From Coemansia sp. RSA 487 (Eukaryota > Kickxellomycota > Kickxellomycetes > Kickxellales > Kickxellaceae), in contig JANBRJ010000010.1 in assembly GCA_027577595.1 (NCBI GenBank), positions 220,109 to 284,108 of the forward strand: a DNA stretch of 64,000 nt, written 5' to 3'. Numbering within the stretch: position 1 is the stretch's first letter; each line of letters starts with the position of its first letter. The position numbers were made by a program, and so were the translations under genes. Below the pieces are notes generated by a model, which did no database searches, was not told where the DNA came from, and saw nothing but the letters and a program-made list of their open reading frames with translations. Of the stretch, positions 1 through 64,000 are shown piece by piece.

Positions 1-2181
1 AACATCATGCGTGGATATCTGGCTATCAATGCCCATCCTAGCACCATCTCCAAGACCAGTATCGAAATCTGGTGCAAGGACAGGAATTGCTGCTTGCCGC
101 AAAGTCACCTTTCTGGCAACAGTTTGTAGATTCGAGTGAGTTATTTTCCACGACGCCTGAGGTGTATTTGCCGAATCCAAGCGAAGAGCATAGTTGGCTG
201 CAGCAAAACTGGACGTTGGCGATGCTCTGTTCGAAAAGATCGATGCTTTACGATCAAACGTTGGCGACTGGGAAGTCTGGGTCTGATGCAAATCCGCGCT
301 ATGCGATGCCTCGTATATCTTCTTGACGTCCTGTATCGTGACACTCTGTGCAAGGTCGCTGCTCAGTGGATATTTTGCAAGGTTGCTGATGGAATGCTCG
401 ATAGAAACAAGCTCATCCGGAAGGTCCAAGTAGTCGTAGAGTGTGGCGAATGTCACACGCTGCAGCCGCGTCAAAATGACCTGGAGAATGTGTGAAGCCG
501 CCTGTGGATAGAGTCTAGTCACCCGTTGGAAGGCACTGGCTGGGATCATTGCCAATGTGGTGTCAGTTGTTGCTCGCGCCACGACGTTTGGTCGCAATGA
601 CCGAGATATGTCCGCTGCTTCTTGGCGTGTGTGTCCAAAAATGCCTCCTCCTCCGTTGGAAAGCGGTGGCTGCGCAGATTGGCCTTCGTCGTCAGGGTAG
701 GCAAAAGCTTTGGTCTCATGGCTGGCGGATGGCGTTGATGAAAGCACTTGCTGGGCGATAAAAGTCTGTTGAGAGCCACGCGGGCTATTTGCGGCTTTGG
801 CCTGACTATTGCCATGCACTGGCATGTGATGCACATCGTCCAAAGGAGCGTCCATCGAGTACTGCTGCCCATGATCCTGGGCGGTTGTTGGGGAAGGGGG
901 GATTGAGGAAGTGGTAGCAGTCGAGGAGGCACCAGTCAAGGGATTGAATGCATGGCGCTCACTGAATCCAGGTCTTAAAGGCACACCCTCAGTAAATAGA
1001 CTGAGGATCGAGAAAAGGCTGGACAGAACGTCTCCCGGCCCAACGACGTTAAGCAGAATTGCCGAAGAGACTGCTGCTCCTGTCGACCCGGTCGATGGTG
1101 ATGACGGAATCTGATGCAAGTACTGTGCTGACCTTGACACGCTTCTTGACCGATCCACAGGCTGGCTATCCACAGATTGCGCACTATCTATATCTGACGA
1201 ATATCCATGCCCGCCTTCGTCATATATCTCAGCCCAGCCATCAGCACCTGATGCGCCAGCTTCGCTTTCAACACCAGATGGAAATTGTCCTGATGGCACA
1301 GCAGCAGTGCTGTCTGCCAAGTATATCTGAACCTGACCGTCTATTACAACATAAAAGTTCTGGTCATCGCGGTCTTCCTCGCTGTCAAACATCCGCTCAC
1401 CAGCCAAAAGGCGCCGTGTTTGTAGTTGGCGAGAGAATTCGTGAAAGACAGGTTCTTCAATGTAACCGAATATGCTGATACTCTTCATAAACATGCTTAA
1501 AAAGTCTGCAGGGAATCCGATACCTGTCAGACTAGCAGTGGCAGGCTCCGCAGCCCTTTTGTTGCGACTCATGTTGGAATAAGTGCCTCTAGCTTCCAGC
1601 GAATCCATGTAACTAGTACCATCAGTATCTTCCATATGCGTGGCATCAGGATGAAGATCGAATCCCGATGAGTCCTGGCGATTGAGGACTTTGTTGCTGC
1701 GTTTTGGATCCGAGGCGGGTGATTTTTTCGGCGCCGCATAAAAGTAACGAAAATAGTAAAGCCCGCATGTAACTCCGACCAGGCCGACGCATATGGCTGC
1801 CCGTATTGAGGTCGTTGTGTACATCAGGACGTGGATAACGAACGTAAACAGGGGTACAAGCACATCAAAGATAAGGAACCCTACGATCACGGCCGTCGAA
1901 ACTAGGGTCGAGAAAAGTATCGAAAATACACGGTATGCAAAGCTGTGACGCACGGTTGCGTCTACCTGTTTTAAATCACTTGCTTCATCTTGCAAGTGGG
2001 AGGGTTCTAGCAAGTAGCAGCCAGATGGATTGTTGGAGCCTATGCATTCTGGTACAGCTGTGTGTGTCGACAAGGCGGTGGCTGCAACGAACGCTGCCCC
2101 GCAGGCCACCAGCAGTATTGACACGGCAAAAATGCTCAGTGGGTATCCCCGGCGCAGGGACGGAAGGCGGTGGAATACCAT
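1..2181 (-). CDS. NTE1: Lysophospholipase NTE1, N-terminal part (gene continues past the left edge)
   Basis: NTE1 is an ER phospholipase B that deacylates phosphatidylcholine to glycerophosphocholine. The reading frame is open from an ATG at 2179-2181 to base 1, 727 codons, with no stop. The N-terminus has a hydrophobic segment near residues 13-34 and further ones near 85-150 that anchor the protein in the ER. A cyclic-nucleotide-binding-like domain starts near residue 234 with the family hallmark IFGYIEEPVF, followed by NFYVVIDGQVQIYL; a long Ser/Thr-rich insert follows and the domain resumes with GPGDVLSSLFSIL and, later, RLQRVTFATLYDYLDLPDEL. The patatin catalytic domain with its GxSxG serine must lie left of the window and was not seen. 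Identification is firm from the cNMP-domain hallmarks; the exact start is inferred from the first ATG before the first membrane segment. Confidence 0.88.
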   Translation of the reverse strand, partial: MVFHRLPSLRRGYPLSIFAVSILLVACGAAFVAATALSTHTAVPECIGSNNPSGCYLLEPSHLQDEASDLKQVDATVRHSFAYRVFSILFSTLVSTAVIVGFLIFDVLVPLFTFVIHVLMYTTTSIRAAICVGLVGVTCGLYYFRYFYAAPKKSPASDPKRSNKVLNRQDSSGFDLHPDATHMEDTDGTSYMDSLEARGTYSNMSRNKRAAEPATASLTGIGFPADFLSMFMKSISIFGYIEEPVFHEFSRQLQTRRLLAGERMFDSEEDRDDQNFYVVIDGQVQIYLADSTAAVPSGQFPSGVESEAGASGADGWAEIYDEGGHGYSSDIDSAQSVDSQPVDRSRSVSRSAQYLHQIPSSPSTGSTGAAVSSAILLNVVGPGDVLSSLFSILSLFTEGVPLRPGFSERHAFNPLTGASSTATTSSIPPSPTTAQDHGQQYSMDAPLDDVHHMPVHGNSQAKAANSPRGSQQTFIAQQVLSSTPSASHETKAFAYPDDEGQSAQPPLSNGGGGIFGHTRQEAADISRSLRPNVVARATTDTTLAMIPASAFQRVTRLYPQAASHILQVILTRLQRVTFATLYDYLDLPDELVSIEHSISNLAKYPLSSDLAQSVTIQDVKKIYEASHSADLHQTQTSQSPTFDRKASIFSNRASPTSSFAAANYALRLDSANTPQASWKITHSNLQTVARKVTLRQAAIPVLAPDFDTGLGDGARMGIDSQISTHDV

Positions 2182-2577
2182 ATATATACCACACGCTTTG
2201 TCGTAGGAACGGGAAACAAAGTACAATTGATGGGGTAGAAAGAAAAAGTAAAGTACAAACAAAAAGCAGATATAAAGGAGATAAAGAAAGGAGCAGGTTA
2301 GAAAAAAGGTATGCTGTTCTTTAATGTGCCAGTGTTTTTGGTGTGAAGGAAAAGAGGGTTTAAGAAAATAAATGTTTGTGGAGAACAGAGGAAAAAAGAT
2401 GGAGACAGACAAGCATATATTTATATCCTGCCATCTTTTTGAATCATCACAAGCTTTAATGCATCAAGGAACATTTCATGCTGCCATTTTCGATCAGCAA
2501 AGTCACTTTCTCAAATGTCCATACAACACTTGATTACAGCCTTAAAGCCTAAAAAATTATTTAGCTAGATACTGAGT

Positions 2578-3591
2578 CTAAACACTAAACGCCTTTTCGG
2601 GCAACGCAAGCTTGCTCAGGCGCGCAGCAAGGCCCTGGAGTTGGACCAGGGTTTGCAGCCCATCGACGATACGCATATGAGTGACACCGATCTCTCGAAC
2701 AAACTTGAGCTTTTTGTCCTCATCGAGCTCGTCATAGATCTTGACAACACGGAACACAGACGTGATGATATCGACTGCCGAGTATCCCTGAGACCACAGC
2801 AAGCTGATGCAGGCGACAGCGTCATCAACCTCGCCCTTGCTGCAACTGGCAAGCATCTTGCGGATGACGACTGGGTGCGGCTGGTCGCACACGCGGAAGA
2901 CGTTGTCAGGCGAGACAAGCCCAAAGCCACTGGCCGTCGACTGCAGGTTGTTTATGGCCTGGCGCATATCGCCGTCGGCCGAAAAGGCAACGGCCTCAAG
3001 CCCCTCGGGTGTGTACTCGACCGACTCGAAGCGGCAGATCTCGACGAGTCTGCGTAGAACCTGGTCGTTTTGCAGTTTTCCAAAGCGCAGGATCGCGCAG
3101 CGGCTCTGGATGGGCTCAATGATCTTATCCGACAGGTTGCACGCCAGCGCAAAGCGTGTGGTGTTTGAGTATATTTCCATCGTCCGGCGCAGTGCTTGCT
3201 GCGCTCCCGGAGTCATGCTGTCGGCCTCGTCGAGGATGATGATCTTGTGCCGCCCGGATGGCAAGTTGACCTTCTTTTGCGCAAAGGACTTGATGCGGTT
3301 GCGCACCACCTCGATGCCTCGGTCGTCCGACGCGTTCAGTTCCAACACGGCTTCTTTGTACGTCGGCCCCAGAAGCTTGTGCGCCAGACACAGGATACTC
3401 GTTGTCTTGCCGATTCCCGGCGCTCCAGCAAGGATGATATTTGGTATGTTTCCGCTCATTGCGATCACATTGAGTCGGTCGACTGTCTCCTGATTCCCGA
3501 CAACGTCCTTCAGCTCTGTCGGCCGGTACTTTTCTACCCACGGAAGCGAGCTGTCGCTGCTAGAAGCTGATTTCGACGTCGACGAAGCCAT
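2578..3591 (-). CDS. RFC4: Replication factor C small subunit, Rfc4 type (human RFC2/RFC40)
   Basis: This is a 337-residue subunit of the RFC clamp loader, which opens and loads PCNA at primer-template junctions in the nucleus. Visible motifs are the RFC N-terminal box WVEKYRP (18-24), Walker [10 protein letters not shown] (56-64), Walker B with DEAD (121-124), the arginine-finger SRC box (163-165) and the [12 protein letters not shown] sensor-2 helix. Length matches the family. The best remembered match is S. cerevisiae Rfc4 rather than Rfc2, Rfc3 or Rfc5, because of the VGN-E-T-I/V-DRL start and the GLVSPDNVF segment after the sensor helix. No intron is needed. It lies about 400 bases from NTE1 and 230 bases from the next gene, all on the minus strand. 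Confidence 0.96.
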
Positions 3592-3821
3592 TGTTTATAA
3601 TTATTGCTTTTGTGTGTTGCTGTAAGGAGACTTTTGTGTTTTGTAATTTCGTGTTTGAGAGATAAAGAGTAAATACTTTGGTGACCAAGAAAGAAGAAAG
3701 TGTTTAACGTGCTTGATTTATTGTCAATATAATCACAAAAAATTAGTGTAGCTGCGCAAAAACTAGCAAAAAAAATAGGGCTGGTCATTTTTCCCCCAAG
3801 AATAAACGTATTATGCTTTTG

Positions 3822-4733
3822 TTAATTCGAAAGCCTTTGGCATTTGCTGATGGCTTTTGCGCACGACGAGATAGCCTTGGATATGCGAACAATATCCTTT
3901 GGACACGTTGTTTCCAAAAGTCGGGCAGAGAGATCAGCGATCTTCTCATTCAGCGCATCGATTGCCTCCTGAACCGCCGATGAGGAGACGACGGTGCTTT
4001 CGGTAGCGCGTTTCTGTGGCTGCTGCTTCTGACTCTTGCTTACCGTTGTTGTTGTCTCTGGCTCTTGTATTACTAAAGCGTCCTTCTTGGGCTTTGCAGA
4101 TACTGGCGCTTTGGTGACTGCCTGCGAGGTGGAGGCGACGGCAGCAGGAGCTTCAGATGGTTGGCTTTGGTCTATAGCTCCGTATTTTTTGATATAGTGG
4201 TTTTCGTACATGTAGCGCTGCTCGCAAATCACACAGAACTGCACCCGGTCCCTGTCTTCAACTAGCGGAACGCTGTAGCATTGTTTGTTAGGACACGGCC
4301 GGTCAATCATCTTCCACCCTTGCAAAAGTCGCTTGGCAATAAGGTGGCTCGCTCGATCGCTCTGCTCACGTCTTTCTCTGCGCAGCCGTGCCTCCTCCTC
4401 CTCATCGTCTTTGTCAGCCGTAGATGATGCGTAGTTGGAAAGAGCTGGTGGCTTTTCTGCCTCGGTGCTCATCTTTTCGTCAGTTTTGCACGTAGCATCA
4501 CTGTCTTTGGCAGACTCTGTATTTGCGGCACTAGCCTTGATCTCTCCCTCCGTCATCTCGTCGGGGAACAGCTCTTTAGCGTCATGCCACACGCACTTGG
4601 TGTCACCTGTTGCTGGGTTACGCATAAGCGGCGAGCAGCATCCGTCAACGGAACACAGGTCGGCAAGCATTGGCCAGCGCTTCAACATCAGCTTGGACAT
4701 GCGCCCGGTTACTATATCAAGTCTCGAGCTCAT
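3822..4733 (-). CDS. ZNRD2/SSSCA1 (autoantigen p27) family zinc protein
   Basis: This 303-residue protein contains two copies of the Auto_anti-p27 zinc motif. Copy one runs from about residue 11 to 50 (MLKRWPMLAD, Cys27, Cys32, Cys47). Copy two runs from about residue 128 to 176 (LLQGWKMIDRPCP, Cys147, Cys152, Cys167, Cys170) and keeps a complete C-x4-C...C-x2-C set, while copy one has lost its fourth cysteine (VWH instead of a CxxC end). The linker is acidic and charged, and the C-terminal third has a Ser/Thr/Lys-rich linker followed by a helical tail near 255-300. The human relative binds tankyrase; the molecular role in fungi is not established. Family assignment is confident, function is not. 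Confidence 0.85.
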   Translation of the reverse strand: MSSRLDIVTGRMSKLMLKRWPMLADLCSVDGCCSPLMRNPATGDTKCVWHDAKELFPDEMTEGEIKASAANTESAKDSDATCKTDEKMSTEAEKPPALSNYASSTADKDDEEEEARLRRERREQSDRASHLIAKRLLQGWKMIDRPCPNKQCYSVPLVEDRDRVQFCVICEQRYMYENHYIKKYGAIDQSQPSEAPAAVASTSQAVTKAPVSAKPKKDALVIQEPETTTTVSKSQKQQPQKRATESTVVSSSAVQEAIDALNEKIADLSARLLETTCPKDIVRISKAISSCAKAISKCQRLSN

Positions 4734-4967
4734 CTTCGTAGTTTGCGATAGAATAGCAGTAGAAACAATATTAGTGTATAAAATGCAACGAAGAAAAGAA
4801 GAAAAAAAGGAAGTGTATTTTTTTTGAACTCTGCAAGTTTTCTGCCCCTTTTTTTCCGGCTTGATTTGATGTCAAGAGCAAATCAAAAAACCAGCGAAAG
4901 TGACAGCATCGTTGCTCAGCAAATGAATGGAGAACACGCAGAGAGGATTCAGCAACAGATAAATAAA

Positions 4968-5570
4968 CTAGATATCAGACGCCACAGGCGGCCGCACCTC
5001 GCGATTTTCAATCATTCGGCTACAGAGCCAGTCGACCGCCATATGCACGCCAGCGCCATCCACTGCTGACGACCCCATCACCCGCACTTCGCGGCCATCC
5101 ATACAGTCTGCTAGTCCATTGATCATTTCCTTTATCTGTGCCAATGGCTCAACATTGCTCAGATCCTGCTTGTTTGCAAGGACCAGCAATGGCACGCCAC
5201 TGAGCTCCTCCACACGCACTAGCTCCAGAAGAATATTTCTAGCCTCATCCAGCCTTTCGGTGCGCTCCGAGTCTAATACAAAGAGAATCGCATGGCAATC
5301 CTCAAAGTATGCTTCCCAAATACTTCGTAGCTCCTGCTGTCCGCCGAGGTCCATGAACTTTATTAACACCCGCTTCATATGAACCTTGCCAATATTCACG
5401 CCAATAGTTGGCTGGATCTTCTCCATGTCCATACTTGGGACCCCAGTGAATGTGCTCTTTATTCTTTCCAGCATCGCGGTCTTGCCTGCGCCATCTGGCC
5501 CAAGCATTAATACGTTGTACTCGTCCAGCCGCGTAAAGTACTTGTATGCTCCGGCCACCAGTGTAAACAT
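4968..5570 (-). CDS. ARF-like small GTPase, ARFRP1 (yeast Arl3) type
   Basis: This 200-residue GTPase has the full ARF-family set: P-loop GPDGAGKT (24-31), switch-I threonine in PTIGVNIG (Thr55), switch-II DLGGQQE, NKQD for guanine binding and SSAVDGAG as the G5 box. It begins Met-Phe rather than Met-Gly, so it cannot be N-myristoylated. That is the mark of the ARFRP1/Arl3 group, whose acetylated N-terminus is read by the Golgi protein Sys1 and which recruits Arl1 and GRIP golgins to the trans-Golgi. The opening MFTLVAGAYKYFTRLDEYNV also matches that group. The P-loop has Pro-Asp where ARFs usually have Leu-Asp, a minor change. The C-terminal tail REVRPP resembles the yeast protein. Confidence 0.88.
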   Translation of the reverse strand: MFTLVAGAYKYFTRLDEYNVLMLGPDGAGKTAMLERIKSTFTGVPSMDMEKIQPTIGVNIGKVHMKRVLIKFMDLGGQQELRSIWEAYFEDCHAILFVLDSERTERLDEARNILLELVRVEELSGVPLLVLANKQDLSNVEPLAQIKEMINGLADCMDGREVRVMGSSAVDGAGVHMAVDWLCSRMIENREVRPPVASDI

Positions 5571-5821
5571 TATGTCGCTTGGGGGGATATTTTGGTAGGC
5601 ACGACTGAGTTTATATGAAGTTCCTTCTCATTTACCCATCTCAATCAAAATGCACAAAACGCAAGAGTAAAAAAAAGAATAAAGAGAAAGATGCAAAAAC
5701 AAGTAATGCGGAAAAGAAAAAGATGGCGCTTCAAGTCCCGATGATCGGGAGTCCTTTCTACTGCCAAACCATTGATGAAAGAAATGTCATTTTATAAGAA
5801 AAAAGAAGCTCCAAAAAGTCT

Positions 5822-8744
5822 CTAAAAGCCTAACATAAACATGACAAGATAGCCAACAGTAATAACCACGGCGTATGCGATGATGCTAGATGGAATGCCG
5901 GCCTTGAAAAAATCCATCGTGGTCAGGTACGGGTTGCCCAGTGTATCTTCCAGCATTATGGCGTTCATGTTGGGGAACCCAGACACCGGCAGACCCATTG
6001 CACCCGAAGCCATCAGCGCCGTTCCCATCACAAGCAGCCTGCTGTGCGGCTCCGGCAGCCGCGCTCCGACCTCCGACACAATCGGAAGGATGATCAGCGA
6101 TCCGACCGTATGCGAGATGAAAGTGCAGCACACGAGGATAAGTCCGCAGAACACGCAGAGGACAGAGAAGAGCGGGAACCCGTCGACCACATTCTCGATT
6201 CGGCTGGCCAGCTCGTGCAAAAGCCCGCTCGAATCGACAGCGCGGCCCAGAACGATGCCGCCCATGGCGAGGATAACGACCGTCCACAGAAAGTTGTTGA
6301 AATCCTCCTTGCTCAACACCTTGGGGAACCCGAACAGAAGCACGAGCGGGATGATTGCAATGACCCCCATGTCTCCGATAATTGGCTCAAGGCTGGACCC
6401 AAAGCACCAGAGAGCGATGGTGAGGACAGTGACAAGGCACACGTATATCTGGCGACGGTTAAGCTTTTCTCTGGTGAAGCGCGTTTGGTGGATCGATGGC
6501 GTGGTTTTGTCCGGACGATACACAGCCAACAGCAGCGCCCAGATGCCCAGGTCACAAAGCAAGCAGATAGGGATGGACACAGCAAACCACTGGAACCATG
6601 ACGGGGGCGGGTGCATCGTGTTGATGGCAATGATGTTTTGCGGCGATGATATTGGCGACGCCATGCCGCCGACGTTTGACGCAAGCGCGATTCCGATAAT
6701 TAGGCACGGCGCAAAGGTGCTGCTGTTTGGGAGCGTCCGCAGAATCGGCCGGATCAGCGAAAAGCACAGCACAGGCGCTGCTACGTTCGATATCCACATG
6801 CTCGCAAACGTCGCCACCAGCATATTGGCCAAGAGAACCGTCCTCGGCCTGGTCCCTGCCTTTGACAGCACCCACGACGCCATGATGCGCGCAATGTCGT
6901 GCTTGCTCAGCGCTGCCGCCAGCGCAAATCCGCCAAGCAGAAGCATGATAACCGACGAAAACATTGCCGAAAAAACTAGCTTTGATGCATCGCCGGCGCT
7001 CAGATGCCCATGAGACTTTGTAGGCGAGCGCATCACGCCAAGCATTACAGTGAGGAATGGCACGAGAAGGGCGGTTACGTGGAGGGGCAGCGCCTCGGTG
7101 GCCCATAGCAGCGACACAAACACAAGCATTGCCCAGCAGCGCTGCTGCTCGGGCCCGCCAAACATGGGCAGCGCCCATGCAATGCCGAAAACAGCCACGC
7201 ATGCGCTGATTCTAAGAAGCTGCTTTTGCGTGTTTGTTAGTCTGCCTGGCTTTAGCGTCGCTATCGTCTCCGCGGTGGCGGGCTCGAGATCAGGCGATTG
7301 CACGCCTACTGCGTTGACCATTCTCTCGTTTGCAATCATGTCGCGCCAAATGGTGTTGCGCTCCCAAATGACTTCCTCGCGCAAGCACTTTTTCAGCTCG
7401 GCCAGAGCATCGTCGATGCTGGTACACCCTGATGCAAGGCCAAATGCGTATGCGGCGGACTCCATCTTCTCCCGCAGACTGCTCTGCGCATCTGCTGTGA
7501 ACGGATATGCTGCATTAACCGTGTCGTGTATGTACTCTGTGCGCAGGTTGGAGTGTGTCACTTTGTCGAACTTTTTGGTGATCTTGCTGAACCCCGTGTA
7601 GTTCAGCTGGGCATACGAGCGTAGGTCGTGCAGCAGAATAAACAGATTCCGCGCCCTTGAGCGCAGTTCTCTGAGCAGCGAATTGGATCCGCTAAAGCTG
7701 GCGGTGCGGCGGTGCTGGTATTCACTGCTTCTCAGCAACGGCTGGTCAGTGGCTGGGTTCACAGTGCCATACGCGGAAGAATTGCCAACAGCTGCAACGC
7801 TAGGGGTACGCGTGCTGTCTCCGTGCTCCTGTGGGATATACGCATTGGTAACGTTCTCGGGAGCTGTTGAATCCATCGCCAGGGCCGTGTTGGGACTCGC
7901 AACCGGAGTACCATGGTCTTCGGGCTGTCCATATGGAGACACAGCATTTACAGGGCTCTGTAATTGCGAGTTCCCAGGCGACCCGCCAGATATCGATGCC
8001 TGTATGGTGCTTGCATGGTGGATTCTTGGCGCACCAGCCCCTCCTCCTCCTCCTCCTCCTCCTTCTCCTCTCGTAGGAGGGTTGGATTCTATGTTTGAAA
8101 GCTTTCTGAAAAAATTGAGTGAGCTTCGGCGCTGGAGTGTGGTGCTTGCATCCAAGACATTCACGTCTCTATCGACGCTGTCTGCTTCTGCAAAAAGCTC
8201 GGCTTCCTTTCGTCGGTAGAATTCGTCGACCTTCGAAAGCTCAGAGTCTAGAAGAGGCACAAATACGGCATATGCCTGAGTTTGCGGTAAAAGCAGAGTT
8301 GTGTCCTCCTCGGTGCCTACGCTTTGCAAAGCCTGACGAAGCTGATTTTGTTGCTGCTGCTGATCTGCTTTTGCAATAATATCGCGCTCGATTACATACA
8401 GCTTTTTCTTTAACCCCGAGTAGCTACATGTGTGGAATACCGACAACAACACCCCCCCGATCGCAGTAACCAAACAAATAGAGATTCATTAGTTGATAGT
8501 TCAGGAGCGGACCATACCACACTTAGTCTCTTTAGCCTTTTCTGGTGTGCAAGCATACTAGAAGAAAAACGACAATCACAGGATATGCCCGTCTGCACTC
8601 GAATCTTCCAGCGTTTTTTTTGGTTCGCAAGTAAAAGAGATAGTGTGCATGGTGAAGCATATATACGTCATTTAATATTTACTCTAAATAGTATTGTGCC
8701 CAGTCAGGCACCGCGTTGAACTGCAGTACGCTTGAAAACTTCAT
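5822..8744 (-). CDS. PHO91: SPX-domain low-affinity phosphate transporter, PHO91/PHO87 type (two exons)
   Basis: I read two exons. Exon 1 is 8744-8683 (ATG at 8742-8744, MKFSSVLQFNAVPDW); a 259-base intron (GTAAAT...TGTAG) spans 8682-8424; exon 2 is 8423-5822. The junction makes the SPX signature YYLDYSGLKKKLY in frame, with Tyr22 and Lys26 at the canonical positions of the inositol-pyrophosphate pocket. The spliced protein is 887 residues. The SPX region covers about 1-345 and includes a Ser/Gly-rich low-complexity insert with a Gly run; the rest is a permease of the anion:Na+ symporter (DASS) class with about 12 membrane spans and the pore motifs SNVGGMASPISSPQN and GLPVSGFPNMNAI. The family carries phosphate; Pho91 acts at the vacuole, Pho87/Pho90 at the plasma membrane, and I cannot separate these with certainty. 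The in-frame ATG at 8471-8473 lies in the intron and would drop the SPX start. Confidence 0.92.
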
Positions 8745-8980
8745 CGCAGCTTGATTCTAGGACATGCGTCGATTAAAGTCGAATAAAGGGGAGGAAAAGA
8801 CAATAGATGAGAGAATAAGGCTGTCGTTAACGAAGATAGACAACGGATGAAATGGTTTAAGAGGAAGAAAAAGGGGGTGAAAGAGTGAGGAAGGGAAAGA
8901 GGGTATTTATTTATACAAGGAATACAAAGAAAAATAAAGAGAAAGGAATGCTGGCAGTCAAGAAAGAAAAAAACCCTGTC

Positions 8981-9537
8981 TCAACCAAAATGTATTATGA
9001 CACGGCGCCAAGCTAATTCTTTACGCTGTGTCAGGTTCAGCAAAAAAAAGCTTCTTTTTGCATCAATCGAAAAGCCTGGCCCATTTCTTGGCTGTTGCTT
9101 TATCCCACTCGTTTGGCGCAGCCAGTCGAGTTGACATGATGCGGAAATGCAAGGCTTTTCATTATAGCAGTTACCATCTTCTGTGAGATGGCTCACTCCA
9201 AGCGATTGAAAACAAGGCAATGCCGGGCAGGGAAGAAGAGAGTCAGCGCTGAGCTTGAGCTAAAGTCGAGCTGCGTAGTTTACTGCTTCAGATTTACACC
9301 AGACATGGCACACCATTCATCTCCTGCACATGTTTGATGGAGGTACCACGATTTGCTGTAGTTAATATGCATGCCCTGTGGGAGCAGTGTTGGCTGAATG
9401 GATGGCAACACGTTCGCTTGCCCATCATATGACCAAAGAAAAGTGTCCTTCTCATCCTTGAATACAGGTGGACAAGAGTGACCTGTTTCGCGCGTGACGC
9501 TGATGAACAAAGAAATGGGTACCAATGGTACGAGCAT
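8981..9537 (-). CDS. Doubtful small cysteine-containing secreted protein, probably spliced
   Basis: Two adjacent open segments lie on the minus strand. The first starts at ATG 9535-9537 with a short hydrophobic run (MLVPLVPISLFISV) that could be a signal peptide, then Cys-bearing sequence ending near HQTCAGDEWCAMSG; its frame stops at 9280. The second (about 9259-8981) carries NCYNEKPCISASC and a basic tail. GT donors are visible near 9283 and 9293, and CAG/TAG acceptors near 9249-9260, but the in-frame pairings give introns of only 35-38 bases, shorter than the 102-259 base introns seen elsewhere here. It may be a real small exported protein, a relic, or chance. I recognise no family. Confidence 0.22.
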
Positions 9538-9749
9538 GATGTTTCTTTTATTCAAATTCCGACTCGCTTATCTGTGCAGCTGCTTCTCCCATACATGCGT
9601 CATGCTAGAGGCAATTAACTAGAGCTGCAGCAACGCGAGGAATGCGTGTTTTGACGGTTAAATGGATGTCAGGGTTCTTGATCGTCTGTTTTAATACCCT
9701 ATTCCTTGTATCCGCATCATATAGACACGCTGCGCGTAGAAACTGAAGA

Positions 9750-10403
9750 ATGGACTTTGACGGGTTTATTGACTACGAGCTGGAGATCTCGCGCGCAGAC
9801 GCATCGCCAGTGCGTGTACTGCAGGACGCTACCGGTTCGGCGAAATGCGGCATTGGGTCGACGGTCTGGGATGCGGGCATCGTTCTAGCCAAATACCTGG
9901 ACTGGCAAATATCGAAAGGCAATATGGATCTCTCTGGGAAAACGGTTCTGGAGCTTGGTGCGGGAACCGGCATCGTGGGAATTGCACTAGCATGTATGCA
10001 GCCTGAATGCAGTGTTGTGCTCTCGGACAAAGAGGAACTGGTTTCGTTGCTGGAGCGCAATATCGCCTTGAACAATACTCATGGCAATGTGTCTGCCGTA
10101 TGTCTTGACTGGAGCAATCCTGAACACAGACAAAACGTTTCTGCCGCACCCGACTTAATCCTCGTTTCTGACGGTATCTGGATCAAGGACCTTCATTCGC
10201 ATTTGGCTGACACGCTTGCGCAGCTGGCCGGAAGCAGTACCACGGTGCTGCTGGCGTACGAGACTCGCAAATTTGACGAGGAAGCCCAGTTCATGGCGCA
10301 ATGGAGCAGTCGCTTCCGATTCCACGACATCAAGCCTCAGGATCAGCACCCAGTGATGCAAAGCGAAGACATCTTTCTCTTCAGCGGCTGTCTCAAGACC
10401 TAG
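9750..10403 (+). CDS. METTL21-type lysine methyltransferase (Methyltransf_16)
   Basis: This 217-residue protein is a class I SAM-dependent methyltransferase. SAM-binding motif I is VLELGAGTGIVGIAL (66-80), the acidic motif-II residues follow at VVLSDKEE, and the family D-G-x-W motif reads DGIW (141-144) after a hydrophobic strand. The upstream GSTVWDAGIVLAKYL is the usual W-x-A-x2-L entry helix of the METTL21/VCP-KMT/EEF1A-KMT group. Family members trimethylate single lysines in chaperones, VCP or elongation factors; which substrate this one uses cannot be told from sequence. It is intact, intron-free and about 490 bases upstream of AROM on the same strand. Confidence 0.85.
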   Translation: MDFDGFIDYELEISRADASPVRVLQDATGSAKCGIGSTVWDAGIVLAKYLDWQISKGNMDLSGKTVLELGAGTGIVGIALACMQPECSVVLSDKEELVSLLERNIALNNTHGNVSAVCLDWSNPEHRQNVSAAPDLILVSDGIWIKDLHSHLADTLAQLAGSSTTVLLAYETRKFDEEAQFMAQWSSRFRFHDIKPQDQHPVMQSEDIFLFSGCLKT

Positions 10404-10503
10404 CCAAGAAAACTTACACTCTCTCATTTACAAGTCTCTTCATGTGAAGAAGGCGTCCGCGCCATCAGCTGCCGCCAAGCAAAACGTGGCGGATGCGAAC
10501 TCG

Positions 10504-10534
<31 letters not shown>

Positions 10535-10893
10535 TCATTAGTGCTTCTTTTTTTCTGAAGCCAGTGTAAAGAAGGTCGGAACTATAAACCACCACCGCTT
10601 TGATAAGAGAAAAACAAGCTCTAAAAACAAGCTCTAAAAATAAGTGACTCAACACTCACTCCAAAATGGCCCAAAAAATATTGCAGTCAGATCAGGGTGC
10701 AAAAGTCTCCTCAAAAAAACGGGTGGGTGGTTTAGGGCTGTTGTCTTCCAGTCTTGCCTTTTCTCTTTACTTTCAAATTAATTTTGGTCTTCCCTGCTGT
10801 CTTTTTATTTTATTTATCTAGCTCATCCTGTTCCAGCCCAATCTTTATATCATCTAAAACAGCTTCGGAAACAAGCAAAGTAAAGGCAGAACA
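10404..10893. other. Spacer with a GCA trinucleotide run, between the methyltransferase and AROM
   Basis: The stretch carries a (GCA)n run at 10507-10534. Around it, one plus frame without an ATG reads as a Lys/Ala-rich 40-residue segment ending at a stop near 10570. The remainder, 10700-10890, is pyrimidine-rich and forms the AROM upstream region, with an A-rich lead into its ATG. No gene was identified. Confidence 0.5.
10507..10534. repeat. GCA/TGC trinucleotide microsatellite
   Basis: A perfect run of about nine GCA units lies between genes. It sits in an open plus-strand frame encoding poly-Ala, but no start codon or splice partner was found. Confidence 0.9.
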
Positions 10894-13800
10894 ATGGCCA
10901 CAGCCAGCAGCAACACCCAGGGCGCAAAGGAGGCTCGCCCGCTAAAGCTTGCCGAGGTCGAGCACATCGAGATCCTTGGATCGAAGAGCATCGTGTGCGG
11001 CTTCCACCTGGTCGACTATATCTGGGCCGACATCTTTGCCAATCTAGCGCCGGCATCGACCTATGTGCTGATCGCCGACATCAATCTGGCGCGCCTGTAC
11101 CTGGATAAGTACCAGGATGGGTTCCAAGCAGCATGGAGCCACCACAAGCCCGGCTCGAAGGCACCGCGACTGCTTGCGCACATTCTGCCTCCAGGCGAGA
11201 CCAGCAAATCGCGTGCAACAAAGGGCGCCATCGAAGACTGGATGCTGAGCCAGAAATGCACCCGCGACACCATGGTGCTTGCGCTTGGCGGCGGCGTTAT
11301 CGGCGACCTTGTTGGGTTTGTGGCAGCTACGTTCATGCGTGGTGTGCCGTTTGTGCAAATTCCGACTTCGCTTCTGGCCATGGTGGACTCGTCGATTGGC
11401 GGAAAGACGGCGGTTGACACGCCGGCCGGAAAGAATCTTATCGGCGCCTTCTGGCAGCCCAAGCGCATCTACATGGACATGGCTATTCTCAGCACACTTC
11501 CAGCCCGCGAGTTTTCCAATGGCATGGCCGAGGTCGTAAAGACCGCTGCCATCTGGACGCCCGAAGAGTTTGACATCCTCGAGACAAGCGCCACAGAGAT
11601 CCGCGCTGCTGTGCTGGAGGGCCAGCAGCACAGTGCGGATGCCGGTCTGACGCTGGACACCCGGTCTCCGGCGCAGTCGTTGCTGCTGCGAGTGATTGCG
11701 GCCTCGGCACGCGTCAAAGCATATGTCGTCACCCACGATGAGCGTGAATCGGGCATGCGCGGCCTGCTCAACTTTGGCCACACGATTGGACATGCCATCG
11801 AGGCTATCCTGTCGCCGCAGGTCCTCCATGGCGAGTGCGTGTCCATCGGGTGTGTTCTTGAGGCGGAGCTTGCACGCCGCATGGGCCATCTCGGCGAGGT
11901 CGGCGTTGCGCGGCTGACCCGCTGTCTGCGCGCATACGGGCTGCCGACCTCTGTCAGCGACCCGATCATCTGCAAGCTGGTTGGCGACCGCCGGATCGCT
12001 GAGGTCCGCCCGCGTCGGTTGATGGACATCATGGGGCTTGACAAAAAGACCGTTGGCTCTCAAAAACGCATTGTCATTCTCAAGAGCCTCGGCAAAACCT
12101 TGGAGATGCAGCCGACAAACGTCGACGATGCGCTTATCAACGAGGTCATCTCTGCCGGTGTGCTTGTCAGCCCTGTAGCCGAATCCCCAGCAGCAGCCCC
12201 CAATAAGAGCGCTGCTGTGGTGGTCGTGCCGCCCGGAAGCAAGTCGATCTCAAACCGCGCGCTGCAGCTGGCCGCGCTTGGAACCGGCGAGTGCCGCATC
12301 AAGAACCTGCTTCACTCGGACGACACCCAGGTCATGCAGGCGGCGCTACAGGCAATGGGCGGATGCACCTTTGCATGGGAAGACGATGGTGACACGCTTG
12401 TTGTTTCTGGCGGTGGAGGAAAACTGCATGTCCCTTCCGACGAGCTCTATTTGGGCAACGCAGGCACCGCAGCGCGCTTCCTGACCACCACAGTCAACCT
12501 GATCGACGCAGGCAGCGACACTGAGGCGACGACTGTGCTGACCGGCAACGCGCGCATGAAGCTGCGCCCGTCGGGGCCGCTGGTTGATGCGCTCCGCGCC
12601 AACGGATGCACGGTGGACTACTGCGAGCGCGAGGGTTCGCTGCCCCTGCGTGTGACACACACGGGCAGACGCTTCCCTGGCGGACGGATCGCGCTTGCTG
12701 CGTCGGTTAGCTCGCAGTACGTGTCATCGATCCTCCTATGCGCACCCTACGCCCAGGCGCCTGTGCATCTTGAGCTGATTGGCGGCAAAGTGATCTCGCA
12801 GCCATACATCGACATGACGATTTCGATGATGGCTCAGTTCGGGTGTAAGGTCCAGCGCGTTGCCGAGAACGAGTACCTCATCCCGCGCGGCGCCTACACA
12901 AACCCCAAGGAATATGTGGTTGAGAGCGACGCCAGCTCGGCCACGTATCCGCTAGCGTTTGCAGCAATCACAGGCACCCAGTGCACTGTGCCCAACATTG
13001 GGTCTGCGTCGCTCCAGGGCGATGCTCGCTTTGCCGTTGATGTGCTGCGGCCCATGGGGTGCGCTGTTGAGCAGACCGAGACGTCCACCACGGTGCGCGG
13101 CCCGCCTCGAGGGAAGCTGTGCGCGCTGGGCGATATTGACATGGAGCCCATGACCGATGCGTTCCTGACCGCGGCTGTGCTGGCTGCCGTTGCTCCTTCC
13201 GGCGGCGGCGTGACGCGTATCCGCGGAATCGCCAACCAGCACGTCAAGGAATGCGACCGCATTGCGGCGATGTGCGACGAGTTGGCCAAGTTTGGCGTCA
13301 AGACCAAGAACCACCCGGACGGAATCGACGTGCACGGCGTTTCGATCGGCGGCCTAGCCCAGACGGTGCCGTCCGTGCACTGCTACGACGACCACCGTGT
13401 GGCAATGAGCTTCTCAATCCTTGCGTGCGTTTCCCCGAGGGGCGCAGAGATCCGGGAGCGCCGCTGTGTTGGAAAGACGTGGCCGCAGTGGTGGGATGTT
13501 CTTGCGCGCGACCTCGGCGCCCCCACTGCCGGCTCGGATCCCGATGCTCCGCAGCAGGCGGGCGGCGAAGCAAAGAGCACCGCGGCGACGGAGCCGGCAC
13601 CAGCGAAGGCCAGCGGCTCTGTGGTTATCATTGGCATGCGCGGCGTGGGGAAGACGTCGCTGGGCACGGCTGCTGCGCAGTGGCTTGGGCTCGGCTTTGT
13701 CGATATGGACGCGTACCTGGAGAAGGAAGTTGGCCAGACGATTCCCGAGATCGTAAACGGATCGGGGTGGGCCACGTTCCGCGAGCACGAGAGTCGTCTT

Positions 13801-15786
13801 CTCGTCAAGGCGCTGACGCAGGACTACGCGACGGGCCACATCATTGCCTGCGGCGGCGGCGTTGTCGAATGCGAGGAGAACCGCAAGGTTCTGAAGAAGC
13901 ATGTGGCAGGCGGAGCAATCGTTGTCTGCATGACGCCAAATATGCAGCAGGTTGCCGAGTACTTGAACAAGGACAAAACCCGGCCAGCGTACTCGGCCAC
14001 AAGCGACATCAACGACGTGTACGCCAGACGGCTGCCTCTCTACGCAGAGTGCTGCAACTACGAGTACTTGGTGGACAAGGAGCTGCTTGCTATGAACGAG
14101 GAGGACAAGGCTGGCTCGTGGTCGATCATCGAGCGCGACTTCACTCGGCTGCTCAGCTTTGCAACCGGACGGGACATGAACCGCGTCAACATTGCGCACC
14201 CGTCGTTCTTTGTTTCGCTTACTGCGCCCGATGTCCGCGAGTACTTGCCCGCCAAGCTTGCGCAGCTCACGGCCGGGTCGCATGCCATTGAGCTGCGCGC
14301 CGACCTGCTTCTCAGGGCGCCCGAGTTTGCTGGTGCTGACCTGGCCGACGTTGGCACGCAGGACGGGTTTGTGCACTACGTGCATCGCCAGTTCACGATC
14401 CTGCGCCACAGCTCGCCGCTCCCGGTGGTCTTCACAGTCCGCACCGCACCGCAGGGCGGAGCGTTCCCTGTGAAAGCAGACCAGCTGCGCGTGCGGCTGC
14501 TTCGGTGCGCGGTGCAGTGGGGCGCCGAGTACGTGGATGTCGAGGTTGACAACGCGGCAGCCGGCATCTATGCGTCGCGGCAGAGCTCGCTAGTCATTGC
14601 GTCGTACCACGATGTCACAGGCAAGCGGCTGCGGTGGAACGAGGCCGAGAGCGAGTTTGCCAACGAGATCCTCGCGCGTGCGCGCTCCTGCGGCGATATC
14701 GCCAAGCTCATATCGGTGGCCCATGCGTGGGAAGACAACCTGGCGTGCCAGCGCTTTGTGCAGCGGAACCATTCAGTCAGTGCGCCCGTGATTGCGCTGA
14801 ACATGGGGTACGCTGGACAGCTGTCGCGTGTCCTGTGCCCTTGCCTGACTCCCGTGACGCATCCACTGCTGACAGAATCGGCGGCGCCCGGCCAGATCAG
14901 CGTGTGCCAGATCAACGAGGCCCGGGCGCTTGCGGGGCTGCTGCCATCCAAGCAGTTCTTCCTATTCGGCACACCGATCCAGCACTCGCCTAGCCCGGCG
15001 ATGCACAACGCCGGGTTTGCAGCTCTTGGTCTGCCCCACGTATACGCGCTGAAGGAGACGCAGACGGTGGACGAGCTGCGCGACACCATTGGCAGCCCGA
15101 GCTTTGGCGGCGCATCGGTGACTATCCCGCACAAGCAGACGATCATCCCAATGCTAGACTCGCTGACCCCCGCGGCACAGCGCATCGGCGCAGTGAACAC
15201 AATCGTCCCCGAAACCGATGCGCAGGGCAAGCGTGTGCTGGTGGGCGATAACACCGACTACCTGGGCATTGTTGGGTGTCTGCGCAACGCACAGCTGGAA
15301 AAGCAGTCCGAGAGCTTTGCCACCGCCTGTGCGCTGGTTGTCGGCGCCGGAGGCACAGCTAGAGCTGCGCTCTATGCCCTCCATACGCTCGGCGTGCCAC
15401 GGGTAGCTGTGTTCAACCGCACCACGGCGCGTGCCGAGGCGCTGGCACAGGAGTTTGCGACCCTCTTCACAGCTGTTCAGGCAGTAGATCTGCGCGCGGC
15501 GGCGGAGATGCGGCCGACTTATATCGTTGGAACCATCCCTGCCAGCGATCTCAAGCTCCCAGATGTGCTGTTCTGTGGTGCCAGCGGTGTTGCGCTGGAC
15601 ATGGCGTACAAGCCGCGGTGGACGCCGCTGCTCGAGGCTGCCGAGAAGAGCGGGTGGAAGGTAGTTCATGGCGTGGCAGTGCTAATTGAGCAAGGCATCC
15701 ACCAACTGGAGAAGTGGACACATTCGACAGCGCCTGTCAAGGTCATGGGCGATGCTGTGTACGCCAAATACGACGCCGAGTTCTGA
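10894..15786 (+). CDS. ARO1: Pentafunctional AROM polypeptide (shikimate pathway, five fused enzymes)
   Basis: This uninterrupted 1630-residue protein carries out steps two to six of the shikimate pathway, turning DAHP into EPSP in the cytosol. Domain order is standard: 3-dehydroquinate synthase (about 15-395; GGGVIGDLVGFVAATFMRG and metal-binding NFGHTIGHAIE), EPSP synthase (about 420-880; PPGSKSISNRALQLAALG, LYLGNAGTAARFLT and CYDDHRVAMSF), shikimate kinase (about 907-1090; P-loop GMRGVGKTSLG, IACGGGVV), type I dehydroquinate dehydratase (about 1103-1330; catalytic-site ASYHD and SVAHAWED), and shikimate dehydrogenase (about 1350-1630; FGTPIQHSPSPAMHN, NTDYLG, and the nucleotide-binding VVGAGGTARAA). 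All active-site motifs I looked for are present. Length is a little above the yeast 1588. Codon use is strongly GC-rich in third positions, suggesting high expression. Confidence 0.98.
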   Translation: MATASSNTQGAKEARPLKLAEVEHIEILGSKSIVCGFHLVDYIWADIFANLAPASTYVLIADINLARLYLDKYQDGFQAAWSHHKPGSKAPRLLAHILPPGETSKSRATKGAIEDWMLSQKCTRDTMVLALGGGVIGDLVGFVAATFMRGVPFVQIPTSLLAMVDSSIGGKTAVDTPAGKNLIGAFWQPKRIYMDMAILSTLPAREFSNGMAEVVKTAAIWTPEEFDILETSATEIRAAVLEGQQHSADAGLTLDTRSPAQSLLLRVIAASARVKAYVVTHDERESGMRGLLNFGHTIGHAIEAILSPQVLHGECVSIGCVLEAELARRMGHLGEVGVARLTRCLRAYGLPTSVSDPIICKLVGDRRIAEVRPRRLMDIMGLDKKTVGSQKRIVILKSLGKTLEMQPTNVDDALINEVISAGVLVSPVAESPAAAPNKSAAVVVVPPGSKSISNRALQLAALGTGECRIKNLLHSDDTQVMQAALQAMGGCTFAWEDDGDTLVVSGGGGKLHVPSDELYLGNAGTAARFLTTTVNLIDAGSDTEATTVLTGNARMKLRPSGPLVDALRANGCTVDYCEREGSLPLRVTHTGRRFPGGRIALAASVSSQYVSSILLCAPYAQAPVHLELIGGKVISQPYIDMTISMMAQFGCKVQRVAENEYLIPRGAYTNPKEYVVESDASSATYPLAFAAITGTQCTVPNIGSASLQGDARFAVDVLRPMGCAVEQTETSTTVRGPPRGKLCALGDIDMEPMTDAFLTAAVLAAVAPSGGGVTRIRGIANQHVKECDRIAAMCDELAKFGVKTKNHPDGIDVHGVSIGGLAQTVPSVHCYDDHRVAMSFSILACVSPRGAEIRERRCVGKTWPQWWDVLARDLGAPTAGSDPDAPQQAGGEAKSTAATEPAPAKASGSVVIIGMRGVGKTSLGTAAAQWLGLGFVDMDAYLEKEVGQTIPEIVNGSGWATFREHESRLLVKALTQDYATGHIIACGGGVVECEENRKVLKKHVAGGAIVVCMTPNMQQVAEYLNKDKTRPAYSATSDINDVYARRLPLYAECCNYEYLVDKELLAMNEEDKAGSWSIIERDFTRLLSFATGRDMNRVNIAHPSFFVSLTAPDVREYLPAKLAQLTAGSHAIELRADLLLRAPEFAGADLADVGTQDGFVHYVHRQFTILRHSSPLPVVFTVRTAPQGGAFPVKADQLRVRLLRCAVQWGAEYVDVEVDNAAAGIYASRQSSLVIASYHDVTGKRLRWNEAESEFANEILARARSCGDIAKLISVAHAWEDNLACQRFVQRNHSVSAPVIALNMGYAGQLSRVLCPCLTPVTHPLLTESAAPGQISVCQINEARALAGLLPSKQFFLFGTPIQHSPSPAMHNAGFAALGLPHVYALKETQTVDELRDTIGSPSFGGASVTIPHKQTIIPMLDSLTPAAQRIGAVNTIVPETDAQGKRVLVGDNTDYLGIVGCLRNAQLEKQSESFATACALVVGAGGTARAALYALHTLGVPRVAVFNRTTARAEALAQEFATLFTAVQAVDLRAAAEMRPTYIVGTIPASDLKLPDVLFCGASGVALDMAYKPRWTPLLEAAEKSGWKVVHGVAVLIEQGIHQLEKWTHSTAPVKVMGDAVYAKYDAEF

Positions 15787-15948
15787 GTAACTTGGCTGTT
15801 GGTTTTGATTCGTGATAAACAAGTTTACTTTTATTTTTAAAAAAAGACGTGTTAACAATTAAAAGTTATAGCTCAAGAAAAAGGAAGGAAAACACAGGGT
15901 GTTTACATCCTGGGCCAAGTGCTTTGAAGAAAGCGTTTTCGGTTTGCT

Positions 15949-16275
15949 CTACTCTTCTTCCTCTTCGATTTCTCCAAAGAGCCTCTTGACAACCACAACG
16001 TACTCGGACTGAGCGTCCCTGGGCTGCTTGTCCTTTTCGCCAGCCCATGCGTTCCACTTGGCTCTGCCCCTGGGATCAAAGATACCGGGTTGAGAAGTCT
16101 CGTTGTCGCCTTCCTTGGCTTGCTTGAAGAGTCCGTACAGCTGAAGCTTGATAGTGTTGCTGGGATCAGTATCCAGGGTCTTGACTCTCTCGGCTTGTTC
16201 CTCGAATTCCTTGGTCAGCTCTTCATCGGTGAGTCCGCTGAGGCGCTCTTTGACAACATCAAGCTTCTCGGCCAT
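15949..16275 (-). CDS. ACB1: Acyl-CoA-binding protein
   Basis: This 108-residue protein is a four-helix acyl-CoA-binding protein that buffers and carries C14-C22 acyl-CoA esters in the cytosol. The diagnostic block KLQLYGLFKQAKEGDN followed by KPGIFD-like QPGIFDPRGRAKWNAW is intact, including the Tyr and Lys that hold the CoA adenine and phosphate. The protein has about 20 more residues than yeast Acb1, mostly from a longer N-terminus and an acidic tail of seven glutamates. It converges on AROM with a 160-base gap and diverges from the PfkB gene. Confidence 0.95.
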   Translation of the reverse strand: MAEKLDVVKERLSGLTDEELTKEFEEQAERVKTLDTDPSNTIKLQLYGLFKQAKEGDNETSQPGIFDPRGRAKWNAWAGEKDKQPRDAQSEYVVVVKRLFGEIEEEEE

Positions 16276-16991
16276 GATTCAAATTCAAAAAGTAGCTGGT
16301 GCTGTAAATACCTTGGATATAGTGTAGAAAAAGAAGATAAAAGATGGTGAATAAAGAAGAGAAAAAAGGGGAGGGGGAAAAGGAAATCGGAGCACCCAGT
16401 CTTTCCCAGGTTTAGGTTTTGCTGTTGTGAATGGCGTCACTGGCAGGTTTGAAATCACAAGCTTTTGCGCAGAAACCATTGATCTGAACCATTTAGATCA
16501 CGATAAGCGTGAATTCCTTCTTCTGTAGAAAGGCCAGCATCGTGTGCGTATCTCACTGGCCGAAATAAAAAAGCGTAAACAAAAAGCCAAATATATACTG
16601 CTTTAAATAATCGGTGGTGTTGCGTGGCGGTTGCGAAGGCTGCCACATGGCTTGATATGCTCCAAAAAAAAACACATTTAGTGGAGAATGTTGTAATGTT
16701 GCATATATATAAATATGGCGGTCTCAGCTCTGGTCTCTATTTCCTTTTTTTTTCCTTCCTCTGATCAGAACATTATCTCTAGTTTCTTTGCTTCTTTGTA
16801 TTTTGTAATAGCGTTTCCAAATACCTCCACCCTCTTGTTTTTCACGACCTCTCCCCCCGCATCATATATATCCTTTCTCTACATCATTTTATGTCCTTGT
16901 GGAGAGCTCTTTTCTTCTCTACTCCACCATTCCATTCATCCATCCATTCATCCATTCATTCATTGATAATATATTTGTGTTTCACATATAG
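16276..16991. promoter_or_regulatory. Divergent intergenic region with TATA-like element for the PfkB gene
   Basis: This 716-base spacer separates the starts of ACB1 (minus) and the PfkB gene (plus). A long TATA-like tract occupies 16704-16715, about 280 bases before the PfkB ATG, and is followed by a pyrimidine-rich leader of roughly 200 bases. The last part (about 16927-16964) consists of irregular CCAT/CATT tetranucleotide repeats. No convincing gene lies within. The long pyrimidine-rich leader suggests an extended 5' UTR, but this is inference. Confidence 0.4.
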
Positions 16992-18104
16992 ATGACCAAC
17001 AAAACCAACACATCCAACGGTGACAGCCACGGCAGCCGCGACATCTTGTGCCTGGCTCCAAACGCAGCGTACCAAGTAACTGTGCTCTTTGACTCGCTCT
17101 CACTTGGGCATGTCAATCGAGCCACGCAGCAAACAAACTCACTGGGCGGAAAGGGGCAGAACTTTGCGGTGGCGATGCACGAATACTACGGTACAGCTAA
17201 GCGTGTGACGCTTCTACAGATCCTGGGCGGCCCGACAGGGATGCAAATCGAGGCAATGGAGGCTGCACTGGGATTTGACTTCATCACGGTCAGAACAGGG
17301 CTAGCCACAAGAACATGCACGACATGTCTGGATAAAAGTACAGGCCAAATGACTGAGATGGTTGGTGTATCGGGAGCCATCGACTGTGAATCAGAGTACG
17401 TGCGCATTGCTACAGAGTTACTGCAATCAAAGGAACAGTCACCGCCCAAAGCACTTGCACTGTGCGGAACCTTCCCACCAGGGCTGCGGTCAACGGCGGT
17501 TGCGCAAATAGTGACGGCAAAAATGCCTGGGACTTTGGTGTTCGTGGATGCGGTGCAGGACATCCAGCCTGTGCTTGCCACCCAATGCATTGACATTCTC
17601 AAGGTCAACTCGGCCGAGGTGCTCAGCATCCTGTCAAATGTCGACAGTACATACGAAGGCAAAGAACCGCATGAGGTTGATCTAGCCAAAGCTGCCTCGG
17701 CGCTTGCCAGCCGATACTCAATCGAGACCGTGGCTGTCACTGACGGCCCGTCCACGGCGTACTTGGCAAGCACTGATGCCTGCTATGCATTTTCGATCCC
17801 CGACCTCCTTGCCGACCGCAAGCACTTCCTTGGTTCTGTAGCTAGTGACACGGGTGAGCTTGTTCTGAATCCACTGGGCGCAGGTGACACATGTAGTGCC
17901 ATCATGCTCAACCACCTGCTTGAAGGCACCCCGATGGCCGAGGCCTTTGCGCTTGGGTTGGCGGCAGCATCGGCTTCGTGTCTGGTGCTGATGCCAAACT
18001 GCGTGTTCGATCGCAGTGTGATGGCCAGGATCCGCGACAGGATCACGGTAACAAAGCTTCCGACACAGGAAACATATTCTTCTCAGTTCTCTAAACTCAA
18101 TTGA
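16992..18104 (+). CDS. PfkB-family sugar kinase, 1-phosphofructokinase/tagatose-6-phosphate kinase-like
   Basis: This 370-residue kinase has both PfkB signatures: the N-terminal GGKGQN motif (52-57) and the C-terminal NPLGAGDTC with the catalytic base at Asp299. The GGKG-N form and the opening LAPNAAYQVTV are typical of the FruK/LacC branch, whose bacterial members phosphorylate fructose-1-phosphate or tagatose-6-phosphate, rather than of ribokinase or adenosine kinase. Fungi usually lack that branch, so the true substrate is uncertain; pseudouridine or another phosphosugar remains possible. No introns, no targeting signal. Its 3' flank contains a 35-base sequence that recurs at 23210-23244. 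Third-position GC is like the neighbours, so any transfer would be old. Confidence 0.8.
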   Translation: MTNKTNTSNGDSHGSRDILCLAPNAAYQVTVLFDSLSLGHVNRATQQTNSLGGKGQNFAVAMHEYYGTAKRVTLLQILGGPTGMQIEAMEAALGFDFITVRTGLATRTCTTCLDKSTGQMTEMVGVSGAIDCESEYVRIATELLQSKEQSPPKALALCGTFPPGLRSTAVAQIVTAKMPGTLVFVDAVQDIQPVLATQCIDILKVNSAEVLSILSNVDSTYEGKEPHEVDLAKAASALASRYSIETVAVTDGPSTAYLASTDACYAFSIPDLLADRKHFLGSVASDTGELVLNPLGAGDTCSAIMLNHLLEGTPMAEAFALGLAAASASCLVLMPNCVFDRSVMARIRDRITVTKLPTQETYSSQFSKLN

Positions 18105-18507
18105 ATAATAAACCAATATTCAAACTTTGTATTCCAACAGAAAAGGATGCTTTTTTTAAATTTCTATTCATCATACTGGATCACCAGCGTCACAGTGTGG
18201 GTGCTAATGTTCGCTGAGTAATAACAAACTGAAAGACTAACAGAAAGGCTAGTGGAAAAGAACTGGCTTGCTTGAGAGAGCGACCGAGGCGAACAGAAAC
18301 ATGGGACGAAAGCTTCTTGGGGAGCTGGCAGCAGTGTTAATTCCAACTCCCAGTGGATTTCCATCTATCACAACAATACAAATTATCCTTTGTAAGTCAC
18401 ATACATGTTCCGAATATATTTACATTTGGTTATATGTTTTACTGCTACATGCGAATGCAACAGCACAGTAATTCATAGCCAATGTCTTGCATACACCATT
18501 ACTTATT
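18105..18507. other. Convergent spacer between PfkB gene and STE23-like gene
   Basis: The spacer is AT-rich with no supported gene. It contains one copy of a 35-base repeat (18114-18148). Short open frames here have no coding character. Confidence 0.5.
18114..18148 (+). repeat. 35-base repeat, copy 1
   Basis: This copy begins CAATATTCAAACTTTGTATT and ends AAAAGGAT; it matches 23210-23244 at 34 of 35 positions, the difference being A versus G after TTCCA. It lies in the 3' flank of the PfkB gene. Confidence 0.85.
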
Positions 18508-21500
18508 TCAGTTTGAATATTTGGGCACAAACGTTTCAACGGGTTCGGGCGAAGGATTCAAGCCTTGTGCGGATTTGAACATATCCATATCGCCAATGAT
18601 CCATGTACCATCGGGTGTTCTTTGCATACCGATATCAGAGTAGTCCTTCGTCGATTTGTATTTCAGGCCAGTCAGCTCTATGTCCTTTTTTAATTGATCC
18701 ACAGCCATATCGAGCGCAACCTTGCTCTTTAAAGCCGAGTTGGCTTTGCGGAAAAGTGCATCAATCTTGCCATAGACACTGTTCTGGCTATTGCCAACTA
18801 TATCGGTACCTGAAGCAAGCGAATGGACAGCTTCTTCAACCTCATCCAGTGTACCGTTGACAACACCCTCGCGCTGCAAACATCCAAACAATGCAACGAC
18901 ACCTTCAGAATACCCAGCAAGGTCCTTGCTCTGTGGAATCCATGCCTTTTGCGACCAAGCGTGGTAGTCGATGCGTGTGTAGCTCTCGCTAGCTGTTTCA
19001 GGGTTAATGTGCTTGTCCCATGCGCCAAGAACGTCCTCCTTCTTCACCATGCGCAAACGCTCCACCAGTTTGTGTTTGGCATTGAAATCATACCAACCAC
19101 CATCAATGGCGTCCCAGTCTTCGTCCGCCTGTTCGGCAATGGACTTGTGCTTTTCCAGGATCAATTTTGCAAGCACGTTTATCTTATCCTGAATGTCGTT
19201 GTCGCTCAGACCCACAAGCTTTTCTCTAAATCCGCGGATAAAAGCGTCGATGCGCAATTTGGTATAGATGGGGTTTTGTTCGCCTTGCACGATAAACTCG
19301 AAGCTGGAACGACCGGCTTTTGATACAGATAGCCTAGCACCGACTATATATCCAAGCTGCTCCTTTGTGCGGATCTCCTCAAAGAACTGGTTGTGCAGAA
19401 TCGGTCGAATAACCATCAGCGCTGCGCTTTCATCTAGGTCACTGCCCTTGCCACAGTAAATCGTCGAGATGACACCACTGTTTCCTGCGTCTTCGTCGGG
19501 AATCGTCAGCGAATATACATAGCTTCCAGGCGACATGCTCACGCTGTGCACGGTGTGCATTTGTTCTTTGGAAAGATGTGGAGAGTTGATGGTCTGAACA
19601 ACTATATCGCCAATATCTAGCGCATCGGCCTCTGTAAACTGCCCAGACACCATCATCTGAACAAATGTCTGCTTGAACAGTCCGTCAATGTACTCTTGCG
19701 TCTTTTCGAATGTGACGTTGTTGTGCAGTGCATACTCCTCGGCTTTATAGTTATATGCTGGCGAATGCATGAGCAATGTCTGATGCATGTTAATGTTTTG
19801 CAATGCGGTAAAATAATGCAGCTGACTAAATCTTTTTTCAAGGTCCTGGCGATAAAGTTCATAGTCCTCTCGTTTCAGCTCAAAGTTGGCAATCCGATGC
19901 ATAATCTTGTTCAGCAGCAGCGAAAGCTTCTCCTTAAATCCGCCCAGTTCGATGTTCACGCTCAAACCGCCTGTATCAATTGAGTATCCCATGCCGCCCA
20001 TTGCTGCGCCATAGAGCTCCTTCTCGAGCACAGAGCTTAAACACATCGAGTAGATCGAGCCAAGGACCGACTCTTGTGGAGTCGATGGCAGATGACGGGG
20101 TTCAATGACTACATTTATTGCGCCGTGAGGCGTGTGGAACTGTCTATCCTGCCTGAACCACAGCTCAAGCTTGTCTGTCAGCTTCAAGAGCTGCGGATGA
20201 GTGTTGTCGCCTGAATCCGCAACTCTGTCGTCAGAATCGCTCATCTTCAGGTTTTCCGGAATAAAAACGTTGGGCTTGGGGAACGAAAACTTGGCGCTAT
20301 CAGCGTCAATCTGCTCTGTTGTAAGTGCTGGATTAAGCTGCTCAACATGATACGGGACGTTATAGTGGCGGGTTCGGCTGTTGCACTCCACCAACTTGTG
20401 CTTTTGCGAGCCAACCAACAGCCGGTAGTTTGTCGGATTGAGATGCTGCAAATAGTCGGCAATGTGCTGCGGATCTACTGTGTCGTCGATGATGTTCCCG
20501 TAGGACAAGACATGTTCTGGCGATAGATGATCATTGAACAGAATCTTGCTTGTGTCTATTGCCCAGTCCAATTCGTCTGGCCGCTCATAAAACTGGTAGC
20601 CAAGCTCTATGATCTGGGAAAGCTCCTTGTAGAACCACACCTGTGGGCCAATTTCTTTGAGCATCTGGAGGTAAGCAAAGATGGTCTTGACTACATCCTG
20701 GTAGTGGTCCATCCCAAGTGGAGTCAGATTTGCCCCGATATAAAATGAGCTGAGCTGGGAGCGAACCATATTTTCATTGTATGCACCAATACTTGTTGCC
20801 CATCCCTTTTCCTTCAAGTACGACAAAAGTGATCCAGTCGTATCGGTGTTGAAAAGAATCGAGAAATACTGATGAACAGGCTGTCTGTACCGCGACTCGA
20901 GATTGGGAACAGGAAACTGAAGAATAATCTCGTCACTATCCTCAAGGCTCTCGTAGAATATGACCTTTCCGAGCTCGTTTGAGCCGACTGGATGGTCCTT
21001 GAGCTTCATACGCGTATCGCCTCTATCTTCAACTGCAGAGAACTTTGACACAGCCCACTCGGTAAGCTGGTCAAGGCTGTGATTGCCGACTATCGACAGC
21101 CTCATTATGCTTGACGAGTAGTACATGTTGTAAAACTTGCGCACCTCGTCTGCCAGCGATACATTTGCCACAAGCGCTGCGTCTCTCAGAGTTTCCAAGT
21201 TTCCAACATTAAATTTCGAATAAGGGTGTTCCGGATTTGATAAGGAGCGCAATATATCGGAGAAACGCCAGTACTCATCCCGCAACCCGCTCTTATACTC
21301 TGAATCGACAGCATTGACTTCTCTGTCAACGCCATCGGGATTCAAAAGCGGATGCACAAAGAACCAGGACAATCTGTCAAGCGCACCCTCCAGCGCATCG
21401 TTATCGATCGAAAAATGATAATATGTGTAATCATCGGCAGTTGCTGCATTGTATACGCCAGAATGGTTTGATATAAATGAACTGTAGTCGTCCTCATCAG

Positions 21501-21978
21501 GATATTTAGCCGATCCCTATTGATGGAAATGCAGCAAATAATGCAGGCTATTCATTATTAGTCAAACAAGAAACCTGCCTTTGCATTAAATACAAGCTTG
21601 TTTCGTATCGGTGCTTACCATAAACAGCATGTGTTCGAGGAAGTGGGCCATTCCAAGGAATGAAGGCGGGTCTGCAATGCTGCCAACGTTGACTGAAAGC
21701 GAGGAAGTGGCAGTCTCTGCCAGCAGGTCGTGGGTGCACAGAGCGGTTAGGCCGTTTGGAAGGCGGATGAGCCTGTGCTGGCGGTGGTCATTTGGCGACT
21801 GTTCCATGGGGCCAGTGTACTCATGGTATGGGAGCTTGGACTCTGTAGTCTGGCGCTGAAGAAACAGGGATTCATTGCTAGAAGTTCTATTATGTAGCAC
21901 TAGAAATGCCAGGAAAACGGCAAACACTGCCGAAGTAAAGTAAAATCGTTTTCTGGTCGTTGATTGCAACGTATACAT
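18508..21978 (-). CDS. STE23: Membrane-anchored insulin-degrading-enzyme/Ste23-like M16 metalloprotease (two exons)
   Basis: Exon 1 is 21978-21619; a 102-base intron (GTAAGC...AATAG) spans 21618-21517; exon 2 is 21516-18508. The junction is in phase 0 and recreates HMLFM-GSAKYPDEDDY. The spliced protein is 1122 residues. The inverted zinc motif HFLEH lies at 112-116, with the distal ligand Glu193 in NAVDSEY, 77 residues downstream as in human IDE. Four M16 repeats follow, with the C-terminal half containing FEEIRTKEQLGYIVGA. Yeast Ste23 cleaves the a-factor precursor and the family degrades many peptides. Unlike cytosolic relatives this protein has a hydrophobic segment at about 12-28 next to basic residues, which reads as a signal anchor. 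I therefore infer a lumenal or extracellular protease domain. Confidence 0.92.
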
Positions 21979-22814
21979 AGTGCAAATAAGAACAGATAAA
22001 AATGGAACTGATAAAGAGAAAAGAAAAAGCTAGCGAAAGCAAGGGTGGAAAACATGCATATTCTTGGTCAGACAAACCCACTTACCCGGAAGTCACTTCT
22101 CCTAGCGCGGCTATTGCAAAGCGGATGTAGAAAGCAATAGAAATTTTGAAGACTTCAGTTATTTTGCAACCCCAAGGTCAGGTCTATGTATGGTTCCACT
22201 TTGAAAAGCCTACATAGCCGTAAAAAAAACTTTACTATATGGAAAGTATTTGGTACATGGGTTTACTTTTGGTGTAAGGTTGTAAAAGTAAAAAGCAAAT
22301 GCATTGTAAGAAAGCGTGTCACATTTTACATAGCTACAAGGACCAATCCAAGAAGACACGACTGAACATTGACGTGGCATTAGTCGAATTGGTATGGTTA
22401 ATATCTGTGTCTTGGGCAATGCCAACCCACATAATCTCACTAAATGCAATAAACACAAGCGTTATACCTAGAGAAGCAAAACGAGCAGCGAGCTACGGCG
22501 CCAAGTATTCAAACGAATCTAAAATTTTTATAGCAAAAACCTTGCCCCGAGACATTCATGTTGTTTCCACTACTACACGTATTTCCATATATCCAAAACA
22601 CAGCAAAAGCCACAAGAAATATTGCAAAAACGACATTTCAACAAGGTCACCGCTATTATCAAAATGGTCATAAACCTAACAATGATGTAAATATATTATG
22701 CGAATAAGCGTATATATATCATATCGAATAAATCACTACTTGGTAAATTTCCTTGCGTAGCAAATTGAAAGTACATTATATAAATTAGAAAATATCAAAA
22801 TAATTTAAAGATAG
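21979..22814. other. AT-rich spacer without a supported gene
   Basis: About 840 bases with short open frames of no coding character on either strand. Homopolymer A/T tracts become denser towards 22700-22810, just before the orphan coding fragment. Confidence 0.5.
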
Positions 22815-23252
22815 TATGTGCTAGTGCTTCAGGGATGTCGTGATCCGCTAAATACAGCCATCTTTGACGATTTCAGGAGCCGGTACTTGGAACATGCTCT
22901 TGAGTCTGCGTCAATAAAGCATACGGCCGTGGGGGATTGGACTCGCTGTAAAAGCGACTTTCTCAGTCAGCACTTGTCATATGCAATCATGATTTGTCTT
23001 ACACTTTTTGAAACCGATGCAGTATCTCGGCTGACAACTAGTCGTGGAATGCGGTCTTTGCTTGTAATCGCAAAGCAGGTTCTGTCGGATGATGCTGTTG
23101 CGACAGCCGAGGGAGGAGCATTGGACAGCGATTCACAAGATCCAACATCCGAAGGAATCGATACTCCTTCCTCGGTCGTTGCAACAATAAAAACCTTCCT
23201 TAATAAAATCAATATTCAAACTTTGTATTCCAGCAGAAAAGGATATTTTTGA
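22815..23252 (+). pseudogene. Orphan coding fragment, likely a 3' exon or gene relic
   Basis: A frame stays open for about 146 codons but has no ATG near its start; the first in-frame stop upstream is at 22812-22814. A good splice acceptor (GTGCTTCAG before GGATGTCG, about 22832) suggests the piece is a terminal exon or a relic that has lost its 5' part. The protein reads GCRDPLNTAIFDDFRSRYLE and continues with a hydrophobic helix near SYAIMICLTLFE and a Ser/Asp-rich tail. Third positions are GC-biased like real genes here, unlike the AT-rich DNA upstream. The last 13 codons overlap the second copy of a 35-base repeat. I recognise no family. Confidence 0.4.
23210..23244 (+). repeat. 35-base repeat, copy 2
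   Basis: This copy matches 18114-18148 at 34 of 35 positions on the same strand and lies inside the 3' end of the orphan coding fragment. Confidence 0.85.
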
Positions 23253-23272
23253 TTTAAAAAAAACTGCTGGAT

Positions 23273-24274
23273 TCACTCTTTCTTGGGTTTGTTGGTGGGC
23301 TCAGCATTTTTGACCATGTAGTCAATATACATGCGCCAGGGCGCCAGCGCAACCCATCCGATGGCCGCCACAAACGCGTCGACAACTGAGTTGTTGTTGG
23401 GCATAGCACCGCGCGTGGAACAGCGGAACATCATCGAGATCGGGTCGGTGCAAATGGCAAACTCACCGCGCGCCAAGCCTTTGAACAATCCACGGGAGCA
23501 TTGCTCGGGAGTCAAGCCATCATCAGCGCCCTCGATATCTTTGGTGATCTGGGGCTTGGTTAAGTTCTCTGCCTCGTATCCGGGCGTGAAAATGGTGCCT
23601 GGGAAGTAGCAATGCACATTGATGTTGTACATTTGCAGCTCGACACGCAGGGCCTCGGCAAGCCCACGGATCGCAAACTTGGATGCGCAATACCCTGCGT
23701 ATCCAATCAGACCAAAGAACCCAAGCATTGAGCTGACCAGAACGATATGGCCCTGCACATGGTCCTTTACCATGCGCCGTGCTACCTCGTGCACAGTACA
23801 CAGAGTGCCGTCATAGTTCAGGCGCATCGTGTCGCTCAGCAGCGCAACGTCTTGGTCCAGAAACATGCCTGGATTTGATACACCAGCCACCGCAAAAAGA
23901 TACTCTATGGGCGCGCCTTGTTTATCGACAGCCTCGGAGATGGCACGCACAGAATCCTCGCTGCTCGTCAGGTCCGCCATTGCGTACTCAATTTTCTGAC
24001 CCTTTGTTTTTGCCACAGCTTTAATGTCGGCTAGCGCCTCCTTGAGCACTGTTTCACGCCGCGCAACGATCGTTACATTGGCCCCGCGCCGCGCCAGGTC
24101 CTGCGCTATGGCTTTTCCCAGTCCCTGGCTGCCTCCAGTCACATAGCAATGCTTGTCGCGTACGTCAAATTTGGCTGCCGTGAGCCGAAGGTAAGCCTCG
24201 TTGGCCAGGGCAGTTACTGCTATGCCACCAAGCACGCTGAAGATCGTTATGAGAGCCACATGCCAGTCCTCCAT
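23273..24274 (-). CDS. TSC10: 3-ketodihydrosphingosine reductase
   Basis: This 333-residue short-chain dehydrogenase reduces 3-ketosphinganine to sphinganine with NADPH, the second step of sphingolipid synthesis, on the cytosolic face of the ER. The cofactor motif TGGSQGLG is at 46-53, the NAG-equivalent VAGVSNPG near 129, and the catalytic Ser182, Tyr195 and Lys199 (YCASK) are all present. A hydrophobic N-terminal segment (about 8-26) and C-terminal hydrophobic stretch (WVALAPWRMYIDYMV) give membrane attachment. The last five residues KPKKE fit a KxKxx ER-retrieval signal. Placement with KDSR/Tsc10 rather than other SDRs rests on the ANEAYLRL linker, GFFGLIGYAGYCASK and C-terminal pattern. 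Confidence 0.88.
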   Translation of the reverse strand: MEDWHVALITIFSVLGGIAVTALANEAYLRLTAAKFDVRDKHCYVTGGSQGLGKAIAQDLARRGANVTIVARRETVLKEALADIKAVAKTKGQKIEYAMADLTSSEDSVRAISEAVDKQGAPIEYLFAVAGVSNPGMFLDQDVALLSDTMRLNYDGTLCTVHEVARRMVKDHVQGHIVLVSSMLGFFGLIGYAGYCASKFAIRGLAEALRVELQMYNINVHCYFPGTIFTPGYEAENLTKPQITKDIEGADDGLTPEQCSRGLFKGLARGEFAICTDPISMMFRCSTRGAMPNNNSVVDAFVAAIGWVALAPWRMYIDYMVKNAEPTNKPKKE

Positions 24275-24525
24275 TAGCTATTTTTCTTGGTAAAAGAGCT
24301 TGCTCCTTAATTAAATGAGTAAAATCAATTGGCAAAATATAAAAACAAAATGCAGCACACTTGCTGTAAAAAGAAAAGAAAACGAGGAACTTGGGATCAG
24401 GGATGTTTTTATTCGATCAGCCCAAAAGCTAACCAACCTAACAATTAATATTTGGAGCCCAGTTTTTTTTTTCAAAACAAAAAAGGAACAAATGTTAAAG
24501 AACGCACACTTCATTTGACCGGACT

Positions 24526-25998
24526 TTATTCGGTTGATCTGTAATCGTCGTTTACCTGCACTGTGATCCAGCCGCGATTATCTATCCACCCTTCACTATA
24601 CAAGGCAATTAGCTCACGATCCCAAGCATTCACGACCTGCTCGGTTGCACTAACACCAGGGGTTGAAGTGCTTGTAAAGACGCTTTGGTGTTTGAGCGAA
24701 TTATAAAGTTCATCGTCAGAAGCACGTTTCCAAATCCGTTGTCTCATAACCACTGCTCCGTTCCCAATAGAAACTCCGATATCAATATCCCTTTTCCACT
24801 ATTTGTTCGAGTGCCAGCTGGGCTTGCACAATCGCATAGCTGCTATTCCGGTAATGCTCCTTGGCTATATGCTTAAGTTCGAAGGTAACTGTCACCGACC
24901 CATCCTTCTCTACCAATTGCTCTGGTATAATGAGTCACCAACCAAATGCTCTAATACCGCTCCGTGCTTCGTTGCTCGACACAATGCTCGCATGCCTATT
25001 CCCTGGCTGCCCGAGACTGTCTGGAGTCTCCGCATGTATTAGCTTGGACAAAACAAATGTCCTGAAGAAATTGGCATTTGTCGCCTCATAGGAAAGCCAC
25101 TTTGTAGTCGTATGATACTGAAGGACGGTGTTGAATTTCTCATAAATGGTCTGTAAATTGCCTTCGTACAGGCTGGTCAGCAGCAAACCGCGTTCTTGGG
25201 GTTGGATTGTCGGGGCTTCTGTGTTGAACATTGCCGTTGGATGTATTTCCTTTCTGCAACTCTTCTCCATCTATTGCATCGTGCTCGAACAAGTGGAAGT
25301 GCTTGTACAAAAATCCACAATGTTTACGAAATATACCAACAGCATCGATCATACAAGTTTTCCAACTGGCAACAGTAGAAATATTGTCGACTGTTTCGCA
25401 AACTTTGGCAGATTGATTGTGCAATATATCTGCGCTAGTAGACATCTGTTGGCCCTCCGTCTTTCGAATCCATTCAGAGGCAGAATCTGCGACGCGCATG
25501 GTAAGCTTTCTTTCAAACTGGTCAAGAGTTCTGCCTTTGATATCCTAATTTAAAACATATTGTCTCGCGCAACCCACATTAGCTTTGGACCGTGGTACAA
25601 TCTATATGCTATGCACGAGTGAGTTTGCTCGCTTAAATGCATGCGTACCTTAAAGTCCAGGCGGATGACAGGGTATTTGCAAAAGTTCCCGTCAAAGAAC
25701 TCTTGTTCCTCGCTAATCAAGGCACTCCCAAAGATTGTTCTTCATTAATTCGACCCTCAACAGGAGCATCTTCATTATTCGCCACACTAAAGAACTCTTC
25801 AAGGATAGACAAGTTGAAGGTCTTTCCAAAACGCCTTGGCAAGCATATGCACAGATACAGACTGCTGGACTCCAATAAAGCCTTGCACATTAGGGTCTTG
25901 TCGACAATAGCTCTGTTTTCGCATGCCATGACTCTAAACTCCGAGCCAGTTCGGGTTTTCTTTCCGGTAACCTTTGACGGAGCTATATAAGAAAACAT
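24526..25998 (-). pseudogene. Broken AAA-ATPase-like / PD-(D/E)XK nuclease (DUF1703-type) gene
   Basis: Reading the minus strand, the 5' piece (ATG at 25996-25998) holds the domain start with AIVDKTLMCKALLE and the degenerate Walker A CLPRRFGKTFNLSILEEFF. The frame shifts near 25715; the next frame gives EEQEFFDGNFCKYPVIRLDF, the following conserved block. The middle is riddled with stops and shifts but shows family-like patches. Near 24885-24790 another frame reads SVTVTFELKHIAKEHY then AQLALEQIVEKGY, the nuclease-domain ELK catalytic motif and the A-x-EQI-x-EKGY helix of these proteins. A last open piece to 24526 starts DIGVSIGNGAVVM after one more shift. So both domains are present in order but disabled. 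Such genes are multicopy and mobile-like in several fungi; their function is unknown. Confidence 0.7.
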
Positions 25999-26096
25999 AA
26001 CAATTTTCAAAAGGGACAGCGTCCTGTTCTAGAACTAGGATTCCTAGAACTAAGATTTGCCACGGCTATAACCTTGGCTGAGTTTCGTGGTGGTTG

Positions 26097-26750
26097 TTAT
26101 TTGTTTGTCCTCGCCGTCTTCTTTGCCACAATTGCTTTCCTTTTCTTCTTGGGTTGCTGTTCATCAGTGGTGGCAACGGCTGCAGGCTGACTGCGACAGA
26201 AGTGCTCTGGAGTCTCACCGTGGTCGCAAAGGCCATGAAAAATATGCCTGAGGTTGAGAACAGCTGCGATATCTCGGTTGTACATGCGTGAACGAGGAGT
26301 CAAAACACCATCTATTTCCACGGAACCCATCCATAGTTTGCTGGTGCACGCAAGGAGACCGTGGCAGAGCACTTCTTTCATCTTCTCTCGTTGGTAGGGG
26401 CGGGAGTTGGGCACTTTCAGGAACTTCTTGAAAGTGCTGGTGAGGCAGCTGGGTTCTTATTCAAGATAGAAGTTGTATTTCTTGAGATTGTTAGGTTCCA
26501 TTAGGATCAATGTTAACTAACCATATTGAAAGCACATACAGAGACCGAGAAGCCAATCCATTTTAGCGTGGAATGATAAATGTGTGGCGAACAGCTTTCT
26601 CCACAAAGCCTAGTTTGCGCTTCTTGCTTCCAAGCGCAAATATAACGCCAACTGACGCAAGCGACTTTTCCTTGGATCGCAAAATGCGCTATCGCCACCG
26701 CAAACCTTTCGCCATTCAACATGTATACATCCTTCTTATTCGGCACAATT
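26097..26750 (-). pseudogene. C-terminal remnant of a TnpB/Fanzor-like RuvC nuclease (putative)
   Basis: The best-preserved part, 26414-26097, reads NSRPYQREKMKEVLCHGLLA, then about 20 residues later YNRDIAAVLNLRHI. The N-R-D-x-x-A-x-x-N element is the RuvC-III signature of TnpB and its eukaryotic Fanzor relatives, and the patch before it sits where their zinc ribbon lies, although most of the expected cysteines are gone. The tail ends in a basic PKKKRK-like stretch that could be a nuclear signal. Upstream, another frame (about 26700-26560) reads SVGVIFALGSKKRKLGFVEK, resembling the RuvC-II strand region, then meets stops and a frame change. The N-terminal two thirds are absent. I take it as a decayed copy; the assignment depends mainly on one motif. 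Confidence 0.45.
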
Positions 26751-27063
26751 ATTTTTGGACAGTGCTGTATGTTCTGTGCAACAGGGAAAACTGAAAACTA
26801 CCGTAACAGCGGGACATTGAGTGGGAAGGGAGGAAGGGCAATTCGAAGTGTTCCGCGTACAAGAATTGTGTTCAACCCTGCAACACAAATGTTTTTGATC
26901 GTGGTTCAGCAAAAAGACAGCAAGCAATGCAGTTGAAATGTTTTACAGAACGAATAATCTGGGATTTCCATAGTTTACAAGTCTTAGCACACTTAACTTT
27001 CCAAATTGGTATTATTTGAGAGGAGTAGGTAGGTTTACCTGCTGTCGTGCCAAGAAAAAAAGA
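26751..27063. other. Spacer between the nuclease remnant and URC4
   Basis: About 310 bases with no supported gene. No terminal repeats that would delimit a mobile element were recognised by eye. Confidence 0.4.
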
Positions 27064-28476
27064 TCAGAACAGCGTGCCGTCAGAGATAATGTTGATGGGC
27101 GGATCCTTTGTGTCGCTGCGCAGCGACGCAGCTATTTCGCGACCAGCCTTCCATGTACCACCCTCGAGCACACGGCTCAGGAACATGGGTGGCAGCTGTG
27201 AGTCGTCGAGCCCGCTCATTAGGCGCACGCGAGAGGCTACCAAGTCCAGCAGAATGACGGTCATTGCGCGCCATTCGACGATGACTGGATCGCTTCCGTC
27301 GAACTGCGGAACGTTATTCTTTGCTGGTGCGCGTTCCCGGTCGCTGGCATTAAGCGTCAGAACACCCATGTCAACAAACAGCCCGCCATTGCGGTACTCC
27401 GGCAGCCCCGTCAGGCGGTCGGTGCCTGTCACCGTGAACTTGCCCAATCGCGTGATGACTTCCAGTAGCGACCACGTCAGCCACTGCGACAGCTTGTGGA
27501 ATGGCACCAGGCTGTGCGTGCCCAGAATAAGCGGCTGTGACGGCGCCGCCTTACCAACACTAGCACCATCGATGCTGCCGCTGCTGTCGCGCCTTCCCGC
27601 AGGGTGTCCTGGGCTCTCATCAACAGGCGGCTCAATGCCAAGCGTATCGCACTGCCATACATCGCCCAGCGGCACGCCGTCCAGCTTGGTGCGGCCTGCC
27701 GGCCACACAGGCGCCAGTCCATCGACGATGACTTCCCAAATGTCGTCCACCGAGACGGTGCGCGGCGCCTCAGCACAGCCCGTCAAGTAATCGAGCATGA
27801 ACCCCGGCCGTGCTGGGTGGCTGTTGCACGCACATATGCCGCCAAAGAACCCTGGCTCCGCACGCAAAGCCTTCCCCAGGTTCCGCAGCAACTGCGCGCG
27901 GTTCGCGCACCCTAGAAGAGGGTTCGCTTCGCTGACCTGGAACCCATCAAGCAGTGCCTGATCGGTGAACGACTCCAGCGCAGGCGCATCCACTTGGAAC
28001 GCATTGGACGGGGAGCTCGAAAACATCCCGCGTTCGAACATACGCAGCGCAGCCAAACCGAGCCCCTCTGTGCGTGCCGATTCGCCGAACTCGCGGTCCT
28101 GGAACCGCCACTCGCTACCGGCTCCTGCATCCACGAGCACGGACACCATAAACAGGTCGATGATGCGACGCGCGCACTCCCATTCGCTAATGTCGGCTTC
28201 ACGCCACCTAGCAACGTGCTCGCTGACCAGATCCCGCGTACCGGTCTCAGTTTTGATGCAGTATGAGCGCCAACGTCCGTGCATCGGCACCTTGTCAATG
28301 CTGCCGTAGTCCCGGTCGATCAGCGAGTACACGTACTCCACCACAGCGTCCACTTTTCCTTCGTCATACGCAAAGTGTCGCAACTTTCCCCTCTGCGCCT
28401 GCTTGAACACCTTGTTCGATTGCTCGCGAACTGCTTGCAGCGACTTTAGATACTTGATGTTGTGGTTTACTGCCAT
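27064..28476 (-). CDS. URC4: Uracil catabolism protein 4 (DUF1688)
   Basis: This 470-residue protein matches the DUF1688 family defined by Urc4 of Lachancea kluyveri, one of the proteins needed to use uracil as nitrogen source by the URC pathway; its exact reaction is not settled. Conserved patches visible are HGRWRSYCIK, a region rich in family identities at FMVSVLVDAGAGSEWRFQD followed by EGLGLAALRMFERGMFSS, the block GFQVSEANPLLGCANRAQLL, and the C-terminal LEGGTWKAGREIAASLRSD with IISDGTLF. No targeting signal or intron. A Ser/Gly-rich insert around residues 290-315 looks lineage-specific. The gene is full length and intact although it borders the decayed island. Confidence 0.85.
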   Translation of the reverse strand: MAVNHNIKYLKSLQAVREQSNKVFKQAQRGKLRHFAYDEGKVDAVVEYVYSLIDRDYGSIDKVPMHGRWRSYCIKTETGTRDLVSEHVARWREADISEWECARRIIDLFMVSVLVDAGAGSEWRFQDREFGESARTEGLGLAALRMFERGMFSSSPSNAFQVDAPALESFTDQALLDGFQVSEANPLLGCANRAQLLRNLGKALRAEPGFFGGICACNSHPARPGFMLDYLTGCAEAPRTVSVDDIWEVIVDGLAPVWPAGRTKLDGVPLGDVWQCDTLGIEPPVDESPGHPAGRRDSSGSIDGASVGKAAPSQPLILGTHSLVPFHKLSQWLTWSLLEVITRLGKFTVTGTDRLTGLPEYRNGGLFVDMGVLTLNASDRERAPAKNNVPQFDGSDPVIVEWRAMTVILLDLVASRVRLMSGLDDSQLPPMFLSRVLEGGTWKAGREIAASLRSDTKDPPINIISDGTLF

Positions 28477-29621
28477 TATTTGTTCTTTGCTTTCTCGCTG
28501 CTGAATGAATATTTTTTAGAAAGGAGAGGGATGGACTTATAGCTTGTAGAATATAAGTGAGGAATAGAGAAGCAATGTAAAGGCTTCCCCCCACCTCAGA
28601 AATGCTTACCAGGAAAGCAGACGCCTCCTACATCTTTTATACTCTGGCAATGCAAAAATGTGTTTTGCAAAAAAAAAACTGACCCTGGGTCATTTCTGTT
28701 TTGAAATGACAGATGCAAAATGGAAGTTGCACTTTTGGTCTGCTGACCTCTCTCTTTCTCTTAGACGACGCATTTATGTCTGCATCCAGATTCCGCCAGC
28801 CGCAGCTTGCCTTCTCTCCCTCAGTCCCCCCTCTCTTCCCTCCACCAAAACAGGAAACATATGGAACGAAGACCCTGCATTATCAATCAATGCAATCCGT
28901 GTATAGGGGATACACCATGCGTACCGTGGCTTTTGCAGCTTGCTTTTTTCCTCAGTCAGCGACCACTTTTTCCCTAAAGATACTAGCAGGCAAAAATAGC
29001 TGTGTATTTTTATAACCGATAATTTGATACTCCTTTGTGAAGAAATTGCAACAGAAATACTTACGGACATTTGAACGGGAAACAATAGAAGGCGAAGGGC
29101 ATGTGATGCCCAACATGAAAACGAACTTTCCCACGCATACAATAGCAACGTTATTCGCGTGTTCAGTGGTCAATGAAGTGGATATTTTGTGCACAATTGC
29201 TCTCTATCTCTCCACGCACACGCACACGCACACACGCACAAGTCCTGAAAATAAAAAATGTGGCAAAGTCATGCCCCATTTTCGCACAATTCCCTTTTAT
29301 TTTTCCTCTGTTCCTCTTAGCTGCATCATCGCCAAACGCTTGCACAGAACTTGTGGACATTGCAGTCTTTGGTGTAAAATAGAATCCAGACAGCACAAAA
29401 AGTATCACATCCTTTCCCGCATACTCACGAGATACGCCTTCTAGCAGCGGAGCTTTTGAAGAAGTATTTCTTTTTGTAGAGGTAGAAAGCCGCATCCGAG
29501 TCCCGGGATCCTAGCCCGGAACCATGATTTCGTATGCTGTAAATCAACTACCATGTGTCGTTTGTCGATTTATAGGGCCCGAATAATCTTAGTAAAAAAG
29601 AAAGAAGAAGAAAAACGATGG
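28477..29621. other. Gene-free stretch of 1.1 kb between URC4 and the INTS8-like gene
   Basis: No gene is supported on either strand. It contains a short CA/CACG-rich microsatellite at about 29213-29240 and a GC-rich inverted repeat at about 29501-29520 (CCCGGG...CCCGG). Several open frames of 60-135 codons exist but show no conserved pattern or codon bias. Confidence 0.5.
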
Positions 29622-32600
29622 CTATAGTTTCAGACTTAACCGCCCCGCCAGCCATGCAAACAGCGACGAGATGATCAACGGCCTCGACTGCGCCAGCTCA
29701 GCGCCGGGCACCGCAAACCGCACACATACCGTGGCAGCGGGAAGGCACGCCAAATACTGTCCGTACTCGATCAGATTGGGGTCCCAGAAGAACTCGGCCA
29801 TTTGCTGGTCGATCTCGCGCTTCTCGAACGCTTGCACGAGCAAGGGGACCGCCGCATCGTACGCAACGTCCACCGCGCACTGGTGCAGCGCAGCAGCCGC
29901 ACCGCTCAGCCCCATTCCAGCCAGCGACGCAACCATTGTGGGCACCCGTGTCTGGAACCACGGCTGGCTCACGCACTGCTCCAGTAGCGTTGGCGCAAAC
30001 CCATTGGTGTGCAATCCCAAGTACCCGATGAACATCGACATTGCTTGCGCCTCCATTGCCATGCTCGATGCAACCGACGAAAAGTACAGCCACACGCTCT
30101 CGCTCTTAGGCGCACTGTGCGCCGCTCGCTTCATCACCACATATGCAATATCCTGCATGTGCTTGGCATTCCGGCGGCCCTCTTCGCTCTTGCCTCCGAG
30201 GATATCATCGACAATAGTAAGCATCTTTTCCGTGACTGCGTCCCCTGCGGAGTCACCGCTGTTCCGCCGTTCCGGTGACTCGTGGCCGTTAGTCGCCTGT
30301 GGATCAGAGTCCCTATGCACATACATTATTTGTGTGACTAGGCGGCACAGCGCAGAGGGGCCGGACACTGGGCCCATGGTACTGTCGCGCAGCATCTCGG
30401 TGAACAAGGCGCCCAGCAATGTCAGGTATGTGGGGTCGCCCCACATGCGGAAAAAGCGCTCGATCTCGTTCTCCACTTGCGACCCAACCTGCGGCGAGCA
30501 CCCGATAACCGCACGCATGTTGAGCAGCGTGTTTGCTTTGGCGCCCAGCGGGATCTTTAGCAAAAGCACTGCAATGTCGGTCACGGTTTTGCGCACCTTG
30601 TCCAGCTGCTCCGCCGGAATCTCCACCGTGGTGTCTGGTTCGCAGAGAATGCGGGGCACGTCCACTTGGGCCGCCGTCAGCGTGTCGCGCACCACGATGA
30701 GGAGAGACGCGATTTGCAAAAGCGCTATGTGGATCTCGGGAAGCTGCTGGTACAGCTTTTGGTTGGTCGCAATGGTGCCCACCAGCCGGGTGAACGCCGT
30801 CTTCGAGTCGCGCCGCAAACACACTAGCACCAAGTGCTCGAGGAATTCGAACCGGATAGGCGTCTGCGCCGCCAAGATACTGTCAATCTCGCCTGCCATC
30901 GCATCGACCTCGATGCCACGGTTGAGCCGATCGAGCACGCTTGCAAGCTTTGCATGGACATCAAGCTGGGCCGCAAGTGATGCCCGGAGCGCCTTGTCCT
31001 TTTCTACGTTCTGTGCCATAACGGGTCCCTGCTGCTGTGTCTCTGCCTCGGTTGCTATGAGCCCGTCCAGCGCCGCCTTTCCTTGCATGAACCACTTTTG
31101 CGCGCCCGCAAAGTCCTCGCGCTCGAGAAGCCGCAACCCTGATAGGTAGCAGTACGAGACACGCACCATGGCCAAGGATGGCTTGCTTGTGTCCAGATAC
31201 ATCGTTTCGCTTGCGCACAGCTGATCCTCAGCCACTGTCTTCCGGTCGCTGCTGTCGTATATTTCTGAAGCGTTGTCGATGCTATCCGATGCGCTGTCGC
31301 CGGTGGGCTGTCTACCAACAAGCAAAAGGACAAGGTTCCGTGCCCTGTTCTCCAAAACTCTAGCCTGGTCCGCTGGCACGTTTCTCTCGGAAATCCACTC
31401 TGACCCACACTGCTCTAGCATCTCCTTGGTATGGCCACTTGTGTCCGCTGGTATTTGTGCGACATGGTCCAACACGAGCGGATGCACGCAAGCGAGCCAC
31501 GCAAATCCATCGCCAGTACACGCAAGCGCCTCGACCAGGCACTGCTTCAGCGCATCATCGTGTTTGCCCTCCGTCATAAGAGAAACCACAGGCGACCAAG
31601 TCGCGTGGAACGGGGGCGGCGAAATGCTCATGGTGCCAAACTCGCCAACCGGCGTACCCGTGCCTTCGTTCGCTTTCCGGCCCTCCGACTCGCCTGCTGG
31701 TCCAATGATAGCCATGCATGCATCAACATACTCGTCGATGCTGGTCCTGATTCTTCCGGCTGTTAGCGCAAACCGGTCTGGACGGCACCGTGCGGGATCG
31801 ATAGCCTGGCACTCGCGGAACATGCCCAAAGCCGAGCTGAACCGCTGCTGCGCCAAGTACACGCGAGCCAGATCGTACGCCACGCGGAATCGCATATCCC
31901 TAGCCTGCGTGTTTTCGGTGTCCAACGAATCGATGTGTGCTTTCAGTTTGTCGCAGTTGACGTCGATCCCCGTGCCCCGCGGCACATCTAGCGCAAGCCC
32001 CACCTCTTCCTCACGGTACGCCGAGCGCACAGTCCACCGCCGGTACTGGGATCGGTGATCCTCCCCAGCGACACTATCGCTGGTGTTTTCGAGCAAATAG
32101 AGATAGTAGATGAACCGCACTGTTGCATGGATAGAGGCTTCGATGTCTTCGACCGTGAATCCGACCAGCAACGTCAGCTTTTTGGCCACCGATAAAAGAC
32201 GTTTCTGTTTGGCGCTCAGTTCTGGCAGCTCGTTGGCTCTGAGCACTGCAGCCAGCGACTCGGTGGGCAATCCTGTATCTGGCGCCATTGTAAATCTTTC
32301 GCACTGACCCACGCGGCTGATCGAGCTCAAAGAAGCAGCAGCAGCTTCACTATTGTTGGTAATTTCTGTCGAGGGTAGTCGGGGCGTCGAGGGCGGCGTT
32401 GGCCCCGTGTACTTGGTTCCGCGTGAGCCCTGGATGTCCGCTAGTGACGGGTACGCGCTGATGATGTATTCCCGGAAATGCCCCGTCCCAAACAGCCCGC
32501 CGAGGATCTTGACCCCAGCAGCGTGCCGCTCCTTTGGTACTTGTGCCCAACGCTGCATGGTGCTTTGCAGGTCAAAGTCCCGCTGCAGTGTATCTGGATG

Positions 32601-32636
32601 CAGGTAGTACGTGAACCAGTCGACGTCGGTGCTCAT
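29622..32636 (-). CDS. Integrator complex subunit 8-like protein
   Basis: This 1004-residue helical-repeat protein most resembles INTS8. Matching landmarks are the start VDWFTYYLHPDTLQRDFD (INTS8 opens with a similar WFEFLL...LLEKHL segment), the TPR-like block FRVAYDLARVYLAQQRFSSA near residue 245, the long helical middle, and the end FFWDPNLIEYGQYLACL followed by a hydrophobic/basic tail, where INTS8 has an equivalent W-D-x2-x-LEY segment. In animals INTS8 helps bind PP2A to the Integrator, which attenuates RNA polymerase II and processes snRNAs. Integrator is missing from yeasts but parts persist in early fungi. A Pro/Ser-rich insert (about 85-115) and another around residues 330-350 are likely disordered. 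The identification is by pattern memory and is moderate. Confidence 0.55.
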   Translation of the reverse strand: MSTDVDWFTYYLHPDTLQRDFDLQSTMQRWAQVPKERHAAGVKILGGLFGTGHFREYIISAYPSLADIQGSRGTKYTGPTPPSTPRLPSTEITNNSEAAAASLSSISRVGQCERFTMAPDTGLPTESLAAVLRANELPELSAKQKRLLSVAKKLTLLVGFTVEDIEASIHATVRFIYYLYLLENTSDSVAGEDHRSQYRRWTVRSAYREEEVGLALDVPRGTGIDVNCDKLKAHIDSLDTENTQARDMRFRVAYDLARVYLAQQRFSSALGMFRECQAIDPARCRPDRFALTAGRIRTSIDEYVDACMAIIGPAGESEGRKANEGTGTPVGEFGTMSISPPPFHATWSPVVSLMTEGKHDDALKQCLVEALACTGDGFAWLACVHPLVLDHVAQIPADTSGHTKEMLEQCGSEWISERNVPADQARVLENRARNLVLLLVGRQPTGDSASDSIDNASEIYDSSDRKTVAEDQLCASETMYLDTSKPSLAMVRVSYCYLSGLRLLEREDFAGAQKWFMQGKAALDGLIATEAETQQQGPVMAQNVEKDKALRASLAAQLDVHAKLASVLDRLNRGIEVDAMAGEIDSILAAQTPIRFEFLEHLVLVCLRRDSKTAFTRLVGTIATNQKLYQQLPEIHIALLQIASLLIVVRDTLTAAQVDVPRILCEPDTTVEIPAEQLDKVRKTVTDIAVLLLKIPLGAKANTLLNMRAVIGCSPQVGSQVENEIERFFRMWGDPTYLTLLGALFTEMLRDSTMGPVSGPSALCRLVTQIMYVHRDSDPQATNGHESPERRNSGDSAGDAVTEKMLTIVDDILGGKSEEGRRNAKHMQDIAYVVMKRAAHSAPKSESVWLYFSSVASSMAMEAQAMSMFIGYLGLHTNGFAPTLLEQCVSQPWFQTRVPTMVASLAGMGLSGAAAALHQCAVDVAYDAAVPLLVQAFEKREIDQQMAEFFWDPNLIEYGQYLACLPAATVCVRFAVPGAELAQSRPLIISSLFAWLAGRLSLKL

Positions 32637-32933
32637 TTGCTATACAGTGTTCGAAATGCAATGTGAAATAAAGAATGAATTTGGTTGATTGACAATAAAT
32701 GTATGTATCTATGTATAACATGAAAAAGAATGCAAATGACAAATCGATTTTTTTTTTCAAAACAGCGCTCTTAAATGAGCAAAGCCTTTAATGAGGAGGG
32801 GAGCTTGATTTTGAGGATTGGCAGATCACTTGAAAAGCATATCATATGTAACTGCAGTGGGCAATATGTTTTGATAGATCAGTTTGCGATCTCAGTATAT
32901 TTGTAGGGTATAAATAGGGCGAGGGCTGGGCCC

Positions 32934-33848
32934 ATGTGGTTGCTCCTTGTTGAAGTCAAGCGCGAAAAGGTGAGTTCCAAGGATGGTGTTCTAAGAGGAC
33001 AGCTGATATGGAACTTCATTGACATGGCCAGGGACCAGCCGCGGCGATTCATGCTGGGGCTATCTGTTTCCGGCCAAGGCGACCTGCACGCGTATCTGTG
33101 CACGCCAAGCAAGCTCTACTACACCCAGGTCGGCAGCATTCCCGTCCCTAGCACCAACATGACCTTCAACCCGGACCAAATGCAGGCGGTAAAGTTCCTC
33201 ACGCTTCTTTACCGGCAGCTCCCCGCCGACCATGGATTCTTGGTGCGCCTTCCTTTTGGGGCTCGAGCCCCCTTCAAGCTGTCGGATATCCCAGGCCGTG
33301 ACTTGGACGGGTCCAGCACTAGTCTTAGCGATGCAACGATTACATTATCAAGTAACGATGCGTCTGGCTGAAGGCGCCACGACATAATTGGGCCGCGATC
33401 GTGGATGTACAGCGTTGACGTCGGCTTCGCCGAGGGTGGCCCTCTTGCGAAGCGCATTTTCAAATTCCATTGGCACTCCGCAGGAAAGTCAGAAGCCCGA
33501 GTGCACAAGAAAGTCAGACAACTGCGCGTTCCCTATGTGCCCAACCTTCTCCACTCAGCTCCTGTTAACGGCGACCACAGCAAGGACGTTATCGGCAAGG
33601 CGCTGCTCATTGAATGTGCTGGCGATAACGTCTCCTCTCTGTTTGAAACACCGCCCAGCATACCTGCCTTCAAGATAGTTGACATCTTTGCTGGGTACGT
33701 CCACACTCTGTTTGTAGTGGCTAAAGCTGAGGTTCCTTCGACACCGATTTTTCGCCCTTTTTATATCCTCCAAACATGCCGATTTTTAAAATATGATACA
33801 TCAAATAGTATTGCATTTAATACATGGCACCATATCGCAAAAAGTTGA
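32934..33848 (+). pseudogene. FunK1-type fungal kinase fragment with an in-frame TGA
   Basis: One frame runs from ATG 32934 to a stop at 33846-33848, interrupted only by TGA at 33369-33371. The first part matches the start of FunK1 proteins (LLLVEVKREK, then RRFMLGLSVSGQGDLHAYLC); the second continues the same family with IIGPRSWMYSVDVGFAEGG, VRQLRVPYVPNLLHS and LLIECAGDNVSSLFETPPS. The sequence breaks off after IVDIFAGYVHTLFVVAKAE, just before where the HRD catalytic loop should be, so the kinase core is missing. The 5' end is also cut, since the family normally has an N-terminal domain before the VEVK strand. A TATA-like TATAAATA sits at 32909-32916. I judge this a truncated, disabled copy; readthrough is possible but would not restore activity. 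Confidence 0.72.
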
Positions 33849-33997
33849 GAAATCAAAGTCTTGATGGACCCACATTCGTCGTTGTTCTCTGTTTAAGTTA
33901 GATTTACCAAAGGAATGGAATGGATCAAAAGGAAATTTATAAATAATACACGGATTAAGGAGACAATAGTAGAGGGAGAAAGGAAGAACTCGGCTAT

Positions 33998-35485
33998 TTA
34001 GACAGATAGCTCATCGGCTGATACTTCGTCGCCACAGTCTGCAGCGGGAGCAGCGTTGGAAACACCATTGGTCGCACCAGCAGCATTACTTGCGGTGCCA
34101 AACATGCCCTTTGTCAGATACGGCGCCCACATGAGCTTGGTCGGGTCTATGCGACGTGGGTTCTTCTGTTTTGCCTTGCATACATAGTCGCTTATCTTGT
34201 CTATGTCGACAACAATCGAGTATCCCATAGAGCTGTTGTTCGGCCGCTGCAACATACCATCGGTCTGCAGAGTGCTGATGATGTCATCGACTGTCATACC
34301 GGTCTTCCTGCTGAGTTCATCCGTCGAGACCGCTGGGCTGGTGCCATCTGCATGCATGGCCAGCAGGATCTCATAGATGGCTCGGCGCCAGTAGCTACGG
34401 TAGCTGAGCAGACCGAAGTCCGAGAGGGGCTTTTCGGGCGATCCGGGGACGCCTTCTTTTTTGGACAAAAGGTAGCTGAACTCGATTAGCAGCTTGCCGT
34501 ATCCCTCGCGTTGTTTGGACGGCAGAATCATAATGCATGACAGATTGTACCCTTGGCCGGATCGTTTTTCTTTCGAGTAGTAGCCCGCAAAGTGGTAGCC
34601 CGCAGAGTCGTACTCGCATAGAATGTAAAAGAGAAACGGCTCCACATCGTAGTACAAGGTCTTGGTGTCCAGAAACATTTTGCCCATGAGGCACAGGTTC
34701 TGGCAGTATATTTTGTTTTTGCGCCCATCGACCTCGAAGATGGAGATGTTGCCGTCGCGATAGATCTCGTCACCTGGCGGATGACGTAGGACACACTTCA
34801 TGCAGTGCCGGCGATATGTGTATTCACTCTTCATGTACTTTAGGCAGAACTCGCAGATGTATAGCAGCGGGTGGCGACTGTACTCGTCTGGGTACGGCGA
34901 GCTGTACCAAGAGTCGATCTCGTACGCACCGATGCGGATCTTCTTGACCTGGTAGCCAACACCCGAGACCACAGCGCCCGGCGTGCTTGGCGTGCTTGGG
35001 TCCAGCTGGCTCTGCGGGATGCCAGTGGCTTGCGAGTCGGCAATGGATGCCTCGGCACGAACGGCTTCGAAGGCAAGCCGATCGTCAGCCGTAGGCACAA
35101 ACCGCTCTGTGTTGGCTTCATGTGCGTCAAGCCTATTGGAGAAGAACACGCACGCATCGGGATCCAGTGGTTTGACAACGTTCTTTCGCTTCGTGTATGT
35201 GCGTCGCCGCTTGGTTGCTGGCTGGTCGTCGTCGCCTGTCGCTTTATCTCCTGCGGTTCCGCCGTGCTGCTCCCGCTCGTGGTCCTTGGTCCCACCATGC
35301 ACCTTGCGTGCCGACTTTGGCGCCTTGCTTTTTGTCGGCGTTGCTTCGCTTAGGTGCTTTGGCGGCCGGCCGAGCCTGCGCACCAAGCTTGTACTGGCCC
35401 GCCGGCCCCGTGCGCTCTGGTTTCCCTTTCCCGGCGTCCGGACTGGCGTTGTGGCTGCTCCGCGCGCTGTCTCTGCCTTGGTCAT
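33998..35485 (-). CDS. MYST-family histone acetyltransferase, Sas3/Mst2 (KAT6) type
   Basis: This 495-residue acetyltransferase has a basic disordered N-terminus (1-170), then the MYST domain: GAYEIDSWYSSPYPDEY, the C2HC zinc finger YICEFCLKYMKSEYTYRRHC, the strand DVEPFLFYILCEYD, the acetyl-CoA loop QREGYGK with the catalytic-cysteine strand SCIMILP, and the catalytic glutamate in SPEKPLSD. The EIYRDGNISIFEVDG and YNLSCIMILP wording fits the KAT6/Sas3/Mst2 branch, which acetylates H3K14/H3K23 within NuA3-like complexes, better than Esa1/KAT5, and no chromodomain precedes it. A Gly/Ala/Asn-rich tail ends the protein. No introns. Substrate is inferred from family only. Confidence 0.9.
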   Translation of the reverse strand: MTKAETARGAATTPVRTPGKGNQSARGRRASTSLVRRLGRPPKHLSEATPTKSKAPKSARKVHGGTKDHEREQHGGTAGDKATGDDDQPATKRRRTYTKRKNVVKPLDPDACVFFSNRLDAHEANTERFVPTADDRLAFEAVRAEASIADSQATGIPQSQLDPSTPSTPGAVVSGVGYQVKKIRIGAYEIDSWYSSPYPDEYSRHPLLYICEFCLKYMKSEYTYRRHCMKCVLRHPPGDEIYRDGNISIFEVDGRKNKIYCQNLCLMGKMFLDTKTLYYDVEPFLFYILCEYDSAGYHFAGYYSKEKRSGQGYNLSCIMILPSKQREGYGKLLIEFSYLLSKKEGVPGSPEKPLSDFGLLSYRSYWRRAIYEILLAMHADGTSPAVSTDELSRKTGMTVDDIISTLQTDGMLQRPNNSSMGYSIVVDIDKISDYVCKAKQKNPRRIDPTKLMWAPYLTKGMFGTASNAAGATNGVSNAAPAADCGDEVSADELSV

Positions 35486-36208
35486 TTACAGGAGATAAGC
35501 GCTTTTTGTGCTTTTGGTCAAGGCTCTGGAAGCCTTCCTATTCTTCCTCTTCCCGGTGCCTGTTGCGGGTCTCCCTGTGATTGTTACGCGTGGTGGTTGG
35601 GCTTATGCTGCTTGTGAAAGAGACGGAGAGTTTTTCTTGCCCTTCAACACAAAGTAGACGCATTTACGCAAGAAGTAAGGAGAAAAGGTATAAAGACGTT
35701 CAGCAGAGTTTGTTTATCAGGACCTTTGAACTTTACGAAGCACAGCACGCGTTTACGCTCCCTTCTTTTTGGCTTTCTTTTTAGCGTGTACGCGTGTTGA
35801 TAATAACAATAGCAGACACAGAGAAAAGGAAATGAATGACGAGCATGGAAATGCTAAAAGCAAGGATAAGAAGGCAAAGCTTTCTTTGGAGTTTATTCAC
35901 ACAAAAAAACACAAGTCGCGCTGGAAGCTTGGGTTTCTTGGGTTAAGCAAAAAAAATCCTTTCCATGCTTTTTCATGCCCCATTTTCAAATCTCCCTCCT
36001 GTGCTCAAATATGATTGGACCATCCGGAGAAGCCAATCTTGCATGCGCTTATGATTCAGCTCATATTTACACAAATCTCGCCCACATCGCTCTCTTTGAT
36101 AAAGGTGCTCCTTTTAGAAAAATATAAAGCCCCAAGGCGTGTTCGGCCGGAAGAAACTCTCAAAGATACATGTATTCAAGCTAATATAAAGAAAAAAAAA
36201 CAGGAAAG
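35486..36208. other. Spacer between MYST gene and LSM3
   Basis: About 720 bases; short plus-strand frames (for example 35581-35784) have no recognisable features. It holds the upstream region of the MYST gene on one side and the 3' end of LSM3 on the other. Confidence 0.45.
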
Positions 36209-36511
36209 CTAAGACGAACGGGATGGAGGCGACACAAGTATGACGCCATCTCCGCGCACAAACAGCATAGGAACCTTGCGGTTAACCGTGTGTACCGACT
36301 GGTGCTGCGTATTCTCGTCGACATCGACAATCGTTGTGGTCTCCTCGACCTCTCCGAGCACCATGTTGAGATGCTGGTCATATGCATGTAGCCGGCCACG
36401 CAGCTCGCGGTCTCCACGCAGCTTCACGTAGATCCGCTCATCGAGGCTCAGTTTTACAAGATCAAGAGGCTCCTCGACCATTGTCAACGATGCGCCAGCC
36501 GTTTGTGCCAT
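36209..36511 (-). CDS. LSM3: Sm-like protein LSM3
   Basis: This 100-residue protein is a subunit of the Lsm1-7 (mRNA decapping) and Lsm2-8 (U6 snRNA) rings. The start [20 protein letters not shown] is the LSM3 hallmark, the Sm1 motif runs through [19 protein letters not shown], and the Sm2 motif reads [13 protein letters not shown]. Length matches the family. The uridine-binding His-Leu-Asn and the Arg-Gly-Asp of Sm2 are present. It shares a minus-strand run with TAF1, separated by about 210 bases. Confidence 0.95.
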
Positions 36512-36720
36512 GTTTGTAAACGCGTTTTAGTTTCTTGGTTGGTTACAATAAAGGTAAGTGCGAGACTAGCAGCTAAAATTAAACGCGAAATGAAAAAACG
36601 GCCGAAAAAAATCGTTACAAAAATCACAAATATCCCACACCAATTGCAAACAAAGCGGCAGAAATATGGGGCAGCAAGCGCAGCCCCAGTGTAATCATCC
36701 ATGGATCCAGGAGCTAGAAT

Positions 36721-39340
36721 CTAAACTGGATTAAACTCAAAGTAGCGCGGGCACTTTTTGTTCGTCTTCATATGTCCCAGCTTTCCACAATTGCCGCATC
36801 GGCGTATAGTGTCCTTCTTGGGCTTGTTTGGCTGAGGCAGCGAGAACGTCGTCATATGGCTCTTCTCGTCCACCTGCGTTTCGACATTGCGCCGATCGCG
36901 CGCACGTTTGAGCCGTGCAAGCTGCGCTTGTGTCTCGCCAACAAAATCAATCTTTGGCTCGCTGCTTGCAAACAGAGCCTCCTCATCGTCGTCTTCGTCT
37001 TCATATTGGCTATCTCGGCTGTGCGCAAGATTCTCGATGATCCGCCGCTGGCGCAGATATGCCTGGATGACGGCCAGATCCTTGACAACCTCTGTGCGCC
37101 ACATCAGCTCACCTGTGTACGGCGATTTGACAGCGCGCCGGATTATAAGGCCCTTCTTGTTCGGCTGGATAAAGTTTGCATGCACAGTAGTCATGGTCTG
37201 CTTCTGTGTCGGCTGCGATCCGCGCACCATCTTGTTGCTGACATCCATTGCGCTGCCTGGCACCATATGCGTTGGCTCGATTGCTGCTACGCCTTGCCCA
37301 GTCGCAGAGTCTCCAAACATATCGTTGATCTCGGGGACGATAATGTTTTCGTCGCTGCGCGCCTCCGACACATGCTTTCTTGGCGGCTCGACTAGCGTCA
37401 GCGATCTGAACTGCTTGTTCCAGATGCACGAGATCTCATCCTTGTATATCTGCTGCTGCTCGGCCACGTTGTAGCGATGCGCACTCTTGGGCCGAGCCTC
37501 GATCTCCGCCAGCTTCTCCTCGACGCTTTCGCCAGCACGCAAGAAAATGTCTTTCATGGACACGCGCACAAAGCTGAACCCTTCGCCAATTCCCGTCGGA
37601 TCGCCTTCGCCGTAGAGCTTGAGCATGGCCTTTCCCTGTGTGGCATTGAGAAAGTTGCGCGTAAGGTTCCATGTGGCCAGCAGCTCCTCAATGGACAGCT
37701 TCGAGTCGCCAGCGTCGTCACCGTCATCCTCGCCCTCGTCGCCAAGCTTCCCCGCGTCGTGCAGCTGCTGCTGGCAGACGCGCATGCTCTCGAACAGGCA
37801 AAGCATCTCGGGCGTCAACATTTTGCGCAAGTTCTCCTCGTCCGGGATAGGCATATTGTGCTTGGGTCGCCAGTACCCTGCGCCAAGTCCCTTGCGCTGG
37901 TATTCGCAAAACTCCTTCAGCCGCTGTCTGATTTGTAACTCGCTGTACTCGGGAAACAGCCGCGTGAGCTTGCCCATTTGCAAAAGATGGTACTGGTTTC
38001 GGTTCATCAGTCGGTACGCTGCCACCTGAAGCCGGTGCTTTATCGTCGTGGTGACCTTCCGCGAATGCGGCGCAGGTACCTCTTGAAGAGGGTACGTTTG
38101 CCCGACAATGTACTGGTACTTGAACCCGCGCACATACCACTTGCTTTCGCCCTTCGAAACGTGCTTCACCACAAGGTAGTCGGTCTTTTTGACCTTTTGC
38201 TGAAATAGTGGAGCTCGGAACATATTGTTGTACAGCGCAGGCACTACTTGGCCCGGCTCGATGTTGCCAAAGTTGAGGAAGGGCGAGATATCGGCCACGT
38301 CCAAGATGAATAGCTCGCCAAGATCAACCTTAGGAAACGCCAGGTCCTGGATATTGCGCTTGCGGTAGTAGTTGACAAACACGCTTCCCATGCCAACATT
38401 CGACATCACCGGCGGATACTCCTCGGCATACTCGATCAAAACGCAGTCGGCCGAGTCCTTGAGCGTGATATCTTTGGACGCCCATGGGTTCTCCATCGAG
38501 TGCTTCTGCTTCCTCTTCTTCGCCGTCCGCACCCGCGAGAACTTGATGGCTGTGTCCAAGGGCGCTTGCAAAAACGGCCTATGCAATGACCGAAGCTCAC
38601 TGCGCGTGTTTCGCATCTTAAAATACGGTGGCTGGAGCCGCAGCGATGGCAGCGAGTGTGCAATGATAAGCTGTCCAAAGGTCTGCCGCACCCTGTGCAC
38701 TTTGCCCTCTTGTAGGGCTTCGTAGAAATGGTCGTTTGACAAATTGAACCGATCAACACCTTCGAGCAGTCGCTGGCGCTCGGCTTCGCGCGCATGCGAC
38801 TCCTTTATGCTATTGGCGTCCTCAAACAGCATGTGCGTGTCGTTCATGTTGATCTGTAGCTGTGTGCATGGCTGGAACGGCGTGTCTGGGTCCCAGATTA
38901 TGTGCGACTCAAAGTCCTCCAGTAGTCCGTTCTTTGAGCGCGCCAGAATATTTAGTGCATCAGGCTTGGCATCGTCTTCCATCTGCTCCTTGTCAAAGTC
39001 ACTTGGCTTTGGAGCCCCTCCCTGCGTCTGCACATCGCTGTCTTCCCAAACGACCTGCCCCTCCCAGTCCTCGATGTCTAGCGGGTACGGCATTCTCTGG
39101 AACAGCTCAGACGACGGTGCCATGTGTTTCTTGGGACCCGTAGTTTGCGACGTTGCTGCACCAGTGTTTGCATCAATGGTGATGTACAGATCAGACTTGC
39201 TATCTGCAGCCATCGACAACGAAAGAAACTCCTTCAAATAGCGCTCGTGCTTTGGAATCTGCTGTGTGCCTGAAAGCAGCTTACGTGTATCCAGCGCCGG
39301 CTGTGCAAGCGATAACCGCTGCTGGCTGCTATGGAAGTCG

Positions 39341-39381
<41 letters not shown>

Positions 39382-40293
39382 GTACTCATCGTCATCTTCG
39401 TTCTCTGGCGGCCGGTTGCGTCGGGGCTTTCTTGCTTGCCGAACGATTTGGCAACCAAAGAAGTCTGTGAACTTTATAATTCCTGGTGGTATTTTCTTTG
39501 CCGCGCGAGGAACAACCGGGCGGCGGTGGTCGACGGCGCTTTCTAAAAGTTTGGTTGCTTTGTCTTCTACTTGTGCCTTTGGATCTGTTGATGCTGGGCC
39601 AAGCCCCACAAGCTCGTCGCCATAGTTGACGGCTGCATGTTTATCTGTACTAACACTTGGCTTTGCCGTCGAATCAAACAGGTCTTCCAAACTCTCCTCA
39701 TCGCTATCCATTGGCAAGTCGTGGTTATCAACGCTGGGCATTCCAGCCTCATCAGCAGCCATGACCGCTAGCACTGGTTCACCTGGTTCTGCTGATGCTG
39801 TGAAAAGACCTGAAACGCCGCCTTTTTGCTTATCGTCTTCATCCGAGTCGTAATCGTCGTCGACCTGGGCACGCACAATCGACGAACTGTACTTGAAGCT
39901 CGATGTGGAAGCCAGCTCCTCCTCTGGCTGGTTCCATTTCACAGGAACCGCAGCATCGTCAGCCAGCTCGTTAAAGTCGGAAAAATCTATGGCGTCTTTT
40001 GCAGGCCGTATTGCCGACGATGCATTGACTGGTGTTTCTGTGCCTTCCGTCTTTGCTCCATCGTACTCGTAGTTATCGTCGTCAGAATCATGCTCCTCGG
40101 ATCCTCGTTTTCTCTTCTTTTGTTGATCGCTGCCGCTGGAGCTATCGTTGAACAAAGCAGAGCCGAGAACCCCAGACAAATAGTCGCCGGCATCTTCGCC
40201 ACCCAATGTATCTCTCAGCTCGTCATTGAGCTCGCTATCGGAGAGTTTGCCTTCCTTGTCGACATTTCCAAACAAAAAGCTGGTGAACGACAT
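36721..40293 (-). CDS. TAF1: TFIID subunit TAF1
   Basis: I place the start at ATG 40291-40293 (MSFTSFLFGNVDKEGKLSD), 41 codons inside a longer open frame whose upstream part is AT-rich and hydrophobic and lacks family similarity. The protein is 1190 residues. The acidic N-terminal third is TAND-like and includes a Gln run encoded near 39342-39381. The central DUF3591 domain, which contacts TAF7 and promoter DNA, covers about 590-1010 (for example YFKMRNTRSELRSLHRPFL and NMFRAPLFQQKVKKTDYLVV, WNLTRNFLNATQGKAML). The C-terminus has a C2HC zinc knuckle, CGNCGKLGHMKTNKKC. There is no bromodomain, as in yeast, where Bdf1 supplies it. TAF1 scaffolds TFIID in RNA polymerase II initiation. Confidence 0.95.
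39342..39381. repeat. CTGTTG hexanucleotide run encoding the TAF1 poly-Gln tract
   Basis: Alternating CTG/TTG units (CAA/CAG on the coding strand) give about 13 glutamines in TAF1. Mixed glutamine codons make it less prone to expand than a pure CAG run. Confidence 0.9.
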
Positions 40294-40573
40294 GGTAGCT
40301 TTTTGCTCTTTTTTTCTTGTACACCGTTTTCCGTCAGCGAGAAATGGATGTATAGAGCAAACCAGTATGTATAAAGCTAGGTTGTTTGATATGAACAGAT
40401 AAATAAGCAAGTACAAAATGTATAAAACGTGGAGGGTGATTCTTCATTGCTGTACAAAACTTTAAAAAAAATTGCATTTCCAGCCTAAACCACTATTACA
40501 TAACGCATCAATGGTATGGCATGTCACGTGTATTTTCAATGCAGAACAAGCTGGAGGAAGAGGGGGAAAAGCA

Positions 40574-41731
40574 TCAATAGATCATTTGTTTTGGTTCAAC
40601 GTTAGCGATCCGCAAGCTTCCCGTCGTACAGTTGAGGTGCTTGAGAACAGGAAAGACGGCGGAAAAGTCCTTTGGCATCAGCTTCATGTGGATGGCAAGG
40701 TTGCGCAGGTTCGGGTATGTGATAGGGGAGCCGTCGTCGCCGGTGACTAGCTGGGGCAGAAACTCTGGCGCATCGACGCAGCCCAAATCAACGGAGACCA
40801 GGGTCGGTGCGTTGCGGCGTACCAGCTCAACGCAGTCCTCAGTGTGTGCGTAGTCCTGGATGCGGATGTGTGTCAAGCCCGAGACGTGCAACAATCCGTT
40901 GATGCGCACGCCGCTGGAAGAATGTACGTACTCTGCTATCCGAAGGCGACGCGTGCCGCTGCCTATCAACGAGGTCAGTAAGGTTCCTACCATGTAGCTG
41001 TCGTCCGTGTCTGTAAACGAGGATATTTGGAAATGGTACTCGTCAGCGTTTGGGAACAGCGCATTGCTGATCAGCTGGCTGAATTCAGCAATATGCTGCT
41101 CGTAGTCGGCGAGCTCCTGTACGGCTTCGGTTAGCCCAGTGTAAAAATTCAAGTAGAGGCACGAGACCCCCGCAAACGTCACGTCCTCGGAAAGGTGGTT
41201 GGCGCGGAGGGTGCGCAGTATGTGGCCTGTGAAAATGCTGGCGTAGGGGGCGGTGATGTAGACGCTCTTTGCGAGTCGTCGGACGTTGTTGCTGATGTTG
41301 TCGCACTTTTCGTACACCATTTTTCGGCATGGCGCAATTCGCACAGCGGTCGAGTTGATGTCAAGGACAAAGTGGCTATAGAACAGAGATAGTACAGAGA
41401 CACGCCAGTTGCGACATACGGCTACCATAGGTTGCGCTGCTCGAGTAATTCGGTCCTGGTTGCTGCCGATGGTGCTTGAGCTCTTACTGTTGCTGTTGCT
41501 GCTATTGTTGTTGCTGTTGCTGCTGCTGCCTTGGCTAATGTTTTTGTTATTATGCGGTGCTGCGGGGCTCTCTGTGCCAGTGGCGAGCAGAACCGAATCA
41601 TCGGTGGATACATAGTAGGCAATGCGCTTGATGATCAGAGAGGGCAGATACTGAGCTGCTGACTCGGGCGCTGGCTTCTTTGCCAGTCGTCTCTTTCGTG
41701 ATAGGTGGAGAAACCTGGACAGGTCAACCAT
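40574..41731 (-). CDS. Lineage-specific F-box/LRR-like protein of the kind expanded in Coemansia relatives
   Basis: I start at ATG 41729-41731 (MVDLSRFLHLSRKRR), giving 385 residues. An F-box-like helix region is visible at QYLPSLIIKRIAYYV, then a Ser/Asn-rich insert (about 55-85), then VAVCRNWRVSVLSLFYSHFV and a core of leucine-rich strands: RRLAKSVYITAPYASIFTG, LRRLRIAEY-like TRRLRIAEYVHSSSGV, LTHIRIQDY and LRNLAIHMKLMP. The sequence order (LP-helix, VCRNWR, LVKSVYI, LRTL) is what I remember for a large Coemansia family of unknown function. Members known to me extend further; this one ends soon after FPVLKHLNCTTGSLRI, so it may be C-terminally shortened. Substrate adaptor for ubiquitin ligase is a guess from the F-box-like start. 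Confidence 0.6.
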   Translation of the reverse strand: MVDLSRFLHLSRKRRLAKKPAPESAAQYLPSLIIKRIAYYVSTDDSVLLATGTESPAAPHNNKNISQGSSSNSNNNSSNSNSKSSSTIGSNQDRITRAAQPMVAVCRNWRVSVLSLFYSHFVLDINSTAVRIAPCRKMVYEKCDNISNNVRRLAKSVYITAPYASIFTGHILRTLRANHLSEDVTFAGVSCLYLNFYTGLTEAVQELADYEQHIAEFSQLISNALFPNADEYHFQISSFTDTDDSYMVGTLLTSLIGSGTRRLRIAEYVHSSSGVRINGLLHVSGLTHIRIQDYAHTEDCVELVRRNAPTLVSVDLGCVDAPEFLPQLVTGDDGSPITYPNLRNLAIHMKLMPKDFSAVFPVLKHLNCTTGSLRIANVEPKQMIY

Positions 41732-43066
41732 AGCCTTGTTCACGTTGTATTTTAGTTGTGTGTATGCGGAAGTGTAAACAGTAAAAGGAAGTAATAGCGA
41801 AAGGAAATATTCAGAGCACAAGAGTCCAGTGCTTTACCATCACAAAAAATCAGACAAGGGCTGGGGTATCGGACCAACGTAGGAACGACACTGAAGGCTA
41901 CAAGGGCCAAAGAAGGGAATCAAAAGAATAAAATAAAAAATATGCTGATGGAAAGAGAAAGACAAAAGAAGGTCAAGAGCTTCTTTTATATGCATGCCAA
42001 GTTTTCTGAACTGAAAAAAAAAAACATTTTGGTGCAAGCGCAAATCATATAGACACCACACCAAACGAGGAGCGGATCTTTTCCAACACAGCATATACAT
42101 ATGTATGTGATAGAGTGGAATTTAGCTTATTTTAGCACGCATTACCGCTACGTGATAGCCACCCTTCTGATGGTATGTATCGTGTGAGCTGCTGTTGCTG
42201 CTGCTGACCTTTTGTTCAAAATAAAAATACGTCATTCCAGCTTGACTGCTTTTGTTTTATTTTTTGAATCCATTGCGCCACAGAATCGGAAAGTGCGCAA
42301 AGAGCATCTATTTATAGGATGCTGCTCTGCCAATTTTGCCTTGGGCAACCAAGCGAAAATAAATACTTGTTAAAGGAGATAGGCAGGTTAATATTCTCGG
42401 TATTTTCCATCCTTGGTCTCCTTGGATCTTTAGTAGTTCGATTCTGCAGCTTTTTTTTTTGATCAAAAGGCAGTAATCACAAAAATAATGCAAAGAATGG
42501 AGCAGTTACAGTGTTTAAAGATCCGACTCGTTGCTGTTGCCTGTTTACTTTTTCTCTGTTGAAACAGGGCGGATCCGCCACTGGTCCGATGGAGCAGCAG
42601 TGTTCTTTTCTGCATATTTTTCATTCAATGGCATGTTACGCACATTTTTGATCTGCGCTGGTTGGATTGGATTTTCTAGAACAATGAGGCCAGCTATTTA
42701 TTGTATGTACTGTTCCACACAAAACTTTTAATTCAGCTTTTGTTCAACAAAGGAGAAAGAGAATGTGTAGCACTACTTTACCAACCTTGCCAAAACAAAC
42801 TCGCTGTTTCAACAAAGACGCTGTTTTTATTCCTCTTGCTTTTTCCTGGAAGATATATTCTGTATTTGTGCTCACCAGATATCTCATATTACCACCATAT
42901 ATATAGCAACCTTCTCTTCGTAGAAAGCCTTTTATTCTAGAGCTGGCCTCTGGGTAAACGAAAACAATTGTGACGTTAAGGAAGGTCTTGACCAGACGCA
43001 TTTTACACTTACCGTAGCACCGAAACAAACGCACATATCTACAAGAACTCGAAAGAGCTGGATACG
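41732..43066. other. Gene-free stretch of 1.3 kb, AT-rich
   Basis: No gene is supported. It contains a short CTG-rich tract near 42190-42206 and several homopolymer runs, and serves as divergent upstream region for the LRR-like gene (minus) and the tetraspanin gene (plus). Small hydrophobic open frames in 42530-43034 look like AT-rich chance frames. Confidence 0.5.
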
Positions 43067-43879
43067 ATGCTACGAGCAGTCGATGTCACAACCAGCTCAC
43101 CGATGCGGCTCAAGAGCAGTGTGCAGTTCGGCTTTGGTCTTATAACCGCATGCTACATGGCAACCGGCATCACAGCGCTTGCCGTCGCTGAGTACTTTGT
43201 CAGTGAGGACAGTTCACCGAAGCGGGAGACCATAGTCACGACCAACGTTACCAAGTCGCTATTTGTCGCAGGAGTGTTTATCATCGTCGTTTCGCTTGTT
43301 GGAATCACAGGCGCGCTCTCACCACTCTCGCGCAAACGCTGGCTGCTTGCGTACATCTGGCTCCTTGTGATAACTATCCTTTTCGAGACCGGAGTCGGGA
43401 TCTGGCTGTGGTCACGTACACTCGATGTCAACGATTTGTATGGATTCAACTGGCGTAGCCTATGGTCAGATGCTATGAAAAAGAGCTACCAGGACGACTA
43501 CCACTGCTGTGGGTACTTGAATCCGCACGACAGCCCGGTTCTTTCGTCCGATTCATGCCGGAACGTAAACGGATCTTCGTTTGGATGCACACACTTTGTC
43601 CATGAGTTTGCATTGGACTCGCTCGGGTACATATACACTTGCGTTTTTTCGTTTGTGCTTATCGATGTCTTTGCCATGATGGCGGGAATGGTTGTGCTTA
43701 TTATCCGCAACGACGAGGAGCGCTGGCGCTGGTCGCGAGCAAACAGCATATTCAAATCAATGAAGGGCGGTGGCAACGGATTTGAGCCCAAGGTCACCAA
43801 TGCAACTCCCGACGGCGGATACGAAGACCCGTACACCACCTGGATTACGCCCAATGCCCTAGCCATGTATCCGCAATAA
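43067..43879 (+). CDS. Tetraspanin-like four-TM membrane protein
   Basis: This 270-residue protein has four membrane spans (about 20-42, 64-86, 92-115 and 186-213) and a large loop between the third and fourth. That loop carries the tetraspanin CCG motif at 147-149 (HCCGY) plus Cys164 and Cys174, which can form the two conserved disulfides. The first loop is short, and the cytoplasmic C-tail is about 55 residues and Gly/Tyr/Pro-rich. Fungal tetraspanins such as Pls1 and Tsp3 act in hyphal or infection-structure morphogenesis at the plasma membrane. I cannot say which subgroup this is. It is intact and intron-free. Confidence 0.78.
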   Translation: MLRAVDVTTSSPMRLKSSVQFGFGLITACYMATGITALAVAEYFVSEDSSPKRETIVTTNVTKSLFVAGVFIIVVSLVGITGALSPLSRKRWLLAYIWLLVITILFETGVGIWLWSRTLDVNDLYGFNWRSLWSDAMKKSYQDDYHCCGYLNPHDSPVLSSDSCRNVNGSSFGCTHFVHEFALDSLGYIYTCVFSFVLIDVFAMMAGMVVLIIRNDEERWRWSRANSIFKSMKGGGNGFEPKVTNATPDGGYEDPYTTWITPNALAMYPQ

Positions 43880-44043
43880 GTACTGCTCTCCTGCTACCTT
43901 TTGCGCTGCAAAACGCATATGCCTCTTTTTCCGTTCTGTTTCTTTTCTTTGATCCGTTTTTATGCATCCAGCCATTCCTGTATTACACAATATAGACTTT
44001 CAAAAGTAAATCAATGTACATTTGTAGTGCAAAAGCTTAGCTG

Positions 44044-46143
44044 CTATTTCTCCTTTTTGGACTCTGGTATAAGCGCCAGCTTTGTTACAACTTTGCTTGC
44101 GGCGATCATTACCACAATTATCAGAAGCAGTGCAAGCTGTGCGACGTTCATGCGTTTCTCAAACAGCACCTCTTCGGCCAGAAACTCCAGCCTGCTTGAC
44201 ATCTCGCTCATCTCAGACTGTGTCTTCTGCTGGTACTCCTCGAGATCGTACAGAATGGCGCGCCATATCTCCTCACTCAGCGTCGTCAGAGACTGCATTT
44301 GCTTAGCGGTCGTGTGGTTCAGTTGCTTTATCGCAAGCTGCACGTTCTCTAGGTTATTGAGCTCAACTTGTTGCAGAACAAGGTTGAACACCATGTGCTG
44401 CTCCTCCAGATACCGGTAAGCCAGTGTCACGTTGCGCTCCACCCGCAGAAGTCTGCGCATAATCGTCTTGAAGATGCTTTCCTGGCCCCGCTGTTTGTGT
44501 GGCTGGATTGGTGGCACTGGTCCGCCATTTGCCTTCTTGTCTGCATTGGCTTTGTCAGCTCCATCCCCGCTCTCGCCCTGAGGCAAACCATCCCTCATAT
44601 CTGGGCTGTGCTTGTCGGTGTCCAGAGCAACCTTGATGTTTCCACCACCGCTGCCACCAGCCTCTTCAATGTCTTCTTCTTCCTCCTCTTCCTCAGCTTC
44701 ATCGTCGTCATCGTCCTCTTCTTCGTACTCGTCATCATCATTATCTCTTGCGTTGATGTTGCTGTTGTTGGCGCCCTCCTGGCGGTCCCATGGCAAGTTG
44801 GGGACTTTTGGAATGGTCGGATTATGTCGCACCGGTTCTTGGGGCTCGTTATCCTCGCGCTCTTCGTACCTGTTAACCAGTCCTTGCATATCCCGCAGAA
44901 ATGCCTTCGCTGGCGATCCGGCCGCTCCGCCGATCCGCAGCTGCTGGTGTTGTTGATGCGGATATTGATAAGGGAAGTTCAGCTGATAATCACGCAGTGG
45001 AGACCCCACCAAGGCATCCACTGTCAACGTGGCCGTGTCTGCAAAGTCCTCTTCGTCTTCTTCCTTCCTATACTGCTCCATTTGCGTGGTGCCGTAGACC
45101 TTAAACATGGTTAGCGGACAATAGTGCTCGTTTCCGTAGTGTGAGAGAAAATCAACCTTGATGTACTTTGCCCAGATGGGCGGATCGTGGACCGGAAAGA
45201 CCTGGGCGTCTCTGTTGTTCCGCGCCTGGAAATGGCTCAGCGGGGTCCACGTCTTGTTCTTTGGCGGGTACCGGTCGCTGACGTACACCATTGCGTCCTT
45301 GAAGGTGCTTGAGAAGAACTCGTAGTTGCCCAGGACAATCGTGTCGATAAGAATGTCGTCGCACAGCTCAACAATGACGAATTTCCCAGCGGCCGAACAT
45401 TCGTTGAGCATGTACTGGTCCTTTTTTGGATTCAAGATGGCTGTCAGGCCCTTTGCCTCCTTGTTTGCTTTGAGAACCACTGCTGCACAGTCGGCTGACG
45501 CATAGTTGAACCTGCCCTTTAGCGATTTTGGATCTCGCTGGTGTAGATCTGCCGCCGATGGTGTGGTTCTTGTTGGCTGTGCACGGGGATCGTCTAGAGT
45601 AGACGTCTCTGTTGGCAGCTCCTCTACAATCGCTGCGTTCAAGTTGTCTGCAATAGTTGTTGGTCGCTCCTCGTACTCGTATTTGCCGTCATCACTATCT
45701 TCTTCTTCTTCTTCTTCACCATCATCATCTTCTTCGCTGGTCGTTGTTGGCGCGCATTTGGGCTCTCGTTTTTCCTCTAGGTAGATCGCCTTAGGTGTCG
45801 TTACATCCTCGTCGCCGCCAGCATTACTATTCTCACTATTTCGCGAAAAATCGCCCTGCCTCTCTACACTATACGCATTTGTTTCAGACTCTGGTTCAAC
45901 CAAGCTGCCTACGCTTTCTAATAGTTGGCTCGCCGATAACAGAACTTCAACACCATCTCCATACATTTGGGTGCCGCTAGAGCCGCTGCAAGAAGACAGG
46001 CTACTCGAGTATCCATGTTGTGTGCTTTGCTGGTACTCAGCTGCTTTGACAGCGGTTGCTGTGGAGCTGTCCATACCAGCTAGCGCTTGCATGCCCGCCA
46101 GTATTAAAGGCACCCAAATGAGACCTGCATTTACAGAGCGCAT
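44044..46143 (-). CDS. SLP1: SUN-domain ER protein SLP1/SUCO (osteopotentia) family
   Basis: I start at ATG 46141-46143, which opens with a signal peptide (MRSVNAGLIWVPLILAGMQALA), giving 699 residues. An acidic Ser-rich region follows, then the SLP1-type SUN domain at about 210-360: RFNYASADCAAVVLKANKEA, KFVIVELCDDILIDTIVLGN, FFSSTFKDAMVYVSDRYP and HYGNEHYCPLTMFKVYG. A Glu/Asp-rich linker, a coiled coil (about 585-665) and a single C-terminal membrane span (LALLLIIVVMIAASKVV) end in KKEK, a KKxx ER-retrieval signal. Yeast Slp1 with Emp65 protects soluble ER proteins from degradation. Topology, with the SUN domain in the lumen, follows from the signal peptide. Confidence 0.88.
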   Translation of the reverse strand: MRSVNAGLIWVPLILAGMQALAGMDSSTATAVKAAEYQQSTQHGYSSSLSSCSGSSGTQMYGDGVEVLLSASQLLESVGSLVEPESETNAYSVERQGDFSRNSENSNAGGDEDVTTPKAIYLEEKREPKCAPTTTSEEDDDGEEEEEEDSDDGKYEYEERPTTIADNLNAAIVEELPTETSTLDDPRAQPTRTTPSAADLHQRDPKSLKGRFNYASADCAAVVLKANKEAKGLTAILNPKKDQYMLNECSAAGKFVIVELCDDILIDTIVLGNYEFFSSTFKDAMVYVSDRYPPKNKTWTPLSHFQARNNRDAQVFPVHDPPIWAKYIKVDFLSHYGNEHYCPLTMFKVYGTTQMEQYRKEEDEEDFADTATLTVDALVGSPLRDYQLNFPYQYPHQQHQQLRIGGAAGSPAKAFLRDMQGLVNRYEEREDNEPQEPVRHNPTIPKVPNLPWDRQEGANNSNINARDNDDDEYEEEDDDDDEAEEEEEEEDIEEAGGSGGGNIKVALDTDKHSPDMRDGLPQGESGDGADKANADKKANGGPVPPIQPHKQRGQESIFKTIMRRLLRVERNVTLAYRYLEEQHMVFNLVLQQVELNNLENVQLAIKQLNHTTAKQMQSLTTLSEEIWRAILYDLEEYQQKTQSEMSEMSSRLEFLAEEVLFEKRMNVAQLALLLIIVVMIAASKVVTKLALIPESKKEK

Positions 46144-46308
46144 TACTAATGTTGCAAAGAAAAATAAAAAAGTACAAAAATAGCAGGTGTGACTGGTAAT
46201 GGCAAGTGTAAAAAACACAAGAATGAAGGGTAAAAAAGATCGTAAAAAGGTGAGAGTGGATTTGAAAAAATTTGTGTATTCACTGCAGGGCTGTTAAAGA
46301 AATAGTTG

Positions 46309-47514
46309 CTACAAACCCTCGCTTTTCTCAGAGACTAGAATGTTGAAAATAGACGTTGGTGTGTCCTTGATATATTCGCTGGAAAACTGCAGAAGCGTGT
46401 CCGCACAAACACACTCAATGGGTATGTCCTTGGCTCTTTTGCCCTTTCCACAGCGGCACCAGTTCCCCGTCAGCACATCGCGAGCAATTTCTATCCCAAG
46501 AAATATGGTCATCAGCCGCAGTGCGCTGCCGTTGGCAACCAATGCACTGAATACGCGCGGAGACTCCCTCTTCATCGTCTGTGCGTACGCCTTCAAGAAC
46601 GCTACCACATGGCTTGGCCAAGGATCGGTGTTTGGGTTGTACGAGGAGTTGCTTACAAAGTGCACAGGTATCAAGTGTGCTACAAAGTGCGCAACATCGG
46701 AGTAGACTAGCCCGGTATCTGCAAACTCCAGATCAAGCAAATTGACGACCTTCTTTTGCTTGTCAAAAAGCACTGCACCAGACCAAAGATCTCCAAACAA
46801 CAACGTGCAAGGATTATTCTTGATGCTGCTTGCTGAAATTTGTGCATTTTTCTCGGAAACAAATGCCTTGGCTATGTCTGCCAGCTCCTGTCTGTCTGGA
46901 ATCTGCGTGTACTCGACGATACGTGTACAAAAGAGGTCGTAAAACAAGTCGTCGAGGAGGGTGCGGGCCGGCACATTGACGAAGAACGGCTTCAATGCAC
47001 CGAAATTGTGATGGCCAAATACATGCAACCGCGCGATCCATTTGCCTATCGCACCGCAAACAAACTCAATATCTTTGCTGCTCGCTTTGCTTTCATCTGC
47101 TGCAGTGCACCAGCTCTCATACGTCTTGAGGTCTCCAATGTCCTCAAGCACCATAAATGGAACACTCCTGTCGTAGTGCAACAGCCTTGGAACATGAACA
47201 TCGGATTGGCGAACAAGCCTTTTCCCCAGCTCGTTGACTTTTCGCAGCTCATTGTCCTTGACAAGAGTTTCGGATAAGCTGCAAAACAATGCCAAACCTC
47301 TAGCTTCAAATTCCATTCGTTCAACGGAAAAAGTTTCACTAGGTGCACCTGCAAGTTCACTAGCAGCATACTTCACGATTACGCTCTTCCCATTGTTATT
47401 ATTTGTCAGTCTCCAAACATGGTTGATAAACCCGCCTGTAAGCTTGGTTGGCGATGAGTTGTACTCACTAAATGGAGTGTTTTTGACAAGATCCAGTGGT
47501 GATGGCAGCTGCAT
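46309..47514 (-). CDS. Aminoglycoside-phosphotransferase-fold kinase-like protein
   Basis: This 401-residue protein has the APH/choline-kinase fold. The glycine-rich start LTGGFINHVWRL precedes the ATP-binding lysine in VIVKYA; the catalytic loop is LLFGDLWSGAVLFD, close to Brenner's HGDxxxxN but with Phe for His and Val for Asn; the metal-binding Asp lies in LLDLEFADTG. LTGGF and GDLWSGA are typical of fungal members annotated as kinase-like or methylthioribose-kinase-like. Loss of the catalytic-loop His and Asn makes its activity doubtful, though the Asp is retained. Substrate unknown. A Cys pair (CRCGKG) and late Cys residues near 365-380 are unusual for the fold. Confidence 0.7.
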   Translation of the reverse strand: MQLPSPLDLVKNTPFSEYNSSPTKLTGGFINHVWRLTNNNNGKSVIVKYAASELAGAPSETFSVERMEFEARGLALFCSLSETLVKDNELRKVNELGKRLVRQSDVHVPRLLHYDRSVPFMVLEDIGDLKTYESWCTAADESKASSKDIEFVCGAIGKWIARLHVFGHHNFGALKPFFVNVPARTLLDDLFYDLFCTRIVEYTQIPDRQELADIAKAFVSEKNAQISASSIKNNPCTLLFGDLWSGAVLFDKQKKVVNLLDLEFADTGLVYSDVAHFVAHLIPVHFVSNSSYNPNTDPWPSHVVAFLKAYAQTMKRESPRVFSALVANGSALRLMTIFLGIEIARDVLTGNWCRCGKGKRAKDIPIECVCADTLLQFSSEYIKDTPTSIFNILVSEKSEGL

Positions 47515-47995
47515 ATCCTTTTTTCAATAGTAGCAAAAACAGACTAATGGATAATAGATTTATTAAAAAAATGAATTGAGGAAATAAAGAAGGAATACCC
47601 AACCTTCCAATCGACAGTCTCATCAAAATCAGCAGAAAAAGCTAGTAGTCTGCGGTAACCGCAGCAATACAAATAAAGCCAAAATGGATTAGTGCAACCG
47701 GACAATGGCTAATTCTAAATTGTATAACCATTTTGCTTACAGTAAACAGATAGTATATATACGCAATAAGAGTGTTAGCTGTGTTATCAACTATTTACCA
47801 TTGAGCATATACACAAGTTCAAGGAGTTTTTCTCATATCACCAATTTTTGCAAAGTGATTCTCTCTTTTTTTTACAAACTACAGAAAACATTTTCAAAAC
47901 AATAAGCCCCAGTTGATTTCAATTGTATTTTTCTTTATTTCTCTTGATCTTTGTAATAATTTTTAATTTTTCACAAAGCAACTTTAAATCTCAAC
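47515..47995. other. AT-rich spacer upstream of a 52-residue micro-ORF
   Basis: The stretch is strongly AT-rich, with poly-A and poly-T runs, and marks the left border of an AT-rich segment that extends to about 50150. No gene other than the micro-ORF that begins at 47996. Confidence 0.45.
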
Positions 47996-48154
47996 ATGTT
48001 TGGACATATAGTTTCACCTAAACCCGTAGGTTCAACCGCCGATATGCCAACTCCTTGCCAACATTGTGGCAAAGCAATCAGCTGCATGGGAAAAACATAC
48101 ACAAATGCATCTGGCGGCTACAGCTTTACAAATAATACAATTATTCAAGGATAG
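47996..48154 (+). CDS. Putative 52-residue CxxC micro-protein
   Basis: A short complete frame starts at ATG 47996-47998 and ends at TAG 48152-48154. The product contains TPCQHCGKAISC, a C-x2-C...C cluster that could bind zinc or form disulfides, followed by a Gly/Thr/Asn-rich tail. There is no signal peptide. It converges on the AT-rich four-TM gene, 50 bases away. Codon choice is mixed. I recognise no family, and a frame of 53 codons could arise by chance in AT-rich DNA, although the three cysteines and clean start and stop make it worth listing. Confidence 0.3.
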   Translation: MFGHIVSPKPVGSTADMPTPCQHCGKAISCMGKTYTNASGGYSFTNNTIIQG

Positions 48155-48203
48155 CCATTAGAATCAAAATATAAAAGTAAACATTAAATGGGCTTTAAAC
48201 GTC

Positions 48204-49274
48204 TCACTTGTTGCAAATGGAAGCAAGTGCAGCAATAAACCACATGAACCCTATAAACCCGGTCACTGAGTTGAAAGCAATAAACAATTTAAACAGAGTC
48301 TTTGGTGGTATAAATGGTGGTTTGCATTTTATTCCAACATCTGCATAAACTATTCCAGCATCTCCTTTTTGAAGAACATCCAAAATCTTGTCAGGGAAAA
48401 AGCATAGCATAACCATGATATAGAAAACACTAACCAGTGTAGATGTAGAAGTAGGACTATCTGGTAGTCTAAAGTAGCTATCCAATCCATTTCCTGGCCA
48501 AATTCGGTAAGCTAAAATAACAAGCCATACCAAAAGAATTACATGTCGGGCAGTTTGAACATCATAGATATGACCATACAGACAGTTGTTTGTATATAAT
48601 CCAACAAGTACTGTTAGTATCAGATTAAACACAACAACTATCCAGGCAGCAGCACCAGCAAATGCTGGCTGCCTGATTCCACCACTGGGCCCTGATGGTG
48701 ATGATGATGATGATGATGATTCTCCAGCTGGTGGTGGTGGTTCATGATCATCTGCTGCTGCAAGCTGTGAGACACCTGCAGTTGCTGGAACTTCAGCTGG
48801 TGGTGGTGGTGGTGGTGTATTGTCCTGTTCAGGTGGTGAAGCTGCTGATCGTGTTGACTGTGCTGGAGTTGTTGCATGTATTGAAGATGCTGTTTGTGTT
48901 GACTGTGGTGGAACTGCTTCTGCTTGTGCTAGCCATACTGAAGCTTCTAATCTAGATATTGCTCTTATAGGTTCTGATTGTATTGATTGTGCTGGAGATA
49001 CTGAGCTAGAGCTTGCTCTTGTAGGTGCTGAGTGCACTGATGCTTCACCTTGAGCCACTCTATTCAGCGTACGTAGTAAAGTAATTAGATTTCCATTTCT
49101 AGAGGATTGTAATTGTGATTGCGTAGAGCCACTTTCCCTTGTACTGCTGGTTCTAGATGTTTGTATTGAGGATGCTGATGATGCTTGATGCCTTAAGCTA
49201 TTTGGATTAGTTGGAGCACTTTCATCCTGCGATTCATCAATGACTATAACATTCACACTATTATTACTTGACAT
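48204..49274 (-). CDS. AT-rich gene for a Ser/Gln-rich four-TM protein of unknown function
   Basis: This 356-residue protein starts at ATG 49272-49274. Residues 1-200 are disordered and rich in Ser, Gln, Thr and Ala, with Pro runs (TPPPPPPAEVP) and a Ser run. Residues 200-356 hold about four hydrophobic spans: AWIVVVFNLILTVLVGLY, HVILLVWLVILAY, TLVSVFYIMVMLCFF and FIGFMWFIAALASI. The last third has three cysteines. Codon third positions are A/T-rich, unlike nearly every other gene here, and the flanks are AT-rich too. Triplet and GGT-type repeats on the plus strand (48690-48830) underlie the Ser and Pro runs. No family recognised; a lineage-specific or acquired membrane protein is my inference. 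Confidence 0.65.
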   Translation of the reverse strand: MSSNNSVNVIVIDESQDESAPTNPNSLRHQASSASSIQTSRTSSTRESGSTQSQLQSSRNGNLITLLRTLNRVAQGEASVHSAPTRASSSSVSPAQSIQSEPIRAISRLEASVWLAQAEAVPPQSTQTASSIHATTPAQSTRSAASPPEQDNTPPPPPPAEVPATAGVSQLAAADDHEPPPPAGESSSSSSSPSGPSGGIRQPAFAGAAAWIVVVFNLILTVLVGLYTNNCLYGHIYDVQTARHVILLVWLVILAYRIWPGNGLDSYFRLPDSPTSTSTLVSVFYIMVMLCFFPDKILDVLQKGDAGIVYADVGIKCKPPFIPPKTLFKLFIAFNSVTGFIGFMWFIAALASICNK

Positions 49275-50155
49275 ATATGGGTATTTGGTTCAACTAGCTA
49301 TATACAAAGAAAAAGCTTTTATAGATGTTAGTGTTTAAAAGAAGTTTAAAGGGGAAATGGTTTTAAAAAGGCGAGAATAAAAACGGTGGTACTTTTGGAA
49401 AGTATAAGTAATGCCTGCATTTGTGTTGGGTGGTTCTTTTTTTGGTTTAAAATTTCAAGAATCGGCAATTGATTTCAAGATATAGATTCTAAGCCGGAGC
49501 ACATGGCTATCTTAATTGGGCTGCAGAAAGAGCATGAAAACAGGAAAGCATCATTGGGTTTTTTTCTTCACCAGATTCCAACAATTCGAACAAGTCCAAT
49601 ATATACGAAACACTCTATGCATGTAAAGGGGGTGAAGAAAATAAATGGTGATAGCCTATGATGCTTGCCAGATAAAGAAGCGAGATTAATCTGAATCTGT
49701 CTATTTGGAGCATCGGGAAAACCAACTGTTAGAACTAAACATGTATTTCGGAAATGTCAGCGCGGGTGAGTCTCTTGAAAAGGAAAAAAAAAGCTAACTA
49801 GTTAATTTTTGAGTTTTCCGTTTGTGATATTGGCGAATGTTGGATATTGTTTGTGATGGCCCAAACAAAGGTACTTTGCAAACAATGGAAATGAGAAGAA
49901 TGTGCTCTTTTTTCATCATCTATTCGTCAAATGTATTGAAGAATGTAAATGTGTTTATGAATATGTAAAGGAAAGAAACGATCAAACGAAAAAACGCACA
50001 AATAAAAAATCTATATAAAGGAAAAGAACGCGAATAACAACAAAAGAAAAATCAAGTCTATAGGAATATAATGCGAATGTGAAAACATGGCAACGAAAGA
50101 ACAAAAGCCCCAAAAAAGGGCTTTGGATGAGGGGTGTGAATGTGTAGGATATTGT
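49275..50155. other. AT-rich 0.9 kb spacer without a gene
   Basis: No supported coding region. Frames are short and stop-rich on both strands. It separates the AT-rich gene from the PH-domain gene, whose 3' end is at 50156. Confidence 0.5.
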
Positions 50156-50785
50156 TTAGTAGTCAAGAGGAGTCATTGTCAGTGGCTCCGTTGACGCAGA
50201 CGAAACAAGCGTAGAGGAAGAGTTCAAGTAGCCCATGTCATTGTTGTTGTGAATGCGGTTCTTTTCGATCCTGTTAAGAATGGAGCCACCCGGACGGGCG
50301 CTAAGATTGCCAGCACGCTGGACGAGCGCGTCAAAGTTTGTAAGCGGGGACTTGAATGAGCGCAAGTCCATGGTGACATAGACCTTGGAAATCGAGCTCA
50401 TCCATTCGTTCAGCGTGTACTCGCTTTCAGCATAGAGCTCCAGTTCGACCAGCTCCTGTGGCCGACAGCCCGGATCGTCAAAAACGGACGGGCGGCGCAA
50501 CGTCCTTAGTAGGAATCCATATTTTGTCTTGCGCGGGTTGCTGATCTTCTGCACGGAGCGGAACGCCATTAGGTCGACGACTGCATGCGGGTGGCATGAG
50601 GGGCTGTTGTCCTTGAAGACGTAGAGCCGCTCATCGGAAAGAACAAAATACCGCCGCTTCCAGTTCTTGAAGAGGGAGGTGTTGCTGAACTTGTATAGCC
50701 AGCCCTGATACGTGGCGTCGAGCTTGCAGAGCTGCACAGTCTCGCAGGCGGTCTTTGTTGAGCTCGAAGAGGAGGTGAAGGACAT
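50156..50785 (-). CDS. Small PH-domain protein
   Basis: I start at ATG 50783-50785 (MSFTSSSSST), giving 209 residues. A single pleckstrin-homology domain covers about 26-145: GWLYKFSNTSLFKNWKRRYFVL opens it, LYVFKDNSP and the basic KISNPRKTKYGFLLRTLRR loop follow, and the C-terminal helix carries the invariant Trp in TLNEWMSSISKVYV. The KxWKRRxFVL pattern with basic beta1-beta2 residues suggests phosphoinositide binding. The rest is a Ser-rich tail. The longer in-frame open region upstream has no ATG. Fungal proteins of this size and layout exist but I cannot name this one. Confidence 0.8.
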   Translation of the reverse strand: MSFTSSSSSTKTACETVQLCKLDATYQGWLYKFSNTSLFKNWKRRYFVLSDERLYVFKDNSPSCHPHAVVDLMAFRSVQKISNPRKTKYGFLLRTLRRPSVFDDPGCRPQELVELELYAESEYTLNEWMSSISKVYVTMDLRSFKSPLTNFDALVQRAGNLSARPGGSILNRIEKNRIHNNNDMGYLNSSSTLVSSASTEPLTMTPLDY

Positions 50786-52461
50786 GACTGGTTTGCGGGA
50801 AAGTGCCAACTAAGCTAGCGTGTGGGTTAAGCGGAGAAATGGGCTGAAGAGATGGCGAATAATGTTATAAATATACACAGGGGAGAATAAGGAAGGGCCA
50901 AAGGAAACCTCTGATATTTCGCTAAGAAGCAATCAGTCCAGACTGATACAAGGGGGAAAGTGAGTTGGGAGAAGAGAGTGCAGGAATCAAAATTGAAGGA
51001 CGAAGCAAAGACCGCGGAAGCATGGCTTATAAATAAAATTTTCCACCCTTCCCAACCTACTGTCCAAAATTGGGAAATCCAAGTGTGGCGGAGAGGTCAA
51101 GACTGAATGAAAAAAAAGACAAAAGACGTTTGGCTGCATGAGGGGATGAGTGGCACCAGCCAATCAGCGGATGCAGATGCAGCTTAAAGGACAAGAAGAA
51201 AAATGGAAAGGGGTTCTTGCATGCATGCAACAGTAACAGCAGCAAAGGACACAAACCCCCCATGTGTCTGGTGGTGGGGGGAGGAGACAGAAAGTGCTAT
51301 TGCGTTATTTGTTTGTTGCTCTGGCGCTCAAAACAATGGGTGTTGTCTTTTCCCGGGTTTTTTTCTTTCCATTTGGAAACCATTACAAAAGCTTGCTGCG
51401 GACCCAGCAGTCCCTTTCTATGCGATCGGCATCCTCTTCTTTTGGACTTTGATTTACAACCGTCCACATCTCTGTCGCTGTGGTCCGCCCGTCTTTGCAC
51501 AACCTGCCCTGTAAAAAAGACAACCAACAAAGCTCCACCATGCTTTCTTTGATCGTTTCTGAAATGATGCTCATATGCCAGCATGTGTGGTCTCTGCGTC
51601 ATCCTACCTGCTTTGTGTAAAGACAGCTGGGCTTTTCTTTCTTGTCATAAACATCCGTAAAGACCAAGCTTTGGTAAAAAGTCGGAATTTTTGAGTTTGG
51701 GCTATCCAATAGCGTTCATCGTAAGCGTATAATATTACCGCAGTTGCTCACATGGCCCCGCACTGTTTGCACGACAGCGGTAATCGACAAAAAAGGACGA
51801 CTAAAAGAGGAAAGGTGCTTAGAAACAATGGCTGTGCTTTCTGGCAATGTCAGTTTTGCTATTGCCTTCTTCTACCATGCATGCATGCACATGTATGTGT
51901 TTCATATATTAAAGTCACCTGGCCCACGTATAAATTTAGAAAAACAAGTTGTTAGCTCATATACGCTGAACTGTGCGTGTCGTTTGTGGTGATGTATCTG
52001 CAGCCAAGAGACACCATTCGCTGCAAAATCACGCTATCCTGTTTTGAAGTAAAGGTTGCAGGGACGGCGTGTATTATTTCTTCATGTATTTTTTATTGAC
52101 AACTGTTTTGCTTTTGTAAATGTTGGGATCTTCATGACTCTGCAACCTTAAACTGCTTGTTGCATATGCGATTTGCTCGCATGGAATGAAAACAACCGAG
52201 TTAAAAATAAAGTTTCCCACTACCGCGTGAACGACACGTTTGATTCTTGGAAACGATACCATGTGGTAGGTAAAGTTGGGGGTGGGAGGAAGAAGATGAC
52301 GCCAGCTTGTCTGGACTGCCTACTGATCAGTGTGGGCGGTGGTCCCCTTTGCCACCACGAAAACCGTCAACAAAAACAAATGGTGCATCACTTTTTTATT
52401 TCGGCCAAACAAGCTCCAGAAACCCCGTCTTTGCCATTCAAAAACAGCCAAGCTCTTGGCC
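50786..52461. other. Gene-free stretch of 1.7 kb
   Basis: The longest gap between confident genes in the window. Overlapping short frames at 51200-51600 on both strands show no conserved patterns, start context or codon bias. No RNA gene motif, inverted repeat or tandem array stood out. Confidence 0.45.
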
Positions 52462-54342
52462 TCAGAAGGGATTTACAGCTAGAAACGAGGTGTCCTGATG
52501 CGCCAAGAGCACCATCAGAGCAACAGGCGTGCCGATCAGCACGCATCCGGTGGATGCCAGAACGATGCACAAAAGCCCCCACCGCCAAGTCAAGGAGAGC
52601 CGCAACGGCGCTGCTACTGCAAAGCTCGAGAGTAATGGGTGCCGCTGGCACGCATAGTCCCATGACATTTGCTTTTCAAATTCCGATGCCAGCGTCAGTT
52701 GTGCCATGGCTGCTCCATACGCTTCGTTAATTGCCACGTGCGGCTGTATGAGTCCTCCGACGTTGCTGCTATTGCTGTGCATTCCTGCTGTCACTGTAGC
52801 AGCAGCAGCAGTGACGGAAGCAGAATTTGCCATGTGGCCCGGAGAGAATTCCGAATACGGCTCATTCTGTTGCTGCTGCTGCTGCTGCTGCTGATTCTGA
52901 AGCTGCTGCAGCAGATGGTGAGACCGGTACTGTTTCTGCTGCTGCTGCTGCTGCTGCTGATAAGCTACATTTTGCTTGTGTTGCTGAAGAAACTGCTGTT
53001 GGAGCAGCATTTGCTGCTGTTTCGCTGCGCTCTGCAAAAGGTATTGTTGGTAGTGATAATAGTTCTCCAGCCGGCTCTGGTGGTCCATTCCAGCGCTTGG
53101 GCCGCCAAAAGAGCCGACTTCTTTCTGCGGAAGGCCAAACCGGCCACCAGCCACATTGTGGGCCGCGCTCTTGTCAGCAAAGCCACTGCCACTACTTACA
53201 AAGGGGGGATGGTCGATCGCTGCACCTTGCTGCCACAGAGGTAAATCCCCTGCCCCTCCGCCACAGCCCGCGCCATTCCGATTGCCGCTGTTTGGCAGAA
53301 CAGCGCCTCCTCCCCAAGGAGGCGATGGGCCCAACAATTCTTCGGCCATTGACAAACTGTCCCAATCGATGTGTGCGGCGCGGATCTGGCTGGACGGCGG
53401 CTGCCTGCCATACATCGATGTCCGCGACGCTGTGGCTAGAAACGGTTGAGTGAAGGACAGCGGCGATCCGATGATTGACGGGATCGAGATAGAGTACGGG
53501 GTTCTGAGACGCTGGTGATGTGGCACGCCGGCCCCGCTGCGACCCCCCGCTGGGGCTCCCACGCTGCTGGTATTTGTTGGCAGAGTGGATGGCAGCGGTC
53601 CGGTACTCGAACCATTGGACGACCCAAGGTCGATGAAGCTGAATGCGGATTCAGGCATCGTACGCCGTGCTTGCAGCCTACTGCTTGTGTTGATGCTGCC
53701 GGTGCTGTGCTGCTGGTGATGCGTGTACCTCGACGACTGCGTACGTGCGTACTCCATGAAGCCTTGCTGCTGGAGCAGTCTGCTGTTTCTTGCTTGGGAA
53801 TGCACAAACGACGGTCCCATGGCACCATCGCCAAGCTCGTCCTCCTCCTCGGCCCACGTGTGCAGCGATGCCAATACGTGCGATTTCCGCGATCCTGCTG
53901 CACTCTTGGCGCTGCTGTTGCTCGCTGCTGCCGCTGCTGCTGCTGAAGGGCCGGCCACGCTGAATCTTCTTGGCCCTCCGGCTCTCCGAGGATCTTCCAG
54001 CGATGGTCCGCGTTTCTCGGACGAGCTCCATGACCGCAATGGCCTGATGCTTGTAGCGGCGTTGCTTTTGGCCGGCTGGGCAGTGACACTGGGCTCTAGG
54101 CGGCTGCTGCTGCTGTCGATTGTATGGTGCGCAGGGGGCGGAGCTGCTATTTCTGAAAGAGGTAGCTGTAGCGCAGAGTCGTGTGTCTGGGATGTGAGTT
54201 CTCCTGGTCCGCCGACGCTGCTGCTGCTGTTGTTTCGATCGTAGCATAGCCAGCAAACTGATCCACAGCCGCACTGTTTTGCTGTAGTCGCACTAGTTGC
54301 GTTGTTGCCGCTATTTCCGGCCGCTATTCCTCTAGAAGTCAT
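52462..54342 (-). CDS. Gln-rich single-pass membrane protein of unknown function
   Basis: This 626-residue protein starts at ATG 54340-54342. Residues 1-60 include a tight cysteine cluster (CGCGSVCWLC). Most of the body is low-complexity Ser/Gly/Pro/Ala sequence, with Gln runs encoded at about 52870-52965 and a Gln/His/Tyr-rich region before them. The end holds a single membrane span, WGLLCIVLASTGCVLIGTPVALMVLL (shown here in part), with a 15-residue tail. The short conserved-looking piece DYACQRHPLLSSFAVAAP precedes the span. No enzyme motif is visible. The start-to-end frame is intact and GC-biased, so it is likely expressed. Role unknown; membrane-tethered regulator is only a guess. Confidence 0.6.
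   Translation of the reverse strand: MTSRGIAAGNSGNNATSATTAKQCGCGSVCWLCYDRNNSSSSVGGPGELTSQTHDSALQLPLSEIAAPPPAHHTIDSSSSRLEPSVTAQPAKSNAATSIRPLRSWSSSEKRGPSLEDPRRAGGPRRFSVAGPSAAAAAAASNSSAKSAAGSRKSHVLASLHTWAEEEDELGDGAMGPSFVHSQARNSRLLQQQGFMEYARTQSSRYTHHQQHSTGSINTSSRLQARRTMPESAFSFIDLGSSNGSSTGPLPSTLPTNTSSVGAPAGGRSGAGVPHHQRLRTPYSISIPSIIGSPLSFTQPFLATASRTSMYGRQPPSSQIRAAHIDWDSLSMAEELLGPSPPWGGGAVLPNSGNRNGAGCGGGAGDLPLWQQGAAIDHPPFVSSGSGFADKSAAHNVAGGRFGLPQKEVGSFGGPSAGMDHQSRLENYYHYQQYLLQSAAKQQQMLLQQQFLQQHKQNVAYQQQQQQQQKQYRSHHLLQQLQNQQQQQQQQQNEPYSEFSPGHMANSASVTAAAATVTAGMHSNSSNVGGLIQPHVAINEAYGAAMAQLTLASEFEKQMSWDYACQRHPLLSSFAVAAPLRLSLTWRWGLLCIVLASTGCVLIGTPVALMVLLAHQDTSFLAVNPF
52868..52972. repeat. Trinucleotide CTG-rich repeats encoding poly-Gln
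   Basis: Two (CTG)n-type runs (about 52868-52893 and 52936-52960) separated by a non-repeat stretch give poly-Gln on the minus strand of the unknown single-pass protein. Confidence 0.85.
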
Positions 54343-55028
54343 GTTATATTAGTTGCTGGCTGTTAATGAATATACAAAAAATACTGGCTATGTTTTGTAT
54401 GCTAAACAACGTAAATCTACAATGTTAGCTTTAGCTGTAGAGCGCTTTTAAGCAATAATGACGTTAAAAGGCGATGTCAAAAAGGGTTTCTTGGAAATAA
54501 AAATTAGAGACTGTAAGGAAAAAAAAGAAAAACTTGCTTTATTTTCATTTCAACTAATATCTTATTCAAGTATAAATATTAAACAAGCCAATGGAAATAT
54601 CAAAACAATATTTCCATTCTACATGTTGCTCATGTGTGTTTTTTGTGGCGTTTGCATACGGCATTTTGTCTTCTTTTTTTCAGAAACAATTTCTTACCTC
54701 TGGAAACACGAACATGCCAATTCGGCCAAGCCATGTTTTCTCGCAGATAATTTTCTTTCAGCTTGGAATTCACAAAAGCATAATATAAAACATTTAGCCA
54801 ATATAGTTTAAGCTATTACAGGTTTCAATGGAATGTTTAGTGTTCACAAGGGCAAGCCAAAATGCTTGCTTGAAAAGGCATCAAGTACCATATTGCACAA
54901 TCATCGTAATAATTGGCTGCTATTCGCTATCGTTTCCCCTCCTCCCCACTGCACTTCAATATAAAATTCGGCTCCAGTATTTAGATTATTTCTCCCTTCT
55001 TTGGATTCTACATAATAGACGGAGGTAA
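54343..55028. other. AT-rich divergent spacer
   Basis: About 690 bases between the starts of the Gln-rich gene (minus) and the TBCC gene (plus). Open frames such as 54458-54811 are AT-rich and featureless. No gene supported. Confidence 0.45.
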
Positions 55029-56114
55029 ATGGCGTCCGCTGGCAGCAATGCAAACGCCAGCGCGGCGCAGCACTTCTGGGACTATTTCCATGGGCAAAAG
55101 CGCCTGATCGACGAGAAAATCGCCGAACGCGAAGATGTATCGCAGATGGTCCGTGACCTGGATATTGCCCTTCGCGAAGCGCTCGTCTATTTGCCGCCAT
55201 ATGACCAAAAGACGTTGTCAAAGGATCTCGAGTCTCTACGGCTTGCAGTCCAGCAGAAACAGCAGCAGCAGAGACGCACTGCCGATGGAAAGCCCAGAGG
55301 AAAGCTCGGTGCTGGTGGCGGCTTCAAGTTCAAGTCAGCCAAGACAAAACCCGTGAGTTTTGCAGTTAAAAAGACGCAAGGTGTCCCAGATATTGATAAC
55401 GACAGTAATCAGTTGCTATCCTTGCAGCCAAGCAATGTGAGCATAGTTGGAGTTGCAACATCCACGGATGGCATACAAACAGGTGGTTCCAGTAGCAATA
55501 GCCCCTCATCCTTTGCTTTCACACACATTAGTAACGGGTGGAAAATAGTTCATGAACCGCAAACCGCTGAAAATGATAGGGACCAAACGGACTGCGAGCT
55601 GCGCGATATCTCGAACAGCATCGTCGATCTGCGACACGTCAGTGACTCGCTCCGTGCGCTGAACTGCCACCAACTACACAACAGCATCGTTATTTGCGGA
55701 CCGTTCGCCGGATCCGCCACCATACGCGACTCTACAAACTGCATTGTTGCTGTAGGTGTGCAGCAAATGAGGCTCGAAAACTCTGCGCACATTGACACCT
55801 ACTTGCACTGTTCGAGTCGCCCGATCATTGAAAAGTCGTCAGCCATTCGGTTTGCCCCTTACTCACCGTTGTGCTCTCAGCACTCTTCCTCCTCTTCTGC
55901 TGCCAGCGATCTTTTGGCGCTGCCAAACATGTTTAACAACGTCGATGACTTTAATTGGCTCAGGAGACAGCACTCGCCGAACTGGACCATCAACCCATTA
56001 CCCCTAGACAGTACCGAGTGGGCGGAATTTGAATCTGATCACAGCAGCACAGATCCGCAACCAACAACGGCTGATATAGACAATTTACTAAAGTTCTTGC
56101 CACAGAACCGCTGA
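55029..56114 (+). CDS. CIN2: Tubulin-folding cofactor C (TBCC)
   Basis: This 361-residue protein is cofactor C, the GTPase-activating component that releases folded alpha/beta-tubulin from the cofactor D-E complex. An N-terminal spectrin-like helical bundle covers about 12-85 (FHGQKRLIDEKIAERED, then LPPYDQKTLSKDLESLRL). The C-terminal beta-helix (C-CAP/TBCC) domain covers about 185-350: VDLRHVSDSLRALNCHQL, CGPFAGSATIRDSTNCIVAV and the GAP motif VQQMRLENS, where the Arg is the arginine finger, then YLHCSSRPIIEKSSAIRFAPY. The linker is Ser/Gln/Lys-rich. The layout and length match the family, and there is no intron. Confidence 0.93.
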   Translation: MASAGSNANASAAQHFWDYFHGQKRLIDEKIAEREDVSQMVRDLDIALREALVYLPPYDQKTLSKDLESLRLAVQQKQQQQRRTADGKPRGKLGAGGGFKFKSAKTKPVSFAVKKTQGVPDIDNDSNQLLSLQPSNVSIVGVATSTDGIQTGGSSSNSPSSFAFTHISNGWKIVHEPQTAENDRDQTDCELRDISNSIVDLRHVSDSLRALNCHQLHNSIVICGPFAGSATIRDSTNCIVAVGVQQMRLENSAHIDTYLHCSSRPIIEKSSAIRFAPYSPLCSQHSSSSSAASDLLALPNMFNNVDDFNWLRRQHSPNWTINPLPLDSTEWAEFESDHSSTDPQPTTADIDNLLKFLPQNR

Positions 56115-56264
56115 AACATTTTCAATGTTTGCACTGCAAAAAGTAAAAAAAGTAAAAAAAAAAACATAAACAAACAAACAAACAAACCGTCATTGAAAGA
56201 ATGCAAAATCGGACAAATATTCTTTCTCTCTTCTCTGGAAGCAAGGTAACCCACGCCTTGGCCG

Positions 56265-58973
56265 TCAAGTGGTTTGAGATGCCTTATTGGCGCTATTGTG
56301 GCCATTAGCATCCGTTTTGGCAGGAGCTTCAATGCTGTTGCTGTCGGTCTCGTTGTCCGTGTCATTGTCGCTGCCATCAGAGTCCTCGTCCTTGAGGAAG
56401 AACTCCATATTGTTTTCCTCGCCACCAGCCTCGTTTGCATCCTCTAGAATGTTGTCGACCAGGCGTTCGTCTACATCGAACGAGTTTTGCGCCCGAAGCG
56501 TATCTGCACTGCTTGGCACAATCTGGCGCGAATTACTGGACGTCGACGATGTGCTGCCGCGTTTGCTCGCTGGTGTCGGTGCCGATACGTCGCCTGTGTT
56601 GCTTCCTGTGGCAGAAACGCTAGAGTTTGCAGAAAGGCGCTTTGGCGTAGTTGACGACGCGCCTCCAACGGATAGCTGCTGCTGTTGCTTTGCGTCAATC
56701 GATGTTCTGGACGACCGCGGCTGGACGAGGAGAGCTTCCGTCTTTGGCGGGAGTTCGGAACCACCAACAGCTGAGCTGCTTTCTGGCTGAATATCGGCCT
56801 CGGTGTTTTTGATCGGAGGAGGGATCGGCTTGAAAGGTCGCTTCGCTTCGATGTCCGCCAGAATCTCATCGTAGTTCTCTATGAGGTCGGCAACAAAGAT
56901 CTCTGGAATACGGCTGACGCTGACGCCAACGATCTCTTTCCCACGCAGAATGACCGGGCCCAGCCGCTTACTCACGGATTTTATAAAGCTGTCTCTCTCG
57001 TTGGTAGACCCACCCTTGGTCTGCTCGCTCAGTGTGGCGAATAGCGTCTGAATTGTTTTCAGATGCGCATAGGAGATGCCAGAGAGCAGGTTTTTGATCG
57101 TCGTGAATGACTCGGCCGTGCTCTTCTCGCTCCTGGCGCTGTAGATGGCACGTAGGGGTCCGTGCAGCTCCTCAGGGCACAATGGCTGCGGGAGCTCCAA
57201 AAAGTACAAGACAAGTGCATTGGCGACCACCGAGAGATCGAACGAACGGAGCTGCTTGAGAGTTACTCGCGACCCACGGTTGACGGTATTGCGCAGCTCG
57301 TGAATGTTTCGCAGAAGCGCACGCGTTGTCCATACAGTGTATCTGTCGTCGGGGGCCAATTCGCGGGAGCTCTTCCTGATAAGGCTGAGAGCCTTTGCCG
57401 GGAACAACGGTATGTCCTTGTGCGACACCAGTAGCTGTTCGTCAAGTGCAACGCCGAATATCTGATACTCTGCCGGACTAAGCCCAAAAGGCCTGAATAT
57501 TATCGGGCGCGGCGTGAAGCGGCCCGTGCCGTAGTGCTCGATGGCCCACTGGATGTCCTGCTGCGGCTTGATGCTCTCCTCATAGACCTCGAGCCGGTCG
57601 CCGATGGACAGCTCGGCCTGGATGGGAAGCTTGCTGACCCGTGCGTATTCGCCAAACGTGCTCTTGATGTTCATCATGCGGTTCAGCTCCCACACCTCCA
57701 TCGTGTCGAGGTAGTTTGTCAGCTGCTCCTCTAGATCGGTCCGCACGATCTCTGCGCGAGCGACAGAGTCACGGTAGATCTGGCTGGCTTCGTTGGCTTC
57801 GCGTTGGGCGCGCTCATACGTCAGCGTCTTGCCCAGGTGCGCGCGGCGGTCGCCCAAGGGCTGCTCATCCCCGCTGTCGTCCTCGTCGTCGCTCTGGAAC
57901 TCAAGTGCCGGCCTCTTCCACTGGTAGTAGGCGTTTGCACGCGACTGGAACTGCGACCCACGACCCATCAGCCGCAGGTAGCCTTGGGCCATCAGGCTCT
58001 GCCCAACGGAGATTGAATCCGCCTCGTTGCGCACGACAGTTGGGTAGTTTGTGCACCACCAGCCGGCCAGGCTCTCTCCCGATATCAGACCACGGAACGT
58101 GCCGAGGATGCCGAACTTGACGTCGTGCTGCGGGATCTCGGCCTGCATGCGCTGGAGCACCACGTGGAACTCATGTCTGGTAAGTGCGACGTTGCCAAGC
58201 ACGATGCTTGCCACATCCAGCTCGCCCTGCACCTGTGGCAGAACCGCGCGCGTGACGCCGACGCCGCTCTCGGCAAGCAGCCGCCTTTGCGCCGCAACAT
58301 CGGCATCAGCTTCATCCTCGGTATCCTGGTTTGGGCTCTCTGCATTAAACGTGCTTGTTGTTGGCGTGTCAGTTGGCGACAGTAGCGTGCCTATGGACGG
58401 ACGGGACTTGACTTCAAACTCCGCTGCTGCCAGTGCGCCCGGTGCTGCATGGGTGGCCTGCGTGGCATTGGGTGTCTCGTTCAGACGCATCTGCTCGGCA
58501 GCAGCCGCCTTTTGCGTGTAAACACGATGGTTCCTATCGACCTGGCTGAGCTCCATCGATGCCTTGCGAATCGTGTCATCCATGATCTTCCACGACGCCC
58601 TGACTCGTGCACGGTGCTCGCTGGAAAAGCTGCGCAACGGCATAACCACAGAGCTCTGGAGCTCAAGTGCCATATCCGAATGTGCTTCCGATAGCGCAAG
58701 GCACTCGGCAACCAGCCCGCCATATGCGGTCTTGAGCGTGGCTCCTTCGTCGCGTCCAAAACCCTGCGGCGCAAATTGTCGCTCCGACAGCTTTCGCATA
58801 CTGTTTGCATACGCTTCCTCAATAGCCACACGCTCACGGAACAGGCCCAGTAGCTCGTCGCACTCGGCAGAACCTTGCTCCAGCTTCTCGTAAAGGCTTT
58901 GCGGCCCTCGCTCGTACCGTGGCTGGTGCCCGTGCCCTGGGTTGTCCCAGAATGACGTTTCAAACTTGAGCAT
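56265..58973 (-). CDS. RGD2: RGD2-type Rho GTPase-activating protein (F-BAR, DEP, RhoGAP)
   Basis: This 902-residue protein combines an F-BAR membrane-bending module with a RhoGAP domain. The F-BAR begins at residue 1 (FETSFWD, then YANSMRKLSE) and resumes at about 385-480 (QREANEASQIYRDSVARAE); a DEP domain is nested between, at about 265-365 (ESLAGWWCTNYPTVVRNEAD, then GQSLMAQGYLRLMG). The RhoGAP domain covers about 505-725 (FGVALDEQLL, SVVANALVLYFLELPQPLC). The usual GxxRxxG arginine-finger loop is replaced by WTTRALLRNIHELRN, as I recall for Rgd2 itself. Yeast Rgd2 acts on Cdc42 and Rho5. The C-terminal 170 residues are Ser/Asn/Asp-rich and disordered. An intact single exon. Confidence 0.9.
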   Translation of the reverse strand: MLKFETSFWDNPGHGHQPRYERGPQSLYEKLEQGSAECDELLGLFRERVAIEEAYANSMRKLSERQFAPQGFGRDEGATLKTAYGGLVAECLALSEAHSDMALELQSSVVMPLRSFSSEHRARVRASWKIMDDTIRKASMELSQVDRNHRVYTQKAAAAEQMRLNETPNATQATHAAPGALAAAEFEVKSRPSIGTLLSPTDTPTTSTFNAESPNQDTEDEADADVAAQRRLLAESGVGVTRAVLPQVQGELDVASIVLGNVALTRHEFHVVLQRMQAEIPQHDVKFGILGTFRGLISGESLAGWWCTNYPTVVRNEADSISVGQSLMAQGYLRLMGRGSQFQSRANAYYQWKRPALEFQSDDEDDSGDEQPLGDRRAHLGKTLTYERAQREANEASQIYRDSVARAEIVRTDLEEQLTNYLDTMEVWELNRMMNIKSTFGEYARVSKLPIQAELSIGDRLEVYEESIKPQQDIQWAIEHYGTGRFTPRPIIFRPFGLSPAEYQIFGVALDEQLLVSHKDIPLFPAKALSLIRKSSRELAPDDRYTVWTTRALLRNIHELRNTVNRGSRVTLKQLRSFDLSVVANALVLYFLELPQPLCPEELHGPLRAIYSARSEKSTAESFTTIKNLLSGISYAHLKTIQTLFATLSEQTKGGSTNERDSFIKSVSKRLGPVILRGKEIVGVSVSRIPEIFVADLIENYDEILADIEAKRPFKPIPPPIKNTEADIQPESSSAVGGSELPPKTEALLVQPRSSRTSIDAKQQQQLSVGGASSTTPKRLSANSSVSATGSNTGDVSAPTPASKRGSTSSTSSNSRQIVPSSADTLRAQNSFDVDERLVDNILEDANEAGGEENNMEFFLKDEDSDGSDNDTDNETDSNSIEAPAKTDANGHNSANKASQTT

Positions 58974-59492
58974 TTCCCAGGCTGCTTGTTCACTATTCTG
59001 CGAATATATTCGATTAGAGTGTTGAATGTATGCTTAAAGCAGCTCTTTTTTTAAAATGCTTTGTTTTCTTGCAAAGTCTTGTTCAAAGTATAAAAAGGAG
59101 GGGTTCTTATAAAAGAGGAGAGAGTAAAAGTGACGGAACAGAAAGAAAGGACAAGTCTACAAACCTTTAAAAAAAAACCAAGTGGAGAAAAGAAAGGAAA
59201 AAAAGCTCTCGTGTTTGTGACAACAGAGAATAGTGCAAAATGCGAAAGGCTCAGCAGCAATGGCGATGGTGGCAGCGGCTTAAAACTGAAAACCATGCAC
59301 TTTCAGATTGGTATATCCACAGCACCAAAAAAACAAAACAAAATCTCTTACAAAACAACTGGATCCTGTCCAGAACCAAGGCTCGCGATCTACTACAGTC
59401 CTGACACGAGCCTTATTCTTCGTGAGGTAGCTTTACAAAGAAAAATTCAACAACTTTTTATTTCGATTTTGGAACAGCTAAAAGCAAGAGTG
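58974..59492. other. Spacer between RGD2 and mS41 genes
   Basis: About 520 bases, purine-rich on the plus strand, with no supported gene. It includes the upstream region of RGD2 and the 3' flank of mS41. Confidence 0.45.
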
Positions 59493-60022
59493 CTACTTTT
59501 TATTCACCTTCTTCAAGCGGCGTCTCTTTGCACGAATTAACCGCTCAGACCGCTTCATCGTGTGCTTTTTGCTAGTGGGGATAAAGTACGGATCGATTCC
59601 AAGCCTAAACTTGTTGGCCCACATCATGATCCACTTGCGGTGCTTTGGTCCAATTCCCATATCTTTCTTCATGGCGATGCCGTCTGCTCGGAACAGATGG
59701 TCCCAGTCCTTGAACTTGTCTACGTACTTTTCGCATCCACGCCCGATCGTCTTCAGGAACGTCTCTGGGTTGTCAAACTGGCCTACAAAGTTATAAACAG
59801 GAGTAATAAATTAGGAAAGGGGCTATTAGCTTCAAGAGGTTGGCGAGCTTTCCTAATGTGATTCAAACAGCCGGTTTGTGGTTCTGTACCTCTTGGGCTG
59901 GGAATGACTTTGCTGCTTGGGCGCGATACTGGTTCTGTGGTTGCTGCTGTCGACATGGGTCGCAAAAGAGCGACTGGCCGGAATGTCGCGGCCCTAGTTG
60001 CAAAACGTGCAAACAGGGACAT
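59493..60022 (-). CDS. FYV4: Mitochondrial small ribosomal subunit protein mS41 (Fyv4, IGR motif; two exons)
   Basis: Exon 1 is 60022-59890, a 107-base intron (GTACAG...TTTGTAG) spans 59889-59783, and exon 2 is 59782-59493. The join is in phase 1 and gives SPRG-QFDNPETF without a break; the spliced protein is 140 residues. The N-terminus, MSLFARFATRAATFRPVALL, is a typical mitochondrial targeting peptide. The IGR motif FLKTIGRGCEKYVDKF is followed by GIGPKHRKWIMMWANKF and a Lys/Arg-rich tail suited to rRNA contact. The family belongs to the small subunit of the mitoribosome. Neither exon alone gives a complete protein, so simple frame calling misses this gene. Confidence 0.88.
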
Positions 60023-60745
60023 TGGTACTCTCGCTGCGATTCGTCAACAAATAGCTAATATAAAAGGTTTGCAAAAATAGTGAATTGAACAGCAGCAAAA
60101 GATAAAAAAAAAAAAAGAAAGGGCTCAAAACGATCAAAAAACTGATACTGCTTGATAAAACAGAGCCGAGCCGAAGCTTGCGTGAGCCGGATTCCCTGAT
60201 CAAGTTTATACGCTTCATTGGCGCTTGTGTTGTGTCCAAGCAGCGTATATACTTTGTGAACTGTGCAAAGAAGCGTACAATAACCCCACTCATAAAAAGC
60301 GTCAAACAACACAAAGATGCTTGTGTCCTTTTTACCAGACTTCTTTCCTGGCAAAATCGATGGAGCGCCTTTGTTTTTATAAAGGGACCCCCGCCGCTCT
60401 TTTGCCTGATATCATCTTTATCGGATGCCTTTCTAATGCAGAGCCAAGTATAATTAACGTATCGTTGTATAACGCACAGCTACGATGTTGTGCATTTTCT
60501 CGCTCTTTTTACTGAAATGGACAAAAACAAAGCATATGCAACAGTATTTGTAACAGCAGCACATGGTCAGATCCGTCTGACCGTGCATCAATTATCATTC
60601 CTATTTCCTGTTTTTCTCTGGTCTTTCCCTTTCACTCCCTATAATACCCAAGGCTCGTGTTTTATTATCTTTTTGGTCTTCTCTTTTCTCTCTCTAAACG
60701 TATTGGCAATATTTCCATAGATACACACCAACAGAACGCTTGAAA
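60023..60745. other. Divergent spacer upstream of the Cys/His-rich gene
   Basis: About 720 bases with an A-tract at about 60105-60118 and several short frames of no coding character. The last 120 bases before the downstream ATG are pyrimidine-rich, as for other promoters in the window. Confidence 0.45.
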
Positions 60746-61309
60746 ATGGGGTTCCGAAAGATGTTTTATCCCGACCGCAAGCGGGACCTGCGCCCCAAGT
60801 ACCGGAACCACTGTAACTGCAGCGAATGCATAGATCGCAACAAGATGTACGGCGACATGTGGAGGCACAAGACGCCGCTCTGTACATGCTGCGACTGCAT
60901 GGCAATAGCCGGGCAAAACATCCCGCACTCGTACAGTACGTACGGGCACACGCACGCGCCAGTTCACACGTGCGCAATGACCGGACCGGCCCGCCACCAC
61001 CCGTGTCCGGGATCCACGCCCTGCAGACCGCCGGCATGCGGCGATGAGGCACCACCAAAGTACTCGCTCAAGCCGCACACCACGCACAAAGTTGACAATG
61101 CGTGCGGCGCCCGCGTCTACGCCACCCCGCTGTTCCCCGAGAAGAACAACCCACAGAGCTGCCGCGCAAACGACCCGTACTTCCGCCCCTACGGCCAGAG
61201 CTCGAGCGGATCCTGTTGCTCCTCCTCCTCTGTTCCGTCCACGTGCCGCACGTACAGGGATGACATGTATGTATGCATGCCAGGCAGCTACCATCCATGC
61301 AATCGGTAA
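60746..61309 (+). CDS. Cysteine/histidine-rich protein of unknown function
   Basis: I start at ATG 60746 (MGFRKMFYPDRKRDL), giving 187 residues; the frame extends only two codons upstream. Cysteines are frequent and clustered: HCNCSEC, LCTCCDC, then spaced Cys in CPGSTPC, CRPPACG, CGARV, SCRAN, CCSSSS and two near the end. Histidines (YGHTHAPVHTC, ARHHPCPG, PHTTH) and Pro/Tyr are also abundant. No signal peptide or membrane span. Codon third positions are strongly GC-biased, so it looks like a functioning gene. Cytosolic metal binding, or a cross-linked structural protein, are possible readings; I recognise no family. Confidence 0.7.
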   Translation: MGFRKMFYPDRKRDLRPKYRNHCNCSECIDRNKMYGDMWRHKTPLCTCCDCMAIAGQNIPHSYSTYGHTHAPVHTCAMTGPARHHPCPGSTPCRPPACGDEAPPKYSLKPHTTHKVDNACGARVYATPLFPEKNNPQSCRANDPYFRPYGQSSSGSCCSSSSVPSTCRTYRDDMYVCMPGSYHPCNR

Positions 61310-61489
61310 TTGCTTACGTCCGTGTCATGCCCCTACACCATTGTTTCCTCTCCTCTATGAGACAGATCAATCATGTGTGTTTTTTCGATACCAACTATAG
61401 CATTTATATATTACCAAATCGTACATACCCCACCTTGTTACTTGTAAAAAAAAAGCGTTGTATTCAGCACAGACAGAATGTAGACGCGT

Positions 61490-62194
61490 CTATACAATGT
61501 TCTTTCCCTTTCCCTTCTTCTTTGCCTTTGCAGACTTTTTCGATTGCTTTGGCTGCGAATTCTCAACCGTCTGAGAAGAAGTACTTGCCTCTGCTGTTGC
61601 TACAGACGATGTCGCTTGTGGTGGAGGTACACCTGGAAGCGCAGGCATCGCACCCGAATCAATGAGATCCTGCAACGTGGGTTCTTTGTCTCTGGGGGCA
61701 TCAACAAGGGCCATTTTCTCAGCAACCCTGCGGCACAATATCTTTCTGTTTGGCACATCAGCCCTCATGGGTCTTCCTGCAGCGTCAAACACCTGGACGC
61801 GCACCCGTCCAGGCGTGAAAAAGTCTCGTGGGTGGCTCTTGTTCGGTTCGTAGCACACATTGAGTCCTACTTCCTTTACCGCCATCGAAAGCTGCCTCCC
61901 ATGCGGCGACTCTATTGCCAAGGATACAGGCACCTTGCGTCCCTTGTTGAGAGACCTGCTTTTGTCGAAATACAGAGGGTACAGACATACCCAGTCCTTG
62001 AACCGTGATGCATCACTGACTACGCGCATGCCCCCGAATCCTTGCCCAATTCGCACGCCTCCCGGGTCTTCTTCTGTTTGGATTATACTGTCAAGCTGTC
62101 CAGACATTCCGCTGTAACCAGGCTCTTCAGGTAAAGGGAAATCCATGTCGTCTACATCAAAGTCAACCTCCTTACCACGTCCTGTATTGCTCAT
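61490..62194 (-). CDS. SEC65: Signal recognition particle subunit SRP19/Sec65
   Basis: I start at ATG 62192-62194 (MSNTGRGKEVDFDVDDMDF), giving 234 residues. The SRP19 domain spans about 65-180: FKDWVCLYPLYFDKSRSLNKG is the signature entry, RKVPVSLAIESP follows, and LSMAVKEVGLNVCYEPNKSH then HPRDFFTPGRVRVQVFD match Sec65. The acidic N-terminus and the Lys-rich tail (KKSAKAKKKGKGKN) are as in yeast Sec65. It binds the SRP RNA and helps place SRP54. Length is between human SRP19 (144) and yeast Sec65 (273). Confidence 0.93.
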   Translation of the reverse strand: MSNTGRGKEVDFDVDDMDFPLPEEPGYSGMSGQLDSIIQTEEDPGGVRIGQGFGGMRVVSDASRFKDWVCLYPLYFDKSRSLNKGRKVPVSLAIESPHGRQLSMAVKEVGLNVCYEPNKSHPRDFFTPGRVRVQVFDAAGRPMRADVPNRKILCRRVAEKMALVDAPRDKEPTLQDLIDSGAMPALPGVPPPQATSSVATAEASTSSQTVENSQPKQSKKSAKAKKKGKGKNIV

Positions 62195-62386
62195 CTTTCC
62201 CCCTTCTTTCTGTATTGTATGTGGATTGCAATAAAAGCACTTTTGAATTGCAATTTTACGCTGCAAACTGTATATACTTCAAAAAAAAAAAGAGTTCAGA
62301 AAAATGTAGCAGAATCAGAGTTTGTAATTGAATTTCAGCCAGAGACCACAGCAGAATGTGTTTTTAAAAGCCTGTAAAGCGTGATC

Positions 62387-62563
62387 ATGTTGAGCCAAAA
62401 GCTTGGCTTGCCTAGATCGAATCAAGCGATCAACACGGATATGACAAACATTGGTGTTACCCCTCCACAACATTTTGAAGCAAAGCTGCCTTTAGAAAAG
62501 CTCCACTATTTCATTCTAGGCAAATATCTTTATACATCAACCATCCCTCCGCGTGAGCACTAA
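62387..62563 (+). CDS. Unrecognised 58-residue open frame, possibly a fragment
   Basis: A short frame begins at ATG 62387-62389 and reads SNQAINTDMTNIGVTPPQHF with a tail through LEKLHYFILGKYLY and ending PPREH. The composition (Pro, aromatic and charged residues, few low-complexity runs) is more protein-like than expected from chance in AT-rich DNA, and a codon pattern is faintly present. No start context or partner exon was found. It may be a piece of a larger, lost gene. Confidence 0.25.
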   Translation: MLSQKLGLPRSNQAINTDMTNIGVTPPQHFEAKLPLEKLHYFILGKYLYTSTIPPREH

Positions 62564-63160
62564 ACAAAGATGCCTATAGTATTTAAAAATGTTTGAAGCA
62601 TTGTATTCCTTTGTGTCCTTAAAATCTTTGAACAAATAAAAACCTGAAAGGTAAAAGCCAAAAGAGCCATGTGAAAATAAGCAAGCAAAATCATAATTAA
62701 AAGTGTGGTTGTCCGCTCATATTTCATCAACAATTACTACCTCAGATATATTTTCAAAGAAAACTAGAAAGACATGTTTACACATTTTACCTTATTCTCT
62801 GCAAAGTAGGTTTTTTTAGCTTTTGTTTAATATGAATAAAAGTATATTATAAAAACTCAAGGAGGAACCCAGAGGAGAAAAGTCTCTCTATCTGTGATGA
62901 CATGGCATGCTGTTAAATAGTGGTAAACATACATCCGGTAATTAGATTTCGTATCACATTTTGCAGTGGAAATAGTAAAATATTGGCTGCTCATCTGAGC
63001 AAAACAAATAGACTAAAAACGTATAAATTGAGATAAATCTACCAAAAAATGAACTGTGTTTACTCACCACATTTGAAACATCTGCTTTTTTAAATCACAA
63101 CAATTTATTACACTTTCCAGATTATACTAGGTTCTACCAAAATAACAGATTTCAACAAAT
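62564..63160. other. AT-rich stretch without a gene
   Basis: About 600 bases, very AT-rich with poly-A/T runs. No coding, RNA-gene or repeat structure recognised. Confidence 0.45.
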
Positions 63161-63331
63161 ATGGAAAAACTCTTAATACAAGAGGATTTAAAAAAGTTTG
63201 AGGTCGATAATGGCAATGGTACTTTTACATTTACAGTGACATCCTCCAAGTTTAAACAAGGCAAAGTCACAGAAAAAGTTGATGTACCAAGTGACCAGGC
63301 TGAAAATTTTAGAAAGGGCTTGAAGGGTTAA
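63161..63331 (+). CDS. Putative 56-residue micro-protein
   Basis: A complete frame runs from ATG 63161-63163 to TAA 63329-63331. The product is hydrophilic with an amphipathic start (MEKLLIQEDLKKFEVD), a beta-like GTFTFTVTSSKFKQGKV patch and a charged end. It is too regular to dismiss, with alternating hydrophobic positions as in a small folded protein, but codon use is AT-rich like its surroundings and no family is recognised. Confidence 0.35.
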   Translation: MEKLLIQEDLKKFEVDNGNGTFTFTVTSSKFKQGKVTEKVDVPSDQAENFRKGLKG

Positions 63332-64000
63332 TATATGCTAGTACTATGTTGGAGCTACCTGGCTCAAGTAGTCGCTGATTACCTGCCGCCCATACTCATT
63401 TTTAGCTTATAAAGATAGCAATAATATATGTGGATGTTATTTTTTATTTATGATTTCTTAGATAGGTGGTGTGGTGGGGATATGCATGCAGTTTGTGACA
63501 AGATTTAATTACCAGATGAATGTTTACCATTACTTAACAGTATTCCATGCCAACACATGTGGGCAGGCCTTTTCTTTTCTTTTCCTTTCTTCAGTTTTAC
63601 ACAGGTTATTTTTATTCATATTATATCCTCCATAGCCTATATTATTCTAAACTCAAGTTAAACATATATATGCTATGCATGTGTTCACCTGACAATGTAG
63701 GTATGGTTTATGATATATCCATTATGACAAACCCAAAAACATTTGAACTTGTCATGGTTTGTGATAACAATCCGATTCATGAATTGCAAAGCCTGATTTG
63801 TGAACCTGATTTGCAATATAATTGATTCATGTTGAGTTAATTATATTGTTGGTAAGCACACTATATACTTCCCAATTATCAGCTTTATTTTAGGATAGGT
63901 TTTACGGCTATAAAAGGCCATGGTTGTCACGCTAGTGTGTTGTCATATGCAGGGCTGATTTCCATACAGATGGGTTGGGGCAACCACTGGTTGTGGACAT
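63332..64000. other. AT-rich right end of the window
   Basis: No supported gene. A TATA-like CTATAAAAG lies at 63908-63916 shortly before the edge, with a GCAGGG-type acceptor-like site at about 63950, so a plus-strand gene could begin here and continue outside the window. Confidence 0.35.

Follow-up and report, generated by a model that had tools for sequence, protein, structure and literature searches.

Within a 64,000-nucleotide stretch of the Coemansia sp. RSA 487 genome (the window), the minus-strand segment 26757–26008 is very probably a dead, non-autonomous ghost or MITE-like copy of a Tc1/mariner-type transposon that carries Fanzor1, and its 3' block is probably an omega-RNA scaffold. 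Fanzor is found in eukaryotes and is related to the nucleases TnpB and CRISPR-Cas12. DNA homology to other copies covers 26008–26757, close to the 26097–26750 range marked in a first-pass annotation of the letters alone, which had read the segment as a decayed Fanzor-like copy. Its features and the adjoining gene are as follows.

26450–26757, minus strand: left end, consisting of the terminal inverted repeat (TIR) and subterminal region, ~308 bp; present at no fewer than 40 listed places and in inverted relation to the right TIRs of relatives.
26121–26456, minus strand: C-terminal Fanzor1 piece (residues ~447–558) in which the zinc ribbon is damaged and the RuvC-III NRD is kept; alignments, 77% amino acid identity to the copy on contig C60.
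26008–26096, minus strand: stop codon, then a structured, conserved 3' block that is a candidate omega-RNA scaffold; block alignment, conservation and pairing counts.
24782–26007, minus strand: decayed AAA-ATPase-like neighbour gene, outside the element and directly against its truncated right side; PF09820, E 2.6e-9 on the frame 25717–26028.

The NRD patch that drew attention to the segment, YNRDIAAVLNLRHI, is real, and its signal is far above chance. It sits in a minus-strand open frame (26097–26456) of 119 codons with no internal stops, which in alignments continues unbroken as far as the position at which its relatives stop. We searched the genome (17.8 Mb, 184 contigs, the window lying on contig C10) with a 559-amino acid open frame from contig C60. 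Among the 86 matches was the window piece (26121–26456, C10:246229–246564, minus strand), which aligns with residues 447–558 of the C60 Fanzor1 at 77% identity (E 2.8e-53). A Pfam scan of the patch gave no useful match (best E 0.1, to an unrelated family), so the Fanzor identity rests on relatives and not on a profile. Pfam used alone would have overlooked the piece. As had been noted, the RuvC-I region is gone from it, and RuvC-II is absent too. What persists of the Fanzor1 residues is the NRD and two of the four zinc-ribbon cysteines, the first being missing and the last a tryptophan. Judged by these residues, the window copy is a relic and no nuclease, inert by itself.

The relic is of the Fanzor1 type, as judged by homology to relatives in the genome and to solved Fanzor1 proteins. 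Full-length, intact-looking relatives elsewhere in the genome, for which the first-pass annotation had proposed a search, were retrieved. The full-length C60 protein is homologous to experimentally characterized Fanzor1 proteins, those of Parasitella parasitica (E 2.4e-71) and Spizellomyces punctatus (E 2.8e-39). The former (PpFz1; 9cf0–9cf3, as described in PMC11423790) is the closest solved protein and has the same RuvC and zinc-ribbon motifs. Aligned with the solved proteins are the C60 RuvC-I (MDPGRQD), the glutamate preceding the zinc ribbon (IDEFRTS), the C4 zinc ribbon and RuvC-III (YNRDLAA); the catalytic D (DPGR), E (DEFRTS) and D (NRD) and the C4 zinc ribbon are all present in full-length relatives. 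Between two aligned blocks, family A, to which the C60 protein belongs, has ~12 residues versus ~110 in PpFz1, from which we infer absence of the RuvC-insertion (FRI) domain.

Six family A copies, including the query, span the whole 559-amino acid query stop-free, the other five being 82–86% identical to it. Measured from an upstream ATG, the frames are 728–733 amino acids long in three of these (L011, L012 and L014) and 719, 718 and 565 in the remaining three owing to N-terminal differences. A second family, B, is ~41–43% identical to A, and seven of its eight near full-length matches are stop-free. More divergent Fanzor copies occur on contigs C57, C29, C18 and C7. The divergent Fanzor-like copy at C57:5555–8647 (L008) has a 748-amino acid open frame with WNCD at the RuvC-III position versus YNRD in family A. 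Copies matching just the C-terminus or N-terminus were considered as true truncations, and this was rejected because many are assembly breaks at contig ends. Many contigs stop inside family A Fanzor copies (e.g., L039, L043, L055 and L056). Because the assembly breaks at the Fanzor repeat, Fanzor copy counts are lower bounds.

DNA homology gives the order of a family A element as left TIR (~130 bp), DDE_3 transposase, Fanzor1, structured 3' block and right TIR. Two elements that could be followed from end to end (L013 and L010) are ~4 kb long. The transposase frame within the element (E 1e-22) has the DDE character of Tc1/mariner, and terminal inverted repeats were found in family A elements, whose outer end reads CTGTRTTTTGCAAAAC.... 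DDE_3 matches occur at 51 places in the genome, several of them upstream of family A copies; the C60 element, some other family A elements and the window copy have no transposase. We claim no family A element in which transposase and Fanzor are both shown intact. In one element (L041), pieces of what is presumably a Gypsy-type reverse transcriptase lie between the DDE_3 frame and Fanzor (~2900–4400), which would fit insertion of a retroelement. Many left ends are flanked by TA and many right ends by CA, and a clean TA duplication is not evident. The window copy has the left TIR and lacks the right one, so that no target-site duplication can be demonstrated there. We also considered whether Fanzor formed a cassette of its own inside a mariner element, and rejected this since the left junctions differ between copies and resemble ordinary deletions.

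The first-pass annotation had suggested looking for a guide RNA beside intact copies, and a candidate scaffold does follow the Fanzor stop. In family A this block ends ...GATGCTGTCCCTTTTGCAG; the window copy keeps most of it, being cut ~4 nt short of the usual ...TTTTGCAG end, where DNA homology ceases at 26008. Across 26 family A copies (nine duplicate, truncated or odd-ended rows were omitted), majority-base identity in 15-nt steps is 0.94–0.98 in three of five steps of the block, and 0.86 and 0.66 in the other two, which contain a 15-nt repeat of varying number. Steps flanking the block score 0.89–0.93 and some further ones 0.75–0.81; the excess in the block is thus modest. Pairing is well kept: in 28 family A sequences including the window, helix 1 (GCC AA GGT TATA GCC GC GGC) has 166 of 168 cells paired and the last helix 154 of 168. 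The family B block is longer, with 181 of 189 cells paired in five sequences; shifted versions give no more than 88 of 190. The structure was derived from the same five sequences that were scored, which favours high pairing. The last stem of the block (TGCCA/TGGCA) closes exactly at the block end.

The block might instead be a structured UTR that serves termination or transposase binding, with no role as a guide scaffold. This is suggested by the modest excess in conservation, by Rfam, which gave no match up to E 1 for the three loci scanned (L012, L037 and L054), and by the position of the family A block, which unlike that of described Fanzor loci ends 193–294 bp inside the element (~235 bp; 20 copies). 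The right borders of family B argue against it. We located 21 family B places and read 13 right ends. Among the 11 with no extra stretch beyond the block, eight (on C66, C20, C71, C4, C23, C81, C101 and C54) end exactly at GGCA (GACA on C23) and are followed by unrelated flank, and the other three (C44, C114 and C162) diverge within a few nucleotides of that point. Borders at the block end are as predicted for a scaffold end followed by a flank-derived guide. Also against the UTR reading are the conserved stem closing at the 3' end of the family B block, and a position and length like those of Fanzor1 omega-RNAs in the loci described in PMC10432273. We therefore consider a UTR with no guide function unlikely, and the block is probably, as a candidate from its position, pairing and borders, an omega-RNA scaffold. 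An extra shared stretch of up to ~105 nt lies past the family B scaffold end in five copies by coordinates (C113, C65, C140, C77 and C37); it was read in L037 (3301–3405) and L076 (L076r).

The region behind the block differs in family A. Most copies that were read continue past the block with GTARGTGCTC... and then the right TIR, while two (L019 and L034) stop exactly at the block end. Thus, behind the scaffold end (...TTTTGCA) most copies have one and the same element sequence, GTARGTGCTCRAAYGAGAGC..., found at 88 places within three mismatches. The family A guide might accordingly be encoded by the element rather than taken from the flank, Fanzor in all copies loading the same constant guide; were this so, nuclease-bearing and ghost copies would load Fanzor with an identical guide. 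A stronger version has splicing at CAG/GTARGT join the scaffold to the flank. We regard the proposal, in either version, as improbable, more so than a UTR, and 3' splicing (a CAG/GTARGT donor, a TACTAAT site and scarce AG) failed its controls. From the TACTAAT-like site to the right end, AG occurs 12 times in 3014 nt (20 copies) versus 107 expected from base composition. In a control comparison, left-end TIRs read in the same sense have four AG in 1242 nt (14 left ends) versus 10 in 2246 nt (25 right ends), counts for which L039, L043 and L052 were reassigned by hand to right ends (script output, six in 1489 and eight in 1999). AG is scarce in left TIRs too, so this scarcity is a TIR property and no evidence of a splice acceptor. 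The supposed donor GT is kept no better than its neighbours, accounting for three of 28 single mismatches versus ~2.9 expected over 19 specified positions.

Relative to the C60 element, window DNA homology falls into two blocks (26757–26550 and 26448–26008). It is unbroken from 26757 to 26008 with the copy on contig C103 (L054; 85.6% over 752 bp), which is collinear with the window through the junction and hence has the same internal deletion. That the window instead holds a plain degraded full-length Fanzor gene, its N-terminal half persisting but mutated beyond recognition, with no specific deletion involved, would fit the nonsynonymous changes accumulated in the patch. This is very hard to sustain given the collinearity with C103 and given that the DNA upstream of the patch is an element left end, whose 308 bp are 82–86% identical to those at 39 other listed places (at least 40 with the window). 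The description as a decayed copy therefore stands as to a relic and fails as to mere decay: the window piece derives from the element by internal deletion, bears a TIR, is non-autonomous and shares its junction with C103.

Left end and scaffold are ~730 bp apart in the window (by subtraction); among the 40 listed left ends, seven show a distance of 704–782 bp (C114, C24, C27, C77, C9, C103 and C49:42632). Ghost sequence was read at the window and C103, where the junction was found; the six further loci are grouped with them by similar spacing alone, as are C40, C18 and C23, in which a guide-region match lies ~710–880 bp from the left end (by subtraction). At other listed left ends the scaffold lies 411 bp away (C19) or 3.6–5.2 kb away (six ends). 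No scaffold match was found within 6.5 kb at 26 of the 40, with a search pattern unable to detect diverged scaffolds such as the window's. Among six short derivatives that hold both TIRs in ~515–656 bp, five have no scaffold match; together with most of the listed left ends, these indicate that scaffold retention is no rule. As for scaffold-free empty copies, 18 of the 88 guide-region places have no scaffold-end match within three mismatches, at least two of these (C13 and C21) have a diverged scaffold, and no empty copy is established. For family B, a search for the left TIR with the 28-nt right-end pattern (up to three mismatches) returned 13 places, all known Fanzor 3' ends, and 401 bases near the presumed left end on C54 showed nothing clear.

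On the reading of the window copy as a ghost, the deletion would have taken out the sequence from the end of the left ~300 bp to Fanzor codon ~449, and the ghost would have multiplied through transposase supplied in trans by full elements. The window ghost would then have inserted beside the AAA-ATPase-like gene, after which its right TIR was lost and its sequence drifted. By extension from published Fanzor work, Fanzor in live copies would bind its own 3' RNA and cut DNA matching the scaffold-adjacent sequence, and this cutting may help the element to keep or regain its site.

Elements of this kind are already known, in the accounts drawn on here, both as Fanzor1 in mariner elements (2013; PMC3627910) and as omega-RNA ghosts (2023; PMC10432273). 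Bao and Jurka (2013; PMC3627910), in the portion that concerns us, described Fanzor1 within TIR elements, some containing a mariner-type transposase and some not. TIRs and putative TA duplications are given for the fungal SPu-1 element; a mariner transposase accompanies Fanzor1 in PGv-1 (virus) and PUl-1 (Pythium), and in none of the fungal elements named in that portion. Family A is alike in having Fanzor1 inside a TIR element with or without transposase. In contrast to that account, the genome studied here holds two divergent families, and CA is often found at the right flank. For Spizellomyces punctatus, the relevant section of Saito et al. (2023; PMC10432273) described many copies of a ghost Spu-1 with both ends and an omega-RNA-like region and no Fanzor frame, proposed that Fanzor may aid ghost elements in trans, and reported no transposase within Spu-1 repeats. 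Unlike the ghosts in that section, those in the window and on C103 retain part of the Fanzor frame; unlike Spu-1 as given there, the family A scaffold is internal rather than at the element end, and full elements carry transposase. In Coemansia sp. RSA 487, one family in one genome comprises elements with transposase and Fanzor, elements with Fanzor alone and scaffold-bearing ghosts, next to a family B with clean scaffold ends. With this mix, a single organism offers a test of what Fanzor contributes to its transposon.

The open Fanzor copies appear to be constrained. The mean dN/dS is 0.28 in family A (range 0.21–0.39; 15 pairs, six copies) and 0.24 in family B (0.17–0.33; 10 pairs, five copies, four read in part), in copies picked for open frames, a choice that biases the value downward. 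Synonymous distances among open-frame copies are 0.18–0.33. These values suggest purifying selection, the protein having been selected while the elements multiplied. The mean dN is 0.122 between the window piece and intact copies versus 0.066 among intact copies, with dS alike (0.315 and 0.308), which shows that the window piece is under weaker constraint. The C103 ghost piece has a just slightly raised dN (0.085; ratio 0.27). That a host gene adopted the Fanzor C-terminus as a domesticated fragment, perhaps with the AAA-ATPase-like neighbour, would account for a 119-codon frame open to the usual stop and for a dN/dS against intact copies (0.39, a ratio that includes the copies' shared past) lower than neutral, but deserves next to no credence, the least of any reading considered, as the frame has no start codon at its beginning, the zinc ribbon is damaged, dN is raised and, by coordinates, every other AAA-ATPase-like match is more than 5 kb from any Fanzor match.

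The same coordinates led us to reject the AAA-ATPase-like gene as a part of the element. Frames down to 24782 (minus strand), which have no Pfam match, we take to be the rest of this gene. Its family (PF09820) has 21 matching rows at ~18 loci in the genome and may be cargo of another mariner-like family. At three of the ~18 loci (C43:20994–23082, C50:71262–73297 and C10:186796–188714) a DDE_3 match is no more than 1.5 kb away. On the other side of the ghost, the window encodes a DUF1688 protein (27064–28476, minus strand; PF07958, E 2.3e-144), an ordinary neighbour gene.
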